From Verrucomicrobia bacterium LP2A (lineage in GTDB: Bacteria > Verrucomicrobiota > Verrucomicrobiia > Methylacidiphilales > Methylacidiphilaceae), in the NCBI GenBank assembly GCA_000526255.1, contig JAFS01000002.1, forward strand, positions 496,001 through 560,000: DNA of 64,000 bases, read 5' to 3'. The notes beneath the pieces were generated by a model. That model made no database searches, was not told the origin of the DNA, and saw only the letters and a program-made list of their open reading frames with translations. Position 1 is the stretch's first letter. Each line of letters begins with the position of its first letter. A program made the position numbers and the translations under genes. Shown in pieces: positions 1 to 64,000 of this stretch.

Positions 1-2
1 TC

Positions 3-443
3 ATCGCCAGGCACTGGAGGCAACAAAGCCGCTTGGGAAGGGTACTCGACCCGCTGGCGGACAAGCTTCTCCTGCTTGTCGCCCTCCTCTGCGTGACTAC
101 CCTTCCTTCTCCCCGGTCAGCGCCTCTTCCGCTCTGGCTCCTCGTCCTGGTGCTGAGCCGGGACAGCCTCCTGCTCGGGGGAATCGCCTTTCTGCGCCTC
201 CTCAAGAGAGAGGTGCCCATCCATCCCCATTGGACGGGCAAGACCGCCACGTTCTTCGCTTTCCTTACCGTGGCCGCGGCTCTCCTGAAGCTTTCCTGGG
301 CGATAGGCTCTTGTTGGATCGCGGCCGGCTTCCTGATCGCATCGGCCGGAGTTTACTTCTCGACCGGGTTGCGCATCCTGGGCCAAAGCGGCTGCTGCTT
401 TCCTCTCCCTTCCTCGCGAAGCGGAAGCACCAGCCTTCGGTAG
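3..443 (+). CDS. pgsA: CDP-diacylglycerol-glycerol-3-phosphate 3-phosphatidyltransferase, C-terminal part
   Basis: This is the C-terminal 146 residues of a CDP-alcohol phosphotransferase whose start lies before the window. Translation in the frame starting at base 3 gives the end of the family active-site motif: AR, eight residues, G, three residues, D, three residues, D (the DPLAD segment). The two aspartates bind the metal ion that activates the CDP-lipid. Three or four hydrophobic segments follow, as expected for the membrane-embedded enzyme that makes phosphatidylglycerophosphate. It lies 12 bp upstream of der and is probably cotranscribed with it. The specific PgsA assignment rather than another family member rests on general resemblance, so the family call is firmer than the substrate. 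Confidence 0.8.
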   Translation: MARHWRQQSRLGRVLDPLADKLLLLVALLCVTTLPSPRSAPLPLWLLVLVLSRDSLLLGGIAFLRLLKREVPIHPHWTGKTATFFAFLTVAAALLKLSWAIGSCWIAAGFLIASAGVYFSTGLRILGQSGCCFPLPSSRSGSTSLR

Positions 444-455
444 CCGGATTGGCCT

Positions 456-1877
456 ATGCGAACTTTCGTCATCGTGGGACGGACCAACGTCGGAAAGTCG
501 ACCCTATTCAACCGGATCTGCGGCAAAGACATCGCACTAACGCACTCCGAGCCAGGAGTGACGCGGGATCCGCTTTTGGCTCGTGTCCGCCTGGGCGGGA
601 AAGCAGCGATCCTGATCGATACCGGCGGAGTCACGCTTTCGAGCAAAGGGACGGAGCAGGCCGTGACCGACCTTGCCTTGGCCGCTCTCGATCAGGCCAC
701 CGATCTCCTTCTCGTTCTCGACTGCCGGTCAGGCCTCACTCCCCTCGATCGAGAAATTGCAGGACATCTCCGCAAACTCGGCAAGACGGTATGGGTGATC
801 GCCAACAAGGTCGACGACGAAAGGGTCGAGCCGCTCGCCGCCGAGCTGTCCGAGCTCGGTTTCGGTGAGCCGATCCTGGTCTCCGCCGCGCATAATCGAG
901 GCATTCGCCAGCTGCGCGAGAGACTGATGGGCGAGGGGGACTTTCTCCCCTCCGCTTCGCCCCGCGTGGAAGAGCCGGCGCGACGGCTTGCCCTCCTGGG
1001 GCGCCCCAATGTAGGTAAATCGACCCTCGTGAACGCCCTCATCGGGGAATCCCGATTGCTTGTCGCTCCCGAGCCGGGGACGACCCACGACGCCATCGAC
1101 ATCGAGCTGTCCTGGCGCAGCCGGCGACTTCTTCTCATCGATACGGCGGGGCTGGCTCCGCGGCACAAGCAGCGGGAGGGGCTGGAGGAGAAAACCGCCG
1201 GGCGGTCAATCCACGCGCTCGCCCGAGCCCATGTGGCGATTCTCGTGCTCGACAGCCACTTCGGTGTGACTCGCCAAGACAAGACGATCGCCAGCTGGAT
1301 TCAGCGGATCGGCCGGCCTTGCGTGATCGCCCTCAACAAGTGGGACCTTCTCTCGGGACCGGCTGGGGGGAAAGAAACGGAGGCCATGCTAGCTGATGCG
1401 GTGAGGCGCGAGTTGCCCCTGCTCTCCTTCGCTCCCGTTGTTCCTCTGAGCGCCCGGGAGGGCACCAATCTCGACCGCTTGCTCGAGACAAGCCTGCGCG
1501 TCGACGAGGAGGCGAAGCGGGAGATCTCGACCGGAGCTCTCAATCGGTTTTTCCAAAAAGTCCAGCGCCGCCTCCCTCCTCCGGGCTCGGGCGGGAAGCG
1601 CCTCAAGATCTATTATGCCGTCAACGAAGCGCCGCGAGATTCCGCATCCGCCTCCCCCCTTTGTTTGCGCCTCTACGTCAACGATCCGAGGCTTCGGGTC
1701 GAATCCTACGAGCGCTTCCTGGAAGCCCAGATCCGGAAGGAATTCCCTCTCCTGGGACGCCCGGTTCACTGGAGATGGAAAAAGGCGGAGGGAAAGGGAA
1801 GAACCGTCAGCGGGAAGCGGCCCGCTCCCCTCCGTCCAAGCCGAAGAAGGAAAAAATCTTCGCGCGAACCAGGGTAA
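456..1877 (+). CDS. der: ribosome biogenesis GTPase Der (EngA), tandem GTPase
   Basis: The 473-residue protein has two successive Ras-like GTPase domains and a C-terminal KH-like domain, the unique Der architecture. The first P-loop is GRTNVGKST near residues 8-16, with DTGG and NKVD boxes after it. The second P-loop is GRPNVGKST, followed by DTAG and NKWD. Der acts in late assembly of the 50S ribosomal subunit. The C-terminus ends in a Lys/Arg-rich tail. The last 71 bp overlap the 3' end of the proton ATPase gene on the opposite strand, so the basic tail and the end of that gene share sequence. Confidence 0.96.
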   Translation: MRTFVIVGRTNVGKSTLFNRICGKDIALTHSEPGVTRDPLLARVRLGGKAAILIDTGGVTLSSKGTEQAVTDLALAALDQATDLLLVLDCRSGLTPLDREIAGHLRKLGKTVWVIANKVDDERVEPLAAELSELGFGEPILVSAAHNRGIRQLRERLMGEGDFLPSASPRVEEPARRLALLGRPNVGKSTLVNALIGESRLLVAPEPGTTHDAIDIELSWRSRRLLLIDTAGLAPRHKQREGLEEKTAGRSIHALARAHVAILVLDSHFGVTRQDKTIASWIQRIGRPCVIALNKWDLLSGPAGGKETEAMLADAVRRELPLLSFAPVVPLSAREGTNLDRLLETSLRVDEEAKREISTGALNRFFQKVQRRLPPPGSGGKRLKIYYAVNEAPRDSASASPLCLRLYVNDPRLRVESYERFLEAQIRKEFPLLGRPVHWRWKKAEGKGRTVSGKRPAPLRPSRRRKKSSREPG

Positions 1878-4188
1878 GCATCGTCAGGAAGATCGCGAGA
1901 ACTCCAAGGAGCGTGATCACGATCGGCCACGGCAAGGGAGCCATGCCGACGCCGACCGTCGCCACGAAGGCCACGAGCACCACCCCTCCGAGAGAAGAGA
2001 TTAAGAGCCAGAAGCCCGGCCGAGGGCCAGCCGTCCTGCGACGCTCGCGGACGACATAAACCATCCCCTGCCCGGAAAAAGCAAGCCAGGCGAAGATGAG
2101 AGTTTGCAGATGGTCCGTGTCGAGGCCGAGCCAATGGGCCCCGAGCCAGAAGATCGTGTAGGAGAGAGCCAGGAGGCAGATCGCGAAGCTCCCGGCGGCC
2201 AGCACTACGGAGCGGATCGGCCAGCGCCGGCAGCGGACCGGAATCCGAACGCGGTCGGAGGCGAGGGACATCGTGATGAAATCGTTCGTCAGGAGAAGAA
2301 GGACCCCCAGAAAGGGCGTAAGAAGGAAGATGCCGGCGGAGAAGAGTCCAATGGTGAGAAAGACCGCGACCTCCACTGTCTTGATGATCTTGTTCAGGAT
2401 GTAGGTCAGCATTCGCTCGTAGATTTCCCGACTGGCCTCGACGGCGGCGACGATATCCATGAGCCCCGGATTCGTCAGAGCGATGCTCGCCGCTTCCCGT
2501 GCGACATCGCAGGCGGTACTCACCGCGATTCCCACGTCCGCCTGCCGGAGCGCCGGCGCATCATTCACCCCGTCGCCGGTCATCCCGGTGACATGGCCGG
2601 CCTTCTGTAGGCGGTCGACGATCCGAAACTTCTCTTCCGGAAAAACGTTTGCGAAAATGTCGCAGGAATCGAGCCAATCGTTCTCGCCAGCCGATGGGGG
2701 GATAGGGCTAGGGCAGACTCGGGAACCGATTCCAACCTCGCGCGCGACCGCACGGGCCGCCGGCACCGCATCGCCGGTCACGAGCAGCACTCGGATTCCC
2801 AGATCCTGAAGTCGGGAGACCAAGCTCTGCGAATCATTCCGGACGGGATCGGAAAAACCGAGGAAACCCGCAAGCCGCAACCGCTCCGGACTGCCCGACG
2901 CCACAGCCAGGACACGCAGACCCCGAGACGAAAGGGTTTCGACCGTCTGGGCGACTGCTGCGGAAAAGCCGCCCACGGTGCGCTCTATGGCGCTGGGGGC
3001 GCCTTTCAAGACGCGAAAGTGGTTCGCATCTCTCTGGAAATCGGCGCCGGAAGATTTTGTCGAAGGATCGAATGGCGTGAAGGAGAGCTGGCTCTCCTCC
3101 GGTAAAGGGAGTTGCTCTTTTTTTGCCAGGGCGAAAATGGCACGGTCGAGCGGGTCTTCGCTCGCTTCCAGGGAAGCCATTGCCCCCCAGGTTAGAAGCT
3201 CCTCTCTCGTAACGGGAGCAAGAGCCACCACATCCAGGAGAACCGCTTCGTTGTTCGTGACGGTTCCCGTTTTATCAGCGAGCAAGATGTCCATCGTCGC
3301 CGCATTCTCGACGGCGGCCAGTCGACGGACGAGCACCCCCCTTTTTGCCAACTCCTGCGCCCCCAGCGCGCTCGTCATCGCGAAGGTCGCCGGTAGAGCG
3401 GCCGGCACGGAGGTGATCAGAAGCACTAGCGCAAAGGGCAGGACTTCCGATAGAGGAAGGGAGTGGACCAGGCCGTAGCCAAAGACCAGAATCACCAGGA
3501 CCGCATCGATCCCGACCAGCCAGCGAACGATCCGAAAAATCGTCTGCTCTACTTGACTCGGGGCCCTGGCCGACGACACGAGGCCCGAGATTCTCCCGAA
3601 GGAAGTCCTCGCTCCCGTAGCGAAGACTTCGCCGGTCGCCTCTCCCTTACGGATCACCGTCCCGCCGTAGAGGATGGCCCCCCCTTCCTTCTCTTTGGCG
3701 AACGGTTCCCCGGTCAAAGAGGATTCATCGACCGCCACCGCACCTGATTGCAGCCACGCATCCGCCGGAACCAGATCCCCGACCCGCAAATGAATCCGAT
3801 CGCCACGAACGATCTCGGTTACGGGAATCCGCAGCCAGCTCCCATCCCGGAAGACGCGAGCCATCCCTACCCATTTTTGCCGGAGGAGGTTCAACGCTCG
3901 CTCCGCGCGATTTTCCTGAAAGAACGCCAAGGCGGCGGTCAAACCCAAAAGCAGGCCGATGCCGATCGCGTCTCCGACGCGCCCCAGGAGCGTTTCCACC
4001 GCGATCGCGGCTTCCAACATCCAGGGCACAGGAGACCAAAACTTGCCCAGGAAGACGAGAAGAGGAGGAGTGCTGCGCTCCGGGAGCGTGTTGCGCCCCT
4101 CCTCGGCAAGTCGTTGCGCCGCTTCCGCGCCCGTCAGCCCGACGCTGAGCTCTCTATCCCCATCTTGCTGGGAAGGACCTCCTTTCAT
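1807..4188 (-). CDS. plasma-membrane proton-efflux P-type ATPase (PMA/type III)
   Basis: The 793-residue protein is a P-type ATPase of the plasma-membrane H+-ATPase class. Visible features are an N-terminal cation-ATPase domain, the actuator TGE motif (SSLTGEP), the phosphorylation site DKTGT at about residue 305, the hinge TGDGVNDAP, and hydrophobic segments at both ends. The residue after DKTGT is Val, where most family members have Leu. Such pumps export protons at the cost of ATP and fit an acidophile keeping its cytoplasm near neutral. I chose the ATG at 4188; a GTG at 4248 would add 20 polar residues that do not resemble the family. The gene is divergent from the PhoU-like gene, with a strong dyad between them, and its 3' end overlaps der antiparallel by 71 bp. 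Confidence 0.92.
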   Translation of the reverse strand: MKGGPSQQDGDRELSVGLTGAEAAQRLAEEGRNTLPERSTPPLLVFLGKFWSPVPWMLEAAIAVETLLGRVGDAIGIGLLLGLTAALAFFQENRAERALNLLRQKWVGMARVFRDGSWLRIPVTEIVRGDRIHLRVGDLVPADAWLQSGAVAVDESSLTGEPFAKEKEGGAILYGGTVIRKGEATGEVFATGARTSFGRISGLVSSARAPSQVEQTIFRIVRWLVGIDAVLVILVFGYGLVHSLPLSEVLPFALVLLITSVPAALPATFAMTSALGAQELAKRGVLVRRLAAVENAATMDILLADKTGTVTNNEAVLLDVVALAPVTREELLTWGAMASLEASEDPLDRAIFALAKKEQLPLPEESQLSFTPFDPSTKSSGADFQRDANHFRVLKGAPSAIERTVGGFSAAVAQTVETLSSRGLRVLAVASGSPERLRLAGFLGFSDPVRNDSQSLVSRLQDLGIRVLLVTGDAVPAARAVAREVGIGSRVCPSPIPPSAGENDWLDSCDIFANVFPEEKFRIVDRLQKAGHVTGMTGDGVNDAPALRQADVGIAVSTACDVAREAASIALTNPGLMDIVAAVEASREIYERMLTYILNKIIKTVEVAVFLTIGLFSAGIFLLTPFLGVLLLLTNDFITMSLASDRVRIPVRCRRWPIRSVVLAAGSFAICLLALSYTIFWLGAHWLGLDTDHLQTLIFAWLAFSGQGMVYVVRERRRTAGPRPGFWLLISSLGGVVLVAFVATVGVGMAPLPWPIVITLLGVLAIFLTMLTLVRAKIFSFFGLDGGERAASR

Positions 4189-4241
4189 CACCGGCTTTTC
4201 CGTAAAAGGTTCCGGATCCCTGGATCGATGCTTCGCCCAAG

Positions 4242-4270
4242 GCCGCACGGGAAAAGAGTATCCGTGCGGC
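4242..4270. promoter_or_regulatory. perfect 9-bp dyad between the divergent proton pump and PhoU-like gene
   Basis: GCCGCACGG at 4242-4250 and its exact complement CCGTGCGGC at 4262-4270 flank an 11-base A-rich spacer. The dyad lies 53 bp upstream of the ATPase start and 66 bp upstream of the PhoU-like start. It could be an operator for a dimeric regulator or an RNA hairpin in the pump leader. No T-tract follows on either strand, so a terminator is unlikely. Confidence 0.45.
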
Positions 4271-4336
4271 TCCGCACCATGCTAGATTTCTTCGTTCTCG
4301 TCGGCGAAACACTCGACGAAAAGACCATCGCCCGCG

Positions 4337-5005
4337 ATGACTGCCACTGGTTCCTTCGAGCTTTCTCGCATCCGGGAGACGCTGCTCCTGATGGCGAGTC
4401 TCGCCGCCCGCCATCTGCGCGTAGCTCTCCAAGCCCTCATCGAACGGAACGATTCGCTCGCCGATTGGGTCGAAGCGCAGGACTCCGAAATCGACTCGCT
4501 GGAGGTGAAGGTCGACGACCTGGTCATCACCTACATCGCGACGCATGGCCCCGTGGCCATTGACTGCCGTTTCGTTCTTGTCGCTTCCAAGATTTCCAGC
4601 GATCTCGAACGGATTGGAGACCAGGCCGTCACGATCGCTCGCCTTGCGCGCCGACTCAACGCGGCACCTCCGCTCAAGCTCCTCTTCGACATCCCTCGGA
4701 TGGCGATGGTGGCCGAGGAGATGTATCGCGACGCCATCGACTGCTTCATCGAGGCCAAGGCCAAGGAGGCCATCGACATCGTCCGCCGAGACAAGGAAGT
4801 CGATCGTCTCAACAAGAAGCTCTCCGAGGAGTTGCTTCAGGCTATGCGCGACCAGCCGGGGGCAATCCCGCAAGCGACGAACCTGCTCCTGCTGAGCCGA
4901 GCGATCGAACGAATCGCCGACCATGCCAAGAATATCGCCGAAGAGGTCTTTTACCTCTACCGCGCCAGGGATATCCGTCATCGGGGCCGCGCGGAGGCGA
5001 GCTAG
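4337..5005 (+). CDS. PhoU-family protein
   Basis: The 222-residue, almost entirely helical protein has the two PhoU repeats. Each carries the family signature for metal-cluster binding: a D-x-E-I-D-type segment near residue 50 (AQDSEIDSLE), and later RDKEVDRLNKK. Each repeat also has the E-R-I-G/A-D motif (LERIGDQAV and IERIADHAKNIAEE). PhoU proteins couple the Pst phosphate transporter to the PhoR kinase and limit phosphate uptake. No pst or pho genes flank it, so its partners must be encoded elsewhere. It is the last core gene before the accessory island; only 32 bp separate it from a transposase remnant. Confidence 0.88.
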   Translation: MTATGSFELSRIRETLLLMASLAARHLRVALQALIERNDSLADWVEAQDSEIDSLEVKVDDLVITYIATHGPVAIDCRFVLVASKISSDLERIGDQAVTIARLARRLNAAPPLKLLFDIPRMAMVAEEMYRDAIDCFIEAKAKEAIDIVRRDKEVDRLNKKLSEELLQAMRDQPGAIPQATNLLLLSRAIERIADHAKNIAEEVFYLYRARDIRHRGRAEAS

Positions 5006-5037
5006 CCGGACCGCTCAGCGGGAGCCCCCGTTGCCGA

Positions 5038-5345
5038 GTGCGGGGTTATCATCCGCTGTCCTTGTTCAATCAATTCGGCGATCTGGGGCGCTGCGCGCTG
5101 CGTCCCGGCAATGTCCAGAGCGCAAACGGCTGGGAGAACATGCTGAAACCGGTCGTGGCGCGTTACAAAGGCCAGGTCTCACGCATCTACTTCCGCGGCG
5201 AGGCCCGCTTCGCTAATCCCGACATCCACAACGATCTCGAAGCAGAAGGTGTCAAATACGCGATCCTCTTGCCAGCCCACCACATCCTGCAAGAAGGGAT
5301 CGCTCATCTACTGACGCGCCCTGCGGATGGCCGCCGCTCGCATCA
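5038..5345 (+). pseudogene. IS1380-family transposase fragment
   Basis: The frame reads RGYHPLSLFNQFGDLGRCAL, then a stretch containing RPGNV and YFRGEARFANPDI, and ends in a HLLTRPADGR-like segment. This is the middle of an IS1380-type DDE transposase, including the FRGD-type acidic region (here RGEA). Roughly the first third and the whole C-terminal third, with the last acidic residue, are missing. The remainder of the open frame to 5382 no longer resembles the family. The fragment is about 100 residues of an expected 430 or more, so it is a dead remnant marking an insertion next to the PhoU-like gene. No intact terminal inverted repeats were recognised. Confidence 0.75.
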
Positions 5346-5564
5346 ACGGCTTAGCCCGTTCGGGTGTCGGAAGCTCGATTGAACTGAGGGGATAGCTCTG
5401 CCTCGATGACGGCAAACTCGACATTTTCCAGCGCTCGGCCCGGCATTCGCTGACCTGCAGCCCCGCTCACTTGGCCGGTTGGGGCTATGGGCTTGCGGAA
5501 GACCGTCAGTCGGATCAGGATAGGCTCACAGTCGTTGGCCATCTGGCGAATGCGGGGCGAACGA

Positions 5565-6380
5565 ATGGAAATGACAGAATTGGAAGCGGCGAAAGCCAAA
5601 GCTGTCGCGGCTTACAACGCCGCGGCCGATTATTTCGATCACCCAGTCAGCTCTTTCTGGCACCGCTTTGGGCGACGCACGGTCGAGCGCCTCGGGTTAC
5701 GGGTGGGCGATACCGTTCTCGATGTGTGCTGTGGGAGCGGCGGCTCGGCGCTGCCCGCCGCCGAAGCCGTCGGTCCGCAGGGAACAGTCGTCGCGGTCGA
5801 TCTCGCCGAGAGGCTCGTCGCCCTGGGGGAGGCGAAGGCCCGGGCGAAAGGTCTCGGCAATATCGCATTCGAGGCGGGCGACATGCTGGCGCTCGGCTAC
5901 GCCGACGCGCGCTTCGACGTGGTGGTCTGCGTCTTCGGGATTTTCTTTGTGCCCGACATGGTCGCTGCCACGAAGGAGCTCTGGCGCATGGTGCGCCCAA
6001 ACGGACGGCTGGCCATCACCACTTGGGGGCCGAAGATGTTCGAGCCCGCCAACTCGGCCTTCTGGGGCGCTATTCGCGACGAGCGCCCCGATCTTTTGAA
6101 GAGCTTCAACCCGTGGGAGCGGATTTCGACGCCCGAGCGCCTGCGCGAGATGCTCGCCGAAGCCGGGATCGCCGAGCCGGAGATTGTCGCGGAATCCGGA
6201 AGGCATCTTCTCAGCTCCCCCGACGATTGGTGGCTGATCGCCATGGGAAGCGGCTATCGCGGGACGCTCGCCCAGCTCGACGCTGCAACATTGTCCCGCG
6301 TGCGCGAGCGAAACCTCGCGCTCTTGGGCGGCTGCACTGCGATTACGACCAACGTCCTCTACAGCGTGGCGGTGAAGTAG
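5565..6380 (+). CDS. class I SAM-dependent methyltransferase (UbiE/MenG-like fold)
   Basis: This 271-residue protein has the class I methyltransferase order. Motif I is VLDVCCGSGGSAL at about residues 46-58, followed by an acidic end to strand 2 (VAVDLAERL). Motif II/III follows (FEAGDMLAL, FDVVVCVFGIFFVPD), then the post-motif RPNGRLAITTW. It therefore binds S-adenosylmethionine; the substrate cannot be read from the sequence. I took the ATG at 5565, where homology-like sequence begins; an upstream start at 5487 would add 26 residues without support. It stands alone inside the accessory island and is followed 5 bp later by a palindromic repeat typical of other bacteria, so lateral origin is likely. 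Confidence 0.82.
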   Translation: MEMTELEAAKAKAVAAYNAAADYFDHPVSSFWHRFGRRTVERLGLRVGDTVLDVCCGSGGSALPAAEAVGPQGTVVAVDLAERLVALGEAKARAKGLGNIAFEAGDMLALGYADARFDVVVCVFGIFFVPDMVAATKELWRMVRPNGRLAITTWGPKMFEPANSAFWGAIRDERPDLLKSFNPWERISTPERLREMLAEAGIAEPEIVAESGRHLLSSPDDWWLIAMGSGYRGTLAQLDAATLSRVRERNLALLGGCTAITTNVLYSVAVK

Positions 6381-6385
6381 CGCAT

Positions 6386-6469
6386 CCGTCATTGCCAGGA
6401 GCGCAAGCGACGAAGCAATCCAGAGCCACATCACGGCCGTGGATTGCTTCGCTTCGCTCAAAATGACGG
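6386..6469. repeat. large palindromic intergenic repeat (REP-like element)
   Basis: The left arm at 6386-6422 begins CCGTCATTGCCAGGAG and ends GAAGCAATCCA. The right arm at 6440-6469 is its imperfect complement, TGGATTGCTTCGCTTCG continuing to ATGACGG. The arms would fold into a long hairpin just after the methyltransferase stop codon. Elements with this CGTCATTGC...GCAATCCA pattern are, from general knowledge, scattered in many copies through proteobacterial genomes, notably alphaproteobacteria. No second copy is seen in this window, which supports import together with the neighbouring gene. Confidence 0.7.
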
Positions 6470-6924
6470 GCTAACGCAAGCGTGCTTAGCTACCGCGATT
6501 CCCGCACTCCCCTTTGCGAACCCCAAGGCACTACGGAGGTGCCCCCATAGATCCCCCAAGCGAACCAGAACCCGAGCTCTGATGACTAGCCCACCGTCCT
6601 CTCATCTCCCAAACCTTTGCATGCTTCCCGGCGGCGAGCAGCATCCTTATGCCGATCCTCCCGACTAGCACCACCACGACGATCCGATTCTCACCGAACC
6701 CAACTTCCTATAGCGGGCGGATGAGAAACACTTTCGAGAGAGTGCGCGCAAAACCCCGCTGGATTTCGAGCCCTCTGCGGAGAGATCCTTGCAGGGCTCC
6801 GATCTACTCGGGCGCCGTCCTTTCGACACGCCCGATGGGGATTTAGCCCCGACCTCGATCAGGTTTAACGCTCTCGGGCGTAATATTTTGTAAAGAGTAC
6901 TAAAAGGGAGTTGATTCCTTCCCG
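6470..6924. other. 455-bp gap with a possibly decayed reading frame
   Basis: No intact gene was recognised. One forward frame from about 6580 to 6890 reads like polar coding sequence (including DEKHFRESARKTPLDFEP and GRRPFDTPDGDLAP) but is broken by stop codons near 6668 and 6713. It matches no family I know. The last 60 bp before the DUF2971 gene are AT-rich and probably hold its promoter, though no clear -35/-10 pair stands out. Confidence 0.3.
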
Positions 6925-7992
6925 ATGATGAGGCACTCTCATTTCATTGTGGAAACCTATTTCCAGAAGTATACGGATGCACTCCAACGCTACTTCGATC
7001 CAATCTGGGAACAGATCCGTCCTAAGGAAGGCTCCCCCACGCCCCTATACCACTACACCACGGGGGAGAATTTCATCAAGATCATTGAAAGCAGAGAGCT
7101 TTGGGCCACCCATGTCCGATGCCTGAACGACAAGCAAGAATGCTTGCTTTACTACAACCTCATCGCTCAGAAGGTGAAAGAAAGTACTTCCAAGCCTAAT
7201 GGAACGCGAATCCCAGTCAAGATCGCTCAATCTCTCAGCGCTCCTCTAGCTGGGTTACTCGGCGACTATATTGTCCAGTCATCCGTCTTCGTCGCCTGCT
7301 TTTCAGAGCTACCCGATGACCTAAGCCAGTGGAGGGCCTATTCGAAGGGAGAGGGGGGTTACGCGATCGGCTTTAACGCCGACAAGCTCACGAAAGTATT
7401 TTCCGGTAGATCTCCCGATTGTAGGCTTATTCCTGATCCGAAGCTGATCCGTGCTCTCTATGAGCCCGACGAACACGAGAGGCTTGTCAACCACATTGTG
7501 GATGCTGTAGAAGCTTGCGTCAAAGATATGATGATTTTCAAGAGCGAGATTCTGCATCATCCGGATCAGGCCCTGCCTAACAGTAAGGAAGAGCGTGAGA
7601 GAGGGCCGGAAATTGGCGCAGCGGTTTCTTGTTTATTGGCAGCTGTTAACGATTTTGCCCCCTGCTTTAAAGATAAGGCTTACAAGGCTGAACAGGAATG
7701 GCGCCTCATTTACATTGCCACTGAAGGAGATCGAGAGCGCATGCGCTTTGCCCAGCGGCGAGGCTTCCTTGCCCGGCACGTGGCCCTCCCCCTTGATGAC
7801 GTGGCGCGGGATAATAAGATTCATGGGGTCTTGGATCAGATGAAGCCGCTGATTGAGAAGATCGTGATCGGCCCCTGTGCCGAGCCGGCCGTTTCTCGTG
7901 CCAGCGTTGAGGCGCTGCTTGAGGCCAGATGGCATGCGCCGCTAGGCCGAGATCGTATAGAGACTTCTAGCATTCCGTTTCGCTCCGTCTAA
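6925..7992 (+). CDS. DUF2971 domain protein
   Basis: The 355-residue protein carries the DUF2971 pattern. YHYTTGENFIKIIESRELWAT at about residues 48-68 is the typical start. LNDKQE follows, then a VFVACFSE...DLSQWRAYSKGEGGYAIGF core and a late EQEWRLIYI segment. The biochemical function of the family is not established; members are often found in mobile and defence-rich regions. Base composition is visibly more AT-rich than that of the flanking core genes, and the gene stands alone between remnants, which suggests recent acquisition. The ATG at 6925 follows a stretch with GGGAG about 20 bases upstream; a second ATG three bases later could also be used. Confidence 0.8.
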   Translation: MMRHSHFIVETYFQKYTDALQRYFDPIWEQIRPKEGSPTPLYHYTTGENFIKIIESRELWATHVRCLNDKQECLLYYNLIAQKVKESTSKPNGTRIPVKIAQSLSAPLAGLLGDYIVQSSVFVACFSELPDDLSQWRAYSKGEGGYAIGFNADKLTKVFSGRSPDCRLIPDPKLIRALYEPDEHERLVNHIVDAVEACVKDMMIFKSEILHHPDQALPNSKEERERGPEIGAAVSCLLAAVNDFAPCFKDKAYKAEQEWRLIYIATEGDRERMRFAQRRGFLARHVALPLDDVARDNKIHGVLDQMKPLIEKIVIGPCAEPAVSRASVEALLEARWHAPLGRDRIETSSIPFRSV

Positions 7993-8023
7993 GCCCGCTC
8001 TCGGTAGAGAGAAGGCTGGATGC

Positions 8024-8065
8024 TGAGGCTCTATCTTCTGGGTCCAATGAAAGAAGGGAGCCTCA
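8024..8065. repeat. 8-bp perfect inverted repeat downstream of the DUF2971 gene
   Basis: TGAGGCTC at 8024-8031 and GAGCCTCA at 8058-8065 are exact complements, 26 bases apart, 32 bp after the DUF2971 stop. A short frame beginning at 8065 (MTKWLCRESWLDPRETS) follows and stops at once. The arrangement may be the remnant of an insertion element or a weak hairpin; no target-site duplication was found. Confidence 0.3.
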
Positions 8066-8166
8066 ATGACGAAGTGGCTTTGCCGGGAGAGTTGGCTCGA
8101 CCCACGGGAAACCTCGTAGAAGCTGGCTTGATGCCCCCAAGCAAGCCGAGGCGGCTGCGCATCGCT

Positions 8167-8493
8167 TTAGGCGATTGCCCGCAGTCCTTTGGACTTCACC
8201 AGATTGAGCAACTTGAGCGACGGGCCATCCGGCCGTTTCTCGCCGCGCTCCCACTTGCTGACGGCGTCCTTCCGGACATTAAGGTAGCGAGCGAAGACGG
8301 TTTGGGAGACCCGCTCGCGTTCGCGCAGCGCCCGGATCTCCTCCGGGGCGAGCGGCTCGACCGGGGCAACGCACAAGGCGTCGAACTCGCGCATGGTCTC
8401 CTTGTCCAGGATGCCGGCTTTGTGCAGGCCGGCCGCGGTCTTGTGAACCGAGGCGAGGATGCCGCCTTCCATCTTGCTTTTTGTTGCCGCCAT
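8167..8493 (-). CDS. HigA-type helix-turn-helix antitoxin
   Basis: The 108-residue protein has an N-terminal helical arm and a C-terminal XRE-type helix-turn-helix. The segment from LRERERVSQTVFARYLNV to DAVSKWERGEKRPDGPSLKLL contains the diagnostic S-Q-x-x-F-A and W-E-x-G-x-x-x-P elements. This is the layout of antitoxins that follow RelE/HigB-type toxins. The ATG at 8493 overlaps the end of the toxin frame upstream, as usual for higBA pairs. The antitoxin looks intact while the toxin is truncated, so it may persist as an orphan regulator. Confidence 0.82.
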   Translation of the reverse strand: MAATKSKMEGGILASVHKTAAGLHKAGILDKETMREFDALCVAPVEPLAPEEIRALRERERVSQTVFARYLNVRKDAVSKWERGEKRPDGPSLKLLNLVKSKGLRAIA

Positions 8494-8698
8494 CGCTCTC
8501 AACCTTGCTCAACTCACCAGCGGCCTGGGCCGCCATGAGCTGCTCATCCGACAATCCGAGAAGCAGGTCCGCCAACCGCTTCAGGGCTTTTCGTTCCTTC
8601 GCAGAGACGTTCGCCTTGTCGCTCTTGGCGAAGCCATGCGCGAAGAAGCTGTGGCTCCCGGCTCGGAACAGGATCATCGTTCGGAACCCGCCGAACAC
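8488..8698 (-). pseudogene. RelE/HigB-family toxin, N-terminally truncated
   Basis: About 70 residues match the C-terminal half of HigB-like RelE/ParE toxins: GGFRTMILF, then FFAHGFAKSDKANVS, then LKRLADLLLGLSDEQ. The N-terminal half, about 45 residues up to the usual PGQGK segment, is absent. Upstream the frame meets a TAG stop within 15 bases of its first usable codon, and the DNA there belongs to an AbiEii remnant. Downstream the frame has no stop at the usual place and runs on through the antitoxin to 8279. The toxin is therefore probably non-functional. Confidence 0.68.
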
Positions 8699-8802
8699 AA
8701 AATGCTATAGCTCTTAGGACTACCTTTGGCAAGCAGGCTTGCTTGCGCTTGAGTGAGCACGTCCTTTTCGGCACGGTTTTGGACCGGCCAGGCCAGGATC
8801 AC

Positions 8803-9134
8803 CTCGAGCTTGGCCCGCCGCTTCTTGTTGGATAGAGCCTCCAGTTCCTCGACCGACGCCGGCTCATGGAGGTCGTCGCGGAAGAGGGTGATGTCGATGT
8901 CCTCGGAGAAGCGCCGGATAAGGCCGCAAGCTTTCGAAAGCGACGTGCCGCCCTTGAAGAGGAGGTGGGGGCCTCCTGCGGGACCCTCATGATCAAGGGC
9001 AGGGTCCGGCAGACTCAGAAATCCTTCTCGATATTGCTAGCCGGCGCACCGATCCGATTGGCCGTGGCAACAAAGAGATCGAGCCGGTCAGGCGGCGCGA
9101 CGGCAATGAGCTGTCTGTAAGCCGCGGCCGTCAT
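8803..9134 (-). pseudogene. AbiEii-type nucleotidyltransferase toxin, broken
   Basis: The gene starts intact at 9134 (MTAAAYRQLIAVAPPDRL, continuing to NIEKDF). At 9015-9017 there is a TGA where the family has a Trp codon (EKDFWVC). After a further shift of frame near 8975-8995, the other frame resumes with LLFKGGTSLSKA, RRFSEDIDIT and LEALSNKKRRAKL. GG-T-S and D-I-D are the nucleotidyltransferase metal and nucleotide binding elements of AbiEii/AbiGii toxins. All sequence beyond about residue 110 is missing. This is a decayed type IV toxin gene. Confidence 0.75.
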
Positions 9135-9240
9135 GAACGCACCTCGGCGACATCGACCGACGTGAGCAGCCCGCTGACGAACTCCTGCATCCAGATCGGC
9201 AGAGTTGAATTCACCCGAACGGATCCAAGGGTGGAGCAAA
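9131..9240 (-). pseudogene. C-terminal remnant of a DUF6088/AbiEi-type antitoxin
   Basis: The frame ends in STLPIWMQEFVSGLL followed by about 12 residues and a TGA that overlaps the AbiEii start codon (ATGA at 9131-9134). Stop/start overlap with a downstream AbiEii gene is the normal arrangement of AbiE-type cassettes, and LPIWMQEFV resembles the end of DUF6088 proteins. The upstream two thirds cannot be found in frame, so only the tail survives. Confidence 0.5.
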
Positions 9241-9384
9241 GCCGCCAAGCCGACCGAGGAGGGAGAGCATAGCGGGCGCCCGGGCGATCGGACCAGTGAG
9301 GAGAGATCCCTTGCGCTGCCCGCGTCGGAAAGAGGAGTTGACGCGCGCACTCCCACGCTGACGACAGTGTCGCTCCCACCACGC

Positions 9385-9654
9385 TCAGCGAGAGCCGGTT
9401 GCCCCGTGCGGGAGATTGGGACTCCACTCCTTCCAGAGGAAGTAGAGGACCGCCGCGAGCAGAAGGAGGAGCAGGAAGAAGCGCTTTCGATCCCGCCTGC
9501 GCTGTGCGCTGTGTTGCCAGCCAAGGGAGCGCCGTCTCGTCTCGGCAAGCCGCGCTTGCGCGGCATCCGCCCCCTCGGAGAGGAAATGACGCGAACCGGC
9601 TTCCGGGCTCTGCCGCTGCGAAAATGCCTCTTCCCCGTCCGGATCGAGCGGCAT
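9385..9654 (-). CDS. small membrane protein of unknown function
   Basis: This 89-residue protein is polar over residues 1-53 and has one hydrophobic segment, KRFFLLLLLLAAVLYFLWKE, near residues 57-76, with basic residues before it. Its start is 4 bp after the stop of the coiled-coil gene on the same strand, so the two are probably cotranscribed and may act together at the membrane. I recognise no family. The end of the gene marks the edge of the accessory island. Confidence 0.5.
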   Translation of the reverse strand: MPLDPDGEEAFSQRQSPEAGSRHFLSEGADAAQARLAETRRRSLGWQHSAQRRRDRKRFFLLLLLLAAVLYFLWKEWSPNLPHGATGSR

Positions 9655-9658
9655 GGTC

Positions 9659-10282
9659 CTACTTCTTCAAAAACCAGAAGAGAGAAACAGCGAGAAGAGA
9701 GAGGATGAGGGGAAGCGAATAGGCAAAGCCGCTCACGACCTTGTGCCAGAAGCCCCTTTCCTCCTCCTCTTCCGCAAGGACTTCTTCCGCACGAGGCGCG
9801 TTGCCTTCCCGCTCGCGACCCTCCCAACCCAGCCGGTCGATTCGCCCTTGAGCCTGCCGCAGAGCGCCCCGGGACTGATCGATCAACGCCAGTGCCTTGG
9901 CCAACTCCTCGGCCAGGTTCGCGGGTTCCCAGGATGCCGGCTCCAAAGCCTCCAGAGCCGAAAGCTGGCCGGCGAGCGTCTTCCGAATCGAGCGCACGTC
10001 TTCGAGCTCCCTCTCTCCTTCCTCTTGCTGCTGTTCCAAAAGAGCGATGCTCCGAGTGAGCTCCTCGGTCACCGCTCGGTGCCCGAGCTCGAAATCCCGT
10101 TGCTTCTGCCGCAACTCTTCGAGCTGGCGCTTCTGGCGTTCAATCTCTTCGCGTCTCCGCTCCAGGTCGAGCAAGACCTCGTGGGCTTGCTGAACCTTGA
10201 TATTCAAATCGTCAACGGAGCAACCAGAGCCGGCTTCGCCTTCGCTCGGCAAAGATGCCGCTTCCCCAGACTTCTTACTCAT
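9659..10282 (-). CDS. coiled-coil protein with C-terminal membrane anchor
   Basis: The 207-residue protein has a long coiled coil from about residue 25 to 150, rich in Glu, Arg, Gln and Leu heptads (LERRREEIERQKRQLEELR is one stretch). A single C-terminal transmembrane segment follows, YSLPLILSLLAVSLFWFL, ending in two lysines. No signal peptide is present, so it is probably a tail-anchored cytoplasmic coiled coil. A TATAAAAT sequence lies 14 bases upstream of the ATG on this strand and no Shine-Dalgarno is visible, so the mRNA may be nearly leaderless. I recognise no family. Confidence 0.6.
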   Translation of the reverse strand: MSKKSGEAASLPSEGEAGSGCSVDDLNIKVQQAHEVLLDLERRREEIERQKRQLEELRQKQRDFELGHRAVTEELTRSIALLEQQQEEGERELEDVRSIRKTLAGQLSALEALEPASWEPANLAEELAKALALIDQSRGALRQAQGRIDRLGWEGREREGNAPRAEEVLAEEEEERGFWHKVVSGFAYSLPLILSLLAVSLFWFLKK

Positions 10283-10437
10283 AAACGCACGCTGTATTTT
10301 ATACTATCGTGTCGCTTCCAGCACGCAAGCCTTTGCGAAGCTCAGGGCGCCTTCTGTTTCTGTACTACAAGTCGCGCGACCGGCCTCCCGTGGATGGAAC
10401 GGCTTGACAAGGGAATTCGGTCTCGCCTTGACTCGAG

Positions 10438-11565
10438 TTGCGCGTGCAAGCTTCCTCCTCCCTTCCACTCCGCACAACCCCGCTGGACGACTGCCATCGG
10501 AAGTGGGGGGCGCGCATGGGGGAGTTTGCGGGATGGAGCCTGCCCATCGTCTACACCTCGGTTGCGGAGGAAGTATCCGCGGTCCGGCGAAGGGCCGGAC
10601 TCTTCGACATCAGCCACATGGGGGAACTCCTGCTCTGTGGTCCCGATGCCCCGGATCAGCTCGACCGGCTATTGCCAAGCAACATGACCGCCCTTCCGAC
10701 GGGTCGAGGACGCTACTCCTTGCTGCTGCAGGAGGGGGGGGGCGTCATTGACGATCTCTTTGTCTATCGGATCGAGCCGACGCGATTTTTTTTCGTCGTC
10801 AACGCCTCGACGACGCAGACCGATTTTTGCTGGTTTTCCGCAAAACTCGGCAGTTCCGAGACGACCGTTACGGACGAAAGCGAGCGCTGGGGCGGGCTGG
10901 CCATCCAGGGCCCCGAGGCGAGAAGGATCCTCCGATCGATCCTCCCGGAGGTTCCGGAAGCATTGGAGCGACGCTCGATCGTCGCCGCCTCCTGGAACGG
11001 GGGAAGCTTATGGGTAGCGCGCACCGGCTATACGGGAGAGGACGGGGCGGAGCTGTTTTTCCCCGTTTCCCTCGGAACGAGCCTCTGGGATGCACTGCTC
11101 GAGGCGGGCGCTTCCTCGGGATTGCGCCCCTGCGGCTTGGCGGCAAGGGATATCCTTCGACTGGAAGCCTGCTTGCCGCTCAACGGTCATGAGCTAAGCC
11201 CGGAGCTGACTCCGATGGAAGCCCGCTTGGCCTGGGTCGTCGATTGGGAGAAGGGCGCTTCCTTCCCGGGGAAGAGAGCACTGGAAGAGAAAAGGCTCCG
11301 GGAAACCGAAATCTCTCTGGTCGCATTCGCCGTCGATCGCCCCGCTCCCCCGCCCAGAACCGGCTACGAGCTTTTGATCGGGGAAACTGCGGTAGGGAAG
11401 GTGACGAGCGGAGGCTTTTCTCCCACTCTGGGCGCGGCGATTGGCATGGGGTACGTGCGCTCGGCCCTGGCTGTCGAGGGGACCCGCCTCGCCTACGTCG
11501 TCCGGGGAAACCGCTATGAGGCGATCGTGAAGGCAGCTCCCCTCTATCGAAGGAGAACCAGATGA
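10438..11565 (+). CDS. gcvT: aminomethyltransferase, glycine cleavage T protein
   Basis: The 375-residue protein is the T protein, which releases ammonia from the aminomethyl-lipoyl intermediate and passes the methylene group to tetrahydrofolate. Typical features are RRRAGLFDISHMGEL near residue 51, the central GYTGEDGAELFF segment, and LRPCGLAARDILRLEACLPLNGHEL. It starts at a TTG at 10438; a GTG two codons later is an alternative. Its stop overlaps the gcvH start (ATGA), so the H protein is translationally coupled. No glycine riboswitch structure was recognised in the 155 bp upstream. Confidence 0.93.
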   Translation: MRVQASSSLPLRTTPLDDCHRKWGARMGEFAGWSLPIVYTSVAEEVSAVRRRAGLFDISHMGELLLCGPDAPDQLDRLLPSNMTALPTGRGRYSLLLQEGGGVIDDLFVYRIEPTRFFFVVNASTTQTDFCWFSAKLGSSETTVTDESERWGGLAIQGPEARRILRSILPEVPEALERRSIVAASWNGGSLWVARTGYTGEDGAELFFPVSLGTSLWDALLEAGASSGLRPCGLAARDILRLEACLPLNGHELSPELTPMEARLAWVVDWEKGASFPGKRALEEKRLRETEISLVAFAVDRPAPPPRTGYELLIGETAVGKVTSGGFSPTLGAAIGMGYVRSALAVEGTRLAYVVRGNRYEAIVKAAPLYRRRTR

Positions 11566-11960
11566 ACATTCCGACCGATCGTTTCTATTCCGCGTCGCAT
11601 GAGTGGTTGTTGCTCGAAGGAGAGACCGGTGTTGTCGGCATTACCGATCATGCCCAGCGGGAACTTTCCGACATCGTCTTTGTCGAGCTGCCCGAGATCG
11701 GCGCGCACGTGCGGCAGGGAGAGGCCGTGGCGACGATCGAATCGGTAAAGGCGGCATCCGACGTCTACGCTCCGGTCGCCGGAGAGATCCAGGAGGTCAA
11801 CGCCGGCTTGGCTCAGGAACCCGGCCTGATCAATACGGACCCCTATGGGAGAGGTTGGCTCTTCCGGATCCGTGTCGAAAATCGAGCGGAAACAGCACGG
11901 CTCCAATCGCCGGAAGCCTACGCGAAGTTAACGGCGGGCACGACGGGAACTTCCTCATAA
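11562..11960 (+). CDS. gcvH: glycine cleavage H protein
   Basis: The 132-residue lipoyl carrier shuttles the aminomethyl group between the P, T and L proteins. The lipoylation site is Lys63 in the motif ATIESVKAASD, and the fold-defining GITDHAQRELSDIVFVELP precedes it. The length matches the family. The start codon overlaps the gcvT stop, and gcvP follows 53 bp downstream. The L protein and lipoate enzymes are not in this window. Confidence 0.96.
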   Translation: MNIPTDRFYSASHEWLLLEGETGVVGITDHAQRELSDIVFVELPEIGAHVRQGEAVATIESVKAASDVYAPVAGEIQEVNAGLAQEPGLINTDPYGRGWLFRIRVENRAETARLQSPEAYAKLTAGTTGTSS

Positions 11961-12013
11961 GAAGCAGCCCGTCTCCCCAAGGAGTGGTTGCCCAGGTTAG
12001 CCGAGGGACGAAG

Positions 12014-14890
12014 ATGAGCAATCGAGAAGAACCCGCCCCCTTTGTGAGTCGCCATATCGGCCCGAGCCCTCTCGAGCAGGAAGAGATGCGGAAAGCGCTC
12101 GGATTTTCGTCGGCGTCGGCGCTGGTAGACGCGATCATCCCGCAGGCCGTCCGCACCCGGACTCCGCTGCGGCTACCGGCGGCTCGCTCGGAGTCGGACG
12201 CCTTGGCAGCCCTGCAGGATCTGGCCAAGAAGAACCGCGTCGCTCGCTCCTATCTGGGAATGGGCTATTCCGCCTCGATCACCCCCGCCGTGATCCGGCG
12301 GAACATCTTGGAGAATCCAGACTGGTACACGCCCTATACCCCCTATCAGTCCGAGATCAGCCAAGGGCGATTGGAAGCCCTTCTGAACTTTCAGACGCTG
12401 GTTGCCGACCTCACGGGCCTCGACGTAGCGAACGCATCTCTTCTGGACGCTGACACGGCTGCAGCCGAAGCCATGATCCTCTGCTCGCGCGTCAGCGGCA
12501 TCCCGAACGCGCATCGCTTTCTCGTCTCTTCCCTTTGTCATCCGCAAACCATTGCCGTAGTGCAGACCCGCGCGGAACCGCTCGGGATCGTCGTAGACAT
12601 CCGCGATCCTCTGCGAGATGGCCCTCCCGAGGAGACTTGCTTCGGCGCTCTCCTTCCCTATCCAACGACCGAGGGCCTGATCCTGGACTACGCAGGTGTG
12701 ATCGCCGCAATGCGAGAACGCCGGATGATCGTGGTCCTGCACGTGGACCCGCTCGCACTCTGCCTCTTCCGATCTCCGGGCGAGACCGGCGCAGACATCG
12801 CCGTCGGTTCCCTGCAGCGTTTCGGTCTCCCCCTCGGCTACGGCGGCCCGCATCCCGGGTTCCTGGCAGCTCGGTCGAGCTATCTCCGCAAGCTGCCCGG
12901 GAGAATCGTCGGCATTTCGCGAGACCGGGAGGGAAGGCAGGCGTTCCGCTTGGCCTTGCAAACCCGGGAGCAGCATATCCGGCGCGAGAAGGCCACGAGC
13001 AACATCTGTACCGCACAAGCACTCCCCGCCGTCGTCGCCGCCTTTTACGCGATCCACCATGGGCCTTCCGGGCTTCGGAGCATCGCCGAAGGCATTCGGG
13101 CGCGGACCCAACGTCTTGCGGGTGGGCTTACTGCGATCGGCGTCCCGCTCCTTCCCGGGACGCGCTTCGACACCGTCGTAGCCCTCCTGACCCAATCGCG
13201 GTCCGACTCCCTCCTTCGCCGCGCGCAGGCGAGGGCGATCAATCTCCGCCGGCTCCCCTCCGGCCTGGGGATCTCCTTGGACGAGACGACCGAGGAAGGG
13301 GATCTGATCGACCTGCTCTCGCTTTTCGCCGAGGAGTCCGGTCGCCCGCTGCCGACCCTGCCGCCGGCGGATGCGGAGTCATCCCCCATCCCGCCGAATC
13401 TCCAACGGAGCCTCCCCCTCCTTCCTCACTCGGTCTTCCGGCGATACCAGAGCGAGACCGAGCTCCTCCGGTACATCCGGCGGCTGGCCGGGCGCGACAT
13501 CAGCCTGACGACCTCGATGATTCCCTTGGGATCGTGCACCATGAAGCTCAACGCCGCAGCCGAGATGCTGCCGATGCTTTGGGACGAATTCTCCCAGCTT
13601 CATCCCTTCTGCCCGATCGACCAGGCCAAAGGATACCAAGAGCTGCTCGGTGATCTGGAACGCTGGCTCAAGGAGATCACGGGGATGGCGGCCGTCTCCT
13701 TTCAGCCGGCCGCGGGGAGTCAGGGGGAGCTCGCCGGGTTGCTCGCGGTTCGCGCCTACCACAGGGCTCATGGGCAGGGGAGCCGAGATCTCTGCCTCCT
13801 CCCGGTTTCCGCACATGGGACCAACCCCGCCAGCGCCGCCGCAGCAGGTCTTTCCATACAATCCGTGCTCTGTGACGACGAAGGGCGGCTCGACTTGGTC
13901 GATCTACGGAGGAAGCTCTCCGAGGCAGGCTCTCGCGTCGCTGCACTCATGATCACCTACCCCTCGACCTACGGCTTTTTCGAGGAGACCCTCCCGGAAG
14001 CAATCCGCATGGTTCGGGAAGCGGGCGGGCTCGTCTACCTCGACGGCGCCAACGCCAATGCCTTCCTGGGTCTCTGTCGCCCGGGAGAGCTGGGGGTGGA
14101 TGTTTGCCACCTCAACCTCCATAAGACCTTCGCCATTCCCCATGGGGGCGGGGGCCCCGGCGCCGGACCGATTGCCGTCTCTCCCGCCCTCGCTCCCTTC
14201 CTCCCCTCCCATCCTTTTCTGCCGCAGCTCCCGGAAGGAGGCATCGGCGCGGTCAGTGGTTCTCCCTGGGGGAACGCAGGAGTCTATCCTATCACCTGGA
14301 TGTTCCTGGCGATGACAGGAGCTTCCGGCCTGACGCGTTGCGCGGAAGCCGCCCTTCTCTCGGCCAACTATGTCGCCCGCCGGCTCGCCCCTTGCTTCCC
14401 GGTGGTTTTTCGTGGTCGCTCGGGGCTCGTGGCCCATGAATGCATCATTGATCTTCGCCCATGGAAGGAGTGCGGGATCGAGGCGGAGGATGTGGCCAAG
14501 CGCCTCGCGGATTTCGGCTTCCATGCGCCGACGGTCTCCTGGCCGATCTCCGGGGCCCTGATGATCGAACCGACCGAAAGCGAGTCGAAGGAGGAGCTCG
14601 ATCGCTTTTGCGACGCGATGATCACGATTCATGGCGAGATGGAGAAGGTGCGCAAGGGTGAGTTCCCTTCGGACGACAACCCCGTCCGGAACGCTCCCCA
14701 CACCGCCACCGCCGCCACAGCGGAGCGGTGGAGCCATCCCTACTCTCGCCAGACGGCGGTCTTCCCGCTTGCCTGGTTAAGAGAGAGGAAGTATTGGCCG
14801 CCGGTCGCCCGGGTCGACAATGTCTTTGGCGATCGCCATCCCATTTGCACCTGGCCCGTGGAGGATGAAACGGCTTCGGAGAGCGGGTAG
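12014..14890 (+). CDS. gcvP: glycine dehydrogenase (decarboxylating), single-chain P protein
   Basis: The 958-residue protein is the full-length, homodimer-type P protein, in which the alpha and beta halves that some bacteria encode separately are fused. It decarboxylates glycine with pyridoxal phosphate. The cofactor lysine is Lys704 in HLNLHKTFAIPHGGGGPG. The N-terminal half has the FVSRHIGPS start and the SLLDADTAAAEAM segment; the C-terminal half has GSCTMKLN. The ATG at 12014 follows GAGGGACGAAG, a reasonable ribosome binding site; the longer open frame upstream overlaps gcvH and is not used. Confidence 0.96.
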   Translation: MSNREEPAPFVSRHIGPSPLEQEEMRKALGFSSASALVDAIIPQAVRTRTPLRLPAARSESDALAALQDLAKKNRVARSYLGMGYSASITPAVIRRNILENPDWYTPYTPYQSEISQGRLEALLNFQTLVADLTGLDVANASLLDADTAAAEAMILCSRVSGIPNAHRFLVSSLCHPQTIAVVQTRAEPLGIVVDIRDPLRDGPPEETCFGALLPYPTTEGLILDYAGVIAAMRERRMIVVLHVDPLALCLFRSPGETGADIAVGSLQRFGLPLGYGGPHPGFLAARSSYLRKLPGRIVGISRDREGRQAFRLALQTREQHIRREKATSNICTAQALPAVVAAFYAIHHGPSGLRSIAEGIRARTQRLAGGLTAIGVPLLPGTRFDTVVALLTQSRSDSLLRRAQARAINLRRLPSGLGISLDETTEEGDLIDLLSLFAEESGRPLPTLPPADAESSPIPPNLQRSLPLLPHSVFRRYQSETELLRYIRRLAGRDISLTTSMIPLGSCTMKLNAAAEMLPMLWDEFSQLHPFCPIDQAKGYQELLGDLERWLKEITGMAAVSFQPAAGSQGELAGLLAVRAYHRAHGQGSRDLCLLPVSAHGTNPASAAAAGLSIQSVLCDDEGRLDLVDLRRKLSEAGSRVAALMITYPSTYGFFEETLPEAIRMVREAGGLVYLDGANANAFLGLCRPGELGVDVCHLNLHKTFAIPHGGGGPGAGPIAVSPALAPFLPSHPFLPQLPEGGIGAVSGSPWGNAGVYPITWMFLAMTGASGLTRCAEAALLSANYVARRLAPCFPVVFRGRSGLVAHECIIDLRPWKECGIEAEDVAKRLADFGFHAPTVSWPISGALMIEPTESESKEELDRFCDAMITIHGEMEKVRKGEFPSDDNPVRNAPHTATAATAERWSHPYSRQTAVFPLAWLRERKYWPPVARVDNVFGDRHPICTWPVEDETASESG

Positions 14891-15100
14891 CCGGCACAAG
14901 CGGATCCGATTGAGGGCTCTGGAGGGAGAGAGAAGAGCCCGCCGGCCGTGAGCGTGCGACACTATTCCCGTTTTTGTCGATTGCTCGACCCTCCGCGACC
15001 AAACAGAATGAGCGTGCGAGATCCGCACCGCATCGCGGAAGAAGGAGCGCTCCTTCGGACGAGATTCGGCATGCGGTGATTCTCCAACAGATCCTCGGCC

Positions 15101-16090
15101 ATGGGAAACATTCGGCGTCTCGGGTGGCTCCTCCTTCGCGTCGGCGTCTCTGTGGCGCTTCTGGCCGCGATCGTCTGGCGCATCCCTTGGCCAGAGATCG
15201 GCAAGGCCCTCCAAGCCGCCAGGCTGGCCTGGCTTTTGGTGGCCATTCTCCTGGCCGGCGCTCAAGTCACCTTTGCCTCGCTCCGTTGGCACGCTCTGCT
15301 CGGCGCACAAGAGATTGCGCTCTCTCTGGGTGAAACCCTGAGCCTTACCCTCATCGGCCATTTCTTCAACGCATTCCTTCCGGGCTCTACCGGAGGGGAT
15401 CTGGCGCGGATCTACTACGCCGTCCGGGTGGCTCCTCTGCAAAAGGCGGCCGCCTCCCTTTCCGTCGTTTTCGATCGATTCGTCGGAGTCATCGTCTTGC
15501 TTCTGGTCGGCTGCACTCTCTGCCTCCCTCTCTATCCCCTATTCTCCAAGAGCTTCCTGGTTCGGAAAGCCCTTCTCCTCTTCCTCCTCGTCGCCGCAGG
15601 AATCCTTCTCTTTGCCCTGCTCGCCTGGTTCCTGCCTCGGCTGCTCCGACAGCGGCCGTTCCGGCTATGGGAAAAGCACGCCCCTTTTCACCGTCTGCTC
15701 GAGGAGCTTTCCCACGCTCTTCGCCGATTCGCTGCAGACCGGGGCGCCACGATCCGAGCGGTGCTCTTTTCCCTGGGCAGCCACACCGCCACCTTTGGAT
15801 TTGCCTGGTGCGTAGCGACCGCGCTCGAGCTGCCGATCCCCTTCTGGATCTTGGCTGCCATTCTTGCCGTGGTGAGCGTCCTGGACGCCATCCCGATCAG
15901 CATCTCCGGACTCGGCGTACGGGAGGGCCTATTGGTTCTTTTTTTCCAGCCTTTGGGTCTCAGTGGAGCGCAAGCGGTGACCTTTTCTCTGCTCTTCTTT
16001 GGAACTACTCTCTTTTGGAGCTTCGCCGGCGGCATTGTCTACTGGCGCCGTAAGGCAAGGCGATCGGCTGAGGAGAGCAGAGCGCCGTAG
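15101..16090 (+). CDS. YbhN/UPF0104-type flippase-like membrane protein
   Basis: The 329-residue integral membrane protein has about eight hydrophobic segments. It also has the signature of the lysylphosphatidylglycerol synthase transmembrane (UPF0104/AglD) family: GHFFNAFLPGSTGGDLARIYY near residue 86, and DAIPISISGLGVREG late in the protein. It lacks the soluble synthetase domain, so it is likely to act in handling envelope lipids or polyprenyl-linked sugars rather than in aminoacylation. The specific substrate is unknown. The 210 bp between gcvP and this gene hold a hairpin at 14914-14940 (GGGCTCT/AGAGCCC) without a T-tract. Confidence 0.82.
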   Translation: MGNIRRLGWLLLRVGVSVALLAAIVWRIPWPEIGKALQAARLAWLLVAILLAGAQVTFASLRWHALLGAQEIALSLGETLSLTLIGHFFNAFLPGSTGGDLARIYYAVRVAPLQKAAASLSVVFDRFVGVIVLLLVGCTLCLPLYPLFSKSFLVRKALLLFLLVAAGILLFALLAWFLPRLLRQRPFRLWEKHAPFHRLLEELSHALRRFAADRGATIRAVLFSLGSHTATFGFAWCVATALELPIPFWILAAILAVVSVLDAIPISISGLGVREGLLVLFFQPLGLSGAQAVTFSLLFFGTTLFWSFAGGIVYWRRKARRSAEESRAP

Positions 16091-16144
16091 GCAGCCGTCT
16101 CCCGGGCGACCGTGAGGATGCCCGGCAACTGGGAAAGACAAAAG

Positions 16145-17503
16145 ATGTCGATGTGGCACATGGGGTTGCATCTAGTGAAGCGTTTACAGAGGGCGGGCTA
16201 CGTCGCCTACTTCGCCGGAGGCTGCGTGCGCGACCGCCTCTTGGAACAGGAAAGTCACGACATCGATATCGCGACCACGGCGACTCCGGAGGAGGTACAA
16301 CGGCTCTTTCCTCAAGCTACGGGGTTGCACGGCAAAGTCTTCGGAGTCGTGCGCGTTCCGTCTGGGGATTGCTGCTTCGAAGTGGCCACCTTTCGTCGAG
16401 ACGTTGGGACGAGCGATGGGAGACATCCAGCCTGCGTAGTCTTTGCGCCCCCGGAAGAAGACGCCTATCGGCGCGACTTTACCATCAACGCCCTCTTCTA
16501 CGATCCGGTCGCCGAGCAGTTGATCGATTATGTCGGCGGTCGGTTCGATCTTGCCGAAAAGAAGATCCGCGCGGTTGGCAATCCCTCCCGACGTTTTGCA
16601 GAAGACAAGCTTCGCCTCCTGCGGGCCATCCGCTTCGCCGCCAACCTCGGCTTTACCATCGAACCGGAAACCTGGCAGGCGCTCCGGGCACAGGCAATAA
16701 CCATCCACCTGGTCAGTGTCGAACGCATCCGCGAGGAGCTCGACCGGATCTGGTCCGGTCCCGCGCCGGCCATCGGCCTCGATCTCTTGGATCAGAGCGG
16801 ACTTCTCGTGCAGATCCTTCCGGAGATCTCGGCTCTGCACGGCGTCGAGCAACCGAAGGAGTTTCACCCCGAGGGAGACGTCTTCGTCCACACGCGCCTC
16901 TTGCTGGATCAACTCCGCAACGCTCCCCTCCCGTTGGCCTGGGCCGCACTGCTTCACGATATCGGAAAGGCGGTCACCCAAAGGAGGGATTCGAGCGGCC
17001 GGATCCGCTTTTTCGAACACGAGATCGTCGGCGCGCGAATGGCCCACGCGATCCTGACCCGCCTCCGCCAGCCCAACCACCTCATCGAGGCGGTCGTCCC
17101 AATGGTTGCCAATCACATGGCTTTCAAAGATGCCAAACAGATGCGCCCCGCAACACTCAAACGACTCCTGGCGCGCGACACGTTCCTTTTGGAGCTCGAG
17201 TTGCATCGGATCGATTGCCTTGCCTGCCATGGGAATCTGTCGATCTATGAGTTTTTGCACGCCAAGTTAGAAGCACTTCCGCCTGCGGACATTTCGCCGC
17301 CCCGACTTCTCACCGGACATGATTTCATTGCTCTCGGAGTTCCCCCGGGGCCACGCCTCGGCTCTCTTTTGGAGGCGATCCGTGAAGCCCAGCTCAATGG
17401 ACAGGTTCAGTCTCGGGAGGAGGCGCTTTCGCTTGCTTCCCGACTCATCTCCTCCGGCTCCGAACTGTCCCACCGACACCCGGCTCCCGATAGCCCGCTC
17501 TGA
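16145..17503 (+). CDS. CCA tRNA nucleotidyltransferase / poly(A) polymerase family with HD domain
   Basis: The 452-residue class II nucleotidyltransferase has GGCVRDRLL near residue 25 and the catalytic HDIDIAT at 38-44. RRDFTINALFY and the RNA-binding RFAEDKLRLLRAIRFAANLGF region follow, then an HD domain (AALLHDIGK, with VANHMAFKDA later). It either completes the CCA end of tRNA or adds poly(A) tails; sequence inspection alone cannot tell which. I chose the ATG at 16145 because GGGAAAG lies eight bases upstream; a GTG at 16112 would add 11 residues without family resemblance. Confidence 0.9.
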   Translation: MSMWHMGLHLVKRLQRAGYVAYFAGGCVRDRLLEQESHDIDIATTATPEEVQRLFPQATGLHGKVFGVVRVPSGDCCFEVATFRRDVGTSDGRHPACVVFAPPEEDAYRRDFTINALFYDPVAEQLIDYVGGRFDLAEKKIRAVGNPSRRFAEDKLRLLRAIRFAANLGFTIEPETWQALRAQAITIHLVSVERIREELDRIWSGPAPAIGLDLLDQSGLLVQILPEISALHGVEQPKEFHPEGDVFVHTRLLLDQLRNAPLPLAWAALLHDIGKAVTQRRDSSGRIRFFEHEIVGARMAHAILTRLRQPNHLIEAVVPMVANHMAFKDAKQMRPATLKRLLARDTFLLELELHRIDCLACHGNLSIYEFLHAKLEALPPADISPPRLLTGHDFIALGVPPGPRLGSLLEAIREAQLNGQVQSREEALSLASRLISSGSELSHRHPAPDSPL

Positions 17504-17734
17504 GCGGGATTCCACCATCCAAGCCTCATTCGCTCCTCGGATCTCCCTGCAAGGAACTACTGGCAGCCCATTCATTCCCAGTCCTTCCCTAATAAAGTAT
17601 TAGCATGATAAGCTATTGCTGGATAACGCGTTACAGTCACTACTGAATGCCCACAGCTATTGGATCCTGCTTACAGTACCGTTTGCCTCTCTTTTTTCAT
17701 ATTGACGCCTCTCACTCCCTTTGTCACAAACAGC

Positions 17735-17761
17735 CTGGAAGCGGATCGAATTTGCTTCCAG
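17735..17761 (+). promoter_or_regulatory. hairpin directly upstream of the HU-family gene
   Basis: CTGGAAGC (17735-17742) and GCTTCCAG (17754-17761) form a perfect 8-bp stem with an 11-base loop. The 3' arm runs straight into the GAAGGAGAGAGG ribosome binding site of the gene starting at 17773. A hairpin next to the Shine-Dalgarno could tune translation or act as an autoregulatory binding site. The remaining 230 bp between the cca-type gene and this hairpin are AT-rich, and I see no gene in them. Confidence 0.45.
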
Positions 17762-17772
17762 AAGGAGAGAGG

Positions 17773-18078
17773 ATGAAAGAGGGAAAGAAGAAAGAGAAGC
17801 GTTGGAATCGGGTCGACCTCGTCGAACATGTCCAAAAAGAGATGGGGAAGGAGACCACGAAGGCGCTGGCCGAATCGGCCGTTGGCGCCGTCTTGGACGG
17901 CCTCAAGGTCGGCATTCGGAAGGCGAGCACCGTGCAGCTCATCGGATTCGGCACCTTTAGGGTCGTACATCGAAAAGCCAGGATCGGGGTAAATCCTAAG
18001 ACAGGCGAACGCCTCAAGATCAAGGCCTCGAAATCCGTCCGTTTTGCACCTGGAAAGGGGTTGAAGGAGAGTCTGTAA
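17773..18078 (+). CDS. HU/IHF family DNA-binding protein
   Basis: The 101-residue histone-like protein has the HU fold: an N-terminal helical dimerisation part (RVDLVEHVQKEMGKETTKALAES), the LIGFGTFRVVHRKARIGVNPKTGE arm region with the DNA-intercalating Pro, and a basic C-terminus (SVRFAPGKGLKESL). The Lys-rich first ten residues are an addition compared with a minimal HU. The ATG at 17773 is preceded by GAAGGAGAGAGG. It converges on groEL across a shared terminator. Confidence 0.93.
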   Translation: MKEGKKKEKRWNRVDLVEHVQKEMGKETTKALAESAVGAVLDGLKVGIRKASTVQLIGFGTFRVVHRKARIGVNPKTGERLKIKASKSVRFAPGKGLKESL

Positions 18079-18187
18079 CCGGGCTCCTATTCCCGAAGGC
18101 TCCCCGTTCCGCCACCTTGGTTGGATCAAGGGAGTCGGAGCAGGGGGAGCATCTCATTCCGTCGTTCGTTGCCGCCTAACAACAGGA

Positions 18188-18223
18188 AGGCCGGAATCCC
18201 TTTCGGGGACTCCGGCCTTTTCT
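18188..18223. terminator. bidirectional rho-independent terminator between HU-family gene and groEL
   Basis: The arm AGGCCGGAATCCC and its near-complement GGGGACTCCGGCCT form a GC-rich stem around a TTTC loop, with one internal mismatch. TTTTC follows the stem on the plus strand and GAAGG...CCTT runs on the minus side. It lies between the two convergent stop codons and can end both transcripts. Confidence 0.8.
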
Positions 18224-18276
18224 CTGCTCGAAGCAGCTCGTTAAGAATCGGGCGCTTCTACTCGTCTGCTCTACTC

Positions 18277-19953
<1,677 letters not shown>

Positions 19954-20247
19954 CTATCCGACCACGGCAAGGACGTCGTCTTCCCGAAGAATCTGATAGG
20001 CTTCCCCATCGATCTTCACTTCGGTGCCGCCGTACTTGCTGATGAGGATGCGCTCCCCTTTCTTAAGCTCGATGGCAATGCGCTTCCCCTCTTCCAGTCG
20101 GCCGGGGCCGACCGCTACCACCGTGGCTTCCTGCGGCTTTTCTTTCGCTGTGTCCGGGATGATGATCCCGCCCTTTTTCGTCTCCTGCTCCTCGATCAGC
20201 TTAACGAGGACTCGATCCCCCAGGGGTCGAATATTTGGTTCAGCCAT
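19954..20247 (-). CDS. groES: 10 kDa co-chaperonin GroES
   Basis: The 97-residue protein has the GroES elements [17 protein letters not shown], the mobile loop with KKGGIIIPD, and the late [24 protein letters not shown]. It caps the GroEL ring. I chose the ATG at 20247 because AAGAAAGGAG lies just upstream and the protein then begins like the family; the longer open frame to 20313 has no support. It lies 86 bp downstream of dnaK. Confidence 0.97.
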
Positions 20248-20333
20248 TTGTTCTCCTTTCTTCTCAGTTACTTGGATCTCTCGCGAGCCGGTCTTCCAAC
20301 CGACCTCGCGCAAAAAAAACCGCTTCCGGTTCT

Positions 20334-22280
20334 CTACGGCTTCTTGTCCTTGTCCTTATCGATCATCTCGAAATCGGCTTCGATCACGTCTCCCTTCGCC
20401 GCCGACCCTTCACCCGAGGCCGGAGGAGGCGTCCCTGCCGCTGTGGACTCGCTCCCCTGCGTCCCGGGTGCGGTCGCCCGATACATCTCCGTCGAGATGG
20501 CCTGGACCTTCTCGTTGAGCTCGTTCATGGCGGTTTGCAGCGCAGCCGTATCCTCGCCAGCGAGCAAGCCCCGCAAGCGGGCAATCAGGGATTCCATTTC
20601 GACCTTCTTGGCCGAATCGATCCGCTCGCCATGCTCCCGAAGAAGCTTTTCAGCCTGGTAGGCGAGGTTGTCCGCATTGTTCTTGGCCTCCGCAGCCTCC
20701 TTCCGCTTCCTGTCTTCCTCGGCGGAGTTCTCCGCGTCTCGGGTCATCCGGTCGATCTCGTCCTTGGAAAGCCCGCTCGACCCGGTGATCGAAATCTTCT
20801 GTTCGCGCCCGGTTCCCAGGTCCTTTGCGGAAACGTTCAGGATGCCGTTCGCATCGATGTCGAAGGTAACCTCCACCTGCGGGACCCCGCGCGGGGCGGG
20901 AGGGATTCCGTCGAGGTGGAAGACTCCCAGCAGCTTGTTGTCGCGGGCCATCGGCCGCTCTCCTTGGAGCACCTTGATCTCCACGCTCGGCTGATTATCG
21001 GAGAAGGTACTGAAGATCTGCGACTTTCGCGTGGGGATCGTTGTGTTGCGCGGAATCATGGGTGTGGCGATTCCGCCCGCCGTTTCGATCGCGAGCGAAA
21101 GGGGACTGACATCGAGCAGGAGCACGTCTTTGACCTGTCCGCGCAAAACCCCGCCCTGGATGGCCGCGCCCACGGCCACGACCTCGTCCGGGTTGACCCC
21201 TTTATGCGGCTCCTTACCCACTAACCTCCGAGCCGTCTCCACGATCTTCGGCATCCGGGTCATCCCTCCGACCAAGACCAACTCGTTGATCTCGGCGGCG
21301 GAAAGCTTGGCGTCCGCAAGACAGCTCATCACGGGCTTTACCGTCCGCTCCGCAAGGGAGTCGGTCAACTGCTCGAGCTTCGCCCGCGTCAGCTTCTTTT
21401 GGATATGCTTGGGCCCGGTTTGATCCGCCGTAATGAAGGGAAGATTAATCTCGTAGTCGGTGGAAGAAGAGAGAGCGATCTTGGCGCGCTCCGCCTCCTC
21501 CTTGAGGCGCTGCATCGCATCCGGCTGGCCGTGCAGGTCGATGCCGTTCTCCTGCTGAAACTCCTGGATGAGCCAGTCCATGACGGCGGCATCCCAGTCA
21601 TCGCCTCCGAGATGGGTGTCGCCGTTGGTCGCCTTGACCTCGAAGACCCCCTCTCCAATTTCCAGGATGGAGATATCGAAGGTTCCTCCGCCGAGATCGT
21701 AGACGGCGATGCGCTCGTCCTTCTTCTTCTCCAGCCCATAGGCCAGGGAGGCCGCCGTCGGCTCGTTGATGATCCGCAGAACCTCCAGGCCGGCGATTCG
21801 TCCCGCATCCTTGGTCGCCTGCCGTTGGCTGTCGTTGAAGTAGGCGGGAACGGTGATTACGGCCTGGGCGATCTTCTCGCCCAGCTTTGCCTCCGCGTCC
21901 GCTTTCAGCTTCATCAGGATGAAAGCGGAAATTTCCTCCGGGCTATAGGCGCGCTTCTCCGCCCCGATCTCCGCTTCGACGGCGCAGCCGCCCCCCTTTC
22001 CTTCCACAACACGATAGGGGACCCTCTTCACCTCTTGCTGAACTTCCGAAAACCGTCGCCCGACAAAGCGCTTGATCGAAAAGATGGTGTTGCGCGGGTT
22101 GGTAATCGCCTGCCGCTTCGCCGCCTGCCCCACCAGGCGCTCCCCCGCCCTCGTGAATGCCACAACCGAAGGAGTCGTTCTCGCTCCTTCCGAATTCTCC
22201 AAGACGACGGGTTGTCCCGCCTCCATGACGGACATGCACGAATTTGTCGTGCCCAAATCGATTCCGAGGACGTGCGCCAT
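20334..22280 (-). CDS. dnaK: molecular chaperone DnaK (Hsp70)
   Basis: The 648-residue protein is a full DnaK: the phosphate loop [11 protein letters not shown]-type start ([15 protein letters not shown]), [25 protein letters not shown], the linker [15 protein letters not shown], and the substrate domain with the helical lid. The tail is rich in Ala, Gly and Ser and ends in an acidic and Lys-rich motif. It is followed by groES and groEL. No CIRCE element (TTAGCACTC inverted repeat) is visible in the 120 bp upstream, so control by HrcA is not supported here. GrpE and DnaJ are not adjacent. Confidence 0.98.
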
Positions 22281-22402
22281 GCATCTCCTTCCGCAATATG
22301 CGTACCAGGTAGGGAAAAGTGTTGCTACTCGTTCTTGTCTAGGTGCTTACAATATTTGCCAGCGCAGCGCGTTTTCGAGAGTTCTGAGTCAGAATGACGC
22401 AG

Positions 22403-23857
22403 TTATTGAGTCATTATGAGACAATCCCTCTGCAAAGCGGTCGTCAATTTTTCGTGGATCCCGTCGAACCCGCCATTGCTGAACACTACGAGGACATCTC
22501 CGCTCCGCACCAGGGGCACGATGTGGGTCGTGATCGCACTCGCGTCGGGCTCGAAGAATGCCAGCTTCCCTTTCTGCTTCAAGTCTTCGATGACCTTCCG
22601 CGGGTCGAGGCGATCCGAAGCGGGAAGCTGATCCTTCCTGGCAACATCGGCAAGAAAGATTCCGTCGGCTCCCTGGAGGGCATCGGGAAGCGCCTGCTGG
22701 AAGACCGCCCGACGCGTCGTGTTGCTCCGGGGCTCGAAAATCGCCCAGAGGCGCCGTTCCGGAAACCGGAGGCGGAGCGAGCGGAGCGTCTCCCGGATGG
22801 CGGTGGGGTGGTGTCCAAAATCATCGACGATCGTCACCCCTCCTATCTCCGCGCGAACCTCTCCGCGCCGACGCACGCCGCGAAAGCGGGGCAGCCCTTC
22901 TTCGACGATCGAATCGAGAGAGACGCCTCCATGGACGGCTGCCGCAACCGCCATCGCCGCGTCGCGCACGTAGAGCTCGCCTACGAGAGGGATCCGGAGA
23001 CGGCGGCCAAGCATTTCAAACTCGGAGCCCTCATTGGTATAGCGGAGCACGCGGATCAGAATCTCCGCGTTTTCCCCGAACCCGACGCTGCTCACCGGCG
23101 CCAGGCTCCCCTCGCAAACCGCCAGGCTGTTCGGATCATCCGCGTTGACGAAGACCCGTCCGGTCCGCGGCACCAGGTGAACCAACCGCCGGAACGAGAG
23201 CTGGATCGCCGCGAGGTCGGGGAAGATGTCCGCGTGGTCGAACTCGATATTGTTGATGAGAACGATTTCCGGAAGATAGTGGAGAAACTTGCTCCGCTTA
23301 TCAAAGAAGGCGGTGTCGTACTCATCGCCTTCCAGGACCCAGATGTCGCCTCTCCCCTTATGCCCGCCAGCGCCAAAATTCCCGGGCAACCCTCCGATCA
23401 GGAAAGAAGGGTCCTTCCCGGCGGCGGCGAAGAGCCAAGCCAGGAAGGAGGCCGTGGTCGTTTTCCCGTGAGTACCGGCGACAACGAAGTTTCGCGCCTT
23501 CCGGAGAAAGAGGAATTTGAGAGCTTCCGGGAGAGAGAGATAGAAGCGCTTCTCCTCCAACACGGCCTCCAACTCCGGATTCCCTCGCTTGATCGCGTTT
23601 CCTACGACGACGATCGCTTCGGGATCCTCCGGCAGGTTTTCCGGCCGATATCCTTCGTGCAAAGAGACGCCCCGGGATGCCAGGAAAGTGGAGAGGGGGG
23701 GGTAGACGCTTTCGTCCGAGCCGCCGACTTGCCAGCCCTCCTCCTGGAGCATGGCCGCCACCGCACCCATGGCGGTGCCGCAAATTCCCAGGAAGTGGAG
23801 GCGGGGGCGGCGCGCCGACGTCCCGCCGGATAGCCAGGATGGGGTACTGGGAATCAA
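22403..23857 (-). CDS. mpl: UDP-N-acetylmuramate:L-alanyl-gamma-D-glutamyl-meso-diaminopimelate ligase
   Basis: The 484-residue Mur-ligase family protein begins with a Rossmann-like HFLGICGTAMG segment. It has the ATP-binding AGTHGKTTTASFLAW near residue 126, the NNIEFDHADIF central segment and VDDFGHHPTAI in the C-terminal domain. These are shared by MurC and Mpl. GICGTAMG, LEGDEYDTAFFDKRSKF and FEPRSNTTRR are typical of Mpl, which recycles murein tripeptide onto UDP-MurNAc. It starts 14 bp after the upstream DICT-like gene, in a tadA-DICT-like-mpl operon. Confidence 0.92.
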   Translation of the reverse strand: MIPSTPSWLSGGTSARRPRLHFLGICGTAMGAVAAMLQEEGWQVGGSDESVYPPLSTFLASRGVSLHEGYRPENLPEDPEAIVVVGNAIKRGNPELEAVLEEKRFYLSLPEALKFLFLRKARNFVVAGTHGKTTTASFLAWLFAAAGKDPSFLIGGLPGNFGAGGHKGRGDIWVLEGDEYDTAFFDKRSKFLHYLPEIVLINNIEFDHADIFPDLAAIQLSFRRLVHLVPRTGRVFVNADDPNSLAVCEGSLAPVSSVGFGENAEILIRVLRYTNEGSEFEMLGRRLRIPLVGELYVRDAAMAVAAAVHGGVSLDSIVEEGLPRFRGVRRRGEVRAEIGGVTIVDDFGHHPTAIRETLRSLRLRFPERRLWAIFEPRSNTTRRAVFQQALPDALQGADGIFLADVARKDQLPASDRLDPRKVIEDLKQKGKLAFFEPDASAITTHIVPLVRSGDVLVVFSNGGFDGIHEKLTTALQRDCLIMTQ

Positions 23858-23871
23858 CGCCCGTCCACCCC

Positions 23872-24585
23872 TCAGGAAAGCCCGCCGAACTCGCCGCTCA
23901 TCAGCGTCGATTGGCTCTTCACGAAATCATTGATGGCCCGGAGCGGAGGAGTGGGCAGCGGAAAAAAACCTTCCCAGCGACGAACCAGCTTCTCCAAGCC
24001 GCAGCTCAGAAGATTGAATCTCCAGCGCACCGATTCGACCACGTAGGGGTCGAAGCTGCAAAAACCGACGTAGCGTTCCTGGCAAGCGAGCCCCTCGCGC
24101 TCCCCGTTGCTCCGCCCCCGCCCGAGATACTTGCAGCAGACGAGCGCGGACCGGTCCGCTCCGGAAAAAAGATAGAGGCGATATTTAGCGAGTCGGGGAT
24201 GGACGGAGACAACGAAGTCGATTTTCGAGCAGCGCTTCGGGGGAGTGCCCGGCGCCCAGACCCGGACGCGGCACGGTTTCCGGGCGAGTTGCGCATACCT
24301 TTCCCTCAGTGGCAGAAACGCATCAAGATCCGGAAAGAGCACGATCAGCTCTCCTCCTCCCGAATGGAACGCCAACTCCTCCACGGCGCGTCCCATGGCA
24401 CGTACCTGGTTGCCTCCGAAAACGTGGAGTTGGTCCCCATTGGGGGACTCCACCAGTGAATGAGGAACGAGTTGCCCGTTTGCGGTCTCGCGCAAGCGGA
24501 CGGCGTATCGCCCCGGACAATAGAGCGGAAGGGAGCATCGAAACGCCTGCTCGAAGGTGCGAATTACCCCAGTCCCGTCTACCAT
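23872..24585 (-). CDS. unknown protein, possibly with a DICT-like sensory domain
   Basis: The 237-residue protein has no signal peptide or membrane segment. Its layout recalls DICT domains: a QVRAMGRAVEELAFHSGGGELIVLF start, an F-x-x-x-R-x-R-Y segment (FLPLRERYAQLA), a central HPRLAKYRLYLFSGAD strand pair, and a late GFCSFDPYVVESVRWRF element ending in PLPTPP. The match is by general pattern only. It is cotranscribed between tadA and mpl, with gaps of 9 and 14 bp. No enzymatic motif is visible, so a regulatory or ligand-sensing role is the most I can suggest. Confidence 0.45.
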   Translation of the reverse strand: MVDGTGVIRTFEQAFRCSLPLYCPGRYAVRLRETANGQLVPHSLVESPNGDQLHVFGGNQVRAMGRAVEELAFHSGGGELIVLFPDLDAFLPLRERYAQLARKPCRVRVWAPGTPPKRCSKIDFVVSVHPRLAKYRLYLFSGADRSALVCCKYLGRGRSNGEREGLACQERYVGFCSFDPYVVESVRWRFNLLSCGLEKLVRRWEGFFPLPTPPLRAINDFVKSQSTLMSGEFGGLS

Positions 24586-24594
24586 AACCGTCGA

Positions 24595-25095
24595 CTACCC
24601 TAAGTAACCTGCCCCTTTTCGGGAAGCAACTGCCTTTTTCCGTCGACGAAGTTCGACGAAGAACTTTTGCAGGAGGGCCAGCGATGCGTCAGCCAGCAAC
24701 CCTCCTGACACGGCCACTTGCCGATTCGCTCCTTCCCACAGCCGCCACCGACTCTCCACGGCTCCCCAGCGCGGGTCGGCCAAGCTGTAGACGATGCGCG
24801 CAATCCGCGTTTGCAACGCCGCCCCCATGCACATGGGGCAAGGCTCCTTGGTCACATAGAGCGTGCATGCCTCCAACCGCCAGTCGCCCAACCAGGCCTG
24901 CGCTTGCCGGATTGCCCGCATCTCCGCATGAGCGAGCGCATCCCGCAATCGCTCTACCCCGTTTGCTCCACGGCCTACCGCGTCGCCGCCGTACACGACC
25001 AAGGCGCCAATGGGCACTTCCCCCTCGTCCCCCGCCCGGCGCGCCTCCTCCAGCGCCTCTTCCATCCAACGAATATCGTCTGTTGCCGCTTGCAT
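24595..25095 (-). CDS. tadA: tRNA-specific adenosine deaminase
   Basis: The 166-residue cytidine/deoxycytidylate deaminase-fold protein converts adenosine-34 to inosine in the tRNA wobble position. The zinc site is complete: His56 and catalytic Glu58 in HAEMRAI, and Cys86 and Cys89 in EPCPMCM. The downstream GAVES and FFVELRRRKK match TadA. I chose the ATG at 25095 because GGAGGTGG lies upstream with good spacing; the longer frame to 25284 overlaps the divergent ygfZ promoter region and is not family-like. Confidence 0.95.
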   Translation of the reverse strand: MQAATDDIRWMEEALEEARRAGDEGEVPIGALVVYGGDAVGRGANGVERLRDALAHAEMRAIRQAQAWLGDWRLEACTLYVTKEPCPMCMGAALQTRIARIVYSLADPRWGAVESRWRLWEGANRQVAVSGGLLADASLALLQKFFVELRRRKKAVASRKGAGYLG

Positions 25096-25282
25096 CTTTG
25101 CGCCACCTCCACCCGAGCGTATGCTATCGGCCGTCTGGGCGCTAGTCGGCTTCTCCCGCAATGAGCCGTTTCGCAACTGAAACCAGTGGCACGGGAGTTG
25201 CTCTCCGTGTGCTGTAGGCCGGGGAGAGGATCGGATCTCTCGGAAGGTGCGAAAGCGGCACGCCCGGCAACGGAAGGATGCC

Positions 25283-26182
25283 ATGGACCTCGAAGCACTC
25301 TACGACGAAATTCTTTCAGGCAAGCCCGCGCACGCGGCGGTCGCTCATCGCACCCTGTGGAAGGTTACCGGCAGGGACCGCGTGCGCTACCTGAACGGTC
25401 AAGTCACAAGCGATGTGGCCGCCCTATCCGCCGGATCAGCGATCTACGCAGCACTTCTCACCACGAAGGGAAGGCTGGTTGCCGATCTTTGGATCGGTGC
25501 ATCGGACGACGCACTCTGGATCGATGGTCCCACACCGGAGAGGGACTCACTCGAAGCCCGCCTGCGCCAATTTCTCGCCGCCGACGATGTGGAGATCGAG
25601 CGACTCGATGGCTGGACGCTCACCCGGGCTTTTCCCGACTCGTCGACCTTCGCCCTTCCGACGCCCTCCCCCTCTGTGGCCTTTCGCAGCGCACGGTTCG
25701 GCCTCCCTGGGCTGGATCTCTGGTCTCCCGAGGCGGGAGTCGGCGAGATCGGCATTCCTATCCCGGAAGCCCTGTTGGAATCGCTTCGCCTCGAAGCGAG
25801 ATTCCCGCAATGGGGAAAGGAGCTGCATCCCGGGGATCTGCCGCAGGAAGTGGGGATGGATCCGCTCGCGATCTCCTACCGCAAAGGCTGCTACGTCGGC
25901 CAGGAGATCGTCTCGCGTCTCCACCATATCGGCCATCCGAACCGCATGCTCGTCCTCCTGACCGCACCCCCAGGTTCAGGAACCCTTCAAGCGGGAGCGG
26001 GCCTTTGGCAGGCGGAAGATGAGGTCGGCAGAGTCACCAGCGTGGCCCGCTCCTTTGCGAAAAAGTGCGAGATCGCCCTTGGCATCGTGAAACGCGGCTC
26101 GTCCGTTCCCGGAACTCCACTGAGCTGCAACGGATCGAACGTGGAAGTCATTGCGCCCTTGCGCATGCCCTGCGGACCATAG
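25283..26182 (+). CDS. ygfZ: YgfZ-type folate-binding protein (iron-sulfur cluster maintenance)
   Basis: The 299-residue protein is related to the glycine cleavage T protein but belongs to the YgfZ/IBA57 group, as shown by its signature K-G-C-Y-V-G-Q-E near residue 200. An N-terminal VTGRDRVRYLNGQVTSDV segment is also typical. Family members bind tetrahydrofolate and help build or repair certain Fe-S enzymes. The ATG at 25283 follows GGAAGG five bases upstream. It is divergent from tadA and convergent with the small winged-helix gene. Confidence 0.88.
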   Translation: MDLEALYDEILSGKPAHAAVAHRTLWKVTGRDRVRYLNGQVTSDVAALSAGSAIYAALLTTKGRLVADLWIGASDDALWIDGPTPERDSLEARLRQFLAADDVEIERLDGWTLTRAFPDSSTFALPTPSPSVAFRSARFGLPGLDLWSPEAGVGEIGIPIPEALLESLRLEARFPQWGKELHPGDLPQEVGMDPLAISYRKGCYVGQEIVSRLHHIGHPNRMLVLLTAPPGSGTLQAGAGLWQAEDEVGRVTSVARSFAKKCEIALGIVKRGSSVPGTPLSCNGSNVEVIAPLRMPCGP

Positions 26183-26216
26183 CGGGATTCGGGCCGGGCC
26201 AAGCCCGCGCCTTGCG

Positions 26217-26633
26217 TCAGGCGCCCGAAATCGCCTGCTCCTCGCTTTTTTCGGCCTGGGCCGGAGTATAGATATACTTTCCATCCGTCCCCTTCCCTAA
26301 ATGGGCCACTTTCTTTCCCGTCGTGTAAAACCAGCTATACAAGTTGTTTGGCTTTACCCCAAGCTTCGCAGAAAGCTCTTTTACAGAGAGCCCTTCGGAT
26401 CCGGCAGCCGCCAGCGCATCGAGAACCGCTGCTTTCAGCTTTCCAGGATGTCTCCCGCCCCTTCCTGGAATCCGCCCCCTGGGCGTCACGCCTCCGCTAC
26501 GGCTGCGGCTATTGGAGGGCAAAAATTGAAGCCTCTTGTTGATCTCAGAAATTTTTTTCAAGAGGCTCTCCTTTTCCTGCACGAGCCTTCCAATCTCGTT
26601 AAGCTGTGCACTGGTAATCTGCGTAAGCTTCAT
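26217..26633 (-). CDS. small DNA-binding-like protein with coiled coil and winged-helix domain
   Basis: The 138-residue protein starts with a short coiled coil (EIGRLVQEKESLLKKISEINKR). A flexible basic segment rich in Gly and Arg follows, with an AT-hook-like GRGGRHPGK stretch. A C-terminal helix-turn-helix completes it: LKAAVLDALAAAGSEGLSVKEL, then AKLGVKPNNLYSWFYTTGKK. This layout fits a small transcription or nucleoid factor that dimerises through the coiled coil. The upstream part of the long open frame is antisense to hem genes and is not part of the protein. The start at 26633 is the first in-frame ATG; no clear ribosome binding site is present. Confidence 0.6.
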   Translation of the reverse strand: MKLTQITSAQLNEIGRLVQEKESLLKKISEINKRLQFLPSNSRSRSGGVTPRGRIPGRGGRHPGKLKAAVLDALAAAGSEGLSVKELSAKLGVKPNNLYSWFYTTGKKVAHLGKGTDGKYIYTPAQAEKSEEQAISGA

Positions 26634-26679
26634 GGAGTCAGTAATACTTACATGGAGAACCGATGCAATACTAATTTTC

Positions 26680-27024
26680 TCAGCTTCCCCGCTCAGTCGT
26701 TTCCTGCTTCCATGAATAGAGCCGCGCTTTGAGAGCTGCTTGCTCGGCTTCTGCGATGCGCCCCTGCTTCTGGCAAGCGAGCGAGAGCGTGGTCCAAGCC
26801 AGAGGCTCTTCCGGCCGCAGAGCCGTCGCGCGCAGGGCTGCATCCATCGCCTCTTGATACGCGCCGATCTTATATAGAGCCAGGGCCAAGGCATGTTGCG
26901 CGTCGAAATAGGCGCCGTCTTGATCAACCGCCTTTCGGTAGGCGGCGACCGCCTCCGTCCAATCTCCGACGGCAAGCGCCTCATTCCCGTTTTCCATGAA
27001 TTTCTCTGCTTGAGGATCCGCCAT
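26680..27024 (-). CDS. tetratricopeptide repeat protein
   Basis: The 114-residue protein is made of about three TPR units: AEKFMENGNEALAVGDWTEA, then the AYFDAQHALALALYKIGAYQEAMDAALRA unit, then EPLAWTTLSLACQKQGRIAEAEQAALKA, with the usual Gly/Ala/Tyr positions. It has no signal peptide and probably serves as a small protein-protein adaptor. The ATG at 27024 follows GGAGAAAG. It lies downstream of the hem operon on the same strand with a 200-bp gap that contains hairpins, so it may be a separate unit. Confidence 0.72.
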   Translation of the reverse strand: MADPQAEKFMENGNEALAVGDWTEAVAAYRKAVDQDGAYFDAQHALALALYKIGAYQEAMDAALRATALRPEEPLAWTTLSLACQKQGRIAEAEQAALKARLYSWKQETTERGS

Positions 27025-27117
27025 GGAACTTTCTCCGCTATTTCCCTTTTGCATGAATTGTATCCATCGGATTGGGCTGGCATGGAGACCGGGACCGACT
27101 CTTCGCCGCACTGAACC

Positions 27118-27224
27118 GCCTCCTGCGGAGGCAGAGCCACAATTGGGAGGCGGGCCAAGCCCGAGCCGTCCGATCCCAAGTCCAGCCAGCTCCGCAGCCC
27201 CGGCCCGAGAAATGCATGGCCGGG
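27118..27224. repeat. hairpin-rich spacer between cobA/hemD and the TPR gene
   Basis: Two perfect hairpins are present: GCCTCC/GGAGGC with a 3-base loop at 27118-27132, and CCCGGCC/GGCCGGG with a 12-base loop at 27199-27224. The second lies directly after the hemD stop (TAA at 27226-27228, minus strand) and may end the hem transcript, though no T-tract follows. The element CGGGCCAAGCCCG at about 27154 also occurs near 26200, so short palindromes recur around these two small genes. Confidence 0.4.
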
Positions 27225-27225
27225 C

Positions 27226-28755
27226 TTACTGTCCCTTCCGGACCTGATTGAGAAGGCATGTGACGAGCCCGTCCACCGAGTGTTGCTCAGCCTCGGCGGC
27301 AACCGCAATCCCGAGTCGCTGCAGGGTGCGAGTCGTGACGGGACCGATACTGAGAACCTGCGGCACAGTAGCGCCCTCGCACGGGCAAAGGCCAAGCTTT
27401 TGCCAATTTGTGGCGGCACTCGAGCTCGCAAAGAGAATCCACCCGGCTCCTTCGTGAACGAACCGATCTCTCGCACCCGCAGGATCGCTCGTTTCGGGCT
27501 CCGTATCGTAAAGAACCCACTCTTCCACTTGCGCTCCGAGTCGTCGCAGCGTCTCCGGCAAGCCCGGATTCCCAAGTGCGCTGCGCGCCAAGCAGAACCG
27601 GGAGCCCCTCGCCTCTTCCGCAGAAAAGCAGCTCGCCAGGGCGGCCGTCGTATAGCTCTCGGGAACCCGATCGACCGAGAGATGAAACCGTCGGACGACC
27701 TCCGCCGTAGCGCTCCCGACCGCAGCCAATCGGACGCTGCCGAGGGAACGCAGATCTCCGGTCGTCTCCAGAACATGTCGCAGGAAGAGATCCGCTCCGA
27801 CAGGGCTCGTCAAGAGGATCCAAGCAAAGTCCGAGGCCAAGCGGCGCACCAGATGCCTCTCTCGATCGCCGAAAGCGCGAGGGAGGATCCGGATCGTCGG
27901 AATCTCCAGAACATCGGCGCCGAGATCGCGCAACCGTTTTCCCAAACGGCTCGACTCGCTTCGAGTCCGCGTAAGGACGATTCGCTGCCCAAAGAGAGGA
28001 AGCCGTTCCCGCCAGGAAAGCCGGCTGCGCAGCTTCACGACCTCACCGATGACGATGACGGACGGTGCCTCAACGGAAAACTCGCCGCTCGCCGCCTCCC
28101 GCAGGGTCGCCTCCCGTACCTCTTGCTTCCCCAAAGTGCCCCACCGGATCGCCGCGACCGGGCACTGCTCCCGCTCCCCCCCATCGAGAAGGCGTCGGCT
28201 GATTTCCGCGAGCCTTTCCGCGCCCATCAGGATGACCTTGGTGCCCTCCAGCCCTCCCAAGGCGGCCCAGTTCACCGACGCTTCCGGCTTCGTTGGATCT
28301 TCATGACCGGTGGCAATCGTCACCTCGGATGCGAGGCCGCGATGCGTCAGCGGGATCCCGGCATAGGCCGGAGCGGCCAACGCCGATGTGACTCCCGGAA
28401 CGACCTCGAAGGGAATGCCCGCTGCCTCCAGCGTCTGGCCTTCCTCTCCGCCTCGCCCAAAGAGGAACGGATCTCCCCCCTTGAGCCGAACGACCCGCGC
28501 CCCTTCCCGCGCGTGGCGGACGAGCAGGGCCTCGATTTCCTTTTGAGAAAAGGCCTGCCGCCCGCTCGATTTTCCGACGAAGATCTTTTGCGCCTTGGGG
28601 TTCGCCCATTGCAAGAGCTCGGGAGAGCAAAGCGCGTCGTAGAGGACGCAGTCGGCCTCCGCGAGGAGTTCGCGTCCACGAAGGGTCAAGAGCCCCGGAT
28701 CTCCGGGCCCGGCTCCAACCAGATAGACCTTTCCCTGCGACTGACAGAGGCTCAT
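27226..28755 (-). CDS. uroporphyrinogen-III C-methyltransferase / uroporphyrinogen-III synthase fusion
   Basis: The 509-residue protein fuses two enzymes. Residues 1 to about 245 are a SUMT/CobA methyltransferase ([18 protein letters not shown], the [18 protein letters not shown] motif, GIPLTHRG). It makes precorrin-2, the entry to siroheme and cobalamin. Residues about 255-509 are a HemD-type synthase ([20 protein letters not shown], the [15 protein letters not shown] segment, late [12 protein letters not shown]), which closes hydroxymethylbilane to uroporphyrinogen III. The start overlaps the hemC stop (ATGA). The fusion channels hemC product straight toward methylated tetrapyrroles. Confidence 0.93.
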
Positions 28756-29687
28756 TCGATCCCTCCGCCGGATTTGGGCATGCATCCCGCCTCGTTCAGG
28801 ATCTCCTCCGCAAGAGCTTTTCCGATCGCCTCCGCATCCTCCGCTCGTCCTGTCGCCCGTCCGCGATAGTTGCGCCCGGCCGTTTCGACCCAGATCACGC
28901 CGTCCATGACAAGCTCCCTCCTCTGAACGCTCGCCTTCGCTCCGACGGCTGAACGGCAGCCTCCGCCCAGGCTTCTCAGAAAAGCCCGCTCGGCCGTCAC
29001 TTCCCAACCCGCGGCATCGTCATGGAGCCGCCGAAGAAGATTGCCGATCTCTTCGTCTTCGCCGCGGGTCTCGATCCCCAGCGCTCCCTGGCCCGGAGCC
29101 GGCAACATCGCCTCGAAAGGGAAGAACGCGAAACAAAATCCGCGACCGAGAACTCCCAGCCTCTTCAAGCCGGCGGCGGCAAGGACGGTGCCGCCCCAGT
29201 TCGGGTTCGCTTCGAGCTTCCGCAAGCGGGTATCGACATTGCCTCGGATTTCGCAAAAGGAGAGATCCGAACGCAACCCATGGAGCTGCCGCATCCTTCT
29301 CGGGCTGCCGATCGCTACCGTTGATCCGGGAGGAAGGGCATCCCAATCCGGGAAGCTTCGGCTCACCCAGACATCCCTGGCATCCTCGCGCAAGGAGACA
29401 GCGGCGATCCTCAATCCATCCGGAAGCTCGGTCGCTAGATCCTTCATGCTATGGACGGCAATGTCAATTTCCCGACGGAGCAGTGCGCTTTCGAGCTCCT
29501 TGGTAAAAATCCCCTTGCCGGGCAGCGTGGATTCCCCTCGCTCCGACCAGCGGTCTCCCGAGGTTTCGAGAAAGGAGATCGCGAAGCTCCATTCCGTGGA
29601 CAAGCCTTCGAGCGCGCTCTTCACCCGCTCCGCCTGGATTCTGGCCAGACCGCTGCGACGGCTCCCGATGATGAGCGAGCGCGTCAT
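28752..29687 (-). CDS. hemC: porphobilinogen deaminase (hydroxymethylbilane synthase)
   Basis: The 311-residue enzyme polymerises four porphobilinogens. It shows IIGSRRSGLARIQAERV at the start, DIAVHSMKDL with the catalytic Asp near residue 75, the GSPRRMRQL segment, and the dipyrromethane cofactor cysteine at about residue 244 in LRSLGGGCRSAVG. The ATG at 29687 overlaps the hemA stop and its own stop overlaps the cobA/hemD start, so three tetrapyrrole genes are translationally coupled. Confidence 0.95.
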   Translation of the reverse strand: MTRSLIIGSRRSGLARIQAERVKSALEGLSTEWSFAISFLETSGDRWSERGESTLPGKGIFTKELESALLRREIDIAVHSMKDLATELPDGLRIAAVSLREDARDVWVSRSFPDWDALPPGSTVAIGSPRRMRQLHGLRSDLSFCEIRGNVDTRLRKLEANPNWGGTVLAAAGLKRLGVLGRGFCFAFFPFEAMLPAPGQGALGIETRGEDEEIGNLLRRLHDDAAGWEVTAERAFLRSLGGGCRSAVGAKASVQRRELVMDGVIWVETAGRNYRGRATGRAEDAEAIGKALAEEILNEAGCMPKSGGGIE

Positions 29688-30751
29688 GCCGTGCGAAAGT
29701 TTTCCATCACATCCGGATCGCGGGACTGTTTTTGCCGTTGCTCCGCCCAATGCGAAAAACGTTCGACATAGGGCTCGAGCAAGCGCCGACACCGGACAAT
29801 TTCAGACGCTCGATCTTCGAGATTCTGACGGGCGATTGTTTGCAGGTCGTCGATATTATACAGGTAGACTCCGTCCAATGCGTGGACCGACGGGTCGATA
29901 TCCCTCGGCACCGCCAGGTCGATCAGAAAGAGCGGATCGCCCTTTCTTTTCGCCAGCAGGGGGAGGAGCTTCTCGCGGGTCAGAACGGGATGAGGAGCGG
30001 CGGTCGAGCTGATCACGATGTCGACTTCCGAACTCCGACCCAAGAACTCCGACCAGAGAATCGCCTCCCCATGCAGCTCCTTCACCAGCTCACAGGCGCG
30101 ATCATGGGTTCGGTTTGCGACGAGAAGGAGGCTCACACCGCGCCCCTCGAGGGCGCGCGCCGTCTTTTCGCTTGTCTCTCCGGCGCCCAGGACCATGACC
30201 GATCGTCCCGAGAGATTCCCAAAGAGCCGTTCCGCGAGCTCCACAGCGACGGAGCTGACCGACACATTCCCCCGAGTGATGAACGTCCTCGATCGCGCCG
30301 CCTTTGCCGCGGAAAAGGAGGTTTGAAAGAGGCGGTTGAGCCAGACCCCCGTCGCCTGGAGCTGGTGAGCGGCTTCGTAGGCCGCCTTCACCTGCCCGAA
30401 GATCTCCGTCTCCCCGATCACCATCGATCGGAGCCCGGAAACGAGCTCGAACAGGTGGTCGACGCAAGCGCGTCCCTGCCGAAATTGGGAGCAGTTCTCC
30501 CAATCCGCCCGAATGCCATGGTAGCTCTCCAGAAACCGACTCCACCCAGCCTGACATCGGCTCGCGTCCCGGCTGACTCCAAAATATTCGACGCGGTTGC
30601 AGGTAGAGACAAGAACCCCCTCTTCCAGGGCCAGTTCCTGAAGGAGAAGAGGAAGCGCCCGAACCAACTCCTCGCGGCGAAAAGCGACGCGCTCGCGGAG
30701 ATCCAAAGGGCTTTGTTCGTAATTCAGCCCGCCACCCACGAGAAATTGCAT
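29684..30751 (-). CDS. hemA: glutamyl-tRNA reductase
   Basis: The 355-residue enzyme starts the C5 pathway of haem synthesis by reducing glutamyl-tRNA. The catalytic cysteine is Cys51 in VLVSTCNRVE. GLRSMVIGETEIFGQVKAAY and the NADPH-binding VMVLGAGETSEKTAR segment follow, with a C-terminal dimerisation helix. It is shorter than typical family members at both ends. The ATG at 30751 follows GGGAAG. The HemX/CcsA-like gene lies 132 bp upstream on the same strand. Confidence 0.94.
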   Translation of the reverse strand: MQFLVGGGLNYEQSPLDLRERVAFRREELVRALPLLLQELALEEGVLVSTCNRVEYFGVSRDASRCQAGWSRFLESYHGIRADWENCSQFRQGRACVDHLFELVSGLRSMVIGETEIFGQVKAAYEAAHQLQATGVWLNRLFQTSFSAAKAARSRTFITRGNVSVSSVAVELAERLFGNLSGRSVMVLGAGETSEKTARALEGRGVSLLLVANRTHDRACELVKELHGEAILWSEFLGRSSEVDIVISSTAAPHPVLTREKLLPLLAKRKGDPLFLIDLAVPRDIDPSVHALDGVYLYNIDDLQTIARQNLEDRASEIVRCRRLLEPYVERFSHWAEQRQKQSRDPDVMENFRTA

Positions 30752-30883
30752 AGCTTCCCGTTTCCGATTTTCCTCTCCAGAGCCTGTCTGCCGGGACAAC
30801 ACCTCTGCTCCGTCTCTCGCTCCTCCCACAGGGGAATCGCCTCCCGAGTCACGAAGAGGGCCTTGCCCTTCGGCCGAGACAGG

Positions 30884-31687
30884 TCACATCCGAAATTGAT
30901 GAGCACGACTCCAACTATTGATGAGCCAAAACGTCAACATGACGAAAAGAAATCCCCACACCATTCCCTGGGCGACCCTCCGCTGGCTCCAACCGAGCAC
31001 CCCGCGTGCGCACGCCAAGACAAGATAGAGCAGCCAGACCCCCAATGACCAGAAGAGCTTTACCCAATCCCAGCTGCCTCGCTCCGAAAGCAGCACCCCG
31101 ACCAGCAGCCCGGCCGTGAGCAGGATGAAACCGAGGTGGAGCAGCCTTCTTTGCACGACGAGCAGATCTCCCAGAGCGGGGAAGGTGTAAAACCATCCCG
31201 CCACACGCCGACTCTTGAGCGTTCGGTCCTCGAAAAGATAGAGAAGCCCCGCGACCGCTCCGATCCCGAGCGCCCCATAGGCCAAGAGCAATACGGTTCC
31301 ATGCACCTCCAAGGGCCAGCCCAGCTTGGGTAGTGGCTTTGCCCGATCGATCGGAGCGATCAGTGCGGCAAAATTAAGCAGGGCAACCACCGGAGCCGTG
31401 CAAAATCCCAGAACGGAGAGCCGGTAGGCCGATCCCACGAGCAGGTACATCAGGAGCAGCGCCCAACCCAGAAACGCGATCGTCTCCAGCAGGTTGGTAA
31501 TCGGGCAGTGGCCGATCGTCCGGCCCCGGAGGTAGAGAAAGAGCGTCTGGCTTCCCCAGGCAGCCAAGAGAAAGAGGTCGACCAGCCGCCCGGCCCGGTT
31601 GGCGCGCGAGCCGAACCTATAGGCTCCCCGCAGTGCGCCAAGGAATGCAAAGAGCCCCGCCACCCCCAGCCAGAGCCGCTCTCCCAT
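30884..31687 (-). CDS. HemX/CcsA-like cytochrome c assembly family membrane protein
   Basis: The 267-residue protein has eight hydrophobic segments and the family marker GHCPITNLLETIAFLGW near residue 58, a relative of the tryptophan-rich haem-handling motif of CcsA/CcmC. Its position before hemA, hemC and hemD mirrors hemX in the Bacillus hemAXCDBL operon, where HemX lowers the HemA level. Either that role or haem delivery to cytochrome c is possible; the context favours HemX. It lies 18 bp after yqeY. Confidence 0.8.
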   Translation of the reverse strand: MGERLWLGVAGLFAFLGALRGAYRFGSRANRAGRLVDLFLLAAWGSQTLFLYLRGRTIGHCPITNLLETIAFLGWALLLMYLLVGSAYRLSVLGFCTAPVVALLNFAALIAPIDRAKPLPKLGWPLEVHGTVLLLAYGALGIGAVAGLLYLFEDRTLKSRRVAGWFYTFPALGDLLVVQRRLLHLGFILLTAGLLVGVLLSERGSWDWVKLFWSLGVWLLYLVLACARGVLGWSQRRVAQGMVWGFLFVMLTFWLINSWSRAHQFRM

Positions 31688-31705
31688 CCTATGCTTGGGC
31701 TCCCC

Positions 31706-32170
31706 TTACGAGCCTTGGGCTCCCAGAATCCGTTCAGCCAGGTCGCGGACCTGCTTTCCGTCGGTCCGGCCGCCAGCCTGCTGCAGAGCCACCTTGATCA
31801 CCGCGCCCAATTGTGCCTTGCCTGTCGCCCCCGCCTCGCGGATCGCCCGACGAACCAAGGCTTCCAGTTCATCCGGAGAGAGCGGTTCCGGGAGAAACTC
31901 CCGCAAAATGGCGATTTCGCTCTCCTCCTTTCGGGCCAGATCCTCTCTGTGCCCGCTCCGGTAGCGCTCGATCGAGTCCTCTCTCTTTCGAACCTCCTTG
32001 GCGATCACGGCGATCACCTCCGGATCGGAAGGCTCCCCGGCCCGCTCCTTCTTCTCCAATCCGGCATACTGGATCGCCGATTTGAGCATCCGCAAGGCCG
32101 AGGTCCGGACCGCGTCCCGTTTTCGCATTGACTCCCGGAGTTCCTCGTTGATCCTAAGAAAGAGCGACAT
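31706..32170 (-). CDS. yqeY: YqeY/GatB-tail domain protein
   Basis: The 154-residue protein matches the YqeY family: an N-terminal LRESMRKRDAVRTSALRMLKSAI, a central EEVRKREDSIERYRSGHREDLA-like stretch with FLPEPLSPDELE, and a C-terminal GKQVRDLAERIL. The C-terminal half resembles the tail of GatB, which binds tRNA in the amidotransferase. The precise role is unknown, though linkage to glutamyl-tRNA-dependent hemA is suggestive. The start may be the ATG at 32170 or a GTG two codons earlier, which is closer to an AGGAGG sequence. Confidence 0.85.
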   Translation of the reverse strand: MSLFLRINEELRESMRKRDAVRTSALRMLKSAIQYAGLEKKERAGEPSDPEVIAVIAKEVRKREDSIERYRSGHREDLARKEESEIAILREFLPEPLSPDELEALVRRAIREAGATGKAQLGAVIKVALQQAGGRTDGKQVRDLAERILGAQGS

Positions 32171-32228
32171 CCTCACAAGCTTAGCACCGCCTCCTCTTCC
32201 GAGGCATCCGGAAAATGACGCTGGTTGG

Positions 32229-33347
32229 ATGAAAACGGTCTACCGTCTTCTCTTTCTCGATCTTTTCAAGGTCAGCCTGACCAGCACGGCCATTCTGACC
32301 TTCTTCCTCGTCTTGGCCAACGTATTTCGCGATGTCGCCGACCTCATCATCAACCATGAGGTTCCCCTCTGGGTGATCGCCAAGCTCGTTCTCTCCCTCG
32401 TGCCTTTCGTCCTGACCTTCACCCTGCCTTGGGGGCTGCTCATGGCGGTTCTCTTTGTCTTCGGCCGAATGTCGCAGGATCACGAGCTGATCGCCTTGAA
32501 ATCCGCAGGAATCGGGATCGGCCCCCTGCTCGCTCCGGTCATCTGGTTCGCTCTGGCGTACAGCCTCTTCAGCTTTTCGATCAACGCCTATGTCGGACCC
32601 AAGAGCCGCCATGCCTTCAAGGAGATCTTCTCGGACATCCTCTTGCAAAATCCGCTCTCGTTCTTCGAGAGCGGCAAGTCGATCGACCAGTTCGACGGCT
32701 TCCGTCTCTATGCGAGCAAGCGCGCGGGTGCTCGGCTCGATGATGTCTACATCTGGGAAGTCGACAGCTCCTTCCGCCCTCTGCGCGCGATCCGGGCGGA
32801 TGAGGCGGAAATCAACGCCGACATGCCGCACCAGAGAATCATCCTCACTCTGCGGAACAGCCGCCAGGAGGAACGAAGCGTGGCCAACCCCGAGGACGTG
32901 CAGAGCATCGTCGCCGGTTCCCGCGCCCTTCAAGTCCCCTACGAGATCTCGCTCGGCACCCTCTTCGATCGCCTGACCGTCCGAAAGAGCATCGGCCTTT
33001 CGACTCTGGGCGAGATCGGACAGCAGGTCCTGGGGCATCCCTCGATCACGCAGGACAACAATCCCACGCCGATCTTGACCGAGCTTCAGAAGCGTCTCGC
33101 GATTTCCCTCTCCTGCTTTACCTTCGCGATTGTCGGGGTTCCTCTGGCCATCCAGGTCCATCGGCGGGAAACCTCCGTGGGGGTCGCCTTGAGCCTCGTG
33201 ATCGTTCTGGCTTACTATGCCATTGTCCTCTTGGCCGACGCCTTGAAGGCCAAGGCGCATCTCTTCCCGGAGCTCATCATCTGGATGCCAAACATCGTCT
33301 TCCAGACGATCGGCTTTCTCTTGCTCTGGCGAGCGAATCGCCGATGA
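32229..33347 (+). CDS. LptF/LptG-type lipopolysaccharide export permease
   Basis: The 372-residue protein has the YjgP/YjgQ layout: three N-terminal transmembrane segments (residues about 9-30, 50-75, 92-115), a long periplasmic beta-jellyroll domain, and three C-terminal segments. VLFVFGRMSQDHELIALKSAG is the coupling-helix region that contacts the LptB ATPase. It is one of the two permeases that lift lipopolysaccharide out of the inner membrane. The partner permease and LptB are not in the window, and F versus G cannot be decided. It is divergent from yqeY. Confidence 0.9.
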   Translation: MKTVYRLLFLDLFKVSLTSTAILTFFLVLANVFRDVADLIINHEVPLWVIAKLVLSLVPFVLTFTLPWGLLMAVLFVFGRMSQDHELIALKSAGIGIGPLLAPVIWFALAYSLFSFSINAYVGPKSRHAFKEIFSDILLQNPLSFFESGKSIDQFDGFRLYASKRAGARLDDVYIWEVDSSFRPLRAIRADEAEINADMPHQRIILTLRNSRQEERSVANPEDVQSIVAGSRALQVPYEISLGTLFDRLTVRKSIGLSTLGEIGQQVLGHPSITQDNNPTPILTELQKRLAISLSCFTFAIVGVPLAIQVHRRETSVGVALSLVIVLAYYAIVLLADALKAKAHLFPELIIWMPNIVFQTIGFLLLWRANRR

Positions 33348-33375
33348 CGGCTCGGAGCTGCGGCTCCCGACCCCC

Positions 33376-33666
33376 TTAGGGGATGGGGGGTTCGTCGGGC
33401 AGGAACTGGGGAACCTCCGGAAAGTAGGGCGCCGGCGTAAACGGCTCTTCAGAAGGACTCTTCGGCTCTCCTGGAATTTCTCCCGGCATATGCTCGGGCA
33501 TCAACGGGTCCTGACCCGGTTCGGGGTCGTCCTCCGACTGGAGGCGCTCGATAGCCGCTGCAGGAGAACCAAAGAGCTTCCCGGGAATCATCGACACCGC
33601 GCACCCGAGCAGGCATCCGAGCAGAAAGCCACGAAGGGAGCGGTTTTTCGGGGAGGGGGTTTTCAC
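33376..33666 (-). CDS. small Pro-rich exported or membrane-anchored protein
   Basis: The 96-residue protein starts with a basic segment followed by a short hydrophobic stretch (FLLGCLLGCAVSMIPG) that looks like a signal or anchor. The rest is acidic and very rich in Pro and Glu (a tail of PEVPQFLPDEPPIP). It resembles no family I know. A GTG at 33666 gives a normal signal-like N-terminus. A TTG at 33726 overlapping the stop of the M24 peptidase gene (TTGA) would add 20 residues and is a possible coupled start. It converges on the LptF-type gene. Confidence 0.45.
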   Translation of the reverse strand: MKTPSPKNRSLRGFLLGCLLGCAVSMIPGKLFGSPAAAIERLQSEDDPEPGQDPLMPEHMPGEIPGEPKSPSEEPFTPAPYFPEVPQFLPDEPPIP

Positions 33667-33722
33667 GTGGGTTCTCGCGTCCCGCAGAACCGGAGAAGTC
33701 GAGCACGAGTTCGTGGAACGCG

Positions 33723-34826
33723 TCAAGGAATTTTAAAGATCTCGGGGGAGCGGGTCAGGTTGCGAACGCCTTCCTTTTCGATGATCACCAGATCCTCCAA
33801 GCGCACCCCGCCGATGTCCGGATAATAAAGACCCGGCTCAACCGTCATGACTTGGCCTGAGCGAAAGCGGCCCGCCGCGAAACGAGGGGGCTCGTGGATC
33901 TCCAGCCCCAGGCTATGGCCGGTTCCATGGAAAAAACCGACCCATCTCCCTCCGCGCCGCTCGGTGGGATATCCCTCCTGGGTGAACCGGCGGACGAGCC
34001 GGCGATGCAACGCCCGTCCATCCGCCCCTTCGCGCATCTCCCCCAATACCCATTGCTTGCCTTTGGCAACGGCATCGTAGAGACGCTGCAATGGCTCGGA
34101 TGGTTCGCCTTTGACGAAGGTCCGGCTCAAATCTCCGAAATAGCCACTCGCCTGGCTCCGAGGAAAGAGGTCGATCACGATTGCTTCACCGGCGCGCAAG
34201 GGGCCGCTCCCCTGCTCGTGCGGATCGCAGGCCTGTACTCCCCCCGCCACGATCGAATGCTCCGCGATCCCGCCGCGGAGAGCGATCACGGCTTCGATCT
34301 CCCCGCGCAACCGTTCGGAGGTGAGATCTTCCCCGTTCCACCGAAGAATTCCCCGGGCATCCGGGCGACTCGCTTGGAGGATCTCCCGGGCGCACTCCAT
34401 CCCCGCTTCGGCGATCCGCAAGGCATCCGTGATCCAGCCGATCTCCTCATCGCTCTTTTGCTGGCGCTCGGGAAAAAACGGCCCCTGTCGAACGCGGAGC
34501 CGCAAGCCGCGCTTTTCGGCTCGAGCGGCAACTCCGAACGGGAAGGACTCCGGGACATCAATCACGCGGAACCTGAGCCTGCGCGCCAAGGCCAGAAGCA
34601 GCTCCACCGGATCAGAACGCTTCCTCTCCTCGCGGACGAGCTCCTCGGCGGGAATCACCGTGTCGACGTGCGCCGTCCTCCGTGCGCGGTCGACCTCGAG
34701 AGCGCTGAATACCGCATAGGTCCGTCCGCCCTTTTCTACCCAAAGGAACGGATCCGGGACCACCATGCGGACGGCATAGCGAAGATCCGCGTCACGCTCG
34801 CTCGAGCCGTAGAGTACCCGCACCAT
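33723..34826 (-). CDS. M24 family aminopeptidase (Xaa-Pro peptidase type)
   Basis: The 367-residue protein has a variable N-terminal domain and a pita-bread catalytic domain. All five metal ligands are recognisable: Asp in VIDLFPRS, Asp in GDLSRTF, His in FHGTGHSLGLEIHE, Glu in MTVEPGLYY and Glu in GVRLEDLV. Such enzymes remove N-terminal residues before proline or act as related dipeptidases. The substrate cannot be assigned. It is downstream of the efflux lipoprotein gene with a gap of 6 bp. Confidence 0.88.
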   Translation of the reverse strand: MVRVLYGSSERDADLRYAVRMVVPDPFLWVEKGGRTYAVFSALEVDRARRTAHVDTVIPAEELVREERKRSDPVELLLALARRLRFRVIDVPESFPFGVAARAEKRGLRLRVRQGPFFPERQQKSDEEIGWITDALRIAEAGMECAREILQASRPDARGILRWNGEDLTSERLRGEIEAVIALRGGIAEHSIVAGGVQACDPHEQGSGPLRAGEAIVIDLFPRSQASGYFGDLSRTFVKGEPSEPLQRLYDAVAKGKQWVLGEMREGADGRALHRRLVRRFTQEGYPTERRGGRWVGFFHGTGHSLGLEIHEPPRFAAGRFRSGQVMTVEPGLYYPDIGGVRLEDLVIIEKEGVRNLTRSPEIFKIP

Positions 34827-34832
34827 GAGCGG

Positions 34833-36539
34833 CTAGCCGCTTTTCTTCGCAGCCGGGTGCTGCTCCGGCGGGACGGAACCACCCTCCGGCCTCGCCGCCA
34901 GGGGCCGCATCGAGTAATCCTTCCACCCTCCCCCGAGGGCCCGGATCAGGGAGACGAGCGCGATATACCGCTCTCCCAGGATTTGGACATCGACCAACTG
35001 CGCCGTGAGCCAGACGCGCATGGTCGTGTCCACTTCGATATAGTTCACCATCCCTTCCTTGAAGCGGACGAGGGAGACGTCGTACTGCTGCTTGGAGAAC
35101 ACGACGGTCCGATTCTGCGCCTCCTGCCGATCGAAGAGAATCTTGATGGCCGCCAAGTTGTTTTCCGTTTCCTGGAAGGCGGTCAACACCTGTTGCCGGT
35201 AGTTCGCGACAGCCGCTTGGTACGAGGCTCGAGCAAACTCCACTCCAGCGACCAGGCGTCCCCCCTCGAAGAGAGGAATGTTGATGAACGGGCCGATCGA
35301 CCAGAAACGGCTCCCTCCCTGGAACAGGAGCGAGGCGGCGTCGCTGATGAGCCCGCCCACGGCGAAGAGGTTCACTGAAGGGAAGAAAGCCGCGAGGGCC
35401 ATTCCGATCGTGGCATTCGCTCGGGCCATCTGCCGCTCCGCCTGAGCGACGTCCGGACGCCGCTGGAGGAGATCGGAAGGGAGATAGGCGGGAAGCACCG
35501 GTGGGGCGTCCCGCAGGGCATTGGGCGCAACCCGGACGGTGGATGCCGGTTTGCCCAAGAGGGTGGCAATCCCATTTTCCGCCTGGGCTCGCGTGTTTTG
35601 CAAACCGATGTATTGGGACTGGGCGGTTGCCAGGTCGGTCTTGGCGCGCGCCAGGTCGAGCTCGTTGGCCACCCCGCCGTCATACCGGCTCTGGACCAAG
35701 TAGAGATTATCCCGAAAGACATCGACCATGTACTTGTACACGGTGAGCTGCGCATCGATGTAGCGCAGGAAGAAATATTGGATGGCGAGCTCCGCATGGA
35801 GGGAAAGGATGACGGTTTCGTAGGCGGCTTGCGTTGCCTGCGCATTCGCCTTGGCGGACTCGAGCCCACGCCGCAACTGTCCCCAAATATCCGCCTCGTA
35901 GACGGCATAGCCCGGAATCGCGAACTCCTGCCAGGATTGGGTCAAGCCGACGGGGAACTGCGTCGTTCCGATCTGCTGTCCGTTGGAGCCGATCACCGGT
36001 GCCTGTACTTGATGCTGCTGCAAGAAGAAGGGTTGATTCTGGGAAAAGCTGATGTTGGAATAAAAGGGAGCGACTCCCACGGTCGGGAAGAAATTCGCGA
36101 GCGCTTGGCCTACCTGGGCGCGGGAAGCCGTCGCCTGGGCGAAGGCGATCTTGATCTGCTGATTGCCAATGGAGAGCTGGCTTTCGAGCTGATCGAGCAC
36201 CGAATCGTCGAAAAGCTTCCACCACTCTCCCTTGGCGATCACATCCTGGGGAAGAGCCTTCCTCCACCGGATATTTTGGGCCATCCCTTCCGGGGAGGGC
36301 CGCGCTGTGCCATTCGCCGTCTGGCCGTTCCGGCCGGTCGCCACCTTTTCGCCGCCAGGGGACTCTCCCCACTTGAAGCTGCTCGGGGTCTCCACGGTCG
36401 GCCGCTTGTAATCGGGCCCAACCATGCAACCCGCGAAGAGGGCAAGAAGGATCGCAAGAAGGGAAACCCGAGGAGCAGCGCCCAGGATTCCTTTCTGGCT
36501 TGGATTGTCTTGGCTTCTCAGTAAACGCTTACTCACCAT
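34833..36539 (-). CDS. outer-membrane efflux lipoprotein (OprM/NodT, TolC-like)
   Basis: The 568-residue protein has an N-terminal signal with a lipobox (LLALFAGC, Cys at about residue 38) followed by MVGPDYKRP, the usual start of NodT-type outer-membrane factors. Two outer-membrane efflux repeats follow, with long amphipathic helices (for example LARAKTDLATAQSQYIGLQNTRAQAENGIATLLG-type positions, residues about 280-315). A long Gln-rich insertion occurs near residues 165-205. It would form the outer-membrane channel of a tripartite pump, but no RND or membrane-fusion gene is adjacent. The ATG at 36539 gives a normal lipoprotein signal. Confidence 0.9.
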   Translation of the reverse strand: MVSKRLLRSQDNPSQKGILGAAPRVSLLAILLALFAGCMVGPDYKRPTVETPSSFKWGESPGGEKVATGRNGQTANGTARPSPEGMAQNIRWRKALPQDVIAKGEWWKLFDDSVLDQLESQLSIGNQQIKIAFAQATASRAQVGQALANFFPTVGVAPFYSNISFSQNQPFFLQQHQVQAPVIGSNGQQIGTTQFPVGLTQSWQEFAIPGYAVYEADIWGQLRRGLESAKANAQATQAAYETVILSLHAELAIQYFFLRYIDAQLTVYKYMVDVFRDNLYLVQSRYDGGVANELDLARAKTDLATAQSQYIGLQNTRAQAENGIATLLGKPASTVRVAPNALRDAPPVLPAYLPSDLLQRRPDVAQAERQMARANATIGMALAAFFPSVNLFAVGGLISDAASLLFQGGSRFWSIGPFINIPLFEGGRLVAGVEFARASYQAAVANYRQQVLTAFQETENNLAAIKILFDRQEAQNRTVVFSKQQYDVSLVRFKEGMVNYIEVDTTMRVWLTAQLVDVQILGERYIALVSLIRALGGGWKDYSMRPLAARPEGGSVPPEQHPAAKKSG

Positions 36540-36776
36540 TGTCGCGCCGACCTTTTCCCAAACATCGGCATATACGTTCCGGGGCGTAGCCGGGTCAAGC
36601 GGAAGCTTCCTTTGGCAGAGGAGCTTGGCCGGTTCCCCATGACACGCTATCTTTCGGTGGCTGCTCCGCCCAAGGCAGCGGCAGAACCGCTCATGGCTCA
36701 TTTTTCAACCCGTTGCGGCAGTCCACATTCCTGATCTCCCCATGGAGCCGGCCACGATCCTCCCGGAAGAAAGCGG

Positions 36777-39700
36777 ATGAGATCTCCCGCTTCTTCTCCG
36801 CATCCTTCCCTCTCCCTCCGCGGGGTGCGGGTCCACAACCTCCGATCGATCGACCTGGACATCCCTCGCGGCAAGCTCACCGTGATCACCGGACCCAGCG
36901 GCTCCGGGAAATCGTCCCTGGCCTTCGATACCCTCTATGCCGAAGGCCAGCGGCGTTATGTGGAAACGTTCTCGCCCTACGTCCGGCAGTTCCTCGAACG
37001 GATGGAAAAGCCGGACTGCGAGGCGATCGAGGGGATCCTCCCGGCGATCGCTGTCGGGCAGAGCGGGGGAGCCGCCACCTCGCGCAGCACGCTCGGAACG
37101 ATGAGCGGCATCCTCGACTACCTCAAGTCGGTCTATGCCCGCGCGGGAAAGCCCGTTTGCCCGAACTGCCAGCTTCCGGTGGAGACGGCTTCCTCCGCCA
37201 CGATCGCCGAGGAGCTCTTGAGGCGGTTTCCGGGCGAAATGATCGGGATCGGCTTCCCGGTCGAATTCCCCGAGGGGACCAGCCGTCGCGAGGCCTTCTT
37301 GTTCCTCCGCTCGCAAGGCCTTCTCCGCGTCTGGGACAAAGATGCCCTCATTCGGACCGACGAGGGACCGGAGGACGGCGCTATCGCGGGCCGACTGCTG
37401 GTCGCCCTGCGGCTCCTGCGCGTCGAGGAGAGGGAGAAGAGCCGTCTCGCCCAGGGTCTCGAGGAAGGGATACGGCTCGGCAAGGGGCGCGTGGCGATCC
37501 GGGCGGGTCGTGCCGAGAGCCGGATCTACACCGACCGCCCGCTCTGTTCCGGCTGCGGACGGGAATTTCCCGCTCCCGCCCCGTCCCTCTTCTCCTTCAA
37601 CAATCCGCAGGGGGCCTGCCCCGCCTGCCATGGTTTCGGCCGGATCGTGGAATTCGACTGGAACCGCGCGGTTCCGGAGCCGAGCCGGTCGGTGCGGGGC
37701 GGCTCGATCCTGCCCTTCCGTTCGGCGTCGCTATCCTGGTGGCAGCGGAAGCTCGAGAGAGCCTGCCTCCGCCGAGGCATTTCGATCGATACCCCTTTTT
37801 TTCAGCTCTCGCCCGCGGAGCAGAAGTTCATCTTGGAGGGCGAGCGGCCGGAGCTCGCGGCAGAAGAGGCGGTGGAGGCCGAGCTCTGGTGCGGGGTACG
37901 CGGCTTTTTTTCCATTCTGGAGAAAAAGGCCTACAAGACGCATGTCCGCGTCTTCCTCTCCCGCTACCGCGATTACCGGACCTGCCCGGAATGCGGCGGC
38001 ACCCGTTTTACGGAGCTTGCGCGCGCCTACCGGCTCCCCTTCCCCTCCGGCGACTTGTCGATCGCCGAGTTCTGTACGCTCCCCGCGCAGGAGGCGCGGC
38101 GGCGGCTCGCTTCGCTTGCGCCCGCGCCGGCCGACCCGGCCACTCGCCGCGCCTGGGAAGAGGTCCTGGTCCGCTTGCACTATCTGGAGGAGATCGGCCT
38201 CGGCTACCTCTCGCTCGACCGCCCCACCCGTTCTCTTTCGGGCGGAGAGATTCGGAGGGCAAACCTGACGATCTGCCTGGGCAACCAGTTGTCCAATACC
38301 CTGTTCGTCCTCGATGAACCGACCATCGGGCTCCATCCGCGGGACGTCGACCGGCTGCTGGGCGTCATGCGCCGCCTGCGCGACCAGGGCAATACGGTCG
38401 TGGCCGTCGAACACGAGGAACGGGTGATCGGGGGTGCTGATTATCTTGTCGAGCTTGGCCCCGGCAGGGGAGCGGAGGGTGGAGAGGTCGTCTTCTGCGG
38501 CTCGCCCGCCGAAATTCTGCGCTCCTCCCGGTCCCTGACGGGCGCCTACCTTTCCGGAAGAAAGAGGGTCCCCGTCCCCGCCGCTCGTCGACCGATCGAC
38601 TCCGCGCGCCGCCTTCACTTGTCCCATATCCGTGTACATAACCTGGAGGATCTCTCCCTCGACCTGCCGCTCGGGCGCTTCGTTGCGGTCACTGGCGTCA
38701 GCGGCTCCGGAAAAAGCAGCCTGGTCCATGACGCCCTTGCCGCAACGCTCCGCTCTGCGATGGCCCATCCGGACAGGCCGACACCCTTTGCCGGAGAAGC
38801 GGCCACGCTCGCCGGATGGGAGGGGATTTCCGCCCTCTACGAAGTCAATCAATCCCCTTTGAGCCGCACCCCTCGCTCGAACCTGGCCCTGTATGTAAAG
38901 GCATGGGAACCCATCCGGAAGCTTTTCGCCCAGACCGAGGACGCCCTCTCCCGCGGCCTGACCCCTCTCTCTTTTTCCTTGAATGCGGGCGACGGCCGAT
39001 GCCCCCATTGCGAGGGATCGGGGGTTGAGCGCGTTGAGATGCAATTCCTCGCGGATGTCTTCCTCCCCTGCCCGATCTGCCAAGGCAAGCGCTTCCAACC
39101 CCATGTCCTTGCCGTCCGGCTCAGCGGCAAGACCTTGGAGGACCTGCTCGCCATGAGCGTGACGGAGGCGATTGGCTTCCTTCGGCCAAAAGAAGGAACT
39201 TCCTCCTCGGAAGAGGGGCTCCGCCGCCAAGGGGTTCGGAGGCTCGGGGGCCTGGAGGAGATCGGTCTCGGCTACCTCCGACTCGGTCATCCCTTGAGCC
39301 AACTCTCCGGAGGGGAGAGTCAACGGCTCAAGGTCTGGAATCATCTGGCCGGCGGGATCCGTGCTGCGGGCGAAGAGGACTGCGCACGAAGCGAAGGCGG
39401 CGGTTCGGCACTCTTTCTTCTCGATGAGCCGACCACGGGCCTCCATGCCGACGACCTTCCGGCTCTGCTCCGCCTCTTCCAACGGATCGTCGACCAGGGC
39501 AATACTCTCGTCGTGGTCGAGCACAACCTCGATGTGATCCGCAGCGCCGACTGGCTGATCGAGCTCGGCCCGGAGGGTGGCGCGGATGGGGGGAAGGTCG
39601 TGGCCGAGGGAGATCCGGAAGCAATCGCCTCCCATCCAAGGAGCCACACGGGCCGCTTCCTCCGCCACCGGCTCGGAGTCGAGGCCCCAAACGCGGCGCC

Positions 39701-42332
39701 TCTCGGGGAAGGCCCTCTCCGGACGCCTCCCGCGAATCCCCTCCTCCCGGATCGCGTCTCGATCCGCAACGCGCACCACCACAACTTGAAGTCGCTCTCC
39801 TTGGATATCGCCCTCGGCAGCTTCACGGTCTTGACGGGAGTCAGCGGCTCCGGAAAGTCGACCCTCGCCTTCGACATCCTTTTCACGGAGGGTCAGCGGC
39901 GCTATCTCGACTGCCTCTCCGGCTACGCGCGCCAGTTCGTCGAACAGATGGAGAAGCCAGCCGTGGAGGCGGTGACCGGCCTGCCCCCGACCGTGGCGAT
40001 CGAGCAGCGACTCACTCGCCCGGGCACCAAGAGCACGGTAGCAACCGTTGCCGAGATCTTCCCTTTTCTTCGCCTCCTCTACGCCCGATTGGGCATTCCC
40101 GCCGACCCAGCAACCGGAGAGCCGGCCAAGCGACAATCCTTGAGCGCACTCCTCTCCGAGGTTCTCCGCCGTCTGGTCCTTCCCCAACGCCTCCTCGCCC
40201 CCGTGGTGCGCGGCCGGAAGGGAAACTACGTGGCTCTCGGCCGCTGGGCAGCCCGCAAGAAGGTTGCCGGCCTGCGCATCGACGGACGGTGGGTCGATCC
40301 CCAGCGTTTTACCGGAACCCATCGCTACCGGACCCATTCGATTGATGTCTGGCTCGGGACCCTTCTGCCCGGCTCCACGGACGCAGAGGTCGAGCAGATG
40401 GTGGCGGAGGCGCTTTCGCTGGGACGGGAGACCATCCTCCTGGTTGATCCGCAAGGGAAGGAGTCGCTGTTGAGCACCCGTTACTTCTGCCCGGGCAGCG
40501 GGCGCGCGTTCGACGAGCTCGACCCGCGCCTCTTCTCTTTCCACTCTCCCCTCGGCTGGTGTCACCACTGCCAGGGAAACGGGACGCTCTTGAGCGGGAC
40601 CGAGGGGGATAGGGAGGAGGCGATCCCCTGTCCGAGCTGCCGCGGGACCCGGCTCAATCCCATCGCCGGCGCCGTGCGCCTTCCCTTGCTCCAGGGAAGG
40701 GATGAGGCCGGGCCAACGCTGCCGGAGATCTGCCGGCTTTCCGTCAAGGAAGCCATCGCCTACTTTTCCCGGCTTCCCGTCGCTGGCCGGGAAGCCCCGG
40801 TGCTTGCCAAGATCCTCCCCGAAGTCTTGGCTCGCCTCCGCTTCCTGGATCAGGCAGGACTCTCCTACCTCGCGCTCGACCGCCCGGCTCCAACCCTCTC
40901 CGCGGGCGAGATGCAACGCATTCACCTCGCCGCCCAGCTCGGCAGCAATCTCCAAGGGGTGCTCTACGTGCTCGACGAACCCACGATCGGGCTTCATGCC
41001 CAAGAGAACGCCCGTCTGCTCGATACGCTGGGCGCACTGCAAGCCAAGGGAAACACCCTGGTCGTCGTCGAACACGACGAGGAGACGATCCGGCGGGCCG
41101 ACCGCGTCATCGACCTGGGACCCGGCGCGGGACGTTTTGGAGGTCAAATCGTCGCCGATGGTCCCTGGACGAGTCTCGCTGGGGAGCCAACCTCGGCGAC
41201 CGGACGGCTTTTGGGAAGCCCTCTTCGCCATCCGCTCCGCGGCCGGCGGCGACCCTGCGGCCGTTCCGGGCCCTGGCTGCGCATCGACGGAATCAAGGCG
41301 CATAACTTGCACGATCTCTCGGTCAGGCTTCCCCTCGGCAGGTTGGTGGTCCTTTGCGGTGTCAGCGGGTCGGGAAAGAGCACGCTTCTCCATCGGGCCC
41401 TCTATCCCGCAGTCTGCCGCTCCGCAGCGAAGAAAAGGTTGGAGGGAACGCGACCATTCCGCCCCTGCTGGAGTGCGATTTCCGGAGCGGATGCGCTCTC
41501 CGCCGCCGTCCTGATCGATCAGACTCCGATCGGCAAGACGAGCCGTTCGACTCCGGCGACCTACCTGGGCGTCTTCGACCAGATTCGCACACTCTTCGCC
41601 TCGCTCCCGACCTCTCGCGAGCGGGGATACGGACCGGGCCGCTTCTCCTACAACACCTCCTCGGGACGATGCCCGGTTTGCCAGGGGAACGGGACGCTCG
41701 CCGTGGAGCTTCCGCTTCTTCCCCTCTTCCGAATCCCCTGCGAAGCCTGCTCAGGAAAGCGCTACAGCCCGCAGACTCTCGAAATCGAATACCGGGAAAA
41801 GACGATCGCCGAGATCCTGGAAATGACCGTGGAAGAAGCCGCTTCCTTCTTTTCGGGTGTTCCCCGACTCCACCAGGCCCTCGAGCTGGTCACCGAAGCG
41901 GGCCTCGGCTACCTCACCCTCGGTCAACCGAGCCCCACCCTTTCGGGCGGGGAGGCGCAGCGGCTCAAGCTCGCCGCCGAGCTCGCGGCATCGCTCGCGC
42001 GCTCCCTCCCGCGCTCCCTCACGCCTGCGCCGACGAGGCGCTGCCTCTATCTTCTGGAAGAGCCGACGATCGGGCTCCATCTGGCCGACGTGGAACGACT
42101 CCTCCGGCTCTGTCAGCGGCTGGTCGACCTCGGCCACACCGTCGTCATCGTCGAGCATCATCTCGACGTGATCGCCGAGGCCGACTACGCAATCGAGCTC
42201 GGCCCGGGAGCGGCGGAATCCGGAGGGAAGATCATCGCCAAAGGCCCGCCCGAGAAAATCGCCCGGCTCAAGAAATCTCCGACCGCCCCTTTCCTGCGTC
42301 CGGTGCTGGAGCGCGCAGACCATTCTGGCTAA
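36777..42332 (+). CDS. uvrA: double-length excinuclease ABC subunit UvrA
   Basis: The 1851-residue protein holds two complete UvrA units in one chain. Four ATP-binding Walker A motifs are visible (near residues 39, 640, 1020 and 1527; [36 protein letters not shown]). Four ABC signatures follow (LSGGE, LSGGE, LSAGE, LSGGE, near residues 485, 843, 1374 and 1722), and CxxC zinc-binding pairs lie in both halves. The normal UvrA is about 940 residues and works as a dimer, so this is a covalent dimer that searches DNA for bulky lesions with UvrB. Similar double UvrAs occur in chlamydiae. The third signature has Ala in place of the first Gly. The gene is unbroken. Confidence 0.96.
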
Positions 42333-42357
42333 GTCGACCGATTTTCGCATTTCCCGA

Positions 42358-44040
42358 ATGAAGCCTTTGGGGCAACCTTATCTCATGAAAGAAACCCCGA
42401 GCATCGCGGACTGTCTGGCGAGCCGTCTCCAGAGCGAGGGAATCGAGTATGTATTCGGGGTGCCGGGCGATTACGCCCTGGCCCTCTTCTCCACGTTTCG
42501 GAAACAGGGAATCGAGACGGTCAACACCTGCGATGAGCAGGGCGCGGGCTTTGCGGCCGACGCCTATGCCCGTATCCGCGGCATCGGGGCGGCCTGCGTC
42601 ACCTACTGCGTCGGAGGCCTCAAAATTGCCAACGCGGTGGCGGAAGCCTATGCGGAAAAATCGGCGGTCGTCGTCATCAGCGGCGCTCCGGGCATGGGCG
42701 AGCGTAAGAAAGATCCCCTGCTCCACCACAAGGTGCGCAATTTCGACACTCAGCGGAAGATCTTCGAGGAGATCACGGTGGGGACAACCGTTCTCGACAA
42801 TCCCGACACGGCGGCATCCGAGATCGACCGGCTGCTCGGTCTCGCCCGCCGCTACCACCGGCCCGTCTACATCGAGGTCCCTCGGGATCTTCAGTCGGCT
42901 CCTGCTCGCCGTTCCTCCTTCCCGCGGGAGCCCGAGGAGAGCGATCCGCAAGCGCTGGCGGAAGCCTTGGAGGAAGCCCGTCAGATGCTTCTCTCCTCCC
43001 GCTTCCCGTTGATCCTGGCCGATGTGGAGATCCACCGCTTCGGCCTGCAGAAGGAGCTGGTTGAGCTCACGGAACGAACGGGCATCCCCGTCGCCGCCAC
43101 CCTGCTGGGGAAATCGGTCATTGCGGAGACGCATCCCCATTACGTCGGGGTCTACGAAGGAGCAACCGGACGGGCCGAAGTGAATGATTATGTAGAGGCG
43201 AGCGATTGCCTCCTCCTTTTGGGCGTCTTTCTTACCGACATCACGGTGGGCGGAAGCACTTCTTCGCTCGATATGAGCCGCTGCATCTATGCGACCAGCG
43301 AAAAGCTCTCCATTCGCCACCACTCCTTCGAAGGAGTGCTCCTGGCAGACTTCGTTCGCGGCCTCCGAAAGCTGGACATTCAAAAGAAGGTCTTGCCGAG
43401 CGGCTTCGCGCCCCCGGCCGAGCGGATCGCAAAGACCGCGTTCCGCCCGCAGGATCGGATCACGGTCGTCTCTCTCTTCGCGGAGATCAACCAGATCCTG
43501 AGCTCGGAGATCGTCGTCGTCGCCGATGTCGGCGAGGCGCTCTTCGGCGCTTCGGAGCTGGTCATTCGCGAATCGACCGAGTTCTTGAGCCCCGCCTACT
43601 ACGCCTCCCTCGGGTTCTCGATTCCCGCCTCGCTAGGAGCCGCCCTCGCCAATCCACGATTACGCCCCCTGGTCCTTGTGGGAGACGGAGCATTCCAAAT
43701 GACGGGGGTGGAGCTCTCCACTGCGGTCCGCTTCGGCTTGAGCCCGATCGTGGTCTTGCTCAACAATCGCGGGTACTCCACCGAACGCCACATTCTCGAC
43801 GGTCCCTTCAACGACCTGCTGGAGTGGAACTACTGCCGCATGCCCGAGCTTTTGGGGGCCGGCCATGCCTGCCAGGTCCGGACCAACCAGGAGTTGAAAG
43901 AAACTCTTCAAGCCGCATTGAACCAAAGAGATTCGTATTGGCTCATCGAGGTGCGTTTGAGCCCCCACGACCATTCGCCCGCCCTCGAGAGACTGGCGCA
44001 GCGTCTTTCCCCGGGGAAGCGGGCGGGACAGGCGCGGTAA
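42358..44040 (+). CDS. thiamine-diphosphate-dependent 2-keto acid decarboxylase (pyruvate/indolepyruvate type)
   Basis: The 560-residue protein has the three domains of the pyruvate decarboxylase group. The cofactor-activating glutamate is Glu60 in NTCDEQGAGFAADAYAR. The catalytic His-His pair is in LLHHKV near residue 120, and the diphosphate motif is GDGAFQ...NN at about 441-470. The HH pair separates decarboxylases of this group from acetolactate synthases. It would release CO2 from pyruvate, indolepyruvate or another 2-keto acid, giving an aldehyde. Start may be the ATG at 42358 or that at 42385, which has GGGG upstream. It stands alone between uvrA and the response regulator. Confidence 0.86.
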   Translation: MKPLGQPYLMKETPSIADCLASRLQSEGIEYVFGVPGDYALALFSTFRKQGIETVNTCDEQGAGFAADAYARIRGIGAACVTYCVGGLKIANAVAEAYAEKSAVVVISGAPGMGERKKDPLLHHKVRNFDTQRKIFEEITVGTTVLDNPDTAASEIDRLLGLARRYHRPVYIEVPRDLQSAPARRSSFPREPEESDPQALAEALEEARQMLLSSRFPLILADVEIHRFGLQKELVELTERTGIPVAATLLGKSVIAETHPHYVGVYEGATGRAEVNDYVEASDCLLLLGVFLTDITVGGSTSSLDMSRCIYATSEKLSIRHHSFEGVLLADFVRGLRKLDIQKKVLPSGFAPPAERIAKTAFRPQDRITVVSLFAEINQILSSEIVVVADVGEALFGASELVIRESTEFLSPAYYASLGFSIPASLGAALANPRLRPLVLVGDGAFQMTGVELSTAVRFGLSPIVVLLNNRGYSTERHILDGPFNDLLEWNYCRMPELLGAGHACQVRTNQELKETLQAALNQRDSYWLIEVRLSPHDHSPALERLAQRLSPGKRAGQAR

Positions 44041-44122
44041 GCTCATGCCGGTCCGATCTCTAGTCGCTCCCTAGCGCCCTCTCCGTCCCGAGCGGCCGGA
44101 AGGCGATCCCACGGATGGGAAG

Positions 44123-44809
44123 ATGAGGATCCTGATTGCCGAAGACGATCGAAAGATCTGGAAGCATGTCAAGGCGGCTCTTCAGGCTGAGGGATACACG
44201 GCCGAGGTGGCGGAGGACGGAGAAGAGGCGCTCTGGCTGGCCCAGAACTATCCTTTCGATCTCCTGATCCTCGATCTCATGCTTCCCGAGCGCGATGGCA
44301 TCTCCGTGGTTCGCCAGCTCCGGCGTACTGGATCGCGCCTGCCGGTCCTCTTCCTCACGGGTCGCACCGACGTCGAGGACCGGGTGCGCGGACTCGACGC
44401 GGGTGCCGATGATTACCTGGGCAAGCCCTTCTCCACCCAGGAGCTGCTCGCTCGCGTGCGCGCGCTCCTGCGTCGGCAAAGCCCAACCTTGGCCAGCCGA
44501 TTGCGGTTCGAGGACATCGAGATGGATCTTGTCGCACGTTCCGTGACCCGGGGCGACCAGCGCATCGACCTGACCAACCGGGAGTTTGAGCTCTTGCGGC
44601 TCCTGGTCGAGCACGCCCCCAACCCGGTAAGCAAGGCGCTCATCCTGGAAAAAATCTGGGATCGCTGTTTCGATTCGGAAACCGCGCTGGTGAACGTCCA
44701 CGTCAACCATCTGCGGCAAAAGCTCCACCTCGCGGGGAAGCCGCCCCTGCTCCAGACGATTCGAGGGATCGGGTTTGCGCTGCATGCAGCACCCTCCGCT
44801 TCGCCATGA
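44123..44809 (+). CDS. OmpR/PhoB-family response regulator
   Basis: The 228-residue protein has a receiver domain with the acidic pair EDD at 7-9, the phosphoacceptor Asp51 in LLILDLMLPERDG, Thr in LFLTGR and Lys in YLGKPF near residue 101. A C-terminal winged helix follows (LTNREFELLRLLVEHAPNPVSK, then VNVHVNHLRQKL). It is closest in style to the CusR/QseB/PmrA group. Its stop overlaps the start of the kinase gene (ATGA). A likely target is the tandem repeat at 45838, just downstream of the kinase. Confidence 0.95.
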   Translation: MRILIAEDDRKIWKHVKAALQAEGYTAEVAEDGEEALWLAQNYPFDLLILDLMLPERDGISVVRQLRRTGSRLPVLFLTGRTDVEDRVRGLDAGADDYLGKPFSTQELLARVRALLRRQSPTLASRLRFEDIEMDLVARSVTRGDQRIDLTNREFELLRLLVEHAPNPVSKALILEKIWDRCFDSETALVNVHVNHLRQKLHLAGKPPLLQTIRGIGFALHAAPSASP

Positions 44810-45771
44810 ACCGCCGATGGCTCACGCTGACGGCCGTATTCGGCTTGGTGTTTCTCGGGGTGTCCACGATCTTTCACTGGGCAGCATCGGCGCGCGAGGC
44901 GCGCTTTTTGAAAACGCCGGAGCATCGGCGCGAGCTGGTCCAGTGGGAAGCCGCGTATGCCCTGGCGATGCTCGCCACCTTCCTGGGGGCCGCGCTCTTG
45001 GTGGCGACCGCCGGCAGACGACCTCTCCGAGCGCTCCGACGCCAACTCGCCCTGCTCGACCCGCAGAATCCCTGGCAGCGAGCCCATGCCGATGAGCGGG
45101 ATCCGGAGATCGAAGCCTTGGTCCAGGAAATCAACCGGCTGCTCGATCGCGTCCAAGAAACCTTGGCCGAAGTCGACCGCGCTTCCGCGCGGATGGCTCA
45201 CGAGCTCAAGCTCCCGCTCACCATGGCACGCCTCCGGATGGAGCGAGTGGTCGAACGGGTCGATCCCGCCATCACCGAGCAGATCGAAGTGGAGCTCGAC
45301 CGACTCGGCCATCACCTCGATCGCGCCCTCCTCCTGGCGCGAGCCGAGAAGGGTAGGCTCGTCCTCCGCTGGGAGCGCCTCGACGTCAACGAGCTCTTGG
45401 AAGAACTCCTGGAAGGCTTCCGGCTCCTCGCCGAAGCCGAAGGCCGCACGCTCGAGACGCGCACGGAGCCTGCGGAAGCCGACGCGGACCGGAACTACCT
45501 GAAGCAGATCCTCTATAACTTGGTCTCCAATGCGCTCCACCATGGACGAGGCCCCATTTTCCTCCGCCTCCGCCGCGGTCCCGGTTGCGTCGTGGTCGCC
45601 GTCGGGAACCGGATCAAGCGGAGCGGTGCCCGCGGGTCGGGGCTCGGCGTGGGCAAGCGGATCGTCGCAGCGCTGGTTCAGAGCCATGGCAACATGCGAA
45701 TCGCCTACCGGTCGTACCGCGAGTGGCACTGCACGCGGCTGGTGATCTTCCCGAAGACGCAGCAAGGCTGA
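44806..45771 (+). CDS. sensor histidine kinase with short periplasmic loop and reduced ATPase domain
   Basis: The 321-residue kinase has two transmembrane segments (about residues 8-24 and 50-67), leaving only about 25 residues outside. A HAMP-like linker follows, then the phosphoacceptor His132 in MAHELKLPL and an N-box (QILYNLVSNALHHG, 235-248). The D-x-G-x-G (G1) box expected next is replaced by AVGNRIKRSG, and only the second glycine loop (GSGLGVGKRIV) remains. The tiny sensor loop suggests it reads a membrane-proximal cue. It is coupled to the response regulator by ATGA overlap. Confidence 0.88.
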   Translation: MNRRWLTLTAVFGLVFLGVSTIFHWAASAREARFLKTPEHRRELVQWEAAYALAMLATFLGAALLVATAGRRPLRALRRQLALLDPQNPWQRAHADERDPEIEALVQEINRLLDRVQETLAEVDRASARMAHELKLPLTMARLRMERVVERVDPAITEQIEVELDRLGHHLDRALLLARAEKGRLVLRWERLDVNELLEELLEGFRLLAEAEGRTLETRTEPAEADADRNYLKQILYNLVSNALHHGRGPIFLRLRRGPGCVVVAVGNRIKRSGARGSGLGVGKRIVAALVQSHGNMRIAYRSYREWHCTRLVIFPKTQQG

Positions 45772-45837
45772 GTCGTCCTATTCGTTGCTCTCGCCGCAGT
45801 CCCGCCAATGCGATCGCCGTTCCGTCAGATTCCGTAA

Positions 45838-45878
45838 CTTAAAGAAAAGTTAAACTCCTGCCCCCGCTTTTCTTAAAG
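45838..45878. promoter_or_regulatory. PmrA/QseB-box-like repeats upstream of tonB
   Basis: CTTAAA (45838-45843), five bases, GTTAAA (45849-45854) form a direct repeat with an 11-bp period, the spacing of OmpR-family regulator half-sites and of the PmrA/QseB box. A third CTTAAA lies at 45872-45877, two helical turns further on. The segments 45838-45849 and 45867-45878 are also inverted repeats with 11 of 12 matches. The site lies 67 bp after the kinase gene and 128 bp before tonB. It is the most AT-rich sequence in the region. Confidence 0.55.
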
Positions 45879-46005
45879 GGCGCAGGCATAAGGTAAGGGC
45901 AGTTTGAAAGAGCGCTCAGGGTGATTCTCGCGGGATCCGCCGGCCTGTCGTCGGTCTCCTCCCGGAGGATCGACGCCGAGCGAAAAAAAAGGAAGGAGGC
46001 TCGCC

Positions 46006-46734
46006 ATGATCCTTCTCCAAGAGCGAAAGAGTCAAAACGTCGGGCACCGGCTGGTGAAGCTGCCGATCTTATTCGCCGGTGCGGCGCCGAAGGCGGCCGC
46101 GCCCGCGGGGCCTCGTCCTTCAGGGACCCAGGGAGTTTCTCCGTTCGCGGAAGACCCAGTCGAGCGGCGCGAGCGGACCGCCGGGTGGATTCTCTCTCTG
46201 GCTTTCCATGCGGCCCTGATCCTGGGAGCCGGAATCAGCCTGGCACCCAAGATCAAGCAGGCAGCAACGTCCATGTCCTTCTTCCCTCCAGCGACGGTCG
46301 ATCTCGTGGCGTCTCCGGAGCCGACCACGCAGCCCGTCTCGGAGCCCCTGCCGCCCAAGCCTGGGGACATGGCTCAGGAGGTGGTGCGCAAGGTACAGCC
46401 CAAGAAAGCCATGCTTCCGCCGAAGCCGGCTCCGACGGCCGCCTCGTCCGCCCGACCGACCCGGCTCGCTCAGCCCGACTACCTACGGAATCCCCCTCCG
46501 GTTTACCCCGACGCGGCTCGGCAGAAAAAGGAGCAGGGCGTCGTCTACGTCTGGGTGAAGATTTCGCCAGTGGGTGGAGTGGAAACGGTGCGTGTCGTGC
46601 GCAGCTCGGGCTTTTCGGATCTCGATCAGTCGGCGGAGACTGCCGTCGAGCATTGGCGGTTTCACCCTGCCCTGGCGGGGGTGAAACCCGTCGAATCCCA
46701 AGCGGTCGTCCCGGTTCGCTTCTATCTCCAATGA
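46006..46734 (+). CDS. tonB: TonB-family energy transducer
   Basis: The 242-residue protein has a cytoplasmic N-terminus of about 55 residues, one transmembrane segment (GWILSLAFHAALILGAGI), a Pro/Lys-rich periplasmic spacer (PLPPKPGD, KAMLPPKPAPT) and a C-terminal TonB domain (NPPPVYPDAARQKKEQGVVYVWVKI, then VVRSSGFSDLDQSAETAVEHWRF). It transmits proton-motive force to outer-membrane receptors. The ATG follows GGAAGGAGG. The cytoplasmic extension is longer than usual. ExbB and ExbD are not adjacent. The receptor gene follows after 100 bp. Confidence 0.92.
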   Translation: MILLQERKSQNVGHRLVKLPILFAGAAPKAAAPAGPRPSGTQGVSPFAEDPVERRERTAGWILSLAFHAALILGAGISLAPKIKQAATSMSFFPPATVDLVASPEPTTQPVSEPLPPKPGDMAQEVVRKVQPKKAMLPPKPAPTAASSARPTRLAQPDYLRNPPPVYPDAARQKKEQGVVYVWVKISPVGGVETVRVVRSSGFSDLDQSAETAVEHWRFHPALAGVKPVESQAVVPVRFYLQ

Positions 46735-46834
46735 CGGGGCACAATCTCGGAAGGGCTTCCCGATCCGTAAGAATGGTTGACAAGGAAGCCCTTCCCGGCG
46801 CAGAGAGGCTCCAGCCGTCCAAGGCGCTCGCGTT

Positions 46835-49642
46835 ATGCCTATGCTCCGCTCCTGCCTCGGCATCCTTCTCTCCGCCGTCCTTCCCGGAATCCTCCTCCTC
46901 TTGATGGGCAATCCGGCTCCGGCGCTCGGTGCCGAGCCGGGACCGAGCAGCGTCCCCGCCGAGGAGGCGGCGACTCCTTCCGCGGCAGCCACCCAACCGG
47001 AGAGCGCGCCCTCTCCTTCGACCGGCCAAGCTCCGGCGGCGGCTCCGGAAGGCCCGGAAGCGGGCCCCGAAGCAGCGGCGCCATCCGCAGAAGCGCCGGC
47101 GGCGCCAGCTCCTGGGCCTGCGGCCCCGGCAGCTCCCGCACCTTCCGCGGCCGCTCCTCCCATCACGGTTCCTCAGGGCCCCCTGCCCGGGGGGGAGCTA
47201 CCCCCTGGTTTGGGTCCGGTTCTGGGCGAGGTGGATGTGGGGGCATCCACCCCTTACGAGTCGGTCGAGCCAGCCGAGCAGCCGGTCGGGGTGCTCGGCC
47301 CCGAGATGAGCGTCATGGAGACCCCGCGAACGGTTCAAATCGTGAACAAGGAGGAGATTCAGACCACCAACGCCCAGTCGGTCAATGATCTGGCCGCCTT
47401 CGTCCCGGGAATCAATCCGACGCAGATGACGGGCAGCCCCGTATCGGAACCGGTGATGCGGGGTCTTCCGGGGACAGCTTACCGCAACGGCATGCTCGTC
47501 GGGTTCAGCCAGTCCGCTCAATGGGGCCCGCTCATGAACATGAACGCCTACGACAACCTCGACGTCGTCACGGGCCCCGTCAGCATCGTCTTTGGTCCTC
47601 AAGAGATGGCCGGGGGGTTCGCCAACGAGGTCACCAAGCAGCCCTATTTCGACAAATTTCGGGGGACCGCGAGCTACACGGGCGGCATGTACAGCACCAA
47701 CTTCTGGAACATCGACATCGGGGGGCCGATCATCAAGGACAAGTTGGCCTACCGGGTCGACTACTTCGGGCAGGACGGCTATGCTCCCTACAACTACTAT
47801 GATGGAGCCTACCTCCAGCGGCAGTGCGCCCTTTTGGTACTCTCCGCCAAGCCCTACGACAACCTGACGATCGACTTCAACACCGAGTTCGACGTCAATC
47901 ATCTCAACACGGTGGCGGGCATCAACCGTCCCGACCAGGCCCTGATCAGCGACGGCCTCTATCAGACCGGCTCGCTCGCCGGATGGTACGGCCCTCCAGG
48001 AGTCCTCCATCCCGGGCTCGGGAGTGCTCCGCCGGGGTCGGGCTATGCGATGAACTGGGGTCCGCAGGAGCCGATCAGCCGCCGTTCCAACCTCTTCGCC
48101 AATTCCGAGAACTCAACCCAGCAGCTCTACTATGTCGCCCAGGCGATCGAGACGCTCAAGATCGATGAGGGCCTCTCGCTCGTGAACAACTCGATGTTCG
48201 AATACTTCAGCAGCTACGTCGATCAGGCCATCCCCTCGACGTTCTGGGCGGTGTTGCCGGCGGGATACGACTTCGACGACCGGCTCGAGCTCCGCGCCTC
48301 CTTCGACACCCCGATCGGAAGGAGCGGCCAGCCCGCGGCCTCCAGCGACTCGAGCGCAGAAGCCGAGAAGGGGCTCGGGGCGAAGCTCCACCACACGATC
48401 GATACGGGCTTGGAATTCCGTTTTTTCAGCGACACCGAGTATTCGGGAGCCTGGCACTCGCCGACGAACATCTGGAACATGACGCAACCCCTCACCTCGA
48501 GGGACTACTCTCCGCTGATCCCCTTTTCTACGGCGACGGCGGCTCCCTACAGCAATCCCTACCTGACCGATATTCCGGTCCCCGGCTATCCGGGCGCCTA
48601 CTACAACGTCTTCAACTACCTCTCGACCTCGGACACCTTTTACGAGCTTTCGCCCTTCTACCAGCACAAGGTCGACTTCACCGATCAGTGGAGCCTCCTT
48701 CTCTCGGGGAGGATGAATGCCTACTTCATCCAGGCTTCCCCGCCACCGGGAACCCCAGGCGACATTTCGGCGGCGGCCCCCTCTTTTGGGCTCCCGACCT
48801 TGACGTCGACCTCGATGAGCATGGTCCAGCCCGAAGTGTCGATCAGTCCCAGCTACAAGCCCTTTCCGTGGATGACCAACTACTTCACCTTCTTCTACGG
48901 ACAGACCACCCTGCTTTCCCAGTTCGGGAGCTTCGGCCCCTCCTATCCCTCCTCCTACTACCATCAGAACAATTTTCTCTACGAGCTGGGAACCAAGCTC
49001 AACCTTCTCCACGACCATCTCTTCCTGGGCTTTTCCGCCTACATGCAAAGCGGATACATTCCAGCGCAGGTCATCCCCGGGGGTCCGATCGCAACCGCCC
49101 AAGCGGACATCAGCGGGATTCAGCTCAACGGCAGCTACCAGCCCAACCGGAACTTCTGGCTCAACTTCGGCTATGCCTACATCGCCGCACAAGAGCAGTG
49201 GGCCGGACTCTCCCAGGGTCCCTTGGCGATGCAGCCCTACTCCACCTCCGTGGCGCGTCAATACGATCTGCCGACCGATCCGTTGGTCAACATGGCGGCA
49301 GCCAATTACCAGTTCATCGGGTTTCCGACCAACTACGGCAACCTGATGGCGACCTACAAGTTCAACAACGGCTTCGGCGTATCCCTCTGGGGGATCACCG
49401 AGAGCGGCAATTACATCTTCTACACCTATTCGACCCGGATTCCGACTTGGTACACCTTGAACGCCCGCCTCTTCTATGCCACCAAGCGGTGGGAAGCGAG
49501 CCTCTACGTCTACAACCTGACCAACGAGGAGTACTGGCTTCCCGGAGCTCCCGGTTTCAGCAATGCGCGGTTCATGAACTACGACTATATCGTTGCGCAG
49601 CTCCCCTTCTGGATCCAAGGCACGGTCCAGATCAACTTTTGA
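46835..49642 (+). CDS. TonB-dependent outer-membrane receptor with Ala/Pro-rich N-terminal linker
   Basis: The 935-residue protein has a signal peptide ending near residue 32. An unusual low-complexity segment of about 80 residues, mostly Ala, Pro, Glu and Gly, precedes the plug domain (PRTVQIVNKEEIQTTNAQSV, the VMRGLPGT segment, VVTGPVSIVFGP). A long beta-barrel ends in aromatic QGTVQINF, the outer-membrane insertion signal. Plug and barrel resemble siderophore receptors; the ligand is unknown. No separate signalling domain is present. It is probably energised by the adjacent TonB and controlled by the upstream two-component system. Confidence 0.92.
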   Translation: MPMLRSCLGILLSAVLPGILLLLMGNPAPALGAEPGPSSVPAEEAATPSAAATQPESAPSPSTGQAPAAAPEGPEAGPEAAAPSAEAPAAPAPGPAAPAAPAPSAAAPPITVPQGPLPGGELPPGLGPVLGEVDVGASTPYESVEPAEQPVGVLGPEMSVMETPRTVQIVNKEEIQTTNAQSVNDLAAFVPGINPTQMTGSPVSEPVMRGLPGTAYRNGMLVGFSQSAQWGPLMNMNAYDNLDVVTGPVSIVFGPQEMAGGFANEVTKQPYFDKFRGTASYTGGMYSTNFWNIDIGGPIIKDKLAYRVDYFGQDGYAPYNYYDGAYLQRQCALLVLSAKPYDNLTIDFNTEFDVNHLNTVAGINRPDQALISDGLYQTGSLAGWYGPPGVLHPGLGSAPPGSGYAMNWGPQEPISRRSNLFANSENSTQQLYYVAQAIETLKIDEGLSLVNNSMFEYFSSYVDQAIPSTFWAVLPAGYDFDDRLELRASFDTPIGRSGQPAASSDSSAEAEKGLGAKLHHTIDTGLEFRFFSDTEYSGAWHSPTNIWNMTQPLTSRDYSPLIPFSTATAAPYSNPYLTDIPVPGYPGAYYNVFNYLSTSDTFYELSPFYQHKVDFTDQWSLLLSGRMNAYFIQASPPPGTPGDISAAAPSFGLPTLTSTSMSMVQPEVSISPSYKPFPWMTNYFTFFYGQTTLLSQFGSFGPSYPSSYYHQNNFLYELGTKLNLLHDHLFLGFSAYMQSGYIPAQVIPGGPIATAQADISGIQLNGSYQPNRNFWLNFGYAYIAAQEQWAGLSQGPLAMQPYSTSVARQYDLPTDPLVNMAAANYQFIGFPTNYGNLMATYKFNNGFGVSLWGITESGNYIFYTYSTRIPTWYTLNARLFYATKRWEASLYVYNLTNEEYWLPGAPGFSNARFMNYDYIVAQLPFWIQGTVQINF

Positions 49643-49699
49643 CGGCGTCCGGCCCCTTGACCTTGCCGCAGGGGCAGAGCTCCGCTCTGTCCGCCAGCG

Positions 49700-50257
49700 C
49701 TACTTGCGGGAGGGGCTCGCCGGGGCATTCACCTCGGCTGCCGCTTCCTCGTCGGCCCTCACGATCAGCTCGTCGAGCAGGGGTGCCATGGCGATCTCGA
49801 GCCGAAGCAGGGAAGGCTTGCGGGGATCGCCTTCTCCGCAATTCGACGTTCCGGCGAAGAGATAGGAGGCCAGCTCCTCCCGATCCGGCTCCGAAAGGGT
49901 GCGCAGCACTCGCACCACCAGCTCCGGTTCGGCCGAGACGGCATAGGCGGTCAGCATGGCCGCTTCCACGTCCTCGATGGCGAGCAACTCTTTTGCACCC
50001 AGAAGCACGCTCCGCATGGTCGCCTCCGCCCTGGGCCCTCCCTCGATGAGCGAGGCCCGGACCCGCCGCAGGAGCGGCCGAAGCCTCTGGTCGAGGACGC
50101 CGGGATACTCGGGAAGGGGGGCTTTCCGAAGGGCGCCACCCACGCTCTGAAACTCCGCTTGAAAATTCGCCGTGCTCTCCGCCGCCCGGAGAGAGCCTCC
50201 CGCTCCTACCAGGCCGATCCAGCACAGGCCAATGCTCACCCACCGTTTCTTGCTCAT
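49700..50257 (-). CDS. secreted protein of unknown function, cotranscribed with hpnDE
   Basis: The 185-residue protein has a signal peptide (KKRWVSIGLCWIGLVGAGGSLRA, cleaved near residue 25) and a mainly helical mature part. I recognise no domain. One Cys occurs in the mature part (NCGEG). The start at 50257 follows GGAGAG and lies 11 bp after the hpnDE stop, so it is likely part of the same transcript. A role at the periplasmic side of squalene or hopanoid handling is possible but rests only on position. Its stop faces the receptor gene, 57 bp away. Confidence 0.6.
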   Translation of the reverse strand: MSKKRWVSIGLCWIGLVGAGGSLRAAESTANFQAEFQSVGGALRKAPLPEYPGVLDQRLRPLLRRVRASLIEGGPRAEATMRSVLLGAKELLAIEDVEAAMLTAYAVSAEPELVVRVLRTLSEPDREELASYLFAGTSNCGEGDPRKPSLLRLEIAMAPLLDELIVRADEEAAAEVNAPASPSRK

Positions 50258-50268
50258 GGTACTCTCCG

Positions 50269-52506
50269 CTACCCCCCTGCCTCCGCCATCGCCCATTTTC
50301 CGCTGGGAGAGGGCGACGATGCCTTCTCTTCTTCCGCCCGGTTCATCATCCGGACGGCGGAAATCCCGCTCTGGACCGCTCCCTCGATGGTGGCGGGGAG
50401 GCTCGTGTCGGTCCAATCCCCCGCAATCCAGAGATTACGCCATTCGCTCCGCGGACCCGGTCGCAACCCGCATTCCGCTGGGCTCAGGGAAGGAGTGCCC
50501 CCTTGCGCCCGGTAGAGAAAGGAATGGAGGAGCCGAGCCTCGGCCGCTTCTGGCAGCCGCTTCCGAAGCTCTTCCATCACTCGATCCGCTACGGCCTCCC
50601 GTGATAGCTCCTTCCAGGACTGGGCGGCGCTGATGACCGCCGCGTATGCATGGCCGCGAGCCGAGCTCCTCCCCAAGATGCGTTCACGGGAAAAGAGCCA
50701 ATGGAGGTCCGAGTCGAGGAAGCCGACTACGGTTTCCCGCGTCAGCGGCCGATCGGTCCAGAGGTAGAGATTGAGGATCGCTTCCTCCCCGATCGATCGG
50801 CAGATTGCTTGGAGCCGGCTCTCCGAGGGCAAGAGCGAGCGGAGGGAGTTCCAGGGCAGAGCGCTCACGACCTGGTCGACCTCACGACGCTCCCCGGAGG
50901 CATCTTCGATCGCCTCCAGCCGATCGTCGGCAAAGAGGAGCCGTCTCACCGGAGAACGACAGACGAGGCTCCCCCCACAGTAGCGCAAGAGCCGCTCGCA
51001 CTCCTTCGCCAAGAGATCGCCCAGATTGCCACTGCAAAAAGCCAGAGCCGAATCCTTCCGGCCCCCCAAGAGAGCCCGGCGGATGACGGCCGCCAGCATT
51101 TGGGCGGAAGCTCGGCCAAGTTCCTGGTTGCAAGCGGCCAGGCAAAGAGGTTCCCAAAGGGTCCGGACGATCCCTGGGGACTGTTTTCTCCGCTGCAGCC
51201 AGCGCTCCGCCGTCTCCTCCGGGAGCGGCTCCTGTCCGAGAATGAGCGAGCCGATCAGCCGGATGGCTACCAGGCGATCTCCCCAGGATATCTCCCGATA
51301 TCCGAGAAAGGCCCCCAGCAGATGCCAGGGAGAAGGAAGAGGCCAAGCCGCCAGGACACTCTCCCCGGCACGACTGCGAAACGGAATCCGGAGGGGATCG
51401 ATCCAGAGCAGCTTCCGCTCCGCGCCTAAGGAGCGGAGCAGCCGGAGGGTCTCCCGGTAGCACCCCATCAGAAGGTGTTGCCCGGTGTCGAGCCTCTCCC
51501 CGGTCTTGACCTCGAGGAAGCTCCCCGCTCGGCCCCCGACCTCCGCCCGCGCCTCTCGGAGCGTCACCCGATCCCCCGCGATGGTCGCCTCCACGGCCGC
51601 CGCCATGCCCGCCAGCCCGGCGCCCAAGACGACGACATTTCGAGGCGGATTCCAGGAGAGGCGTCGCTGTCGAAAGAAGGCAAAGAGGGCGGCCACCATC
51701 CTCCCGGCGCGCTCGAGCTTCCCCATCCGGCCAGCACCAGAGAAGATCCGAAAATCCGCCTTGCGAATCTTCTCGAGGATTGCCTGATAGACCGCTCGCA
51801 TCGCCTCGGAGGCGACCAGCTTCCGCTGATCCTCGGGATGAATCCACCGGCGCGAACGGGCAAAGTAATGCTTGGCCCGAAGATATTGGAAGAGGCAGAG
51901 ATCGTGCATCTCCCGACTCCACTTGCCCTGAAAGACGTCCTCGACGCCGAGCCCGAACTCGGCGAGCTCCTCTTCCGGCAGATAGACCCGGCCGACGGCA
52001 GCGTCCTTCTGCACGTCGCGCAGAATGTTCGTGATCTGAAACGCCATGCCCAAGTCCTCCGCGTAGGAGCGGCTCTCGGGCCTTTGGCAGCCAAAGATTT
52101 CGATGCTCACGAGACCCACCGCGCTCGCGACCCGCCGGCAATAGACCTCGAGCTCGGCGAACGTCCGGTACCGGCTCTGCCCCAGATCCATTTCGACTCC
52201 ATTGACCACCTCATCGAGCGGCTCTCGGGCGACCCGGTAGCGGCGAACGACCGACGCCAGCTCTTTCCCGAGCGGCGAGAGGGGCGCTCCTTGGTATGCC
52301 CGATCGATCTCGCCGCGCCAAAATGCAATTCCCTCCTGCTTCTCGGCGAGCGAGAGGGAAGAAGAATCGGCCACGTCATCCACGACCCGGCAGAAGCCGT
52401 AGAAGACGGCCATGGCTTGCCGTGTCTCCCTCGGGAGGCAAAAGAAAGCAGCGGCCAGATTCGACCCGCTGCGCGCCGTGAGCGATTGCCCCGTCTCCGT
52501 TTCCAT
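50269..52506 (-). CDS. presqualene diphosphate synthase / hydroxysqualene dehydroxylase fusion (HpnD-HpnE)
   Basis: The 745-residue protein fuses two enzymes that are normally separate. Residues 1 to about 280 are a squalene/phytoene synthase domain with both aspartate motifs, DDVAD at 43-47 and NILRDVQKD at 160-168. Residues from about 288 are a flavin amine-oxidase-type enzyme with GAGLAG at 295-300, the LREARAEVGGRAGSF segment and a late WIAGDWTDTSLPATIEGAVQSG. Together they would turn farnesyl diphosphate into presqualene diphosphate and reduce hydroxysqualene to squalene, the hopanoid precursor. HpnC is not seen here. The ATG follows AAGGAGA. Carotenoid synthesis (CrtB plus a desaturase) is the main alternative. 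Confidence 0.85.
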   Translation of the reverse strand: METETGQSLTARSGSNLAAAFFCLPRETRQAMAVFYGFCRVVDDVADSSSLSLAEKQEGIAFWRGEIDRAYQGAPLSPLGKELASVVRRYRVAREPLDEVVNGVEMDLGQSRYRTFAELEVYCRRVASAVGLVSIEIFGCQRPESRSYAEDLGMAFQITNILRDVQKDAAVGRVYLPEEELAEFGLGVEDVFQGKWSREMHDLCLFQYLRAKHYFARSRRWIHPEDQRKLVASEAMRAVYQAILEKIRKADFRIFSGAGRMGKLERAGRMVAALFAFFRQRRLSWNPPRNVVVLGAGLAGMAAAVEATIAGDRVTLREARAEVGGRAGSFLEVKTGERLDTGQHLLMGCYRETLRLLRSLGAERKLLWIDPLRIPFRSRAGESVLAAWPLPSPWHLLGAFLGYREISWGDRLVAIRLIGSLILGQEPLPEETAERWLQRRKQSPGIVRTLWEPLCLAACNQELGRASAQMLAAVIRRALLGGRKDSALAFCSGNLGDLLAKECERLLRYCGGSLVCRSPVRRLLFADDRLEAIEDASGERREVDQVVSALPWNSLRSLLPSESRLQAICRSIGEEAILNLYLWTDRPLTRETVVGFLDSDLHWLFSRERILGRSSARGHAYAAVISAAQSWKELSREAVADRVMEELRKRLPEAAEARLLHSFLYRAQGGTPSLSPAECGLRPGPRSEWRNLWIAGDWTDTSLPATIEGAVQSGISAVRMMNRAEEEKASSPSPSGKWAMAEAGG

Positions 52507-52690
52507 TGATCGCGTCTCCTTATTAGCGATTCTCGAGGAAATGCCGAGAACGGATTTCCGTTCCCTTCTCCACATTCGATCGGGAGGCGGAGAGAGGCCG
52601 GCCTCGCTGACGGAAGGCTTGCCTTTCTCGATGCCTGGGAAATAATCGCATCGCTCGCACGAGCATCGTGCCGGCGCGAACGCACTTCCG

Positions 52691-53671
<981 letters not shown>

Positions 53672-53694
53672 AGTTGTCCGCCGCCGCTCGCTCC

Positions 53695-54981
53695 ATGATC
53701 GCCGCCCCGGGTCGGGATCTTCGGAATACGGTGCTGCGCATCAACCTGTTCCAGCTCTTCAACACCGCTTCTTTCACCCTCGTCAACGGGGTCCCAATGA
53801 TCCTCTTTTTCCGGGAGTTGGGGGCCTCCGATTTTCTGCTGGGGATCGTCGCCGCCCTCGGTCCTGTGCTCAATCTCCTGCAGATTCCGGCGACCCGCTA
53901 CCTGCCCCGGATCGGCTACCGGCGCCTTGTGGTCGGAGGATGGTCGCTTCGCACCGGCTTTATCGCCGGTATGGCGCTCCTCCCATGGGCGGTCCCCCGG
54001 ATCGGCTACGAAGCGGCAACGGCGACAATGCTCCTCTTGCTCTTTGCCTACAACGCGTCCCGAGGAGCCTCTCTCTGCGGCTTTCTCCCTTGGATGGCCT
54101 CCCTGGTCCCGGAAGGTTCGCGCGGCTGGTATCTGGCTCGGGATCTTTTTTTCTCGGCCGCGGCCAACCTGCTCATCCTGGCGAGCTCCTTCCTTCTTTT
54201 TCGCGGCCGTTCTTCCCTCACGACCTTTTCCTGGATCTTCTGGGGAAGCTTCGCCGCCGGGATCTGCAGTCTTTGGCTTCTCCGGCAAGTGCCAGACGTT
54301 CCAGTGGCCTCCGCTGACCGGAGTGGGTCCAAGGATGCCCAAAAGCCTTCCGGGAGTCGTGGGTTGCTTAATCTACTTGCCTTCAACGGGTTGACCGCAA
54401 GCTCCCTCGCGGCGGGCGCGGTCTTCTGGGTTCCTCTGCTGCAAGCCGAGTACCGGTGGAGCCCTGCCGCTGTCTTCGGGCTCTTGGCTGGCCAGAGCGG
54501 GGTGATCCTCCTCAGCCTGGCCTTCTTGCGGAACCGGATCGACCGGTTCGGCAACCGCCCGGCGCTCTTCGCTTCGGTCTTCGCGATGGTGATCTGCTTT
54601 GTCCTTTGGCTGGCGATCGCCGCTCGTCTGCTCCCGATCCATCCGATCACCCTGGCGATCCTCGTCTCTTCTTGGGGGATCGGGTTTTCCTGCTTTCAAG
54701 TCGGGAACGTTCATCTGGCGATGCAGCTCGCCCCTCGGGAAGGCCGCAGCGAATATTTCGCCCGTTTTAGCGTGGTCAACAGCCTGGCATTGGGAGCAGG
54801 TCCCATCCTTTGGGGGGCCTTCCTGGCCTTCTTTCCGGGCGGGAAGCGCTCGATCGGCCCCTGGGAAATCGACGCCTACGTCGTCCTCTTCCTCTGCTTG
54901 AGCCTGCTCATGGCGGCGAGCCTCTTCTTTTTGGCTCGCCTTCCCGGCGAGAGGACTCCGCAATCCTCTCCCGCACGATGA
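53695..54981 (+). CDS. MFS transporter
   Basis: The 428-residue protein has about twelve hydrophobic segments in two groups of six, separated by a cytoplasmic loop rich in Ser, Lys and Asp near residue 205. Small-residue motifs in TM1-TM2 (LFFRELGASDFLLGIVAALGP) are typical of the major facilitator group. No substrate signature is visible. It directly follows the deoxyhypusine synthase-like gene, so polyamine export is a possibility based only on position. A TTG at 53674 is an alternative start; neither has a good ribosome binding site. Confidence 0.8.
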   Translation: MIAAPGRDLRNTVLRINLFQLFNTASFTLVNGVPMILFFRELGASDFLLGIVAALGPVLNLLQIPATRYLPRIGYRRLVVGGWSLRTGFIAGMALLPWAVPRIGYEAATATMLLLLFAYNASRGASLCGFLPWMASLVPEGSRGWYLARDLFFSAAANLLILASSFLLFRGRSSLTTFSWIFWGSFAAGICSLWLLRQVPDVPVASADRSGSKDAQKPSGSRGLLNLLAFNGLTASSLAAGAVFWVPLLQAEYRWSPAAVFGLLAGQSGVILLSLAFLRNRIDRFGNRPALFASVFAMVICFVLWLAIAARLLPIHPITLAILVSSWGIGFSCFQVGNVHLAMQLAPREGRSEYFARFSVVNSLALGAGPILWGAFLAFFPGGKRSIGPWEIDAYVVLFLCLSLLMAASLFFLARLPGERTPQSSPAR

Positions 54982-55036
54982 GCGCCGGCTCGTGGAGGCG
55001 ACCTCCTGAAGGGTTGCGAAAACTCTTTTTGCTCCC

Positions 55037-55066
55037 TTGATTCCCGGAGAGGCGGCATCCTATAGT
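55037..55066 (+). promoter_or_regulatory. sigma-70-type promoter for pntAA
   Basis: TTGATT at 55037-55042 and TATAGT at 55061-55066 are separated by 18 bp and lie 33 bp upstream of the pntAA ATG at 55099. The layout predicts a transcription start near 55073. That argues against the upstream GTG at 55069 as the translation start. Confidence 0.5.
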
Positions 55067-55098
55067 GGGTGCCCTTTTCCAAGCAAAAGACCGACCGC

Positions 55099-56250
55099 AT
55101 GATCTTGGCAACTTGTCGCGAAACGCTGCCAGGGGAAAACCGGGTTTCTTTCGTTCCCGAGGGAATTCCCGCCCTGGCCAAGTTGGGCTTCGAAATCATG
55201 CTCGAATCGGGCGCGGGAGAGGCGGCCGGTTTTTCCGATCATGCTTATCGGGAACGCGGGACGCGCTTGGAAAGCCGCGGCGAGGTACTCCGCCAAGCTC
55301 AGATTCTTTGTCAATTCCACGCGCCCTCCTCGGAGGACATAGAGGCGCTCTCCCCTGGGGCCGTGGTGCTCTCGCTTCTCTACCCCTTCTCCCGCCTGCC
55401 GCTCGTTGAGGAGATGGCCAAGAGAGGGCTCACCGTCTTTGCCATGGAGCTGCTTCCCAGGATCAGTCGAGCTCAGTCGATGGACGTGCTCAGTTCCCAG
55501 AGCACGGTGGCGGGCTACCGTGCCATGGTGCTGGCTGCCTCCTCTCTGCCCCGTTTCTTCCCCATGCTGATGGCCCCCGCCGGAACGATCCCTCCGGCAC
55601 GCGTCTTCGTCATTGGCGCCGGCGTGGCCGGGCTGCAGGCGATCGCGACGGCGCGGCGCCTTGGGGCCATCGTCGAGGCCCATGACGTTCGTCCGGTGGC
55701 CAAGGAGCAGGTCGAAAGCCTGGGTGCCCGATTTGTCGGGCTCGAGATGGAGCGGGAGAAGGCGGAGGACGCGTCGGGTTACGCCAAGGCTCAATCGGAA
55801 GAGTTCCTCCGACGCCAGCGCGAGCTGATCGCCACCCAATGCCAAAAGGCCGATGTCGTCGTCACGACAGCCCTCATTCCAGGCAAGCGCGCACCCGCTC
55901 TTATCTCCAAGGAGGCCGTGGAAAGGATGCGGACCGGGTCGGTCATCGTCGACCTCGCAGCAGAGCAAGGCGGGAACTGCGAGCTCACCGAGCCCGGGCA
56001 GACCGTCGTTCGCTCCGGAGTCACCCTGCATGGCCCGCTCAATCCAGCGTCCGCGCTGGCACCGCAAGCAAGCCTCTTTTATTCCAAGAACCTCCAGGCC
56101 TTTCTCACCCTCCTGGTGAAAGACGGAGCGGTGCAGATTCAACCGGAGGACCCGATCTTCGAGCAGACGCTAGTCTGCCGCGAGGGACAGATCGTTCACG
56201 AAGCCGTTCGCAAGGCGAGCGAAGCCGGTCGCCCCGCATCGGCGGGCTGA
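55099..56250 (+). CDS. NAD(P) transhydrogenase subunit alpha, NAD-binding part (PntAA type)
   Basis: The 383-residue protein is domain I of proton-translocating transhydrogenase: RETLPGENRVSFVPEG at the start, LPRISRAQSMDVLSSQSTVAGYRA, and the NAD-binding FVIGAGVAGLQAIATARRLGAIVEAHD near residue 170. It belongs to the split type in which the alpha subunit is two proteins. The membrane subunits PntAB and PntB do not follow; downstream there is a gap and an opposite-strand gene. Alanine dehydrogenase is a relative, but RPVAKEQVESLGARFV favours PntAA. The ATG fits the promoter just upstream. Confidence 0.88.
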   Translation: MILATCRETLPGENRVSFVPEGIPALAKLGFEIMLESGAGEAAGFSDHAYRERGTRLESRGEVLRQAQILCQFHAPSSEDIEALSPGAVVLSLLYPFSRLPLVEEMAKRGLTVFAMELLPRISRAQSMDVLSSQSTVAGYRAMVLAASSLPRFFPMLMAPAGTIPPARVFVIGAGVAGLQAIATARRLGAIVEAHDVRPVAKEQVESLGARFVGLEMEREKAEDASGYAKAQSEEFLRRQRELIATQCQKADVVVTTALIPGKRAPALISKEAVERMRTGSVIVDLAAEQGGNCELTEPGQTVVRSGVTLHGPLNPASALAPQASLFYSKNLQAFLTLLVKDGAVQIQPEDPIFEQTLVCREGQIVHEAVRKASEAGRPASAG

Positions 56251-56333
56251 TCGTTCGCGATTCGGGGAGGGCCTTGCTACGGGATTTGCGGGCATCGACA
56301 ACGATCTGTTCCCGCTCCCGAAGACCAGGAACG

Positions 56334-56351
56334 TTTTCGCGGACGCGAAAA
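56334..56351. repeat. short perfect palindrome in the pntAA-qor spacer
   Basis: TTTTCGCG and CGCGAAAA flank two bases (GA), giving an 8-bp perfect dyad between the convergent ends of pntAA and the quinone reductase gene. No T-tract follows outside the stem, so it is at best a weak terminator. The 152-bp spacer holds no other recognisable element. Confidence 0.35.
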
Positions 56352-56402
56352 AGGACTTGAACCGGTGCGCCACCGGGCCTACTGCCGCTCTCTGGCTGCA
56401 GT

Positions 56403-57365
56403 TCAAGGGATCAGCACGATCTTGCCCAAGGCTCCGGGCTCCATCGCCCGCCGGTGCGCCAAGGGTGCCTGCTCGAGCGGCAGCTCCTCCCGCACGATTG
56501 GCCGGAGCATCCCGTCGGCGAGCCCCGCTTCGAGTGCCGCACGAATGCTCGCCATCTCTTTGTCCGAGGCGCGAAAGAGAGAAACCCCCAGGACGCAGGC
56601 CTCCCGGGAGAGGATGGCACGCGGATCGATCTCGACCGAGCCCCGGGAACCAATCACCATAACCCGCCCTCCGACCGCGAGGAGATCGAGATCCTGGCTG
56701 AGATTGACGTTGGCGAGCATTTCCAGGACCACGGCGACACCTTCCCCCTGCGCCCACTCCCGAACCTCCTCTCCATGCGCTTCCGAGCGATGGTCGACGA
56801 CCCGCTCGGCCCCCTGCTCCCTTGCAAGCTTGCGGCCCTCTTCCGTCCCCGCGGACGCAGCCACACGACACCCGGCAGCCGTGGCCAGCTGAATCGCCGC
56901 GAGGCCCACAGCACCGCTCCCCCCATGAATGAAGACCCTCTCGGAGGGCAGGGCCCGAGCCTTTTGAAAGAGAGCGCGATAGGCGGTGGCATACGGAATA
57001 AAGATTCCGGCGCCCTGCGCATAAGAAATCGATTCCGGAAGCCTGCCGATCTGCCGTTCCTCGCACAGCGCTCGCTCGGAGTAGGTTCCGGAGAGGCTGC
57101 CCCCGACATAGACTCGGTCGCCCGGCTTCACGCCCAAAACCCCTTCTCCCACCCTTTCGACCAGGCCCGCGGCATCCCGTCCAGGAGTATAGGGCAGAGA
57201 AGGAAGCATGCCGAAACGGCCGGAACGGATGTAGGCGTCGAGCGGATTCACCCCTGCGGCCTCGACCCGCAACAGAACCTGGCCGGAAGCCGGCTCCAAG
57301 CCCGCCACATCCTCGAGCACCATCACCTCGGGCTCTCCGAACGCATGAACCCGAATCGCCTTCAT
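56403..57365 (-). CDS. zinc-independent quinone oxidoreductase-type MDR protein
   Basis: The 320-residue protein is a medium-chain reductase of the NADPH:quinone oxidoreductase (zeta-crystallin) group. It has the VEAAGVNPLDAYIRSGRF start, GRDAAGLVERVGEGV, and the nucleotide-binding FIHGGSGAVGLAAIQLA near residue 146. The zinc-binding cysteines of alcohol dehydrogenases are absent. It probably reduces quinones or enals with NADPH. The ATG overlaps the stop of the moaB-like gene (ATGA), so it is the last cistron of the molybdenum cofactor operon, an unexpected partner. Confidence 0.88.
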   Translation of the reverse strand: MKAIRVHAFGEPEVMVLEDVAGLEPASGQVLLRVEAAGVNPLDAYIRSGRFGMLPSLPYTPGRDAAGLVERVGEGVLGVKPGDRVYVGGSLSGTYSERALCEERQIGRLPESISYAQGAGIFIPYATAYRALFQKARALPSERVFIHGGSGAVGLAAIQLATAAGCRVAASAGTEEGRKLAREQGAERVVDHRSEAHGEEVREWAQGEGVAVVLEMLANVNLSQDLDLLAVGGRVMVIGSRGSVEIDPRAILSREACVLGVSLFRASDKEMASIRAALEAGLADGMLRPIVREELPLEQAPLAHRRAMEPGALGKIVLIP

Positions 57366-57868
57366 CCTCCCTCCTTCTGCTCCCGCAACCGCGGTCGGAA
57401 GCCTCGGATATGGTCGAGGCATTCGGCGATCGCCGGGCCGAGAAGCGAAAGACACTCGCGCACCGCGGAAGGTCGCCCCGGCAGGTTGATGATCAGACAG
57501 CGGCCGCGAATGCCGGCGGTCGCCCGTGAGAGGATGGCGGTCGGTACCCGGGCGTACGAGAGAGAGCGCATGATCTCTCCAAACCCGGGCAGCTCCTTGT
57601 GAAGGACTTGGCGTGTCGCCTCCGGGGTCACGTCGCGGGGAGCGGGACCCGTACCTCCGGTGGTGATGGCCAACGCACACTCGCCCTGATCGGCAAGGCG
57701 GCGGAGTGCAGCGGCGATCGGCTCCTCTTCGTCGGGGAGCAGGATTCGGACAAATTCAATCGGTTCAGCAAAGAGCTCTGCGACCACCCGCTCGATCTCC
57801 GGGCCGCTGCGGTCCTCGTAGACCCCGCCATGGGCCCGATCGCTCAGGGTAATCCGGCCGACCTTCAT
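57362..57868 (-). CDS. molybdenum cofactor protein of the MoaB/Mog family
   Basis: The 168-residue protein has the molybdopterin-binding fold: ITLSDRAHGGVYEDRSGPEI, the GGTGPAPRDVTPEAT motif near residue 79, and RGRCLIINLPGRPSAVRECL. The family adenylylates molybdopterin (Mog) or is a related protein (MoaB); the GPAPRDVTPE form does not decide it. Start and stop both overlap neighbours by four bases (moaC upstream, qor downstream). Confidence 0.88.
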   Translation of the reverse strand: MKVGRITLSDRAHGGVYEDRSGPEIERVVAELFAEPIEFVRILLPDEEEPIAAALRRLADQGECALAITTGGTGPAPRDVTPEATRQVLHKELPGFGEIMRSLSYARVPTAILSRATAGIRGRCLIINLPGRPSAVRECLSLLGPAIAECLDHIRGFRPRLREQKEGG

Positions 57869-58359
57869 TGCCCTTCCCTTCTCGCAACCGGTTCCTTCTC
57901 CTTCTTGAGGAGGCGTACTCCTTCGATCGACATACCCTTGTCGACCGCCTTGCACATGTCGTACAAGGTCAAGGCCGCAACCGCGACGGCCGTCAGCGCT
58001 TCCATTTCCACCCCGGTCTTTCCCACGGTCTCCGCCGCTGCGAGAATCCGGACCCGACCCGGCTCGAGCGCAAATCGAACTTCCACATGATGGAGAGGCA
58101 GCGGATGACAGAGAGGAATGAGCTCCGCTGTCTTCTTTGCCCCCAGGATCCCGGCTACCTGGGCGACGGTGAGAACGTCCCCCTTGGGGAGGGCCTCCTT
58201 CCGGAGCTTTTCGACCGTCTCCGGAGCCAGCCGCAAGAACCCTTCCGCAACTGCCCGACGATTCTGGTCCTCCTTTTCGGTCACGCGGACCATGCGCGCG
58301 CGCCCAGCGTCGTCGAGATGGGAGAAGGACGTGGAGGAAGAGGCAGAGGCAGGCTTCAT
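57865..58359 (-). CDS. moaC: cyclic pyranopterin monophosphate synthase
   Basis: The 164-residue protein has the MoaC elements FSHLDDAGRARMVRVTEKE, AGILGAKKTAELIPLCHPLPL, and GVEMEALTAVAVAALTLYDMCKAVDKGM with the catalytic Lys and Asp residues. It makes the second intermediate of molybdenum cofactor. Its partner MoaA is not in the window. It is joined by ATGA overlaps to moeA upstream and to the MoaB/Mog gene downstream. Confidence 0.95.
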   Translation of the reverse strand: MKPASASSSTSFSHLDDAGRARMVRVTEKEDQNRRAVAEGFLRLAPETVEKLRKEALPKGDVLTVAQVAGILGAKKTAELIPLCHPLPLHHVEVRFALEPGRVRILAAAETVGKTGVEMEALTAVAVAALTLYDMCKAVDKGMSIEGVRLLKKEKEPVARREGQ

Positions 58360-59540
58360 AAGAAGGGGAGAAAGGAGAGGAGGTCCTTGGCCGCGAAGGG
58401 TCCCTGTCCTTTCGGGAGCCGCACGAACCCTTGAACGTGTGCCAGAACCGTTACGGAGGCCGAACCGGTCCAAGGGATGGGCTGAAGCCAGACCACTCCC
58501 TCTTGAATCGCCGTCGTCACCGGCCAGAAGGTCTCGCGGAGCAGCGGGCGGCAAGGAAGATCGACGCGGAGGCGTCCGGTCTGCCAAGGGACGGCGAAGG
58601 GCGCCCCGGAAAGAGCGTCGAGCAGGGGCTTCACGAACAGCCAGAATAGCGCCAGGTGGGCGCCCGGATTGCCGGGCAGTCCCAACACCAGGGTCCCTCC
58701 CCGAGAAGCAAAGAGAAAAGGCTTCCCCGGACGAATCTCCACCCCGTGGAAATGGATGGTGCATCCCAAGGACGCAAGAACCTTCGGCACGAGATCGGTT
58801 TCGCCGGGTCCCAAACCTCCGGAAAGGACGAGGAGATCAACCTCAGGGATCCACTCTCCGATCGCTCGTTCCATCGGCTCCGGGAGATCCGGGACCCACC
58901 GCTGTACGATCCGATCGACCCCGCTCCGCGCCCAGAGAGCGGCCATCATCGGCCCATTGACATCGTAAATCTTACCTGCAGAAAGAGGTCTCCCTACCGG
59001 AGCCAGCTCGTCCCCGGAGAGCAGATGCGCCAAGCGAAGCCGCCGGAAAACGGAGGCTTCGCTTCTTCCCAAGCTTGCCAGGAGGGCGACTTGGCCCACC
59101 CCGAGTCGGACCCCCGCGCCCAACAAGAGGTCGCCCGCCTTTGCATCCTCTCCCTTGGATTGAATGTGGGAGGAGCCCGGCGAAGGGCGAACGAAGACCG
59201 CTTCGCCCGCAGGCTCCACCTCTTCCTGCATCACGACTTGAGTCGCACCTTCCGGAACCACCGCTCCCGTCAGGATGCGCACGGCCTTGCCCGGAGGGAG
59301 CGTTCCGAAGAACGGCCGACCCGCCGCGGACACCCCGCAGACGGGGAGCGTACCGGGGAGATCCCCGGTACGCACGGCATATCCATCCACGAGCGAGCGG
59401 GAAAATGGAGGAAGCGGGGTCTCCGCTCGAATCTCCTCGGCCAGCACTCTTCCGGACAGATTGCCCAGCGGCACCCGTTCCGACGCGATCGGCTGAACCA
59501 AGCTTCCCAGGATGCGCCATGCTTCTTCCACCGCCACCAT
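58356..59540 (-). CDS. moeA: molybdopterin molybdenumtransferase
   Basis: The 394-residue protein has the MoeA domains: an N-terminal PLPPFSRSLVDGYAVR motif near residue 45, RILTGAVVPEGATQVVMQEEV, then the MogA-like domain with LSGGLGPGETDLVPKVL and GLPGNPGAHLALF, and a C-terminal beta domain. MoeA inserts molybdate into adenylylated molybdopterin. Several changes from the textbook sequence, such as SGGLGPGETD for SGGVSVGDYD, suggest a divergent member. The start is taken at the ATG at 59540; one at 59603 would add 21 residues. It is divergent from prfB with a gap of 107 bp. Confidence 0.9.
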   Translation of the reverse strand: MVAVEEAWRILGSLVQPIASERVPLGNLSGRVLAEEIRAETPLPPFSRSLVDGYAVRTGDLPGTLPVCGVSAAGRPFFGTLPPGKAVRILTGAVVPEGATQVVMQEEVEPAGEAVFVRPSPGSSHIQSKGEDAKAGDLLLGAGVRLGVGQVALLASLGRSEASVFRRLRLAHLLSGDELAPVGRPLSAGKIYDVNGPMMAALWARSGVDRIVQRWVPDLPEPMERAIGEWIPEVDLLVLSGGLGPGETDLVPKVLASLGCTIHFHGVEIRPGKPFLFASRGGTLVLGLPGNPGAHLALFWLFVKPLLDALSGAPFAVPWQTGRLRVDLPCRPLLRETFWPVTTAIQEGVVWLQPIPWTGSASVTVLAHVQGFVRLPKGQGPFAAKDLLSFLPFL

Positions 59541-59647
59541 CGCTTTCCAGAAAAGCCTTGCGCCGCGGCCGGACGCAAGCGGAAAGCATGGCGAGTCCTC
59601 CATTCCCGCACCTTGCGCCACCCAACCGGAGCGCTTATGCTCGCGAG

Positions 59648-60776
59648 ATGGACGAGAAGAAGAATGGCTCTGGTCAGTGGGTAGTGTTCGAGGCCCGCCT
59701 CCGCGAACTGCGGAGGTTTCTTTGACGCCGATCGCCTTCTTGCGGAACGTCGGCAACTCGAGGAGCGCATGGCATCCGTCGGATTCTGGTCCAACCGGGA
59801 AGAGGCGGAAAGGACGATCGCCCGCAACAAGGAAGCCCGCACCCGGCTGCAGGATCTAGGGGACCTCGAGCGCCGGGTGGCGGATCTCCGAGCCCTCGAA
59901 GAGCTGCTGGGCGAGCATCCCGATCCGGCGCTTCAGGACGAGCTCGACCGCGAGCTCGCCGCGACCGAGTCCCACTTTGCCGAAGCGGAGCTCCGACTCC
60001 TGCTGGCTGACCCGCTCGATTCCAAGAACGCCATTCTCGGCATCCACTCCGGCGCCGGAGGGACCGAGGCCTGCGATTGGGCTGGGATGCTCCTTCGCAT
60101 GTACCAACGCTATGCAGAACGTCACGATTTCCGGTTCGAAATTCTCGATCTTCTCGCTGGCGAGGAGGCCGGGGTCAAAGCAGCAACCATCCTGGTCGAA
60201 GGCTCCTACGCCTACGGTTATCTGAAAGGCGAGAGAGGGGTCCACCGGCTGGTTCGCATCTCTCCCTTCAACGCCCAGGGGAAGCGGCAGACGAGCTTTG
60301 CTTCCGTCGACATCGTCGCCGAGGTCGATGACGAGGTCACGATCGAGATTCCTCCTTCCGATTTGCGAATCGACGTCTTCCGATCGGGTGGCCATGGAGG
60401 CCAGGGAGTCAACACGACCGACTCCGCCGTGCGGATCACGCATCTGCCCACCGGGATCGTCGTCACCTGCCAAAACCAGCGCTCCCAGCTCCAAAACCGT
60501 GCTACGGCCCTCCGAGTCCTTCACTCGCGTCTCCATGAGGTCGAGCTGGACCGGCGGCGGGCGGAGCAGGAGCGGATCTACGGGGAAAAGGGAGAAATCG
60601 GCTGGGGACGCCAGATCCGCTCCTACGTCCTGCAACCCTATCAGCTCGTGCGCGACCTGCGCACCGGCGAGGAGAGCTCCAATGTCGAGGGCGTTCTCGA
60701 CGGGGAGATTGAGTCGTTCCTGTCGGCGTTTCTCAAAGTCAAGAGGCGCACCTCTCTGGCGGAGGACGAGCCATAG
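59648..60776 (+). CDS. prfB: peptide chain release factor 2 with programmed +1 frameshift
   Basis: The gene is read in two frames. Codons 1-25 start at the ATG at 59648 and run to CTT TGA at 59720-59725. Reading then slips one base so that GAC at 59724 is the next codon, and continues to 60776, giving about 375 residues. The joined protein shows the stop-codon recognition tripeptide SPF (VRISPFNAQG) and the catalytic GGQ at 250-252, the same position as in E. coli. RF2 releases chains at UGA and UAA, so the in-frame UGA makes its own synthesis self-limiting. recN follows closely. Confidence 0.95.
59711..59725 (+). promoter_or_regulatory. RF2 programmed frameshift site
   Basis: CGGAGGTTTCTTTGA holds the two required elements: an internal Shine-Dalgarno-like GGAGG four bases before the slippery CTT, and the UGA stop followed by C, a weak termination context. 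The ribosome slips +1 from CUU to UUU when RF2 is scarce. Confidence 0.92.
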
Positions 60777-60798
60777 TCAGCATCGTTGGGGAGAGGTC

Positions 60799-62496
60799 GT
60801 GCTCCGTTTTCTCCGCGTCGAACACCTGCCTCTGATCGGCTGCCTCGAATGGGAGCTCGATCCCGGATTCACGGTCATCACGGGCGAGACCGGCGCCGGA
60901 AAGTCCTTGTTGATCGGGGCCTTGGGCCTCCTCCTGGGAAATCGGGCAGACCGATCGCTCTATCTCGACGGCGAGAAGACCTGTTCGGTCGAAGGGGAAT
61001 TTTTCCTGGAAGAAGGAGCGGCGGCGGCCTTGAGCTCTCTTCTGGAATCGAGCGGCGCGGACCCTTGCGAGGAAGGCCGGCTGCTGGTGAAACGGAGCCT
61101 CCCCGCGTCCGGAGCGAGCCGACAGTTCGTCAACGGCTGCCCGACCACACTGGCCGTCCTGCGGCAGGTCGGCGATTCCCTCCTCGATCTCCACGGCCCG
61201 CATGAGCACCAGTCTCTTCTCCAGCGAAGCTCCCAGCTCTCCCTTCTCGACGCCTTCGGCGGCTTGCAGGAACTAGTCGCCCACATTGAGGAGATCTACG
61301 AGAGGCTCGAACGGGCACGAAGCCGGGAACGGGTGCTCTCCGATCCGGAGCACGAACGCCGCCGCCTCCTGCGAATGAGCGTCATTCAAGAGATCGAACA
61401 AGCGGCCGTTCGCCTGGAAGAAGAGGAGGAGATCCTCCGGGAGCTCGAGCTTTCCCGACATGGCTGGAAGCTGCTCGAGATGATCGGCGAGCTCGATGCG
61501 CTCCTCTTCACCGAAGAGGGCGCCCTCGAGCGCGTCTCCCGCGCGCGCCGGGTGCTTGCGGGCTGGTCGAGCCTCGATGCTCCGGGTGCTGCGAAAGCTG
61601 AAGAGCTGCTGGAAGCCTCTGCCGTCGGCCTCCGGGAGATGGAGACACTCCTCATCGATTATCGGGAACGGCTCGAAGTCGACCCTGAACGGCTTAATGC
61701 CCTAGAACAGCGGAGAAGCATCCTGGAAAGCTTGAAGCGGAAATATGGCCCCACTCTCTCCGACGTGCTCCGGACGCTGCGGTCTGCGGAACGCGAGCGC
61801 TCCCAAGAGGAGGAGGAGCTCCGCCACCATCGCGAGCTCGCGGAAGAGCGGCCCGAGCTCGAGCGCCTCTTCGAGGAAGCGCATCGCCGGCTGAGCGAAG
61901 CGAGACGGCGCGCGGGGGAAACGCTCACCCAAAAGGTTTCCCGCGAGCTGGCCGAGCTCGGGTTCCCTCGAGCGGATTTTCGCGTTGACTGGATCGCCCG
62001 ATCGCAACCAGGGAAAAAGGGAGCTGAAGAAGTGGAGTTTCTTTTTGCGGCCAACCCCGGCCGTCCGCCTCTCCCTCTCCGGGAGACCGCATCGAGCGGC
62101 GAAATGGCCCGGTTCATGCTTGCCGTCAAGACCGTCCTCGCCGCGGTCGATCACGTTCCGATCCTCGTCTTCGACGAGATCGACGCGAACGTGGCCGGCG
62201 AAACCGCGTGGAAGGTGGGCGCCCACCTCCGAAACCTGGGTAGGCAGCATCAAGTCATCTGCGTGACTCACCTCGCCCCGGTCGCGGCTCAGGGCGACTC
62301 GCATTTCCGCGTGAGAAAAGAGCTGTCGGCAGAGGGAGCCTCGGTCTCGTTCGAACGCTTGAGTCCTCTACAAAGAAAAGAGGAGCTGGCGCGCATGTTA
62401 GGAGGCAAAAGCGAGGAATCGCTCGCCTTGGCCGAGCGCATGCTTTCGGGAGCTCTGCGTCCGGCATCCGCCTCCGTTCGACGGCAGGATGACTGA
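60799..62496 (+). CDS. recN: DNA repair protein RecN
   Basis: The 565-residue SMC-like ATPase has an N-terminal VITGETGAGKSLLIGALGLLLG Walker A at about 27-48, the GASRQFVNGCPTTLAVLRQVGDSLLDLHG-type segment (residues about 100-132), a long central coiled coil, and a C-terminal SSGEMARFMLAVK signature with the VPILVFDEIDANVAGETA Walker B. It acts at double-strand breaks in recombination repair. The start is the GTG at 60799, preceded by GGGGAGAGG. It converges on the VIT-type gene with only 13 bp between stops. Confidence 0.94.
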   Translation: MLRFLRVEHLPLIGCLEWELDPGFTVITGETGAGKSLLIGALGLLLGNRADRSLYLDGEKTCSVEGEFFLEEGAAAALSSLLESSGADPCEEGRLLVKRSLPASGASRQFVNGCPTTLAVLRQVGDSLLDLHGPHEHQSLLQRSSQLSLLDAFGGLQELVAHIEEIYERLERARSRERVLSDPEHERRRLLRMSVIQEIEQAAVRLEEEEEILRELELSRHGWKLLEMIGELDALLFTEEGALERVSRARRVLAGWSSLDAPGAAKAEELLEASAVGLREMETLLIDYRERLEVDPERLNALEQRRSILESLKRKYGPTLSDVLRTLRSAERERSQEEEELRHHRELAEERPELERLFEEAHRRLSEARRRAGETLTQKVSRELAELGFPRADFRVDWIARSQPGKKGAEEVEFLFAANPGRPPLPLRETASSGEMARFMLAVKTVLAAVDHVPILVFDEIDANVAGETAWKVGAHLRNLGRQHQVICVTHLAPVAAQGDSHFRVRKELSAEGASVSFERLSPLQRKEELARMLGGKSEESLALAERMLSGALRPASASVRRQDD

Positions 62497-62509
62497 GATT
62501 GTCCGGCGG

Positions 62510-63664
62510 CTACGCGTGGACGCGAAAGAGAAGGCCAAGCGTGTACGTCGCGACCGCCTCCAACACACCAACCGCTGTCATCTCGAGCCCGGAGGACCAC
62601 CAGGGACGAGTCGTAATCAGGGATTTGGCCGCACCGACGAGGAAATGAGCGATCAGGCTGATGGCAAACGAGAGCGAGATCGCCCAAAGGCCGCCGCAAA
62701 AGAAGAAGGGAAGGAGCGGAACCAAGGCGCCGATCCCCGTGGAGATCGATGCAGAAAGGCAGGCGGTCGCTGGGCGGGGAAACGACTCTTCGGAAAGCCC
62801 CAGCTCCGACCGAGACATCGCTGCCAGAAACTGGTCGGGACGGGCAAAGAGCTTCCCCGACATGGCTTGCGCCTCCTCCCGATCGAAGCCCTGGAGCTCA
62901 TAAAAGAGCGCCATCTCTTCCTTTTCTTCCTCAGGGTGTCGTGCAATCTCTTCGGCTTCCCGAGCCATTTCCGCCTCGTAGACCTCCCGTTCGCTCTTTG
63001 CCGCGAGATAGGCACCCGCACCCATCGAAAGAGCCGAGGCGAGCATGCCCGCTAATCCGGAAAGGAGCACATAGTGGGTCTGGTTCTCCGTGGCGCTCGC
63101 CACTCCGGAAACGATCCCGAAGACCGCACCCAAACCGTCGTTTACGCCGTAGATCGCGTTGGCCACCCATCCGCCGCCCCGCTTATGCCAACGTTCCCGG
63201 GCAAGAATCCCCTCGGCGACGCTCTTGGGCCGGCTTGACGCTCCGAGCGCCTGCAAGACCTGGGAGTGGGAGCGCTCTTCTGCCGCCATCTCTGCGTAGG
63301 CGGCGCTCAACTCCTCGGGGATCAGGCCGGCCTTCCGGTGCCCCAGGTATTCCTCCTCTTGTCGATCCTCGGCCCTTTCCAAATTCCGGATGACCAGGGC
63401 CGGTTCGACCGCCCGTCGCCACCAGCGACGCCACTCCCGTCGCCAGCCGCCCGAGAGACCGGGCGGCGAAACTCCCCGTGCGTGCAGCTCTTCCTCCCAC
63501 CGGGCCGCGTGTCTCTCCTCGGCTTCCGCCAGGCGGAGGAAGACTTCCCTTCGGTGGAGGTTGCTCTCCTGTTCGGCCAGATCCCGATAGGCCTCCGCAC
63601 TTCTCTTCTCGGCCAGCCAGTACTTCCGCAGCAAGCCGGTGTCGTCCTGCTTCCCGCTCTTCAC
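62510..63664 (-). CDS. ferritin-like domain fused to VIT/CCC1-type iron transporter (MbfA-like)
   Basis: The 384-residue protein has an N-terminal ferritin-like four-helix part with E-x-x-H pairs (LAEAEERHAARWEEEL near residue 47, the EYLGHRKAGL region, AAEERSHSQVLQAL near 130). The C-terminal VIT1/CCC1 transporter carries GVNDGLGAVFGIVSGVASA and a Glu-rich cytoplasmic metal-binding helix pair (REVYEAEMAREAEEIARHPEEE, residues about 240-262). Four to five transmembrane segments are visible. Such proteins export iron or manganese and protect against iron and peroxide stress. The GTG start overlaps the upstream stop (GTGA). Confidence 0.85.
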   Translation of the reverse strand: MKSGKQDDTGLLRKYWLAEKRSAEAYRDLAEQESNLHRREVFLRLAEAEERHAARWEEELHARGVSPPGLSGGWRREWRRWWRRAVEPALVIRNLERAEDRQEEEYLGHRKAGLIPEELSAAYAEMAAEERSHSQVLQALGASSRPKSVAEGILARERWHKRGGGWVANAIYGVNDGLGAVFGIVSGVASATENQTHYVLLSGLAGMLASALSMGAGAYLAAKSEREVYEAEMAREAEEIARHPEEEKEEMALFYELQGFDREEAQAMSGKLFARPDQFLAAMSRSELGLSEESFPRPATACLSASISTGIGALVPLLPFFFCGGLWAISLSFAISLIAHFLVGAAKSLITTRPWWSSGLEMTAVGVLEAVATYTLGLLFRVHA

Positions 63665-64000
63665 GGTCCATAGCCTAAGCGGCCGAATTCCCGCGGGAGC
63701 ATGCCCAGTTCCCGATACGCCGCCAACTGCCACGGAGTCATCAAATGGGGCCGGGAAAACCACATGCGCGCCCAGTCCCGATCCTTGAACTCGCTCTTTT
63801 CGAATCGCGCGAAAACAAGGGCGATCATCCGCTTTTCCCCATCGCTCAGCCGAAAGCGATCCGGGATGCGGTAGGGCAGATCATCGAGGAAGAGGAACCG
63901 GGCATCGGTCGCCGTCGTTTCGAAGACCATGACCCCACAACTCGATTCGGTAGCCAACTCGATCTCGACGATCGACTTCCCTGCCACGTCCGGAACAGCG
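63661..64000 (-). CDS. unknown protein, N-terminal part beyond the window
   Basis: The frame is open to the edge of the window, so only the last 112 residues are seen. It is a soluble-looking segment with an aromatic C-terminal part (WARMWFSRPHLMTPWQLAAY) and no family I recognise. The GTG at 63987 could be a start but nothing upstream argues for it, so the gene is treated as partial. Its stop overlaps the start of the ferritin-VIT gene (GTGA), which implies translational coupling and perhaps a shared role in metal handling. Confidence 0.55.
   Translation of the reverse strand, partial: AVPDVAGKSIVEIELATESSCGVMVFETTATDARFLFLDDLPYRIPDRFRLSDGEKRMIALVFARFEKSEFKDRDWARMWFSRPHLMTPWQLAAYRELGMLPREFGRLGYGP

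Follow-up and report, generated by a model that had tools for sequence, protein, structure and literature searches.

The window analysed here is the whole 64,000-nucleotide stretch, and the locus that we describe lies in its right-hand part, where a two-component system is followed by a tonB gene and by a gene for a TonB-dependent receptor. The features on which the argument depends are the following:

42358-44040, + strand: indolepyruvate-decarboxylase-like gene
44123-44809, + strand: response regulator of the OmpR/PhoB class (Response_reg and Trans_reg_C domains), nearest to the CusR/CzcR/SilR heavy-metal regulators
44806-45771, + strand: sensor histidine kinase, 321 aa, two transmembrane (TM) helices, no large sensor domain
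44881-44955, + strand: codons of the extracytoplasmic kinase loop of about 25 residues (residues 26-50)
45838-45843, + strand: half-site 1 (CTTAAA) of the putative regulator box
45849-45854, + strand: half-site 2 (GTTAAA), starting 11 bp past site 1 in all 11 genomes
45872-45877, + strand: half-site 3 (CTTAAA), 23 bp (host genus) or 22 bp (sister genus) past site 2
45889-45894, + strand: putative -10 element (TAAGGT), lacking a good -35 at 17 bp
45913-45982, + strand: possible tonB leader RNA hairpin, conserved in the genus
46006-46734, + strand: tonB (TonB_C domain), with a cytoplasmic N-terminal extension before the TM helix
46749-46795, + strand: perfect 12-nt inverted repeat GGAAGGGCTTCC/GGAAGCCCTTCC in the tonB-receptor gap (arms 46749-46760 and 46784-46795)
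46835-49642, + strand: TonB-dependent receptor, 935 aa, with a plug domain

The genes of a conserved locus

The regulator and kinase reading frames overlap by 4 nt (ATGA), while 234 bp separate the kinase from tonB and 100 bp separate tonB from the receptor. The initial annotation had read a coupled regulator and kinase followed on one strand by tonB and a receptor, and both the coordinates and the Pfam and NCBIfam identities agree with it. Further upstream, the window encodes at 36777-42332 a single UvrA-like protein of 1851 aa with four ATP-binding regions, conserved in both genera, which is apparently two UvrA copies fused within one gene.

The regulator matches PF00072 (3.5e-30) and PF00486 (4.1e-21) in Pfam, which places it in the OmpR/PhoB class of two-component regulators. 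In the kinase, HisKA and HATPase_c are detected slightly under the Pfam cut-offs, and the alignment shows an H-box (AHELKLPLT) and an N-box; a VxN motif replaces the DxG box, as it also does in the L074 homologue. Most kinases carry DxG, and VxN is a frequent form of this catalytic box in CusS-like kinases. The first-ranking models are those of heavy-metal systems, TIGR01387 (CusR/CzcR/SilR) for the regulator at 223.6 bits and TIGR01386 for the kinase at 98.4 bits, but both proteins score under the curated cut-offs (279.2 and 292.55, respectively) and so fall outside the CusRS/CzcRS families proper. The PmrA equivalog NF007928 gives the regulator 182.6 bits, short of its cut-off of 330, and QseB gives 143.4. 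The named relatives of the kinase come from Methylacidimicrobium tartarophylax, from Methylacidiphilaceae MAGs and from Methylacidiphilum sp. Yel, which makes the host a relative of the verrucomicrobial methanotrophs, in all likelihood one of the Methylacidimicrobium type.

When the window genes were searched by tBLASTn, the order decarboxylase-regulator-kinase-tonB-receptor was found in all 11 genomes with a contiguous stretch, namely 6 of the Methylacidimicrobium type (host included) and 5 of the Methylacidiphilum type, in one of which the contig stops within the receptor gene. In a seventh genome of the host genus (G003) the contig stops within the kinase, so that its kinase-tonB gap is absent from the data, and no close kinase was found in G008, the family's third genus. 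These genomes are not independent, the kinases of G000 and G004 being 96% identical, and the 11 amount to fewer independent events, perhaps to three lineages for one genus and two for its sister. Between the genera, identity is 66-72% for the receptor, about 72% for the regulator and about 47% for both tonB and the kinase, and the recognition-helix region of the regulator is near-identical across 12 genomes of the two genera. In four Methylacidiphilum-type genomes (L027, L029, L030 and L031) the receptor gene is tandemly duplicated, and one promoter may there serve two receptors, possibly differing in substrate. This gene arrangement is new for the Methylacidiphilaceae; its principle is already known.

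The putative promoter region of tonB

The kinase-tonB gap holds at 45838-45877 the motif that had been noticed at the outset, CTTAAA-N5-GTTAAA with a third CTTAAA. It had been called PmrA/QseB-like, a label that suits the appearance of the box (PMC3973317) and does not extend to the membership of the regulator, which scores best with CusR/CzcR/SilR. By the window alone the box is unimpressive, 0.37 matches being expected at up to 2 mismatches, and the 19-base box at up to 3 mismatches matches the host genome no more often than its reversed control. The exact form occurs once in the 2.47-Mb genome; the search for further copies that had been proposed thus returned the locus and nothing else, and a looser form of the box gave no additional copy in the host genome either. 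Each GC-rich sister genome contains the 19-mer a single time when at most 1 mismatch is allowed, and this copy invariably falls between the kinase and tonB. Autoregulation through the box was rejected, as a tolerance of 3 mismatches uncovered no further copy in the host genome and none was seen before the regulator gene; the gaps read upstream of receptor genes have no copy either.

It is the comparison between genera that gives the box its weight. It is the top cross-genus local match of the kinase-tonB gap, and the sole strong one; in three of four genome pairs none of 200 dinucleotide shuffles reached this match, and 2 of 200 did in the fourth. Three TTAAA-type half-sites are found on both sides. 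The GC-rich genus spaces them by 11 and 23 bp, the AT-rich one by 11 and 22 bp, and every one of the 11 genomes has a TAnnnT whose offset from the first base of site 3 is exactly 17. Among the 32 bases from site 3, the only invariant columns in the 11 genomes are TTAAA (offsets 1-5), T17, A18 and T22. Judged on alignments, then, the box is a strong cross-species footprint, though a modest one in a single genome. The earlier proposal that these genes form one regulated module appears well supported by the two-genus synteny together with this single-copy promoter footprint.

The reading that we prefer, with a probability of roughly 0.58, is that of a dedicated unit in which the kinase signals to the regulator, and the regulator binds the TTAAA sites and activates a tonB-receptor operon. 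With its helical hairpin, about 25 residues long, the kinase would sense a signal on the outer side of the inner membrane. It would then phosphorylate the regulator, which in its phosphorylated form would bind the head-to-tail half-sites (1-2 and 3) upstream of tonB. Site 3, which ends 11 bp before the -10 element, would stand in for the -35, and tonB and the receptor would be switched on. A simple scan of the + strand of the gap gave no consensus sigma-70 promoter, and a slot that lacks a consensus -35 would fit dependence on an activator. The binding of the regulator to the box and the direction of control are presumed steps, as is the holding of a metal or chelate by H24, E31, E39, H40, E43 and E48 of the kinase.

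The placement of site 3 counts against activation, since it falls in the interval between the customary -35 and -10 positions and repression would suit it as well. The main rival, which we consider unlikely, is accordingly that the phosphorylated regulator represses, site 3 in the promoter spacer blocking the polymerase until the signal changes. With a start placed 7 nt past the -10, site 3 would cover roughly -29 to -24, and there is a precedent in VgrR, which represses the receptor gene tdvA (PMC5231390). Yet a promoter without a consensus -35 would be weak if it lacked an activator, and the distance from the proximal half-site to the -10 suits an activator.

It could also be that the AT-rich block is an UP element plus a -10, or the site of another regulator such as Fur, and that the two-component system controls something else. 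AT-rich tracts are common upstream of promoters, and the orthologous pair does exist elsewhere without tonB. We nonetheless rate this as improbable, because three helically spaced half-sites are kept across genera of very different GC content, because there is one copy per genome despite the many promoters and receptors, unlike what an UP element or a Fur box would give, and because the recognition region of the regulator is conserved along with the box. Lastly, 45838-45849 and 45867-45878 can be read as the 12-nt arms, 92% complementary in the host genome, of an inverted repeat that spans sites 1 and 3 and would be a palindromic operator or an RNA hairpin, but this is very improbable, as transcription probably starts downstream of the block and as the third site of the sister genus is a direct copy, AATTAAACT occurring there twice in the same orientation, 22 bp apart, in 4 of 5 genomes, for which reason the direct-repeat reading is preferred.

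Downstream of the putative -10 element, a long leader hairpin can be folded in all six genomes of the host genus, with three pairs altered on both sides; this number of doubly changed pairs was matched by 5 of 500 shuffles, but also by one slid control. With six related sequences, the conserved tonB leader hairpin is suggestive only. The leader matched no known riboswitch or RNA family in Rfam, and a leader peptide starting at the conserved GTG at 45921 was dismissed, indels breaking the frame between species. In the gap between tonB and the receptor, the arms of the inverted repeat vary little within the genus and the adjacent AGAATGGTTGACAAGGA is nearly invariant; no other full copy was found among the genomes searched, and no T-run is present. 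It is possibly an element of RNA processing, of RNA stability or of a promoter. Because a 100-bp gap with so strong an inverted repeat intervenes, the co-transcription of tonB and the receptor within the proposed operon is uncertain.

The kinase loop, the receptor and their possible ligands

The initial annotation had given the kinase only about 25 residues outside the membrane, and this figure is reproduced by hydropathy, with two TM segments and residues 26 to 50, approximately, outside. A structure predicted from 11 sequences (mean pLDDT 71, hence a moderate prediction) shows helices at 3-32 and 38-71 that form a hairpin with a five-residue turn. Two TM segments, about 25 outside residues or fewer and the lack of any other sensor domain characterize the intramembrane-sensing kinases, an architecture that this protein shares at a borderline length. 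Its best conserved 25-aa window between genera is that of residues 31-55, at 78% against 47% for the whole kinase, the HisKA region reaching 53%, and H24, E31, E39, H40, E43, W47 and E48 are invariant between genera. As a spacer would not need such conservation, the loop seems to be more than that. An ExxE motif is absent from the loop, those of the kinase being confined to cytoplasmic residues 158-224.

From these sequence features, a signal near the membrane, read by a small conserved loop, is a reasonable proposal. The more specific signals that have been put forward (pH, lipid-bound metal, copper, lanthanide) are guesses. A metal or a metal chelate would be the likeliest, considering the conserved acids and histidines and the fact that heavy-metal models are the best ones for both proteins, but we hold this with a confidence that stays clearly on the doubtful side.

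The loop also bears on the origin of the unit. When 286 genomes of the class were searched by alignment, relatives of the kinase (E <= 1e-25) were found in 26 further genomes outside the family; the adjoining regulator is 52-59% identical in the 20 loci examined, and none of these 20 showed a tonB or receptor gene in the 1.5 kb searched on either side. Where the start could be read, the outside part of the kinase is longer in these relatives, with roughly 45-50 residues by eye. Since the class relatives have longer sensors and no nearby tonB, the coupling to tonB and the shortening of the sensor are probably derived in the Methylacidiphilaceae, a view that is drawn from distribution rather than from a tree; for the same lack of a nearby tonB in class orthologues, the ancestral target of the pair may be a different one, which weighs against the preferred reading. 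The orthologous pair is widespread in the class (L106-L124 and L074); its longer sensor, of which DWILHGSYSDTEVQEILGEL is an example, is conserved, and no tonB lies nearby.

On the side of the receptor, matches to siderophore-receptor models and to the CntO/FoxA plug are weak: TIGR01783 (TonB-siderophore receptor) gives 59.7 bits for a cut-off of 223.5 and covers the plug and the start of the barrel only, and the predicted structure has a mean pLDDT of 24.6. A lanthanide link by location is unsupported, for the xoxF copies are on contig C1 and the locus on C2, although a receptor with a lanthanide function may also lie apart from xoxF or xoxGJ. The host has three genes for PQQ alcohol dehydrogenases of the xoxF type (G000:C1:398108, 466521 and 711477), and the sisters searched in the genus have two. 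Another receptor gene (C1:473273) lies near one of these three host copies, at about 5 kb. In M. thermophilum AP8, cirA (MTHMO_v1_1697) is the proposed lanthanide receptor, with a locus tag near those of xoxJ and xoxG (1701 and 1702) (PMC7907005), and this closeness of tags suggests that cirA corresponds to the other, xoxF-near receptor.

Relation to known systems and significance

The kinases of the CusRS/CzcRS/CopRS systems (TIGR01387/TIGR01386) carry a large metal-binding sensor domain, which is missing here, and their neighbours are efflux genes whereas ours are uptake genes, even if their models are the top ones for both proteins. PmrB, for its part, has a small sensor between two TM helices. 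The PmrA box is CTTAAG-N5-NTTAAT, with direct TTAA repeats at an 11-bp pitch, and PmrA is a relative of OmpR and PhoB (PMC3973317). Our locus resembles the PmrA-PmrB (BasRS) system in the CTTAA-type core, the 5-bp gap and the 11-bp pitch of its putative box, with a different sixth base; it differs in that its regulator fits CusR/CzcR better, in that its loop has no ExxE, and in that its predicted target is a tonB-receptor unit rather than lipid A modification.

By its organization, the locus resembles the systems devoted to a TonB-dependent receptor gene, PfeR-PfeS-PfeA and PirRS-PirA. In Pseudomonas aeruginosa, PfeRS activates the receptor gene pfeA, and the PfeR sites are described as pairs of palindromes (PMC10654771), whereas our box is a tandem TTAAA; PfeS is proposed to detect the ferric siderophore once it has been imported into the periplasm, where our kinase exposes so few residues, and tonB is inside the predicted target unit here, unlike in PfeRS-PfeA. 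Two-component control of a receptor gene is also the case of VgrR-VgrS (ColRS) and tdvA in Xanthomonas campestris, the periplasmic part of VgrS sensing metal (PMC5231390). VgrS does so by binding Fe3+ through an ExxE that our loop does not have, and VgrR, a repressor in that system, affects hundreds of genes whereas we find one conserved box per genome.

A parallel for the sensor is offered by BceS and NsaS, which have two TM helices and almost no outside domain, their genes lying beside the transporter that they control (PMC8534201). BceS requires its ABC transporter as the sensor; in our kinase the loop is strongly conserved. One may speculate that, rather than binding a free ligand, the kinase touches TonB with its hairpin and TM helices, or reaches the loaded receptor by way of TonB, and so reads the state of the uptake machinery; the odds are long, but if true, the kinase would be a flux sensor of the Bce kind, here in a TonB system of a Gram-negative bacterium, setting the level of its own tonB and receptor.

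Our literature search found no description of the locus and no published expression data. It represents a lineage-specific addition to a known type, set apart by its minimal sensor, by the one target predicted for it and by the inclusion of tonB in the target unit. Metals are a requirement of the verrucomicrobial methanotrophs, which must obtain them at very low pH by mechanisms that are still unsettled, as has been stated for lanthanides (PMC7907005). A dedicated pair with one predicted target and a defined box offers a compact system in which the substrate of a conserved receptor can be approached by experiment, and the 25-residue sensor a simple model for how a minimal membrane-proximal sensor works.
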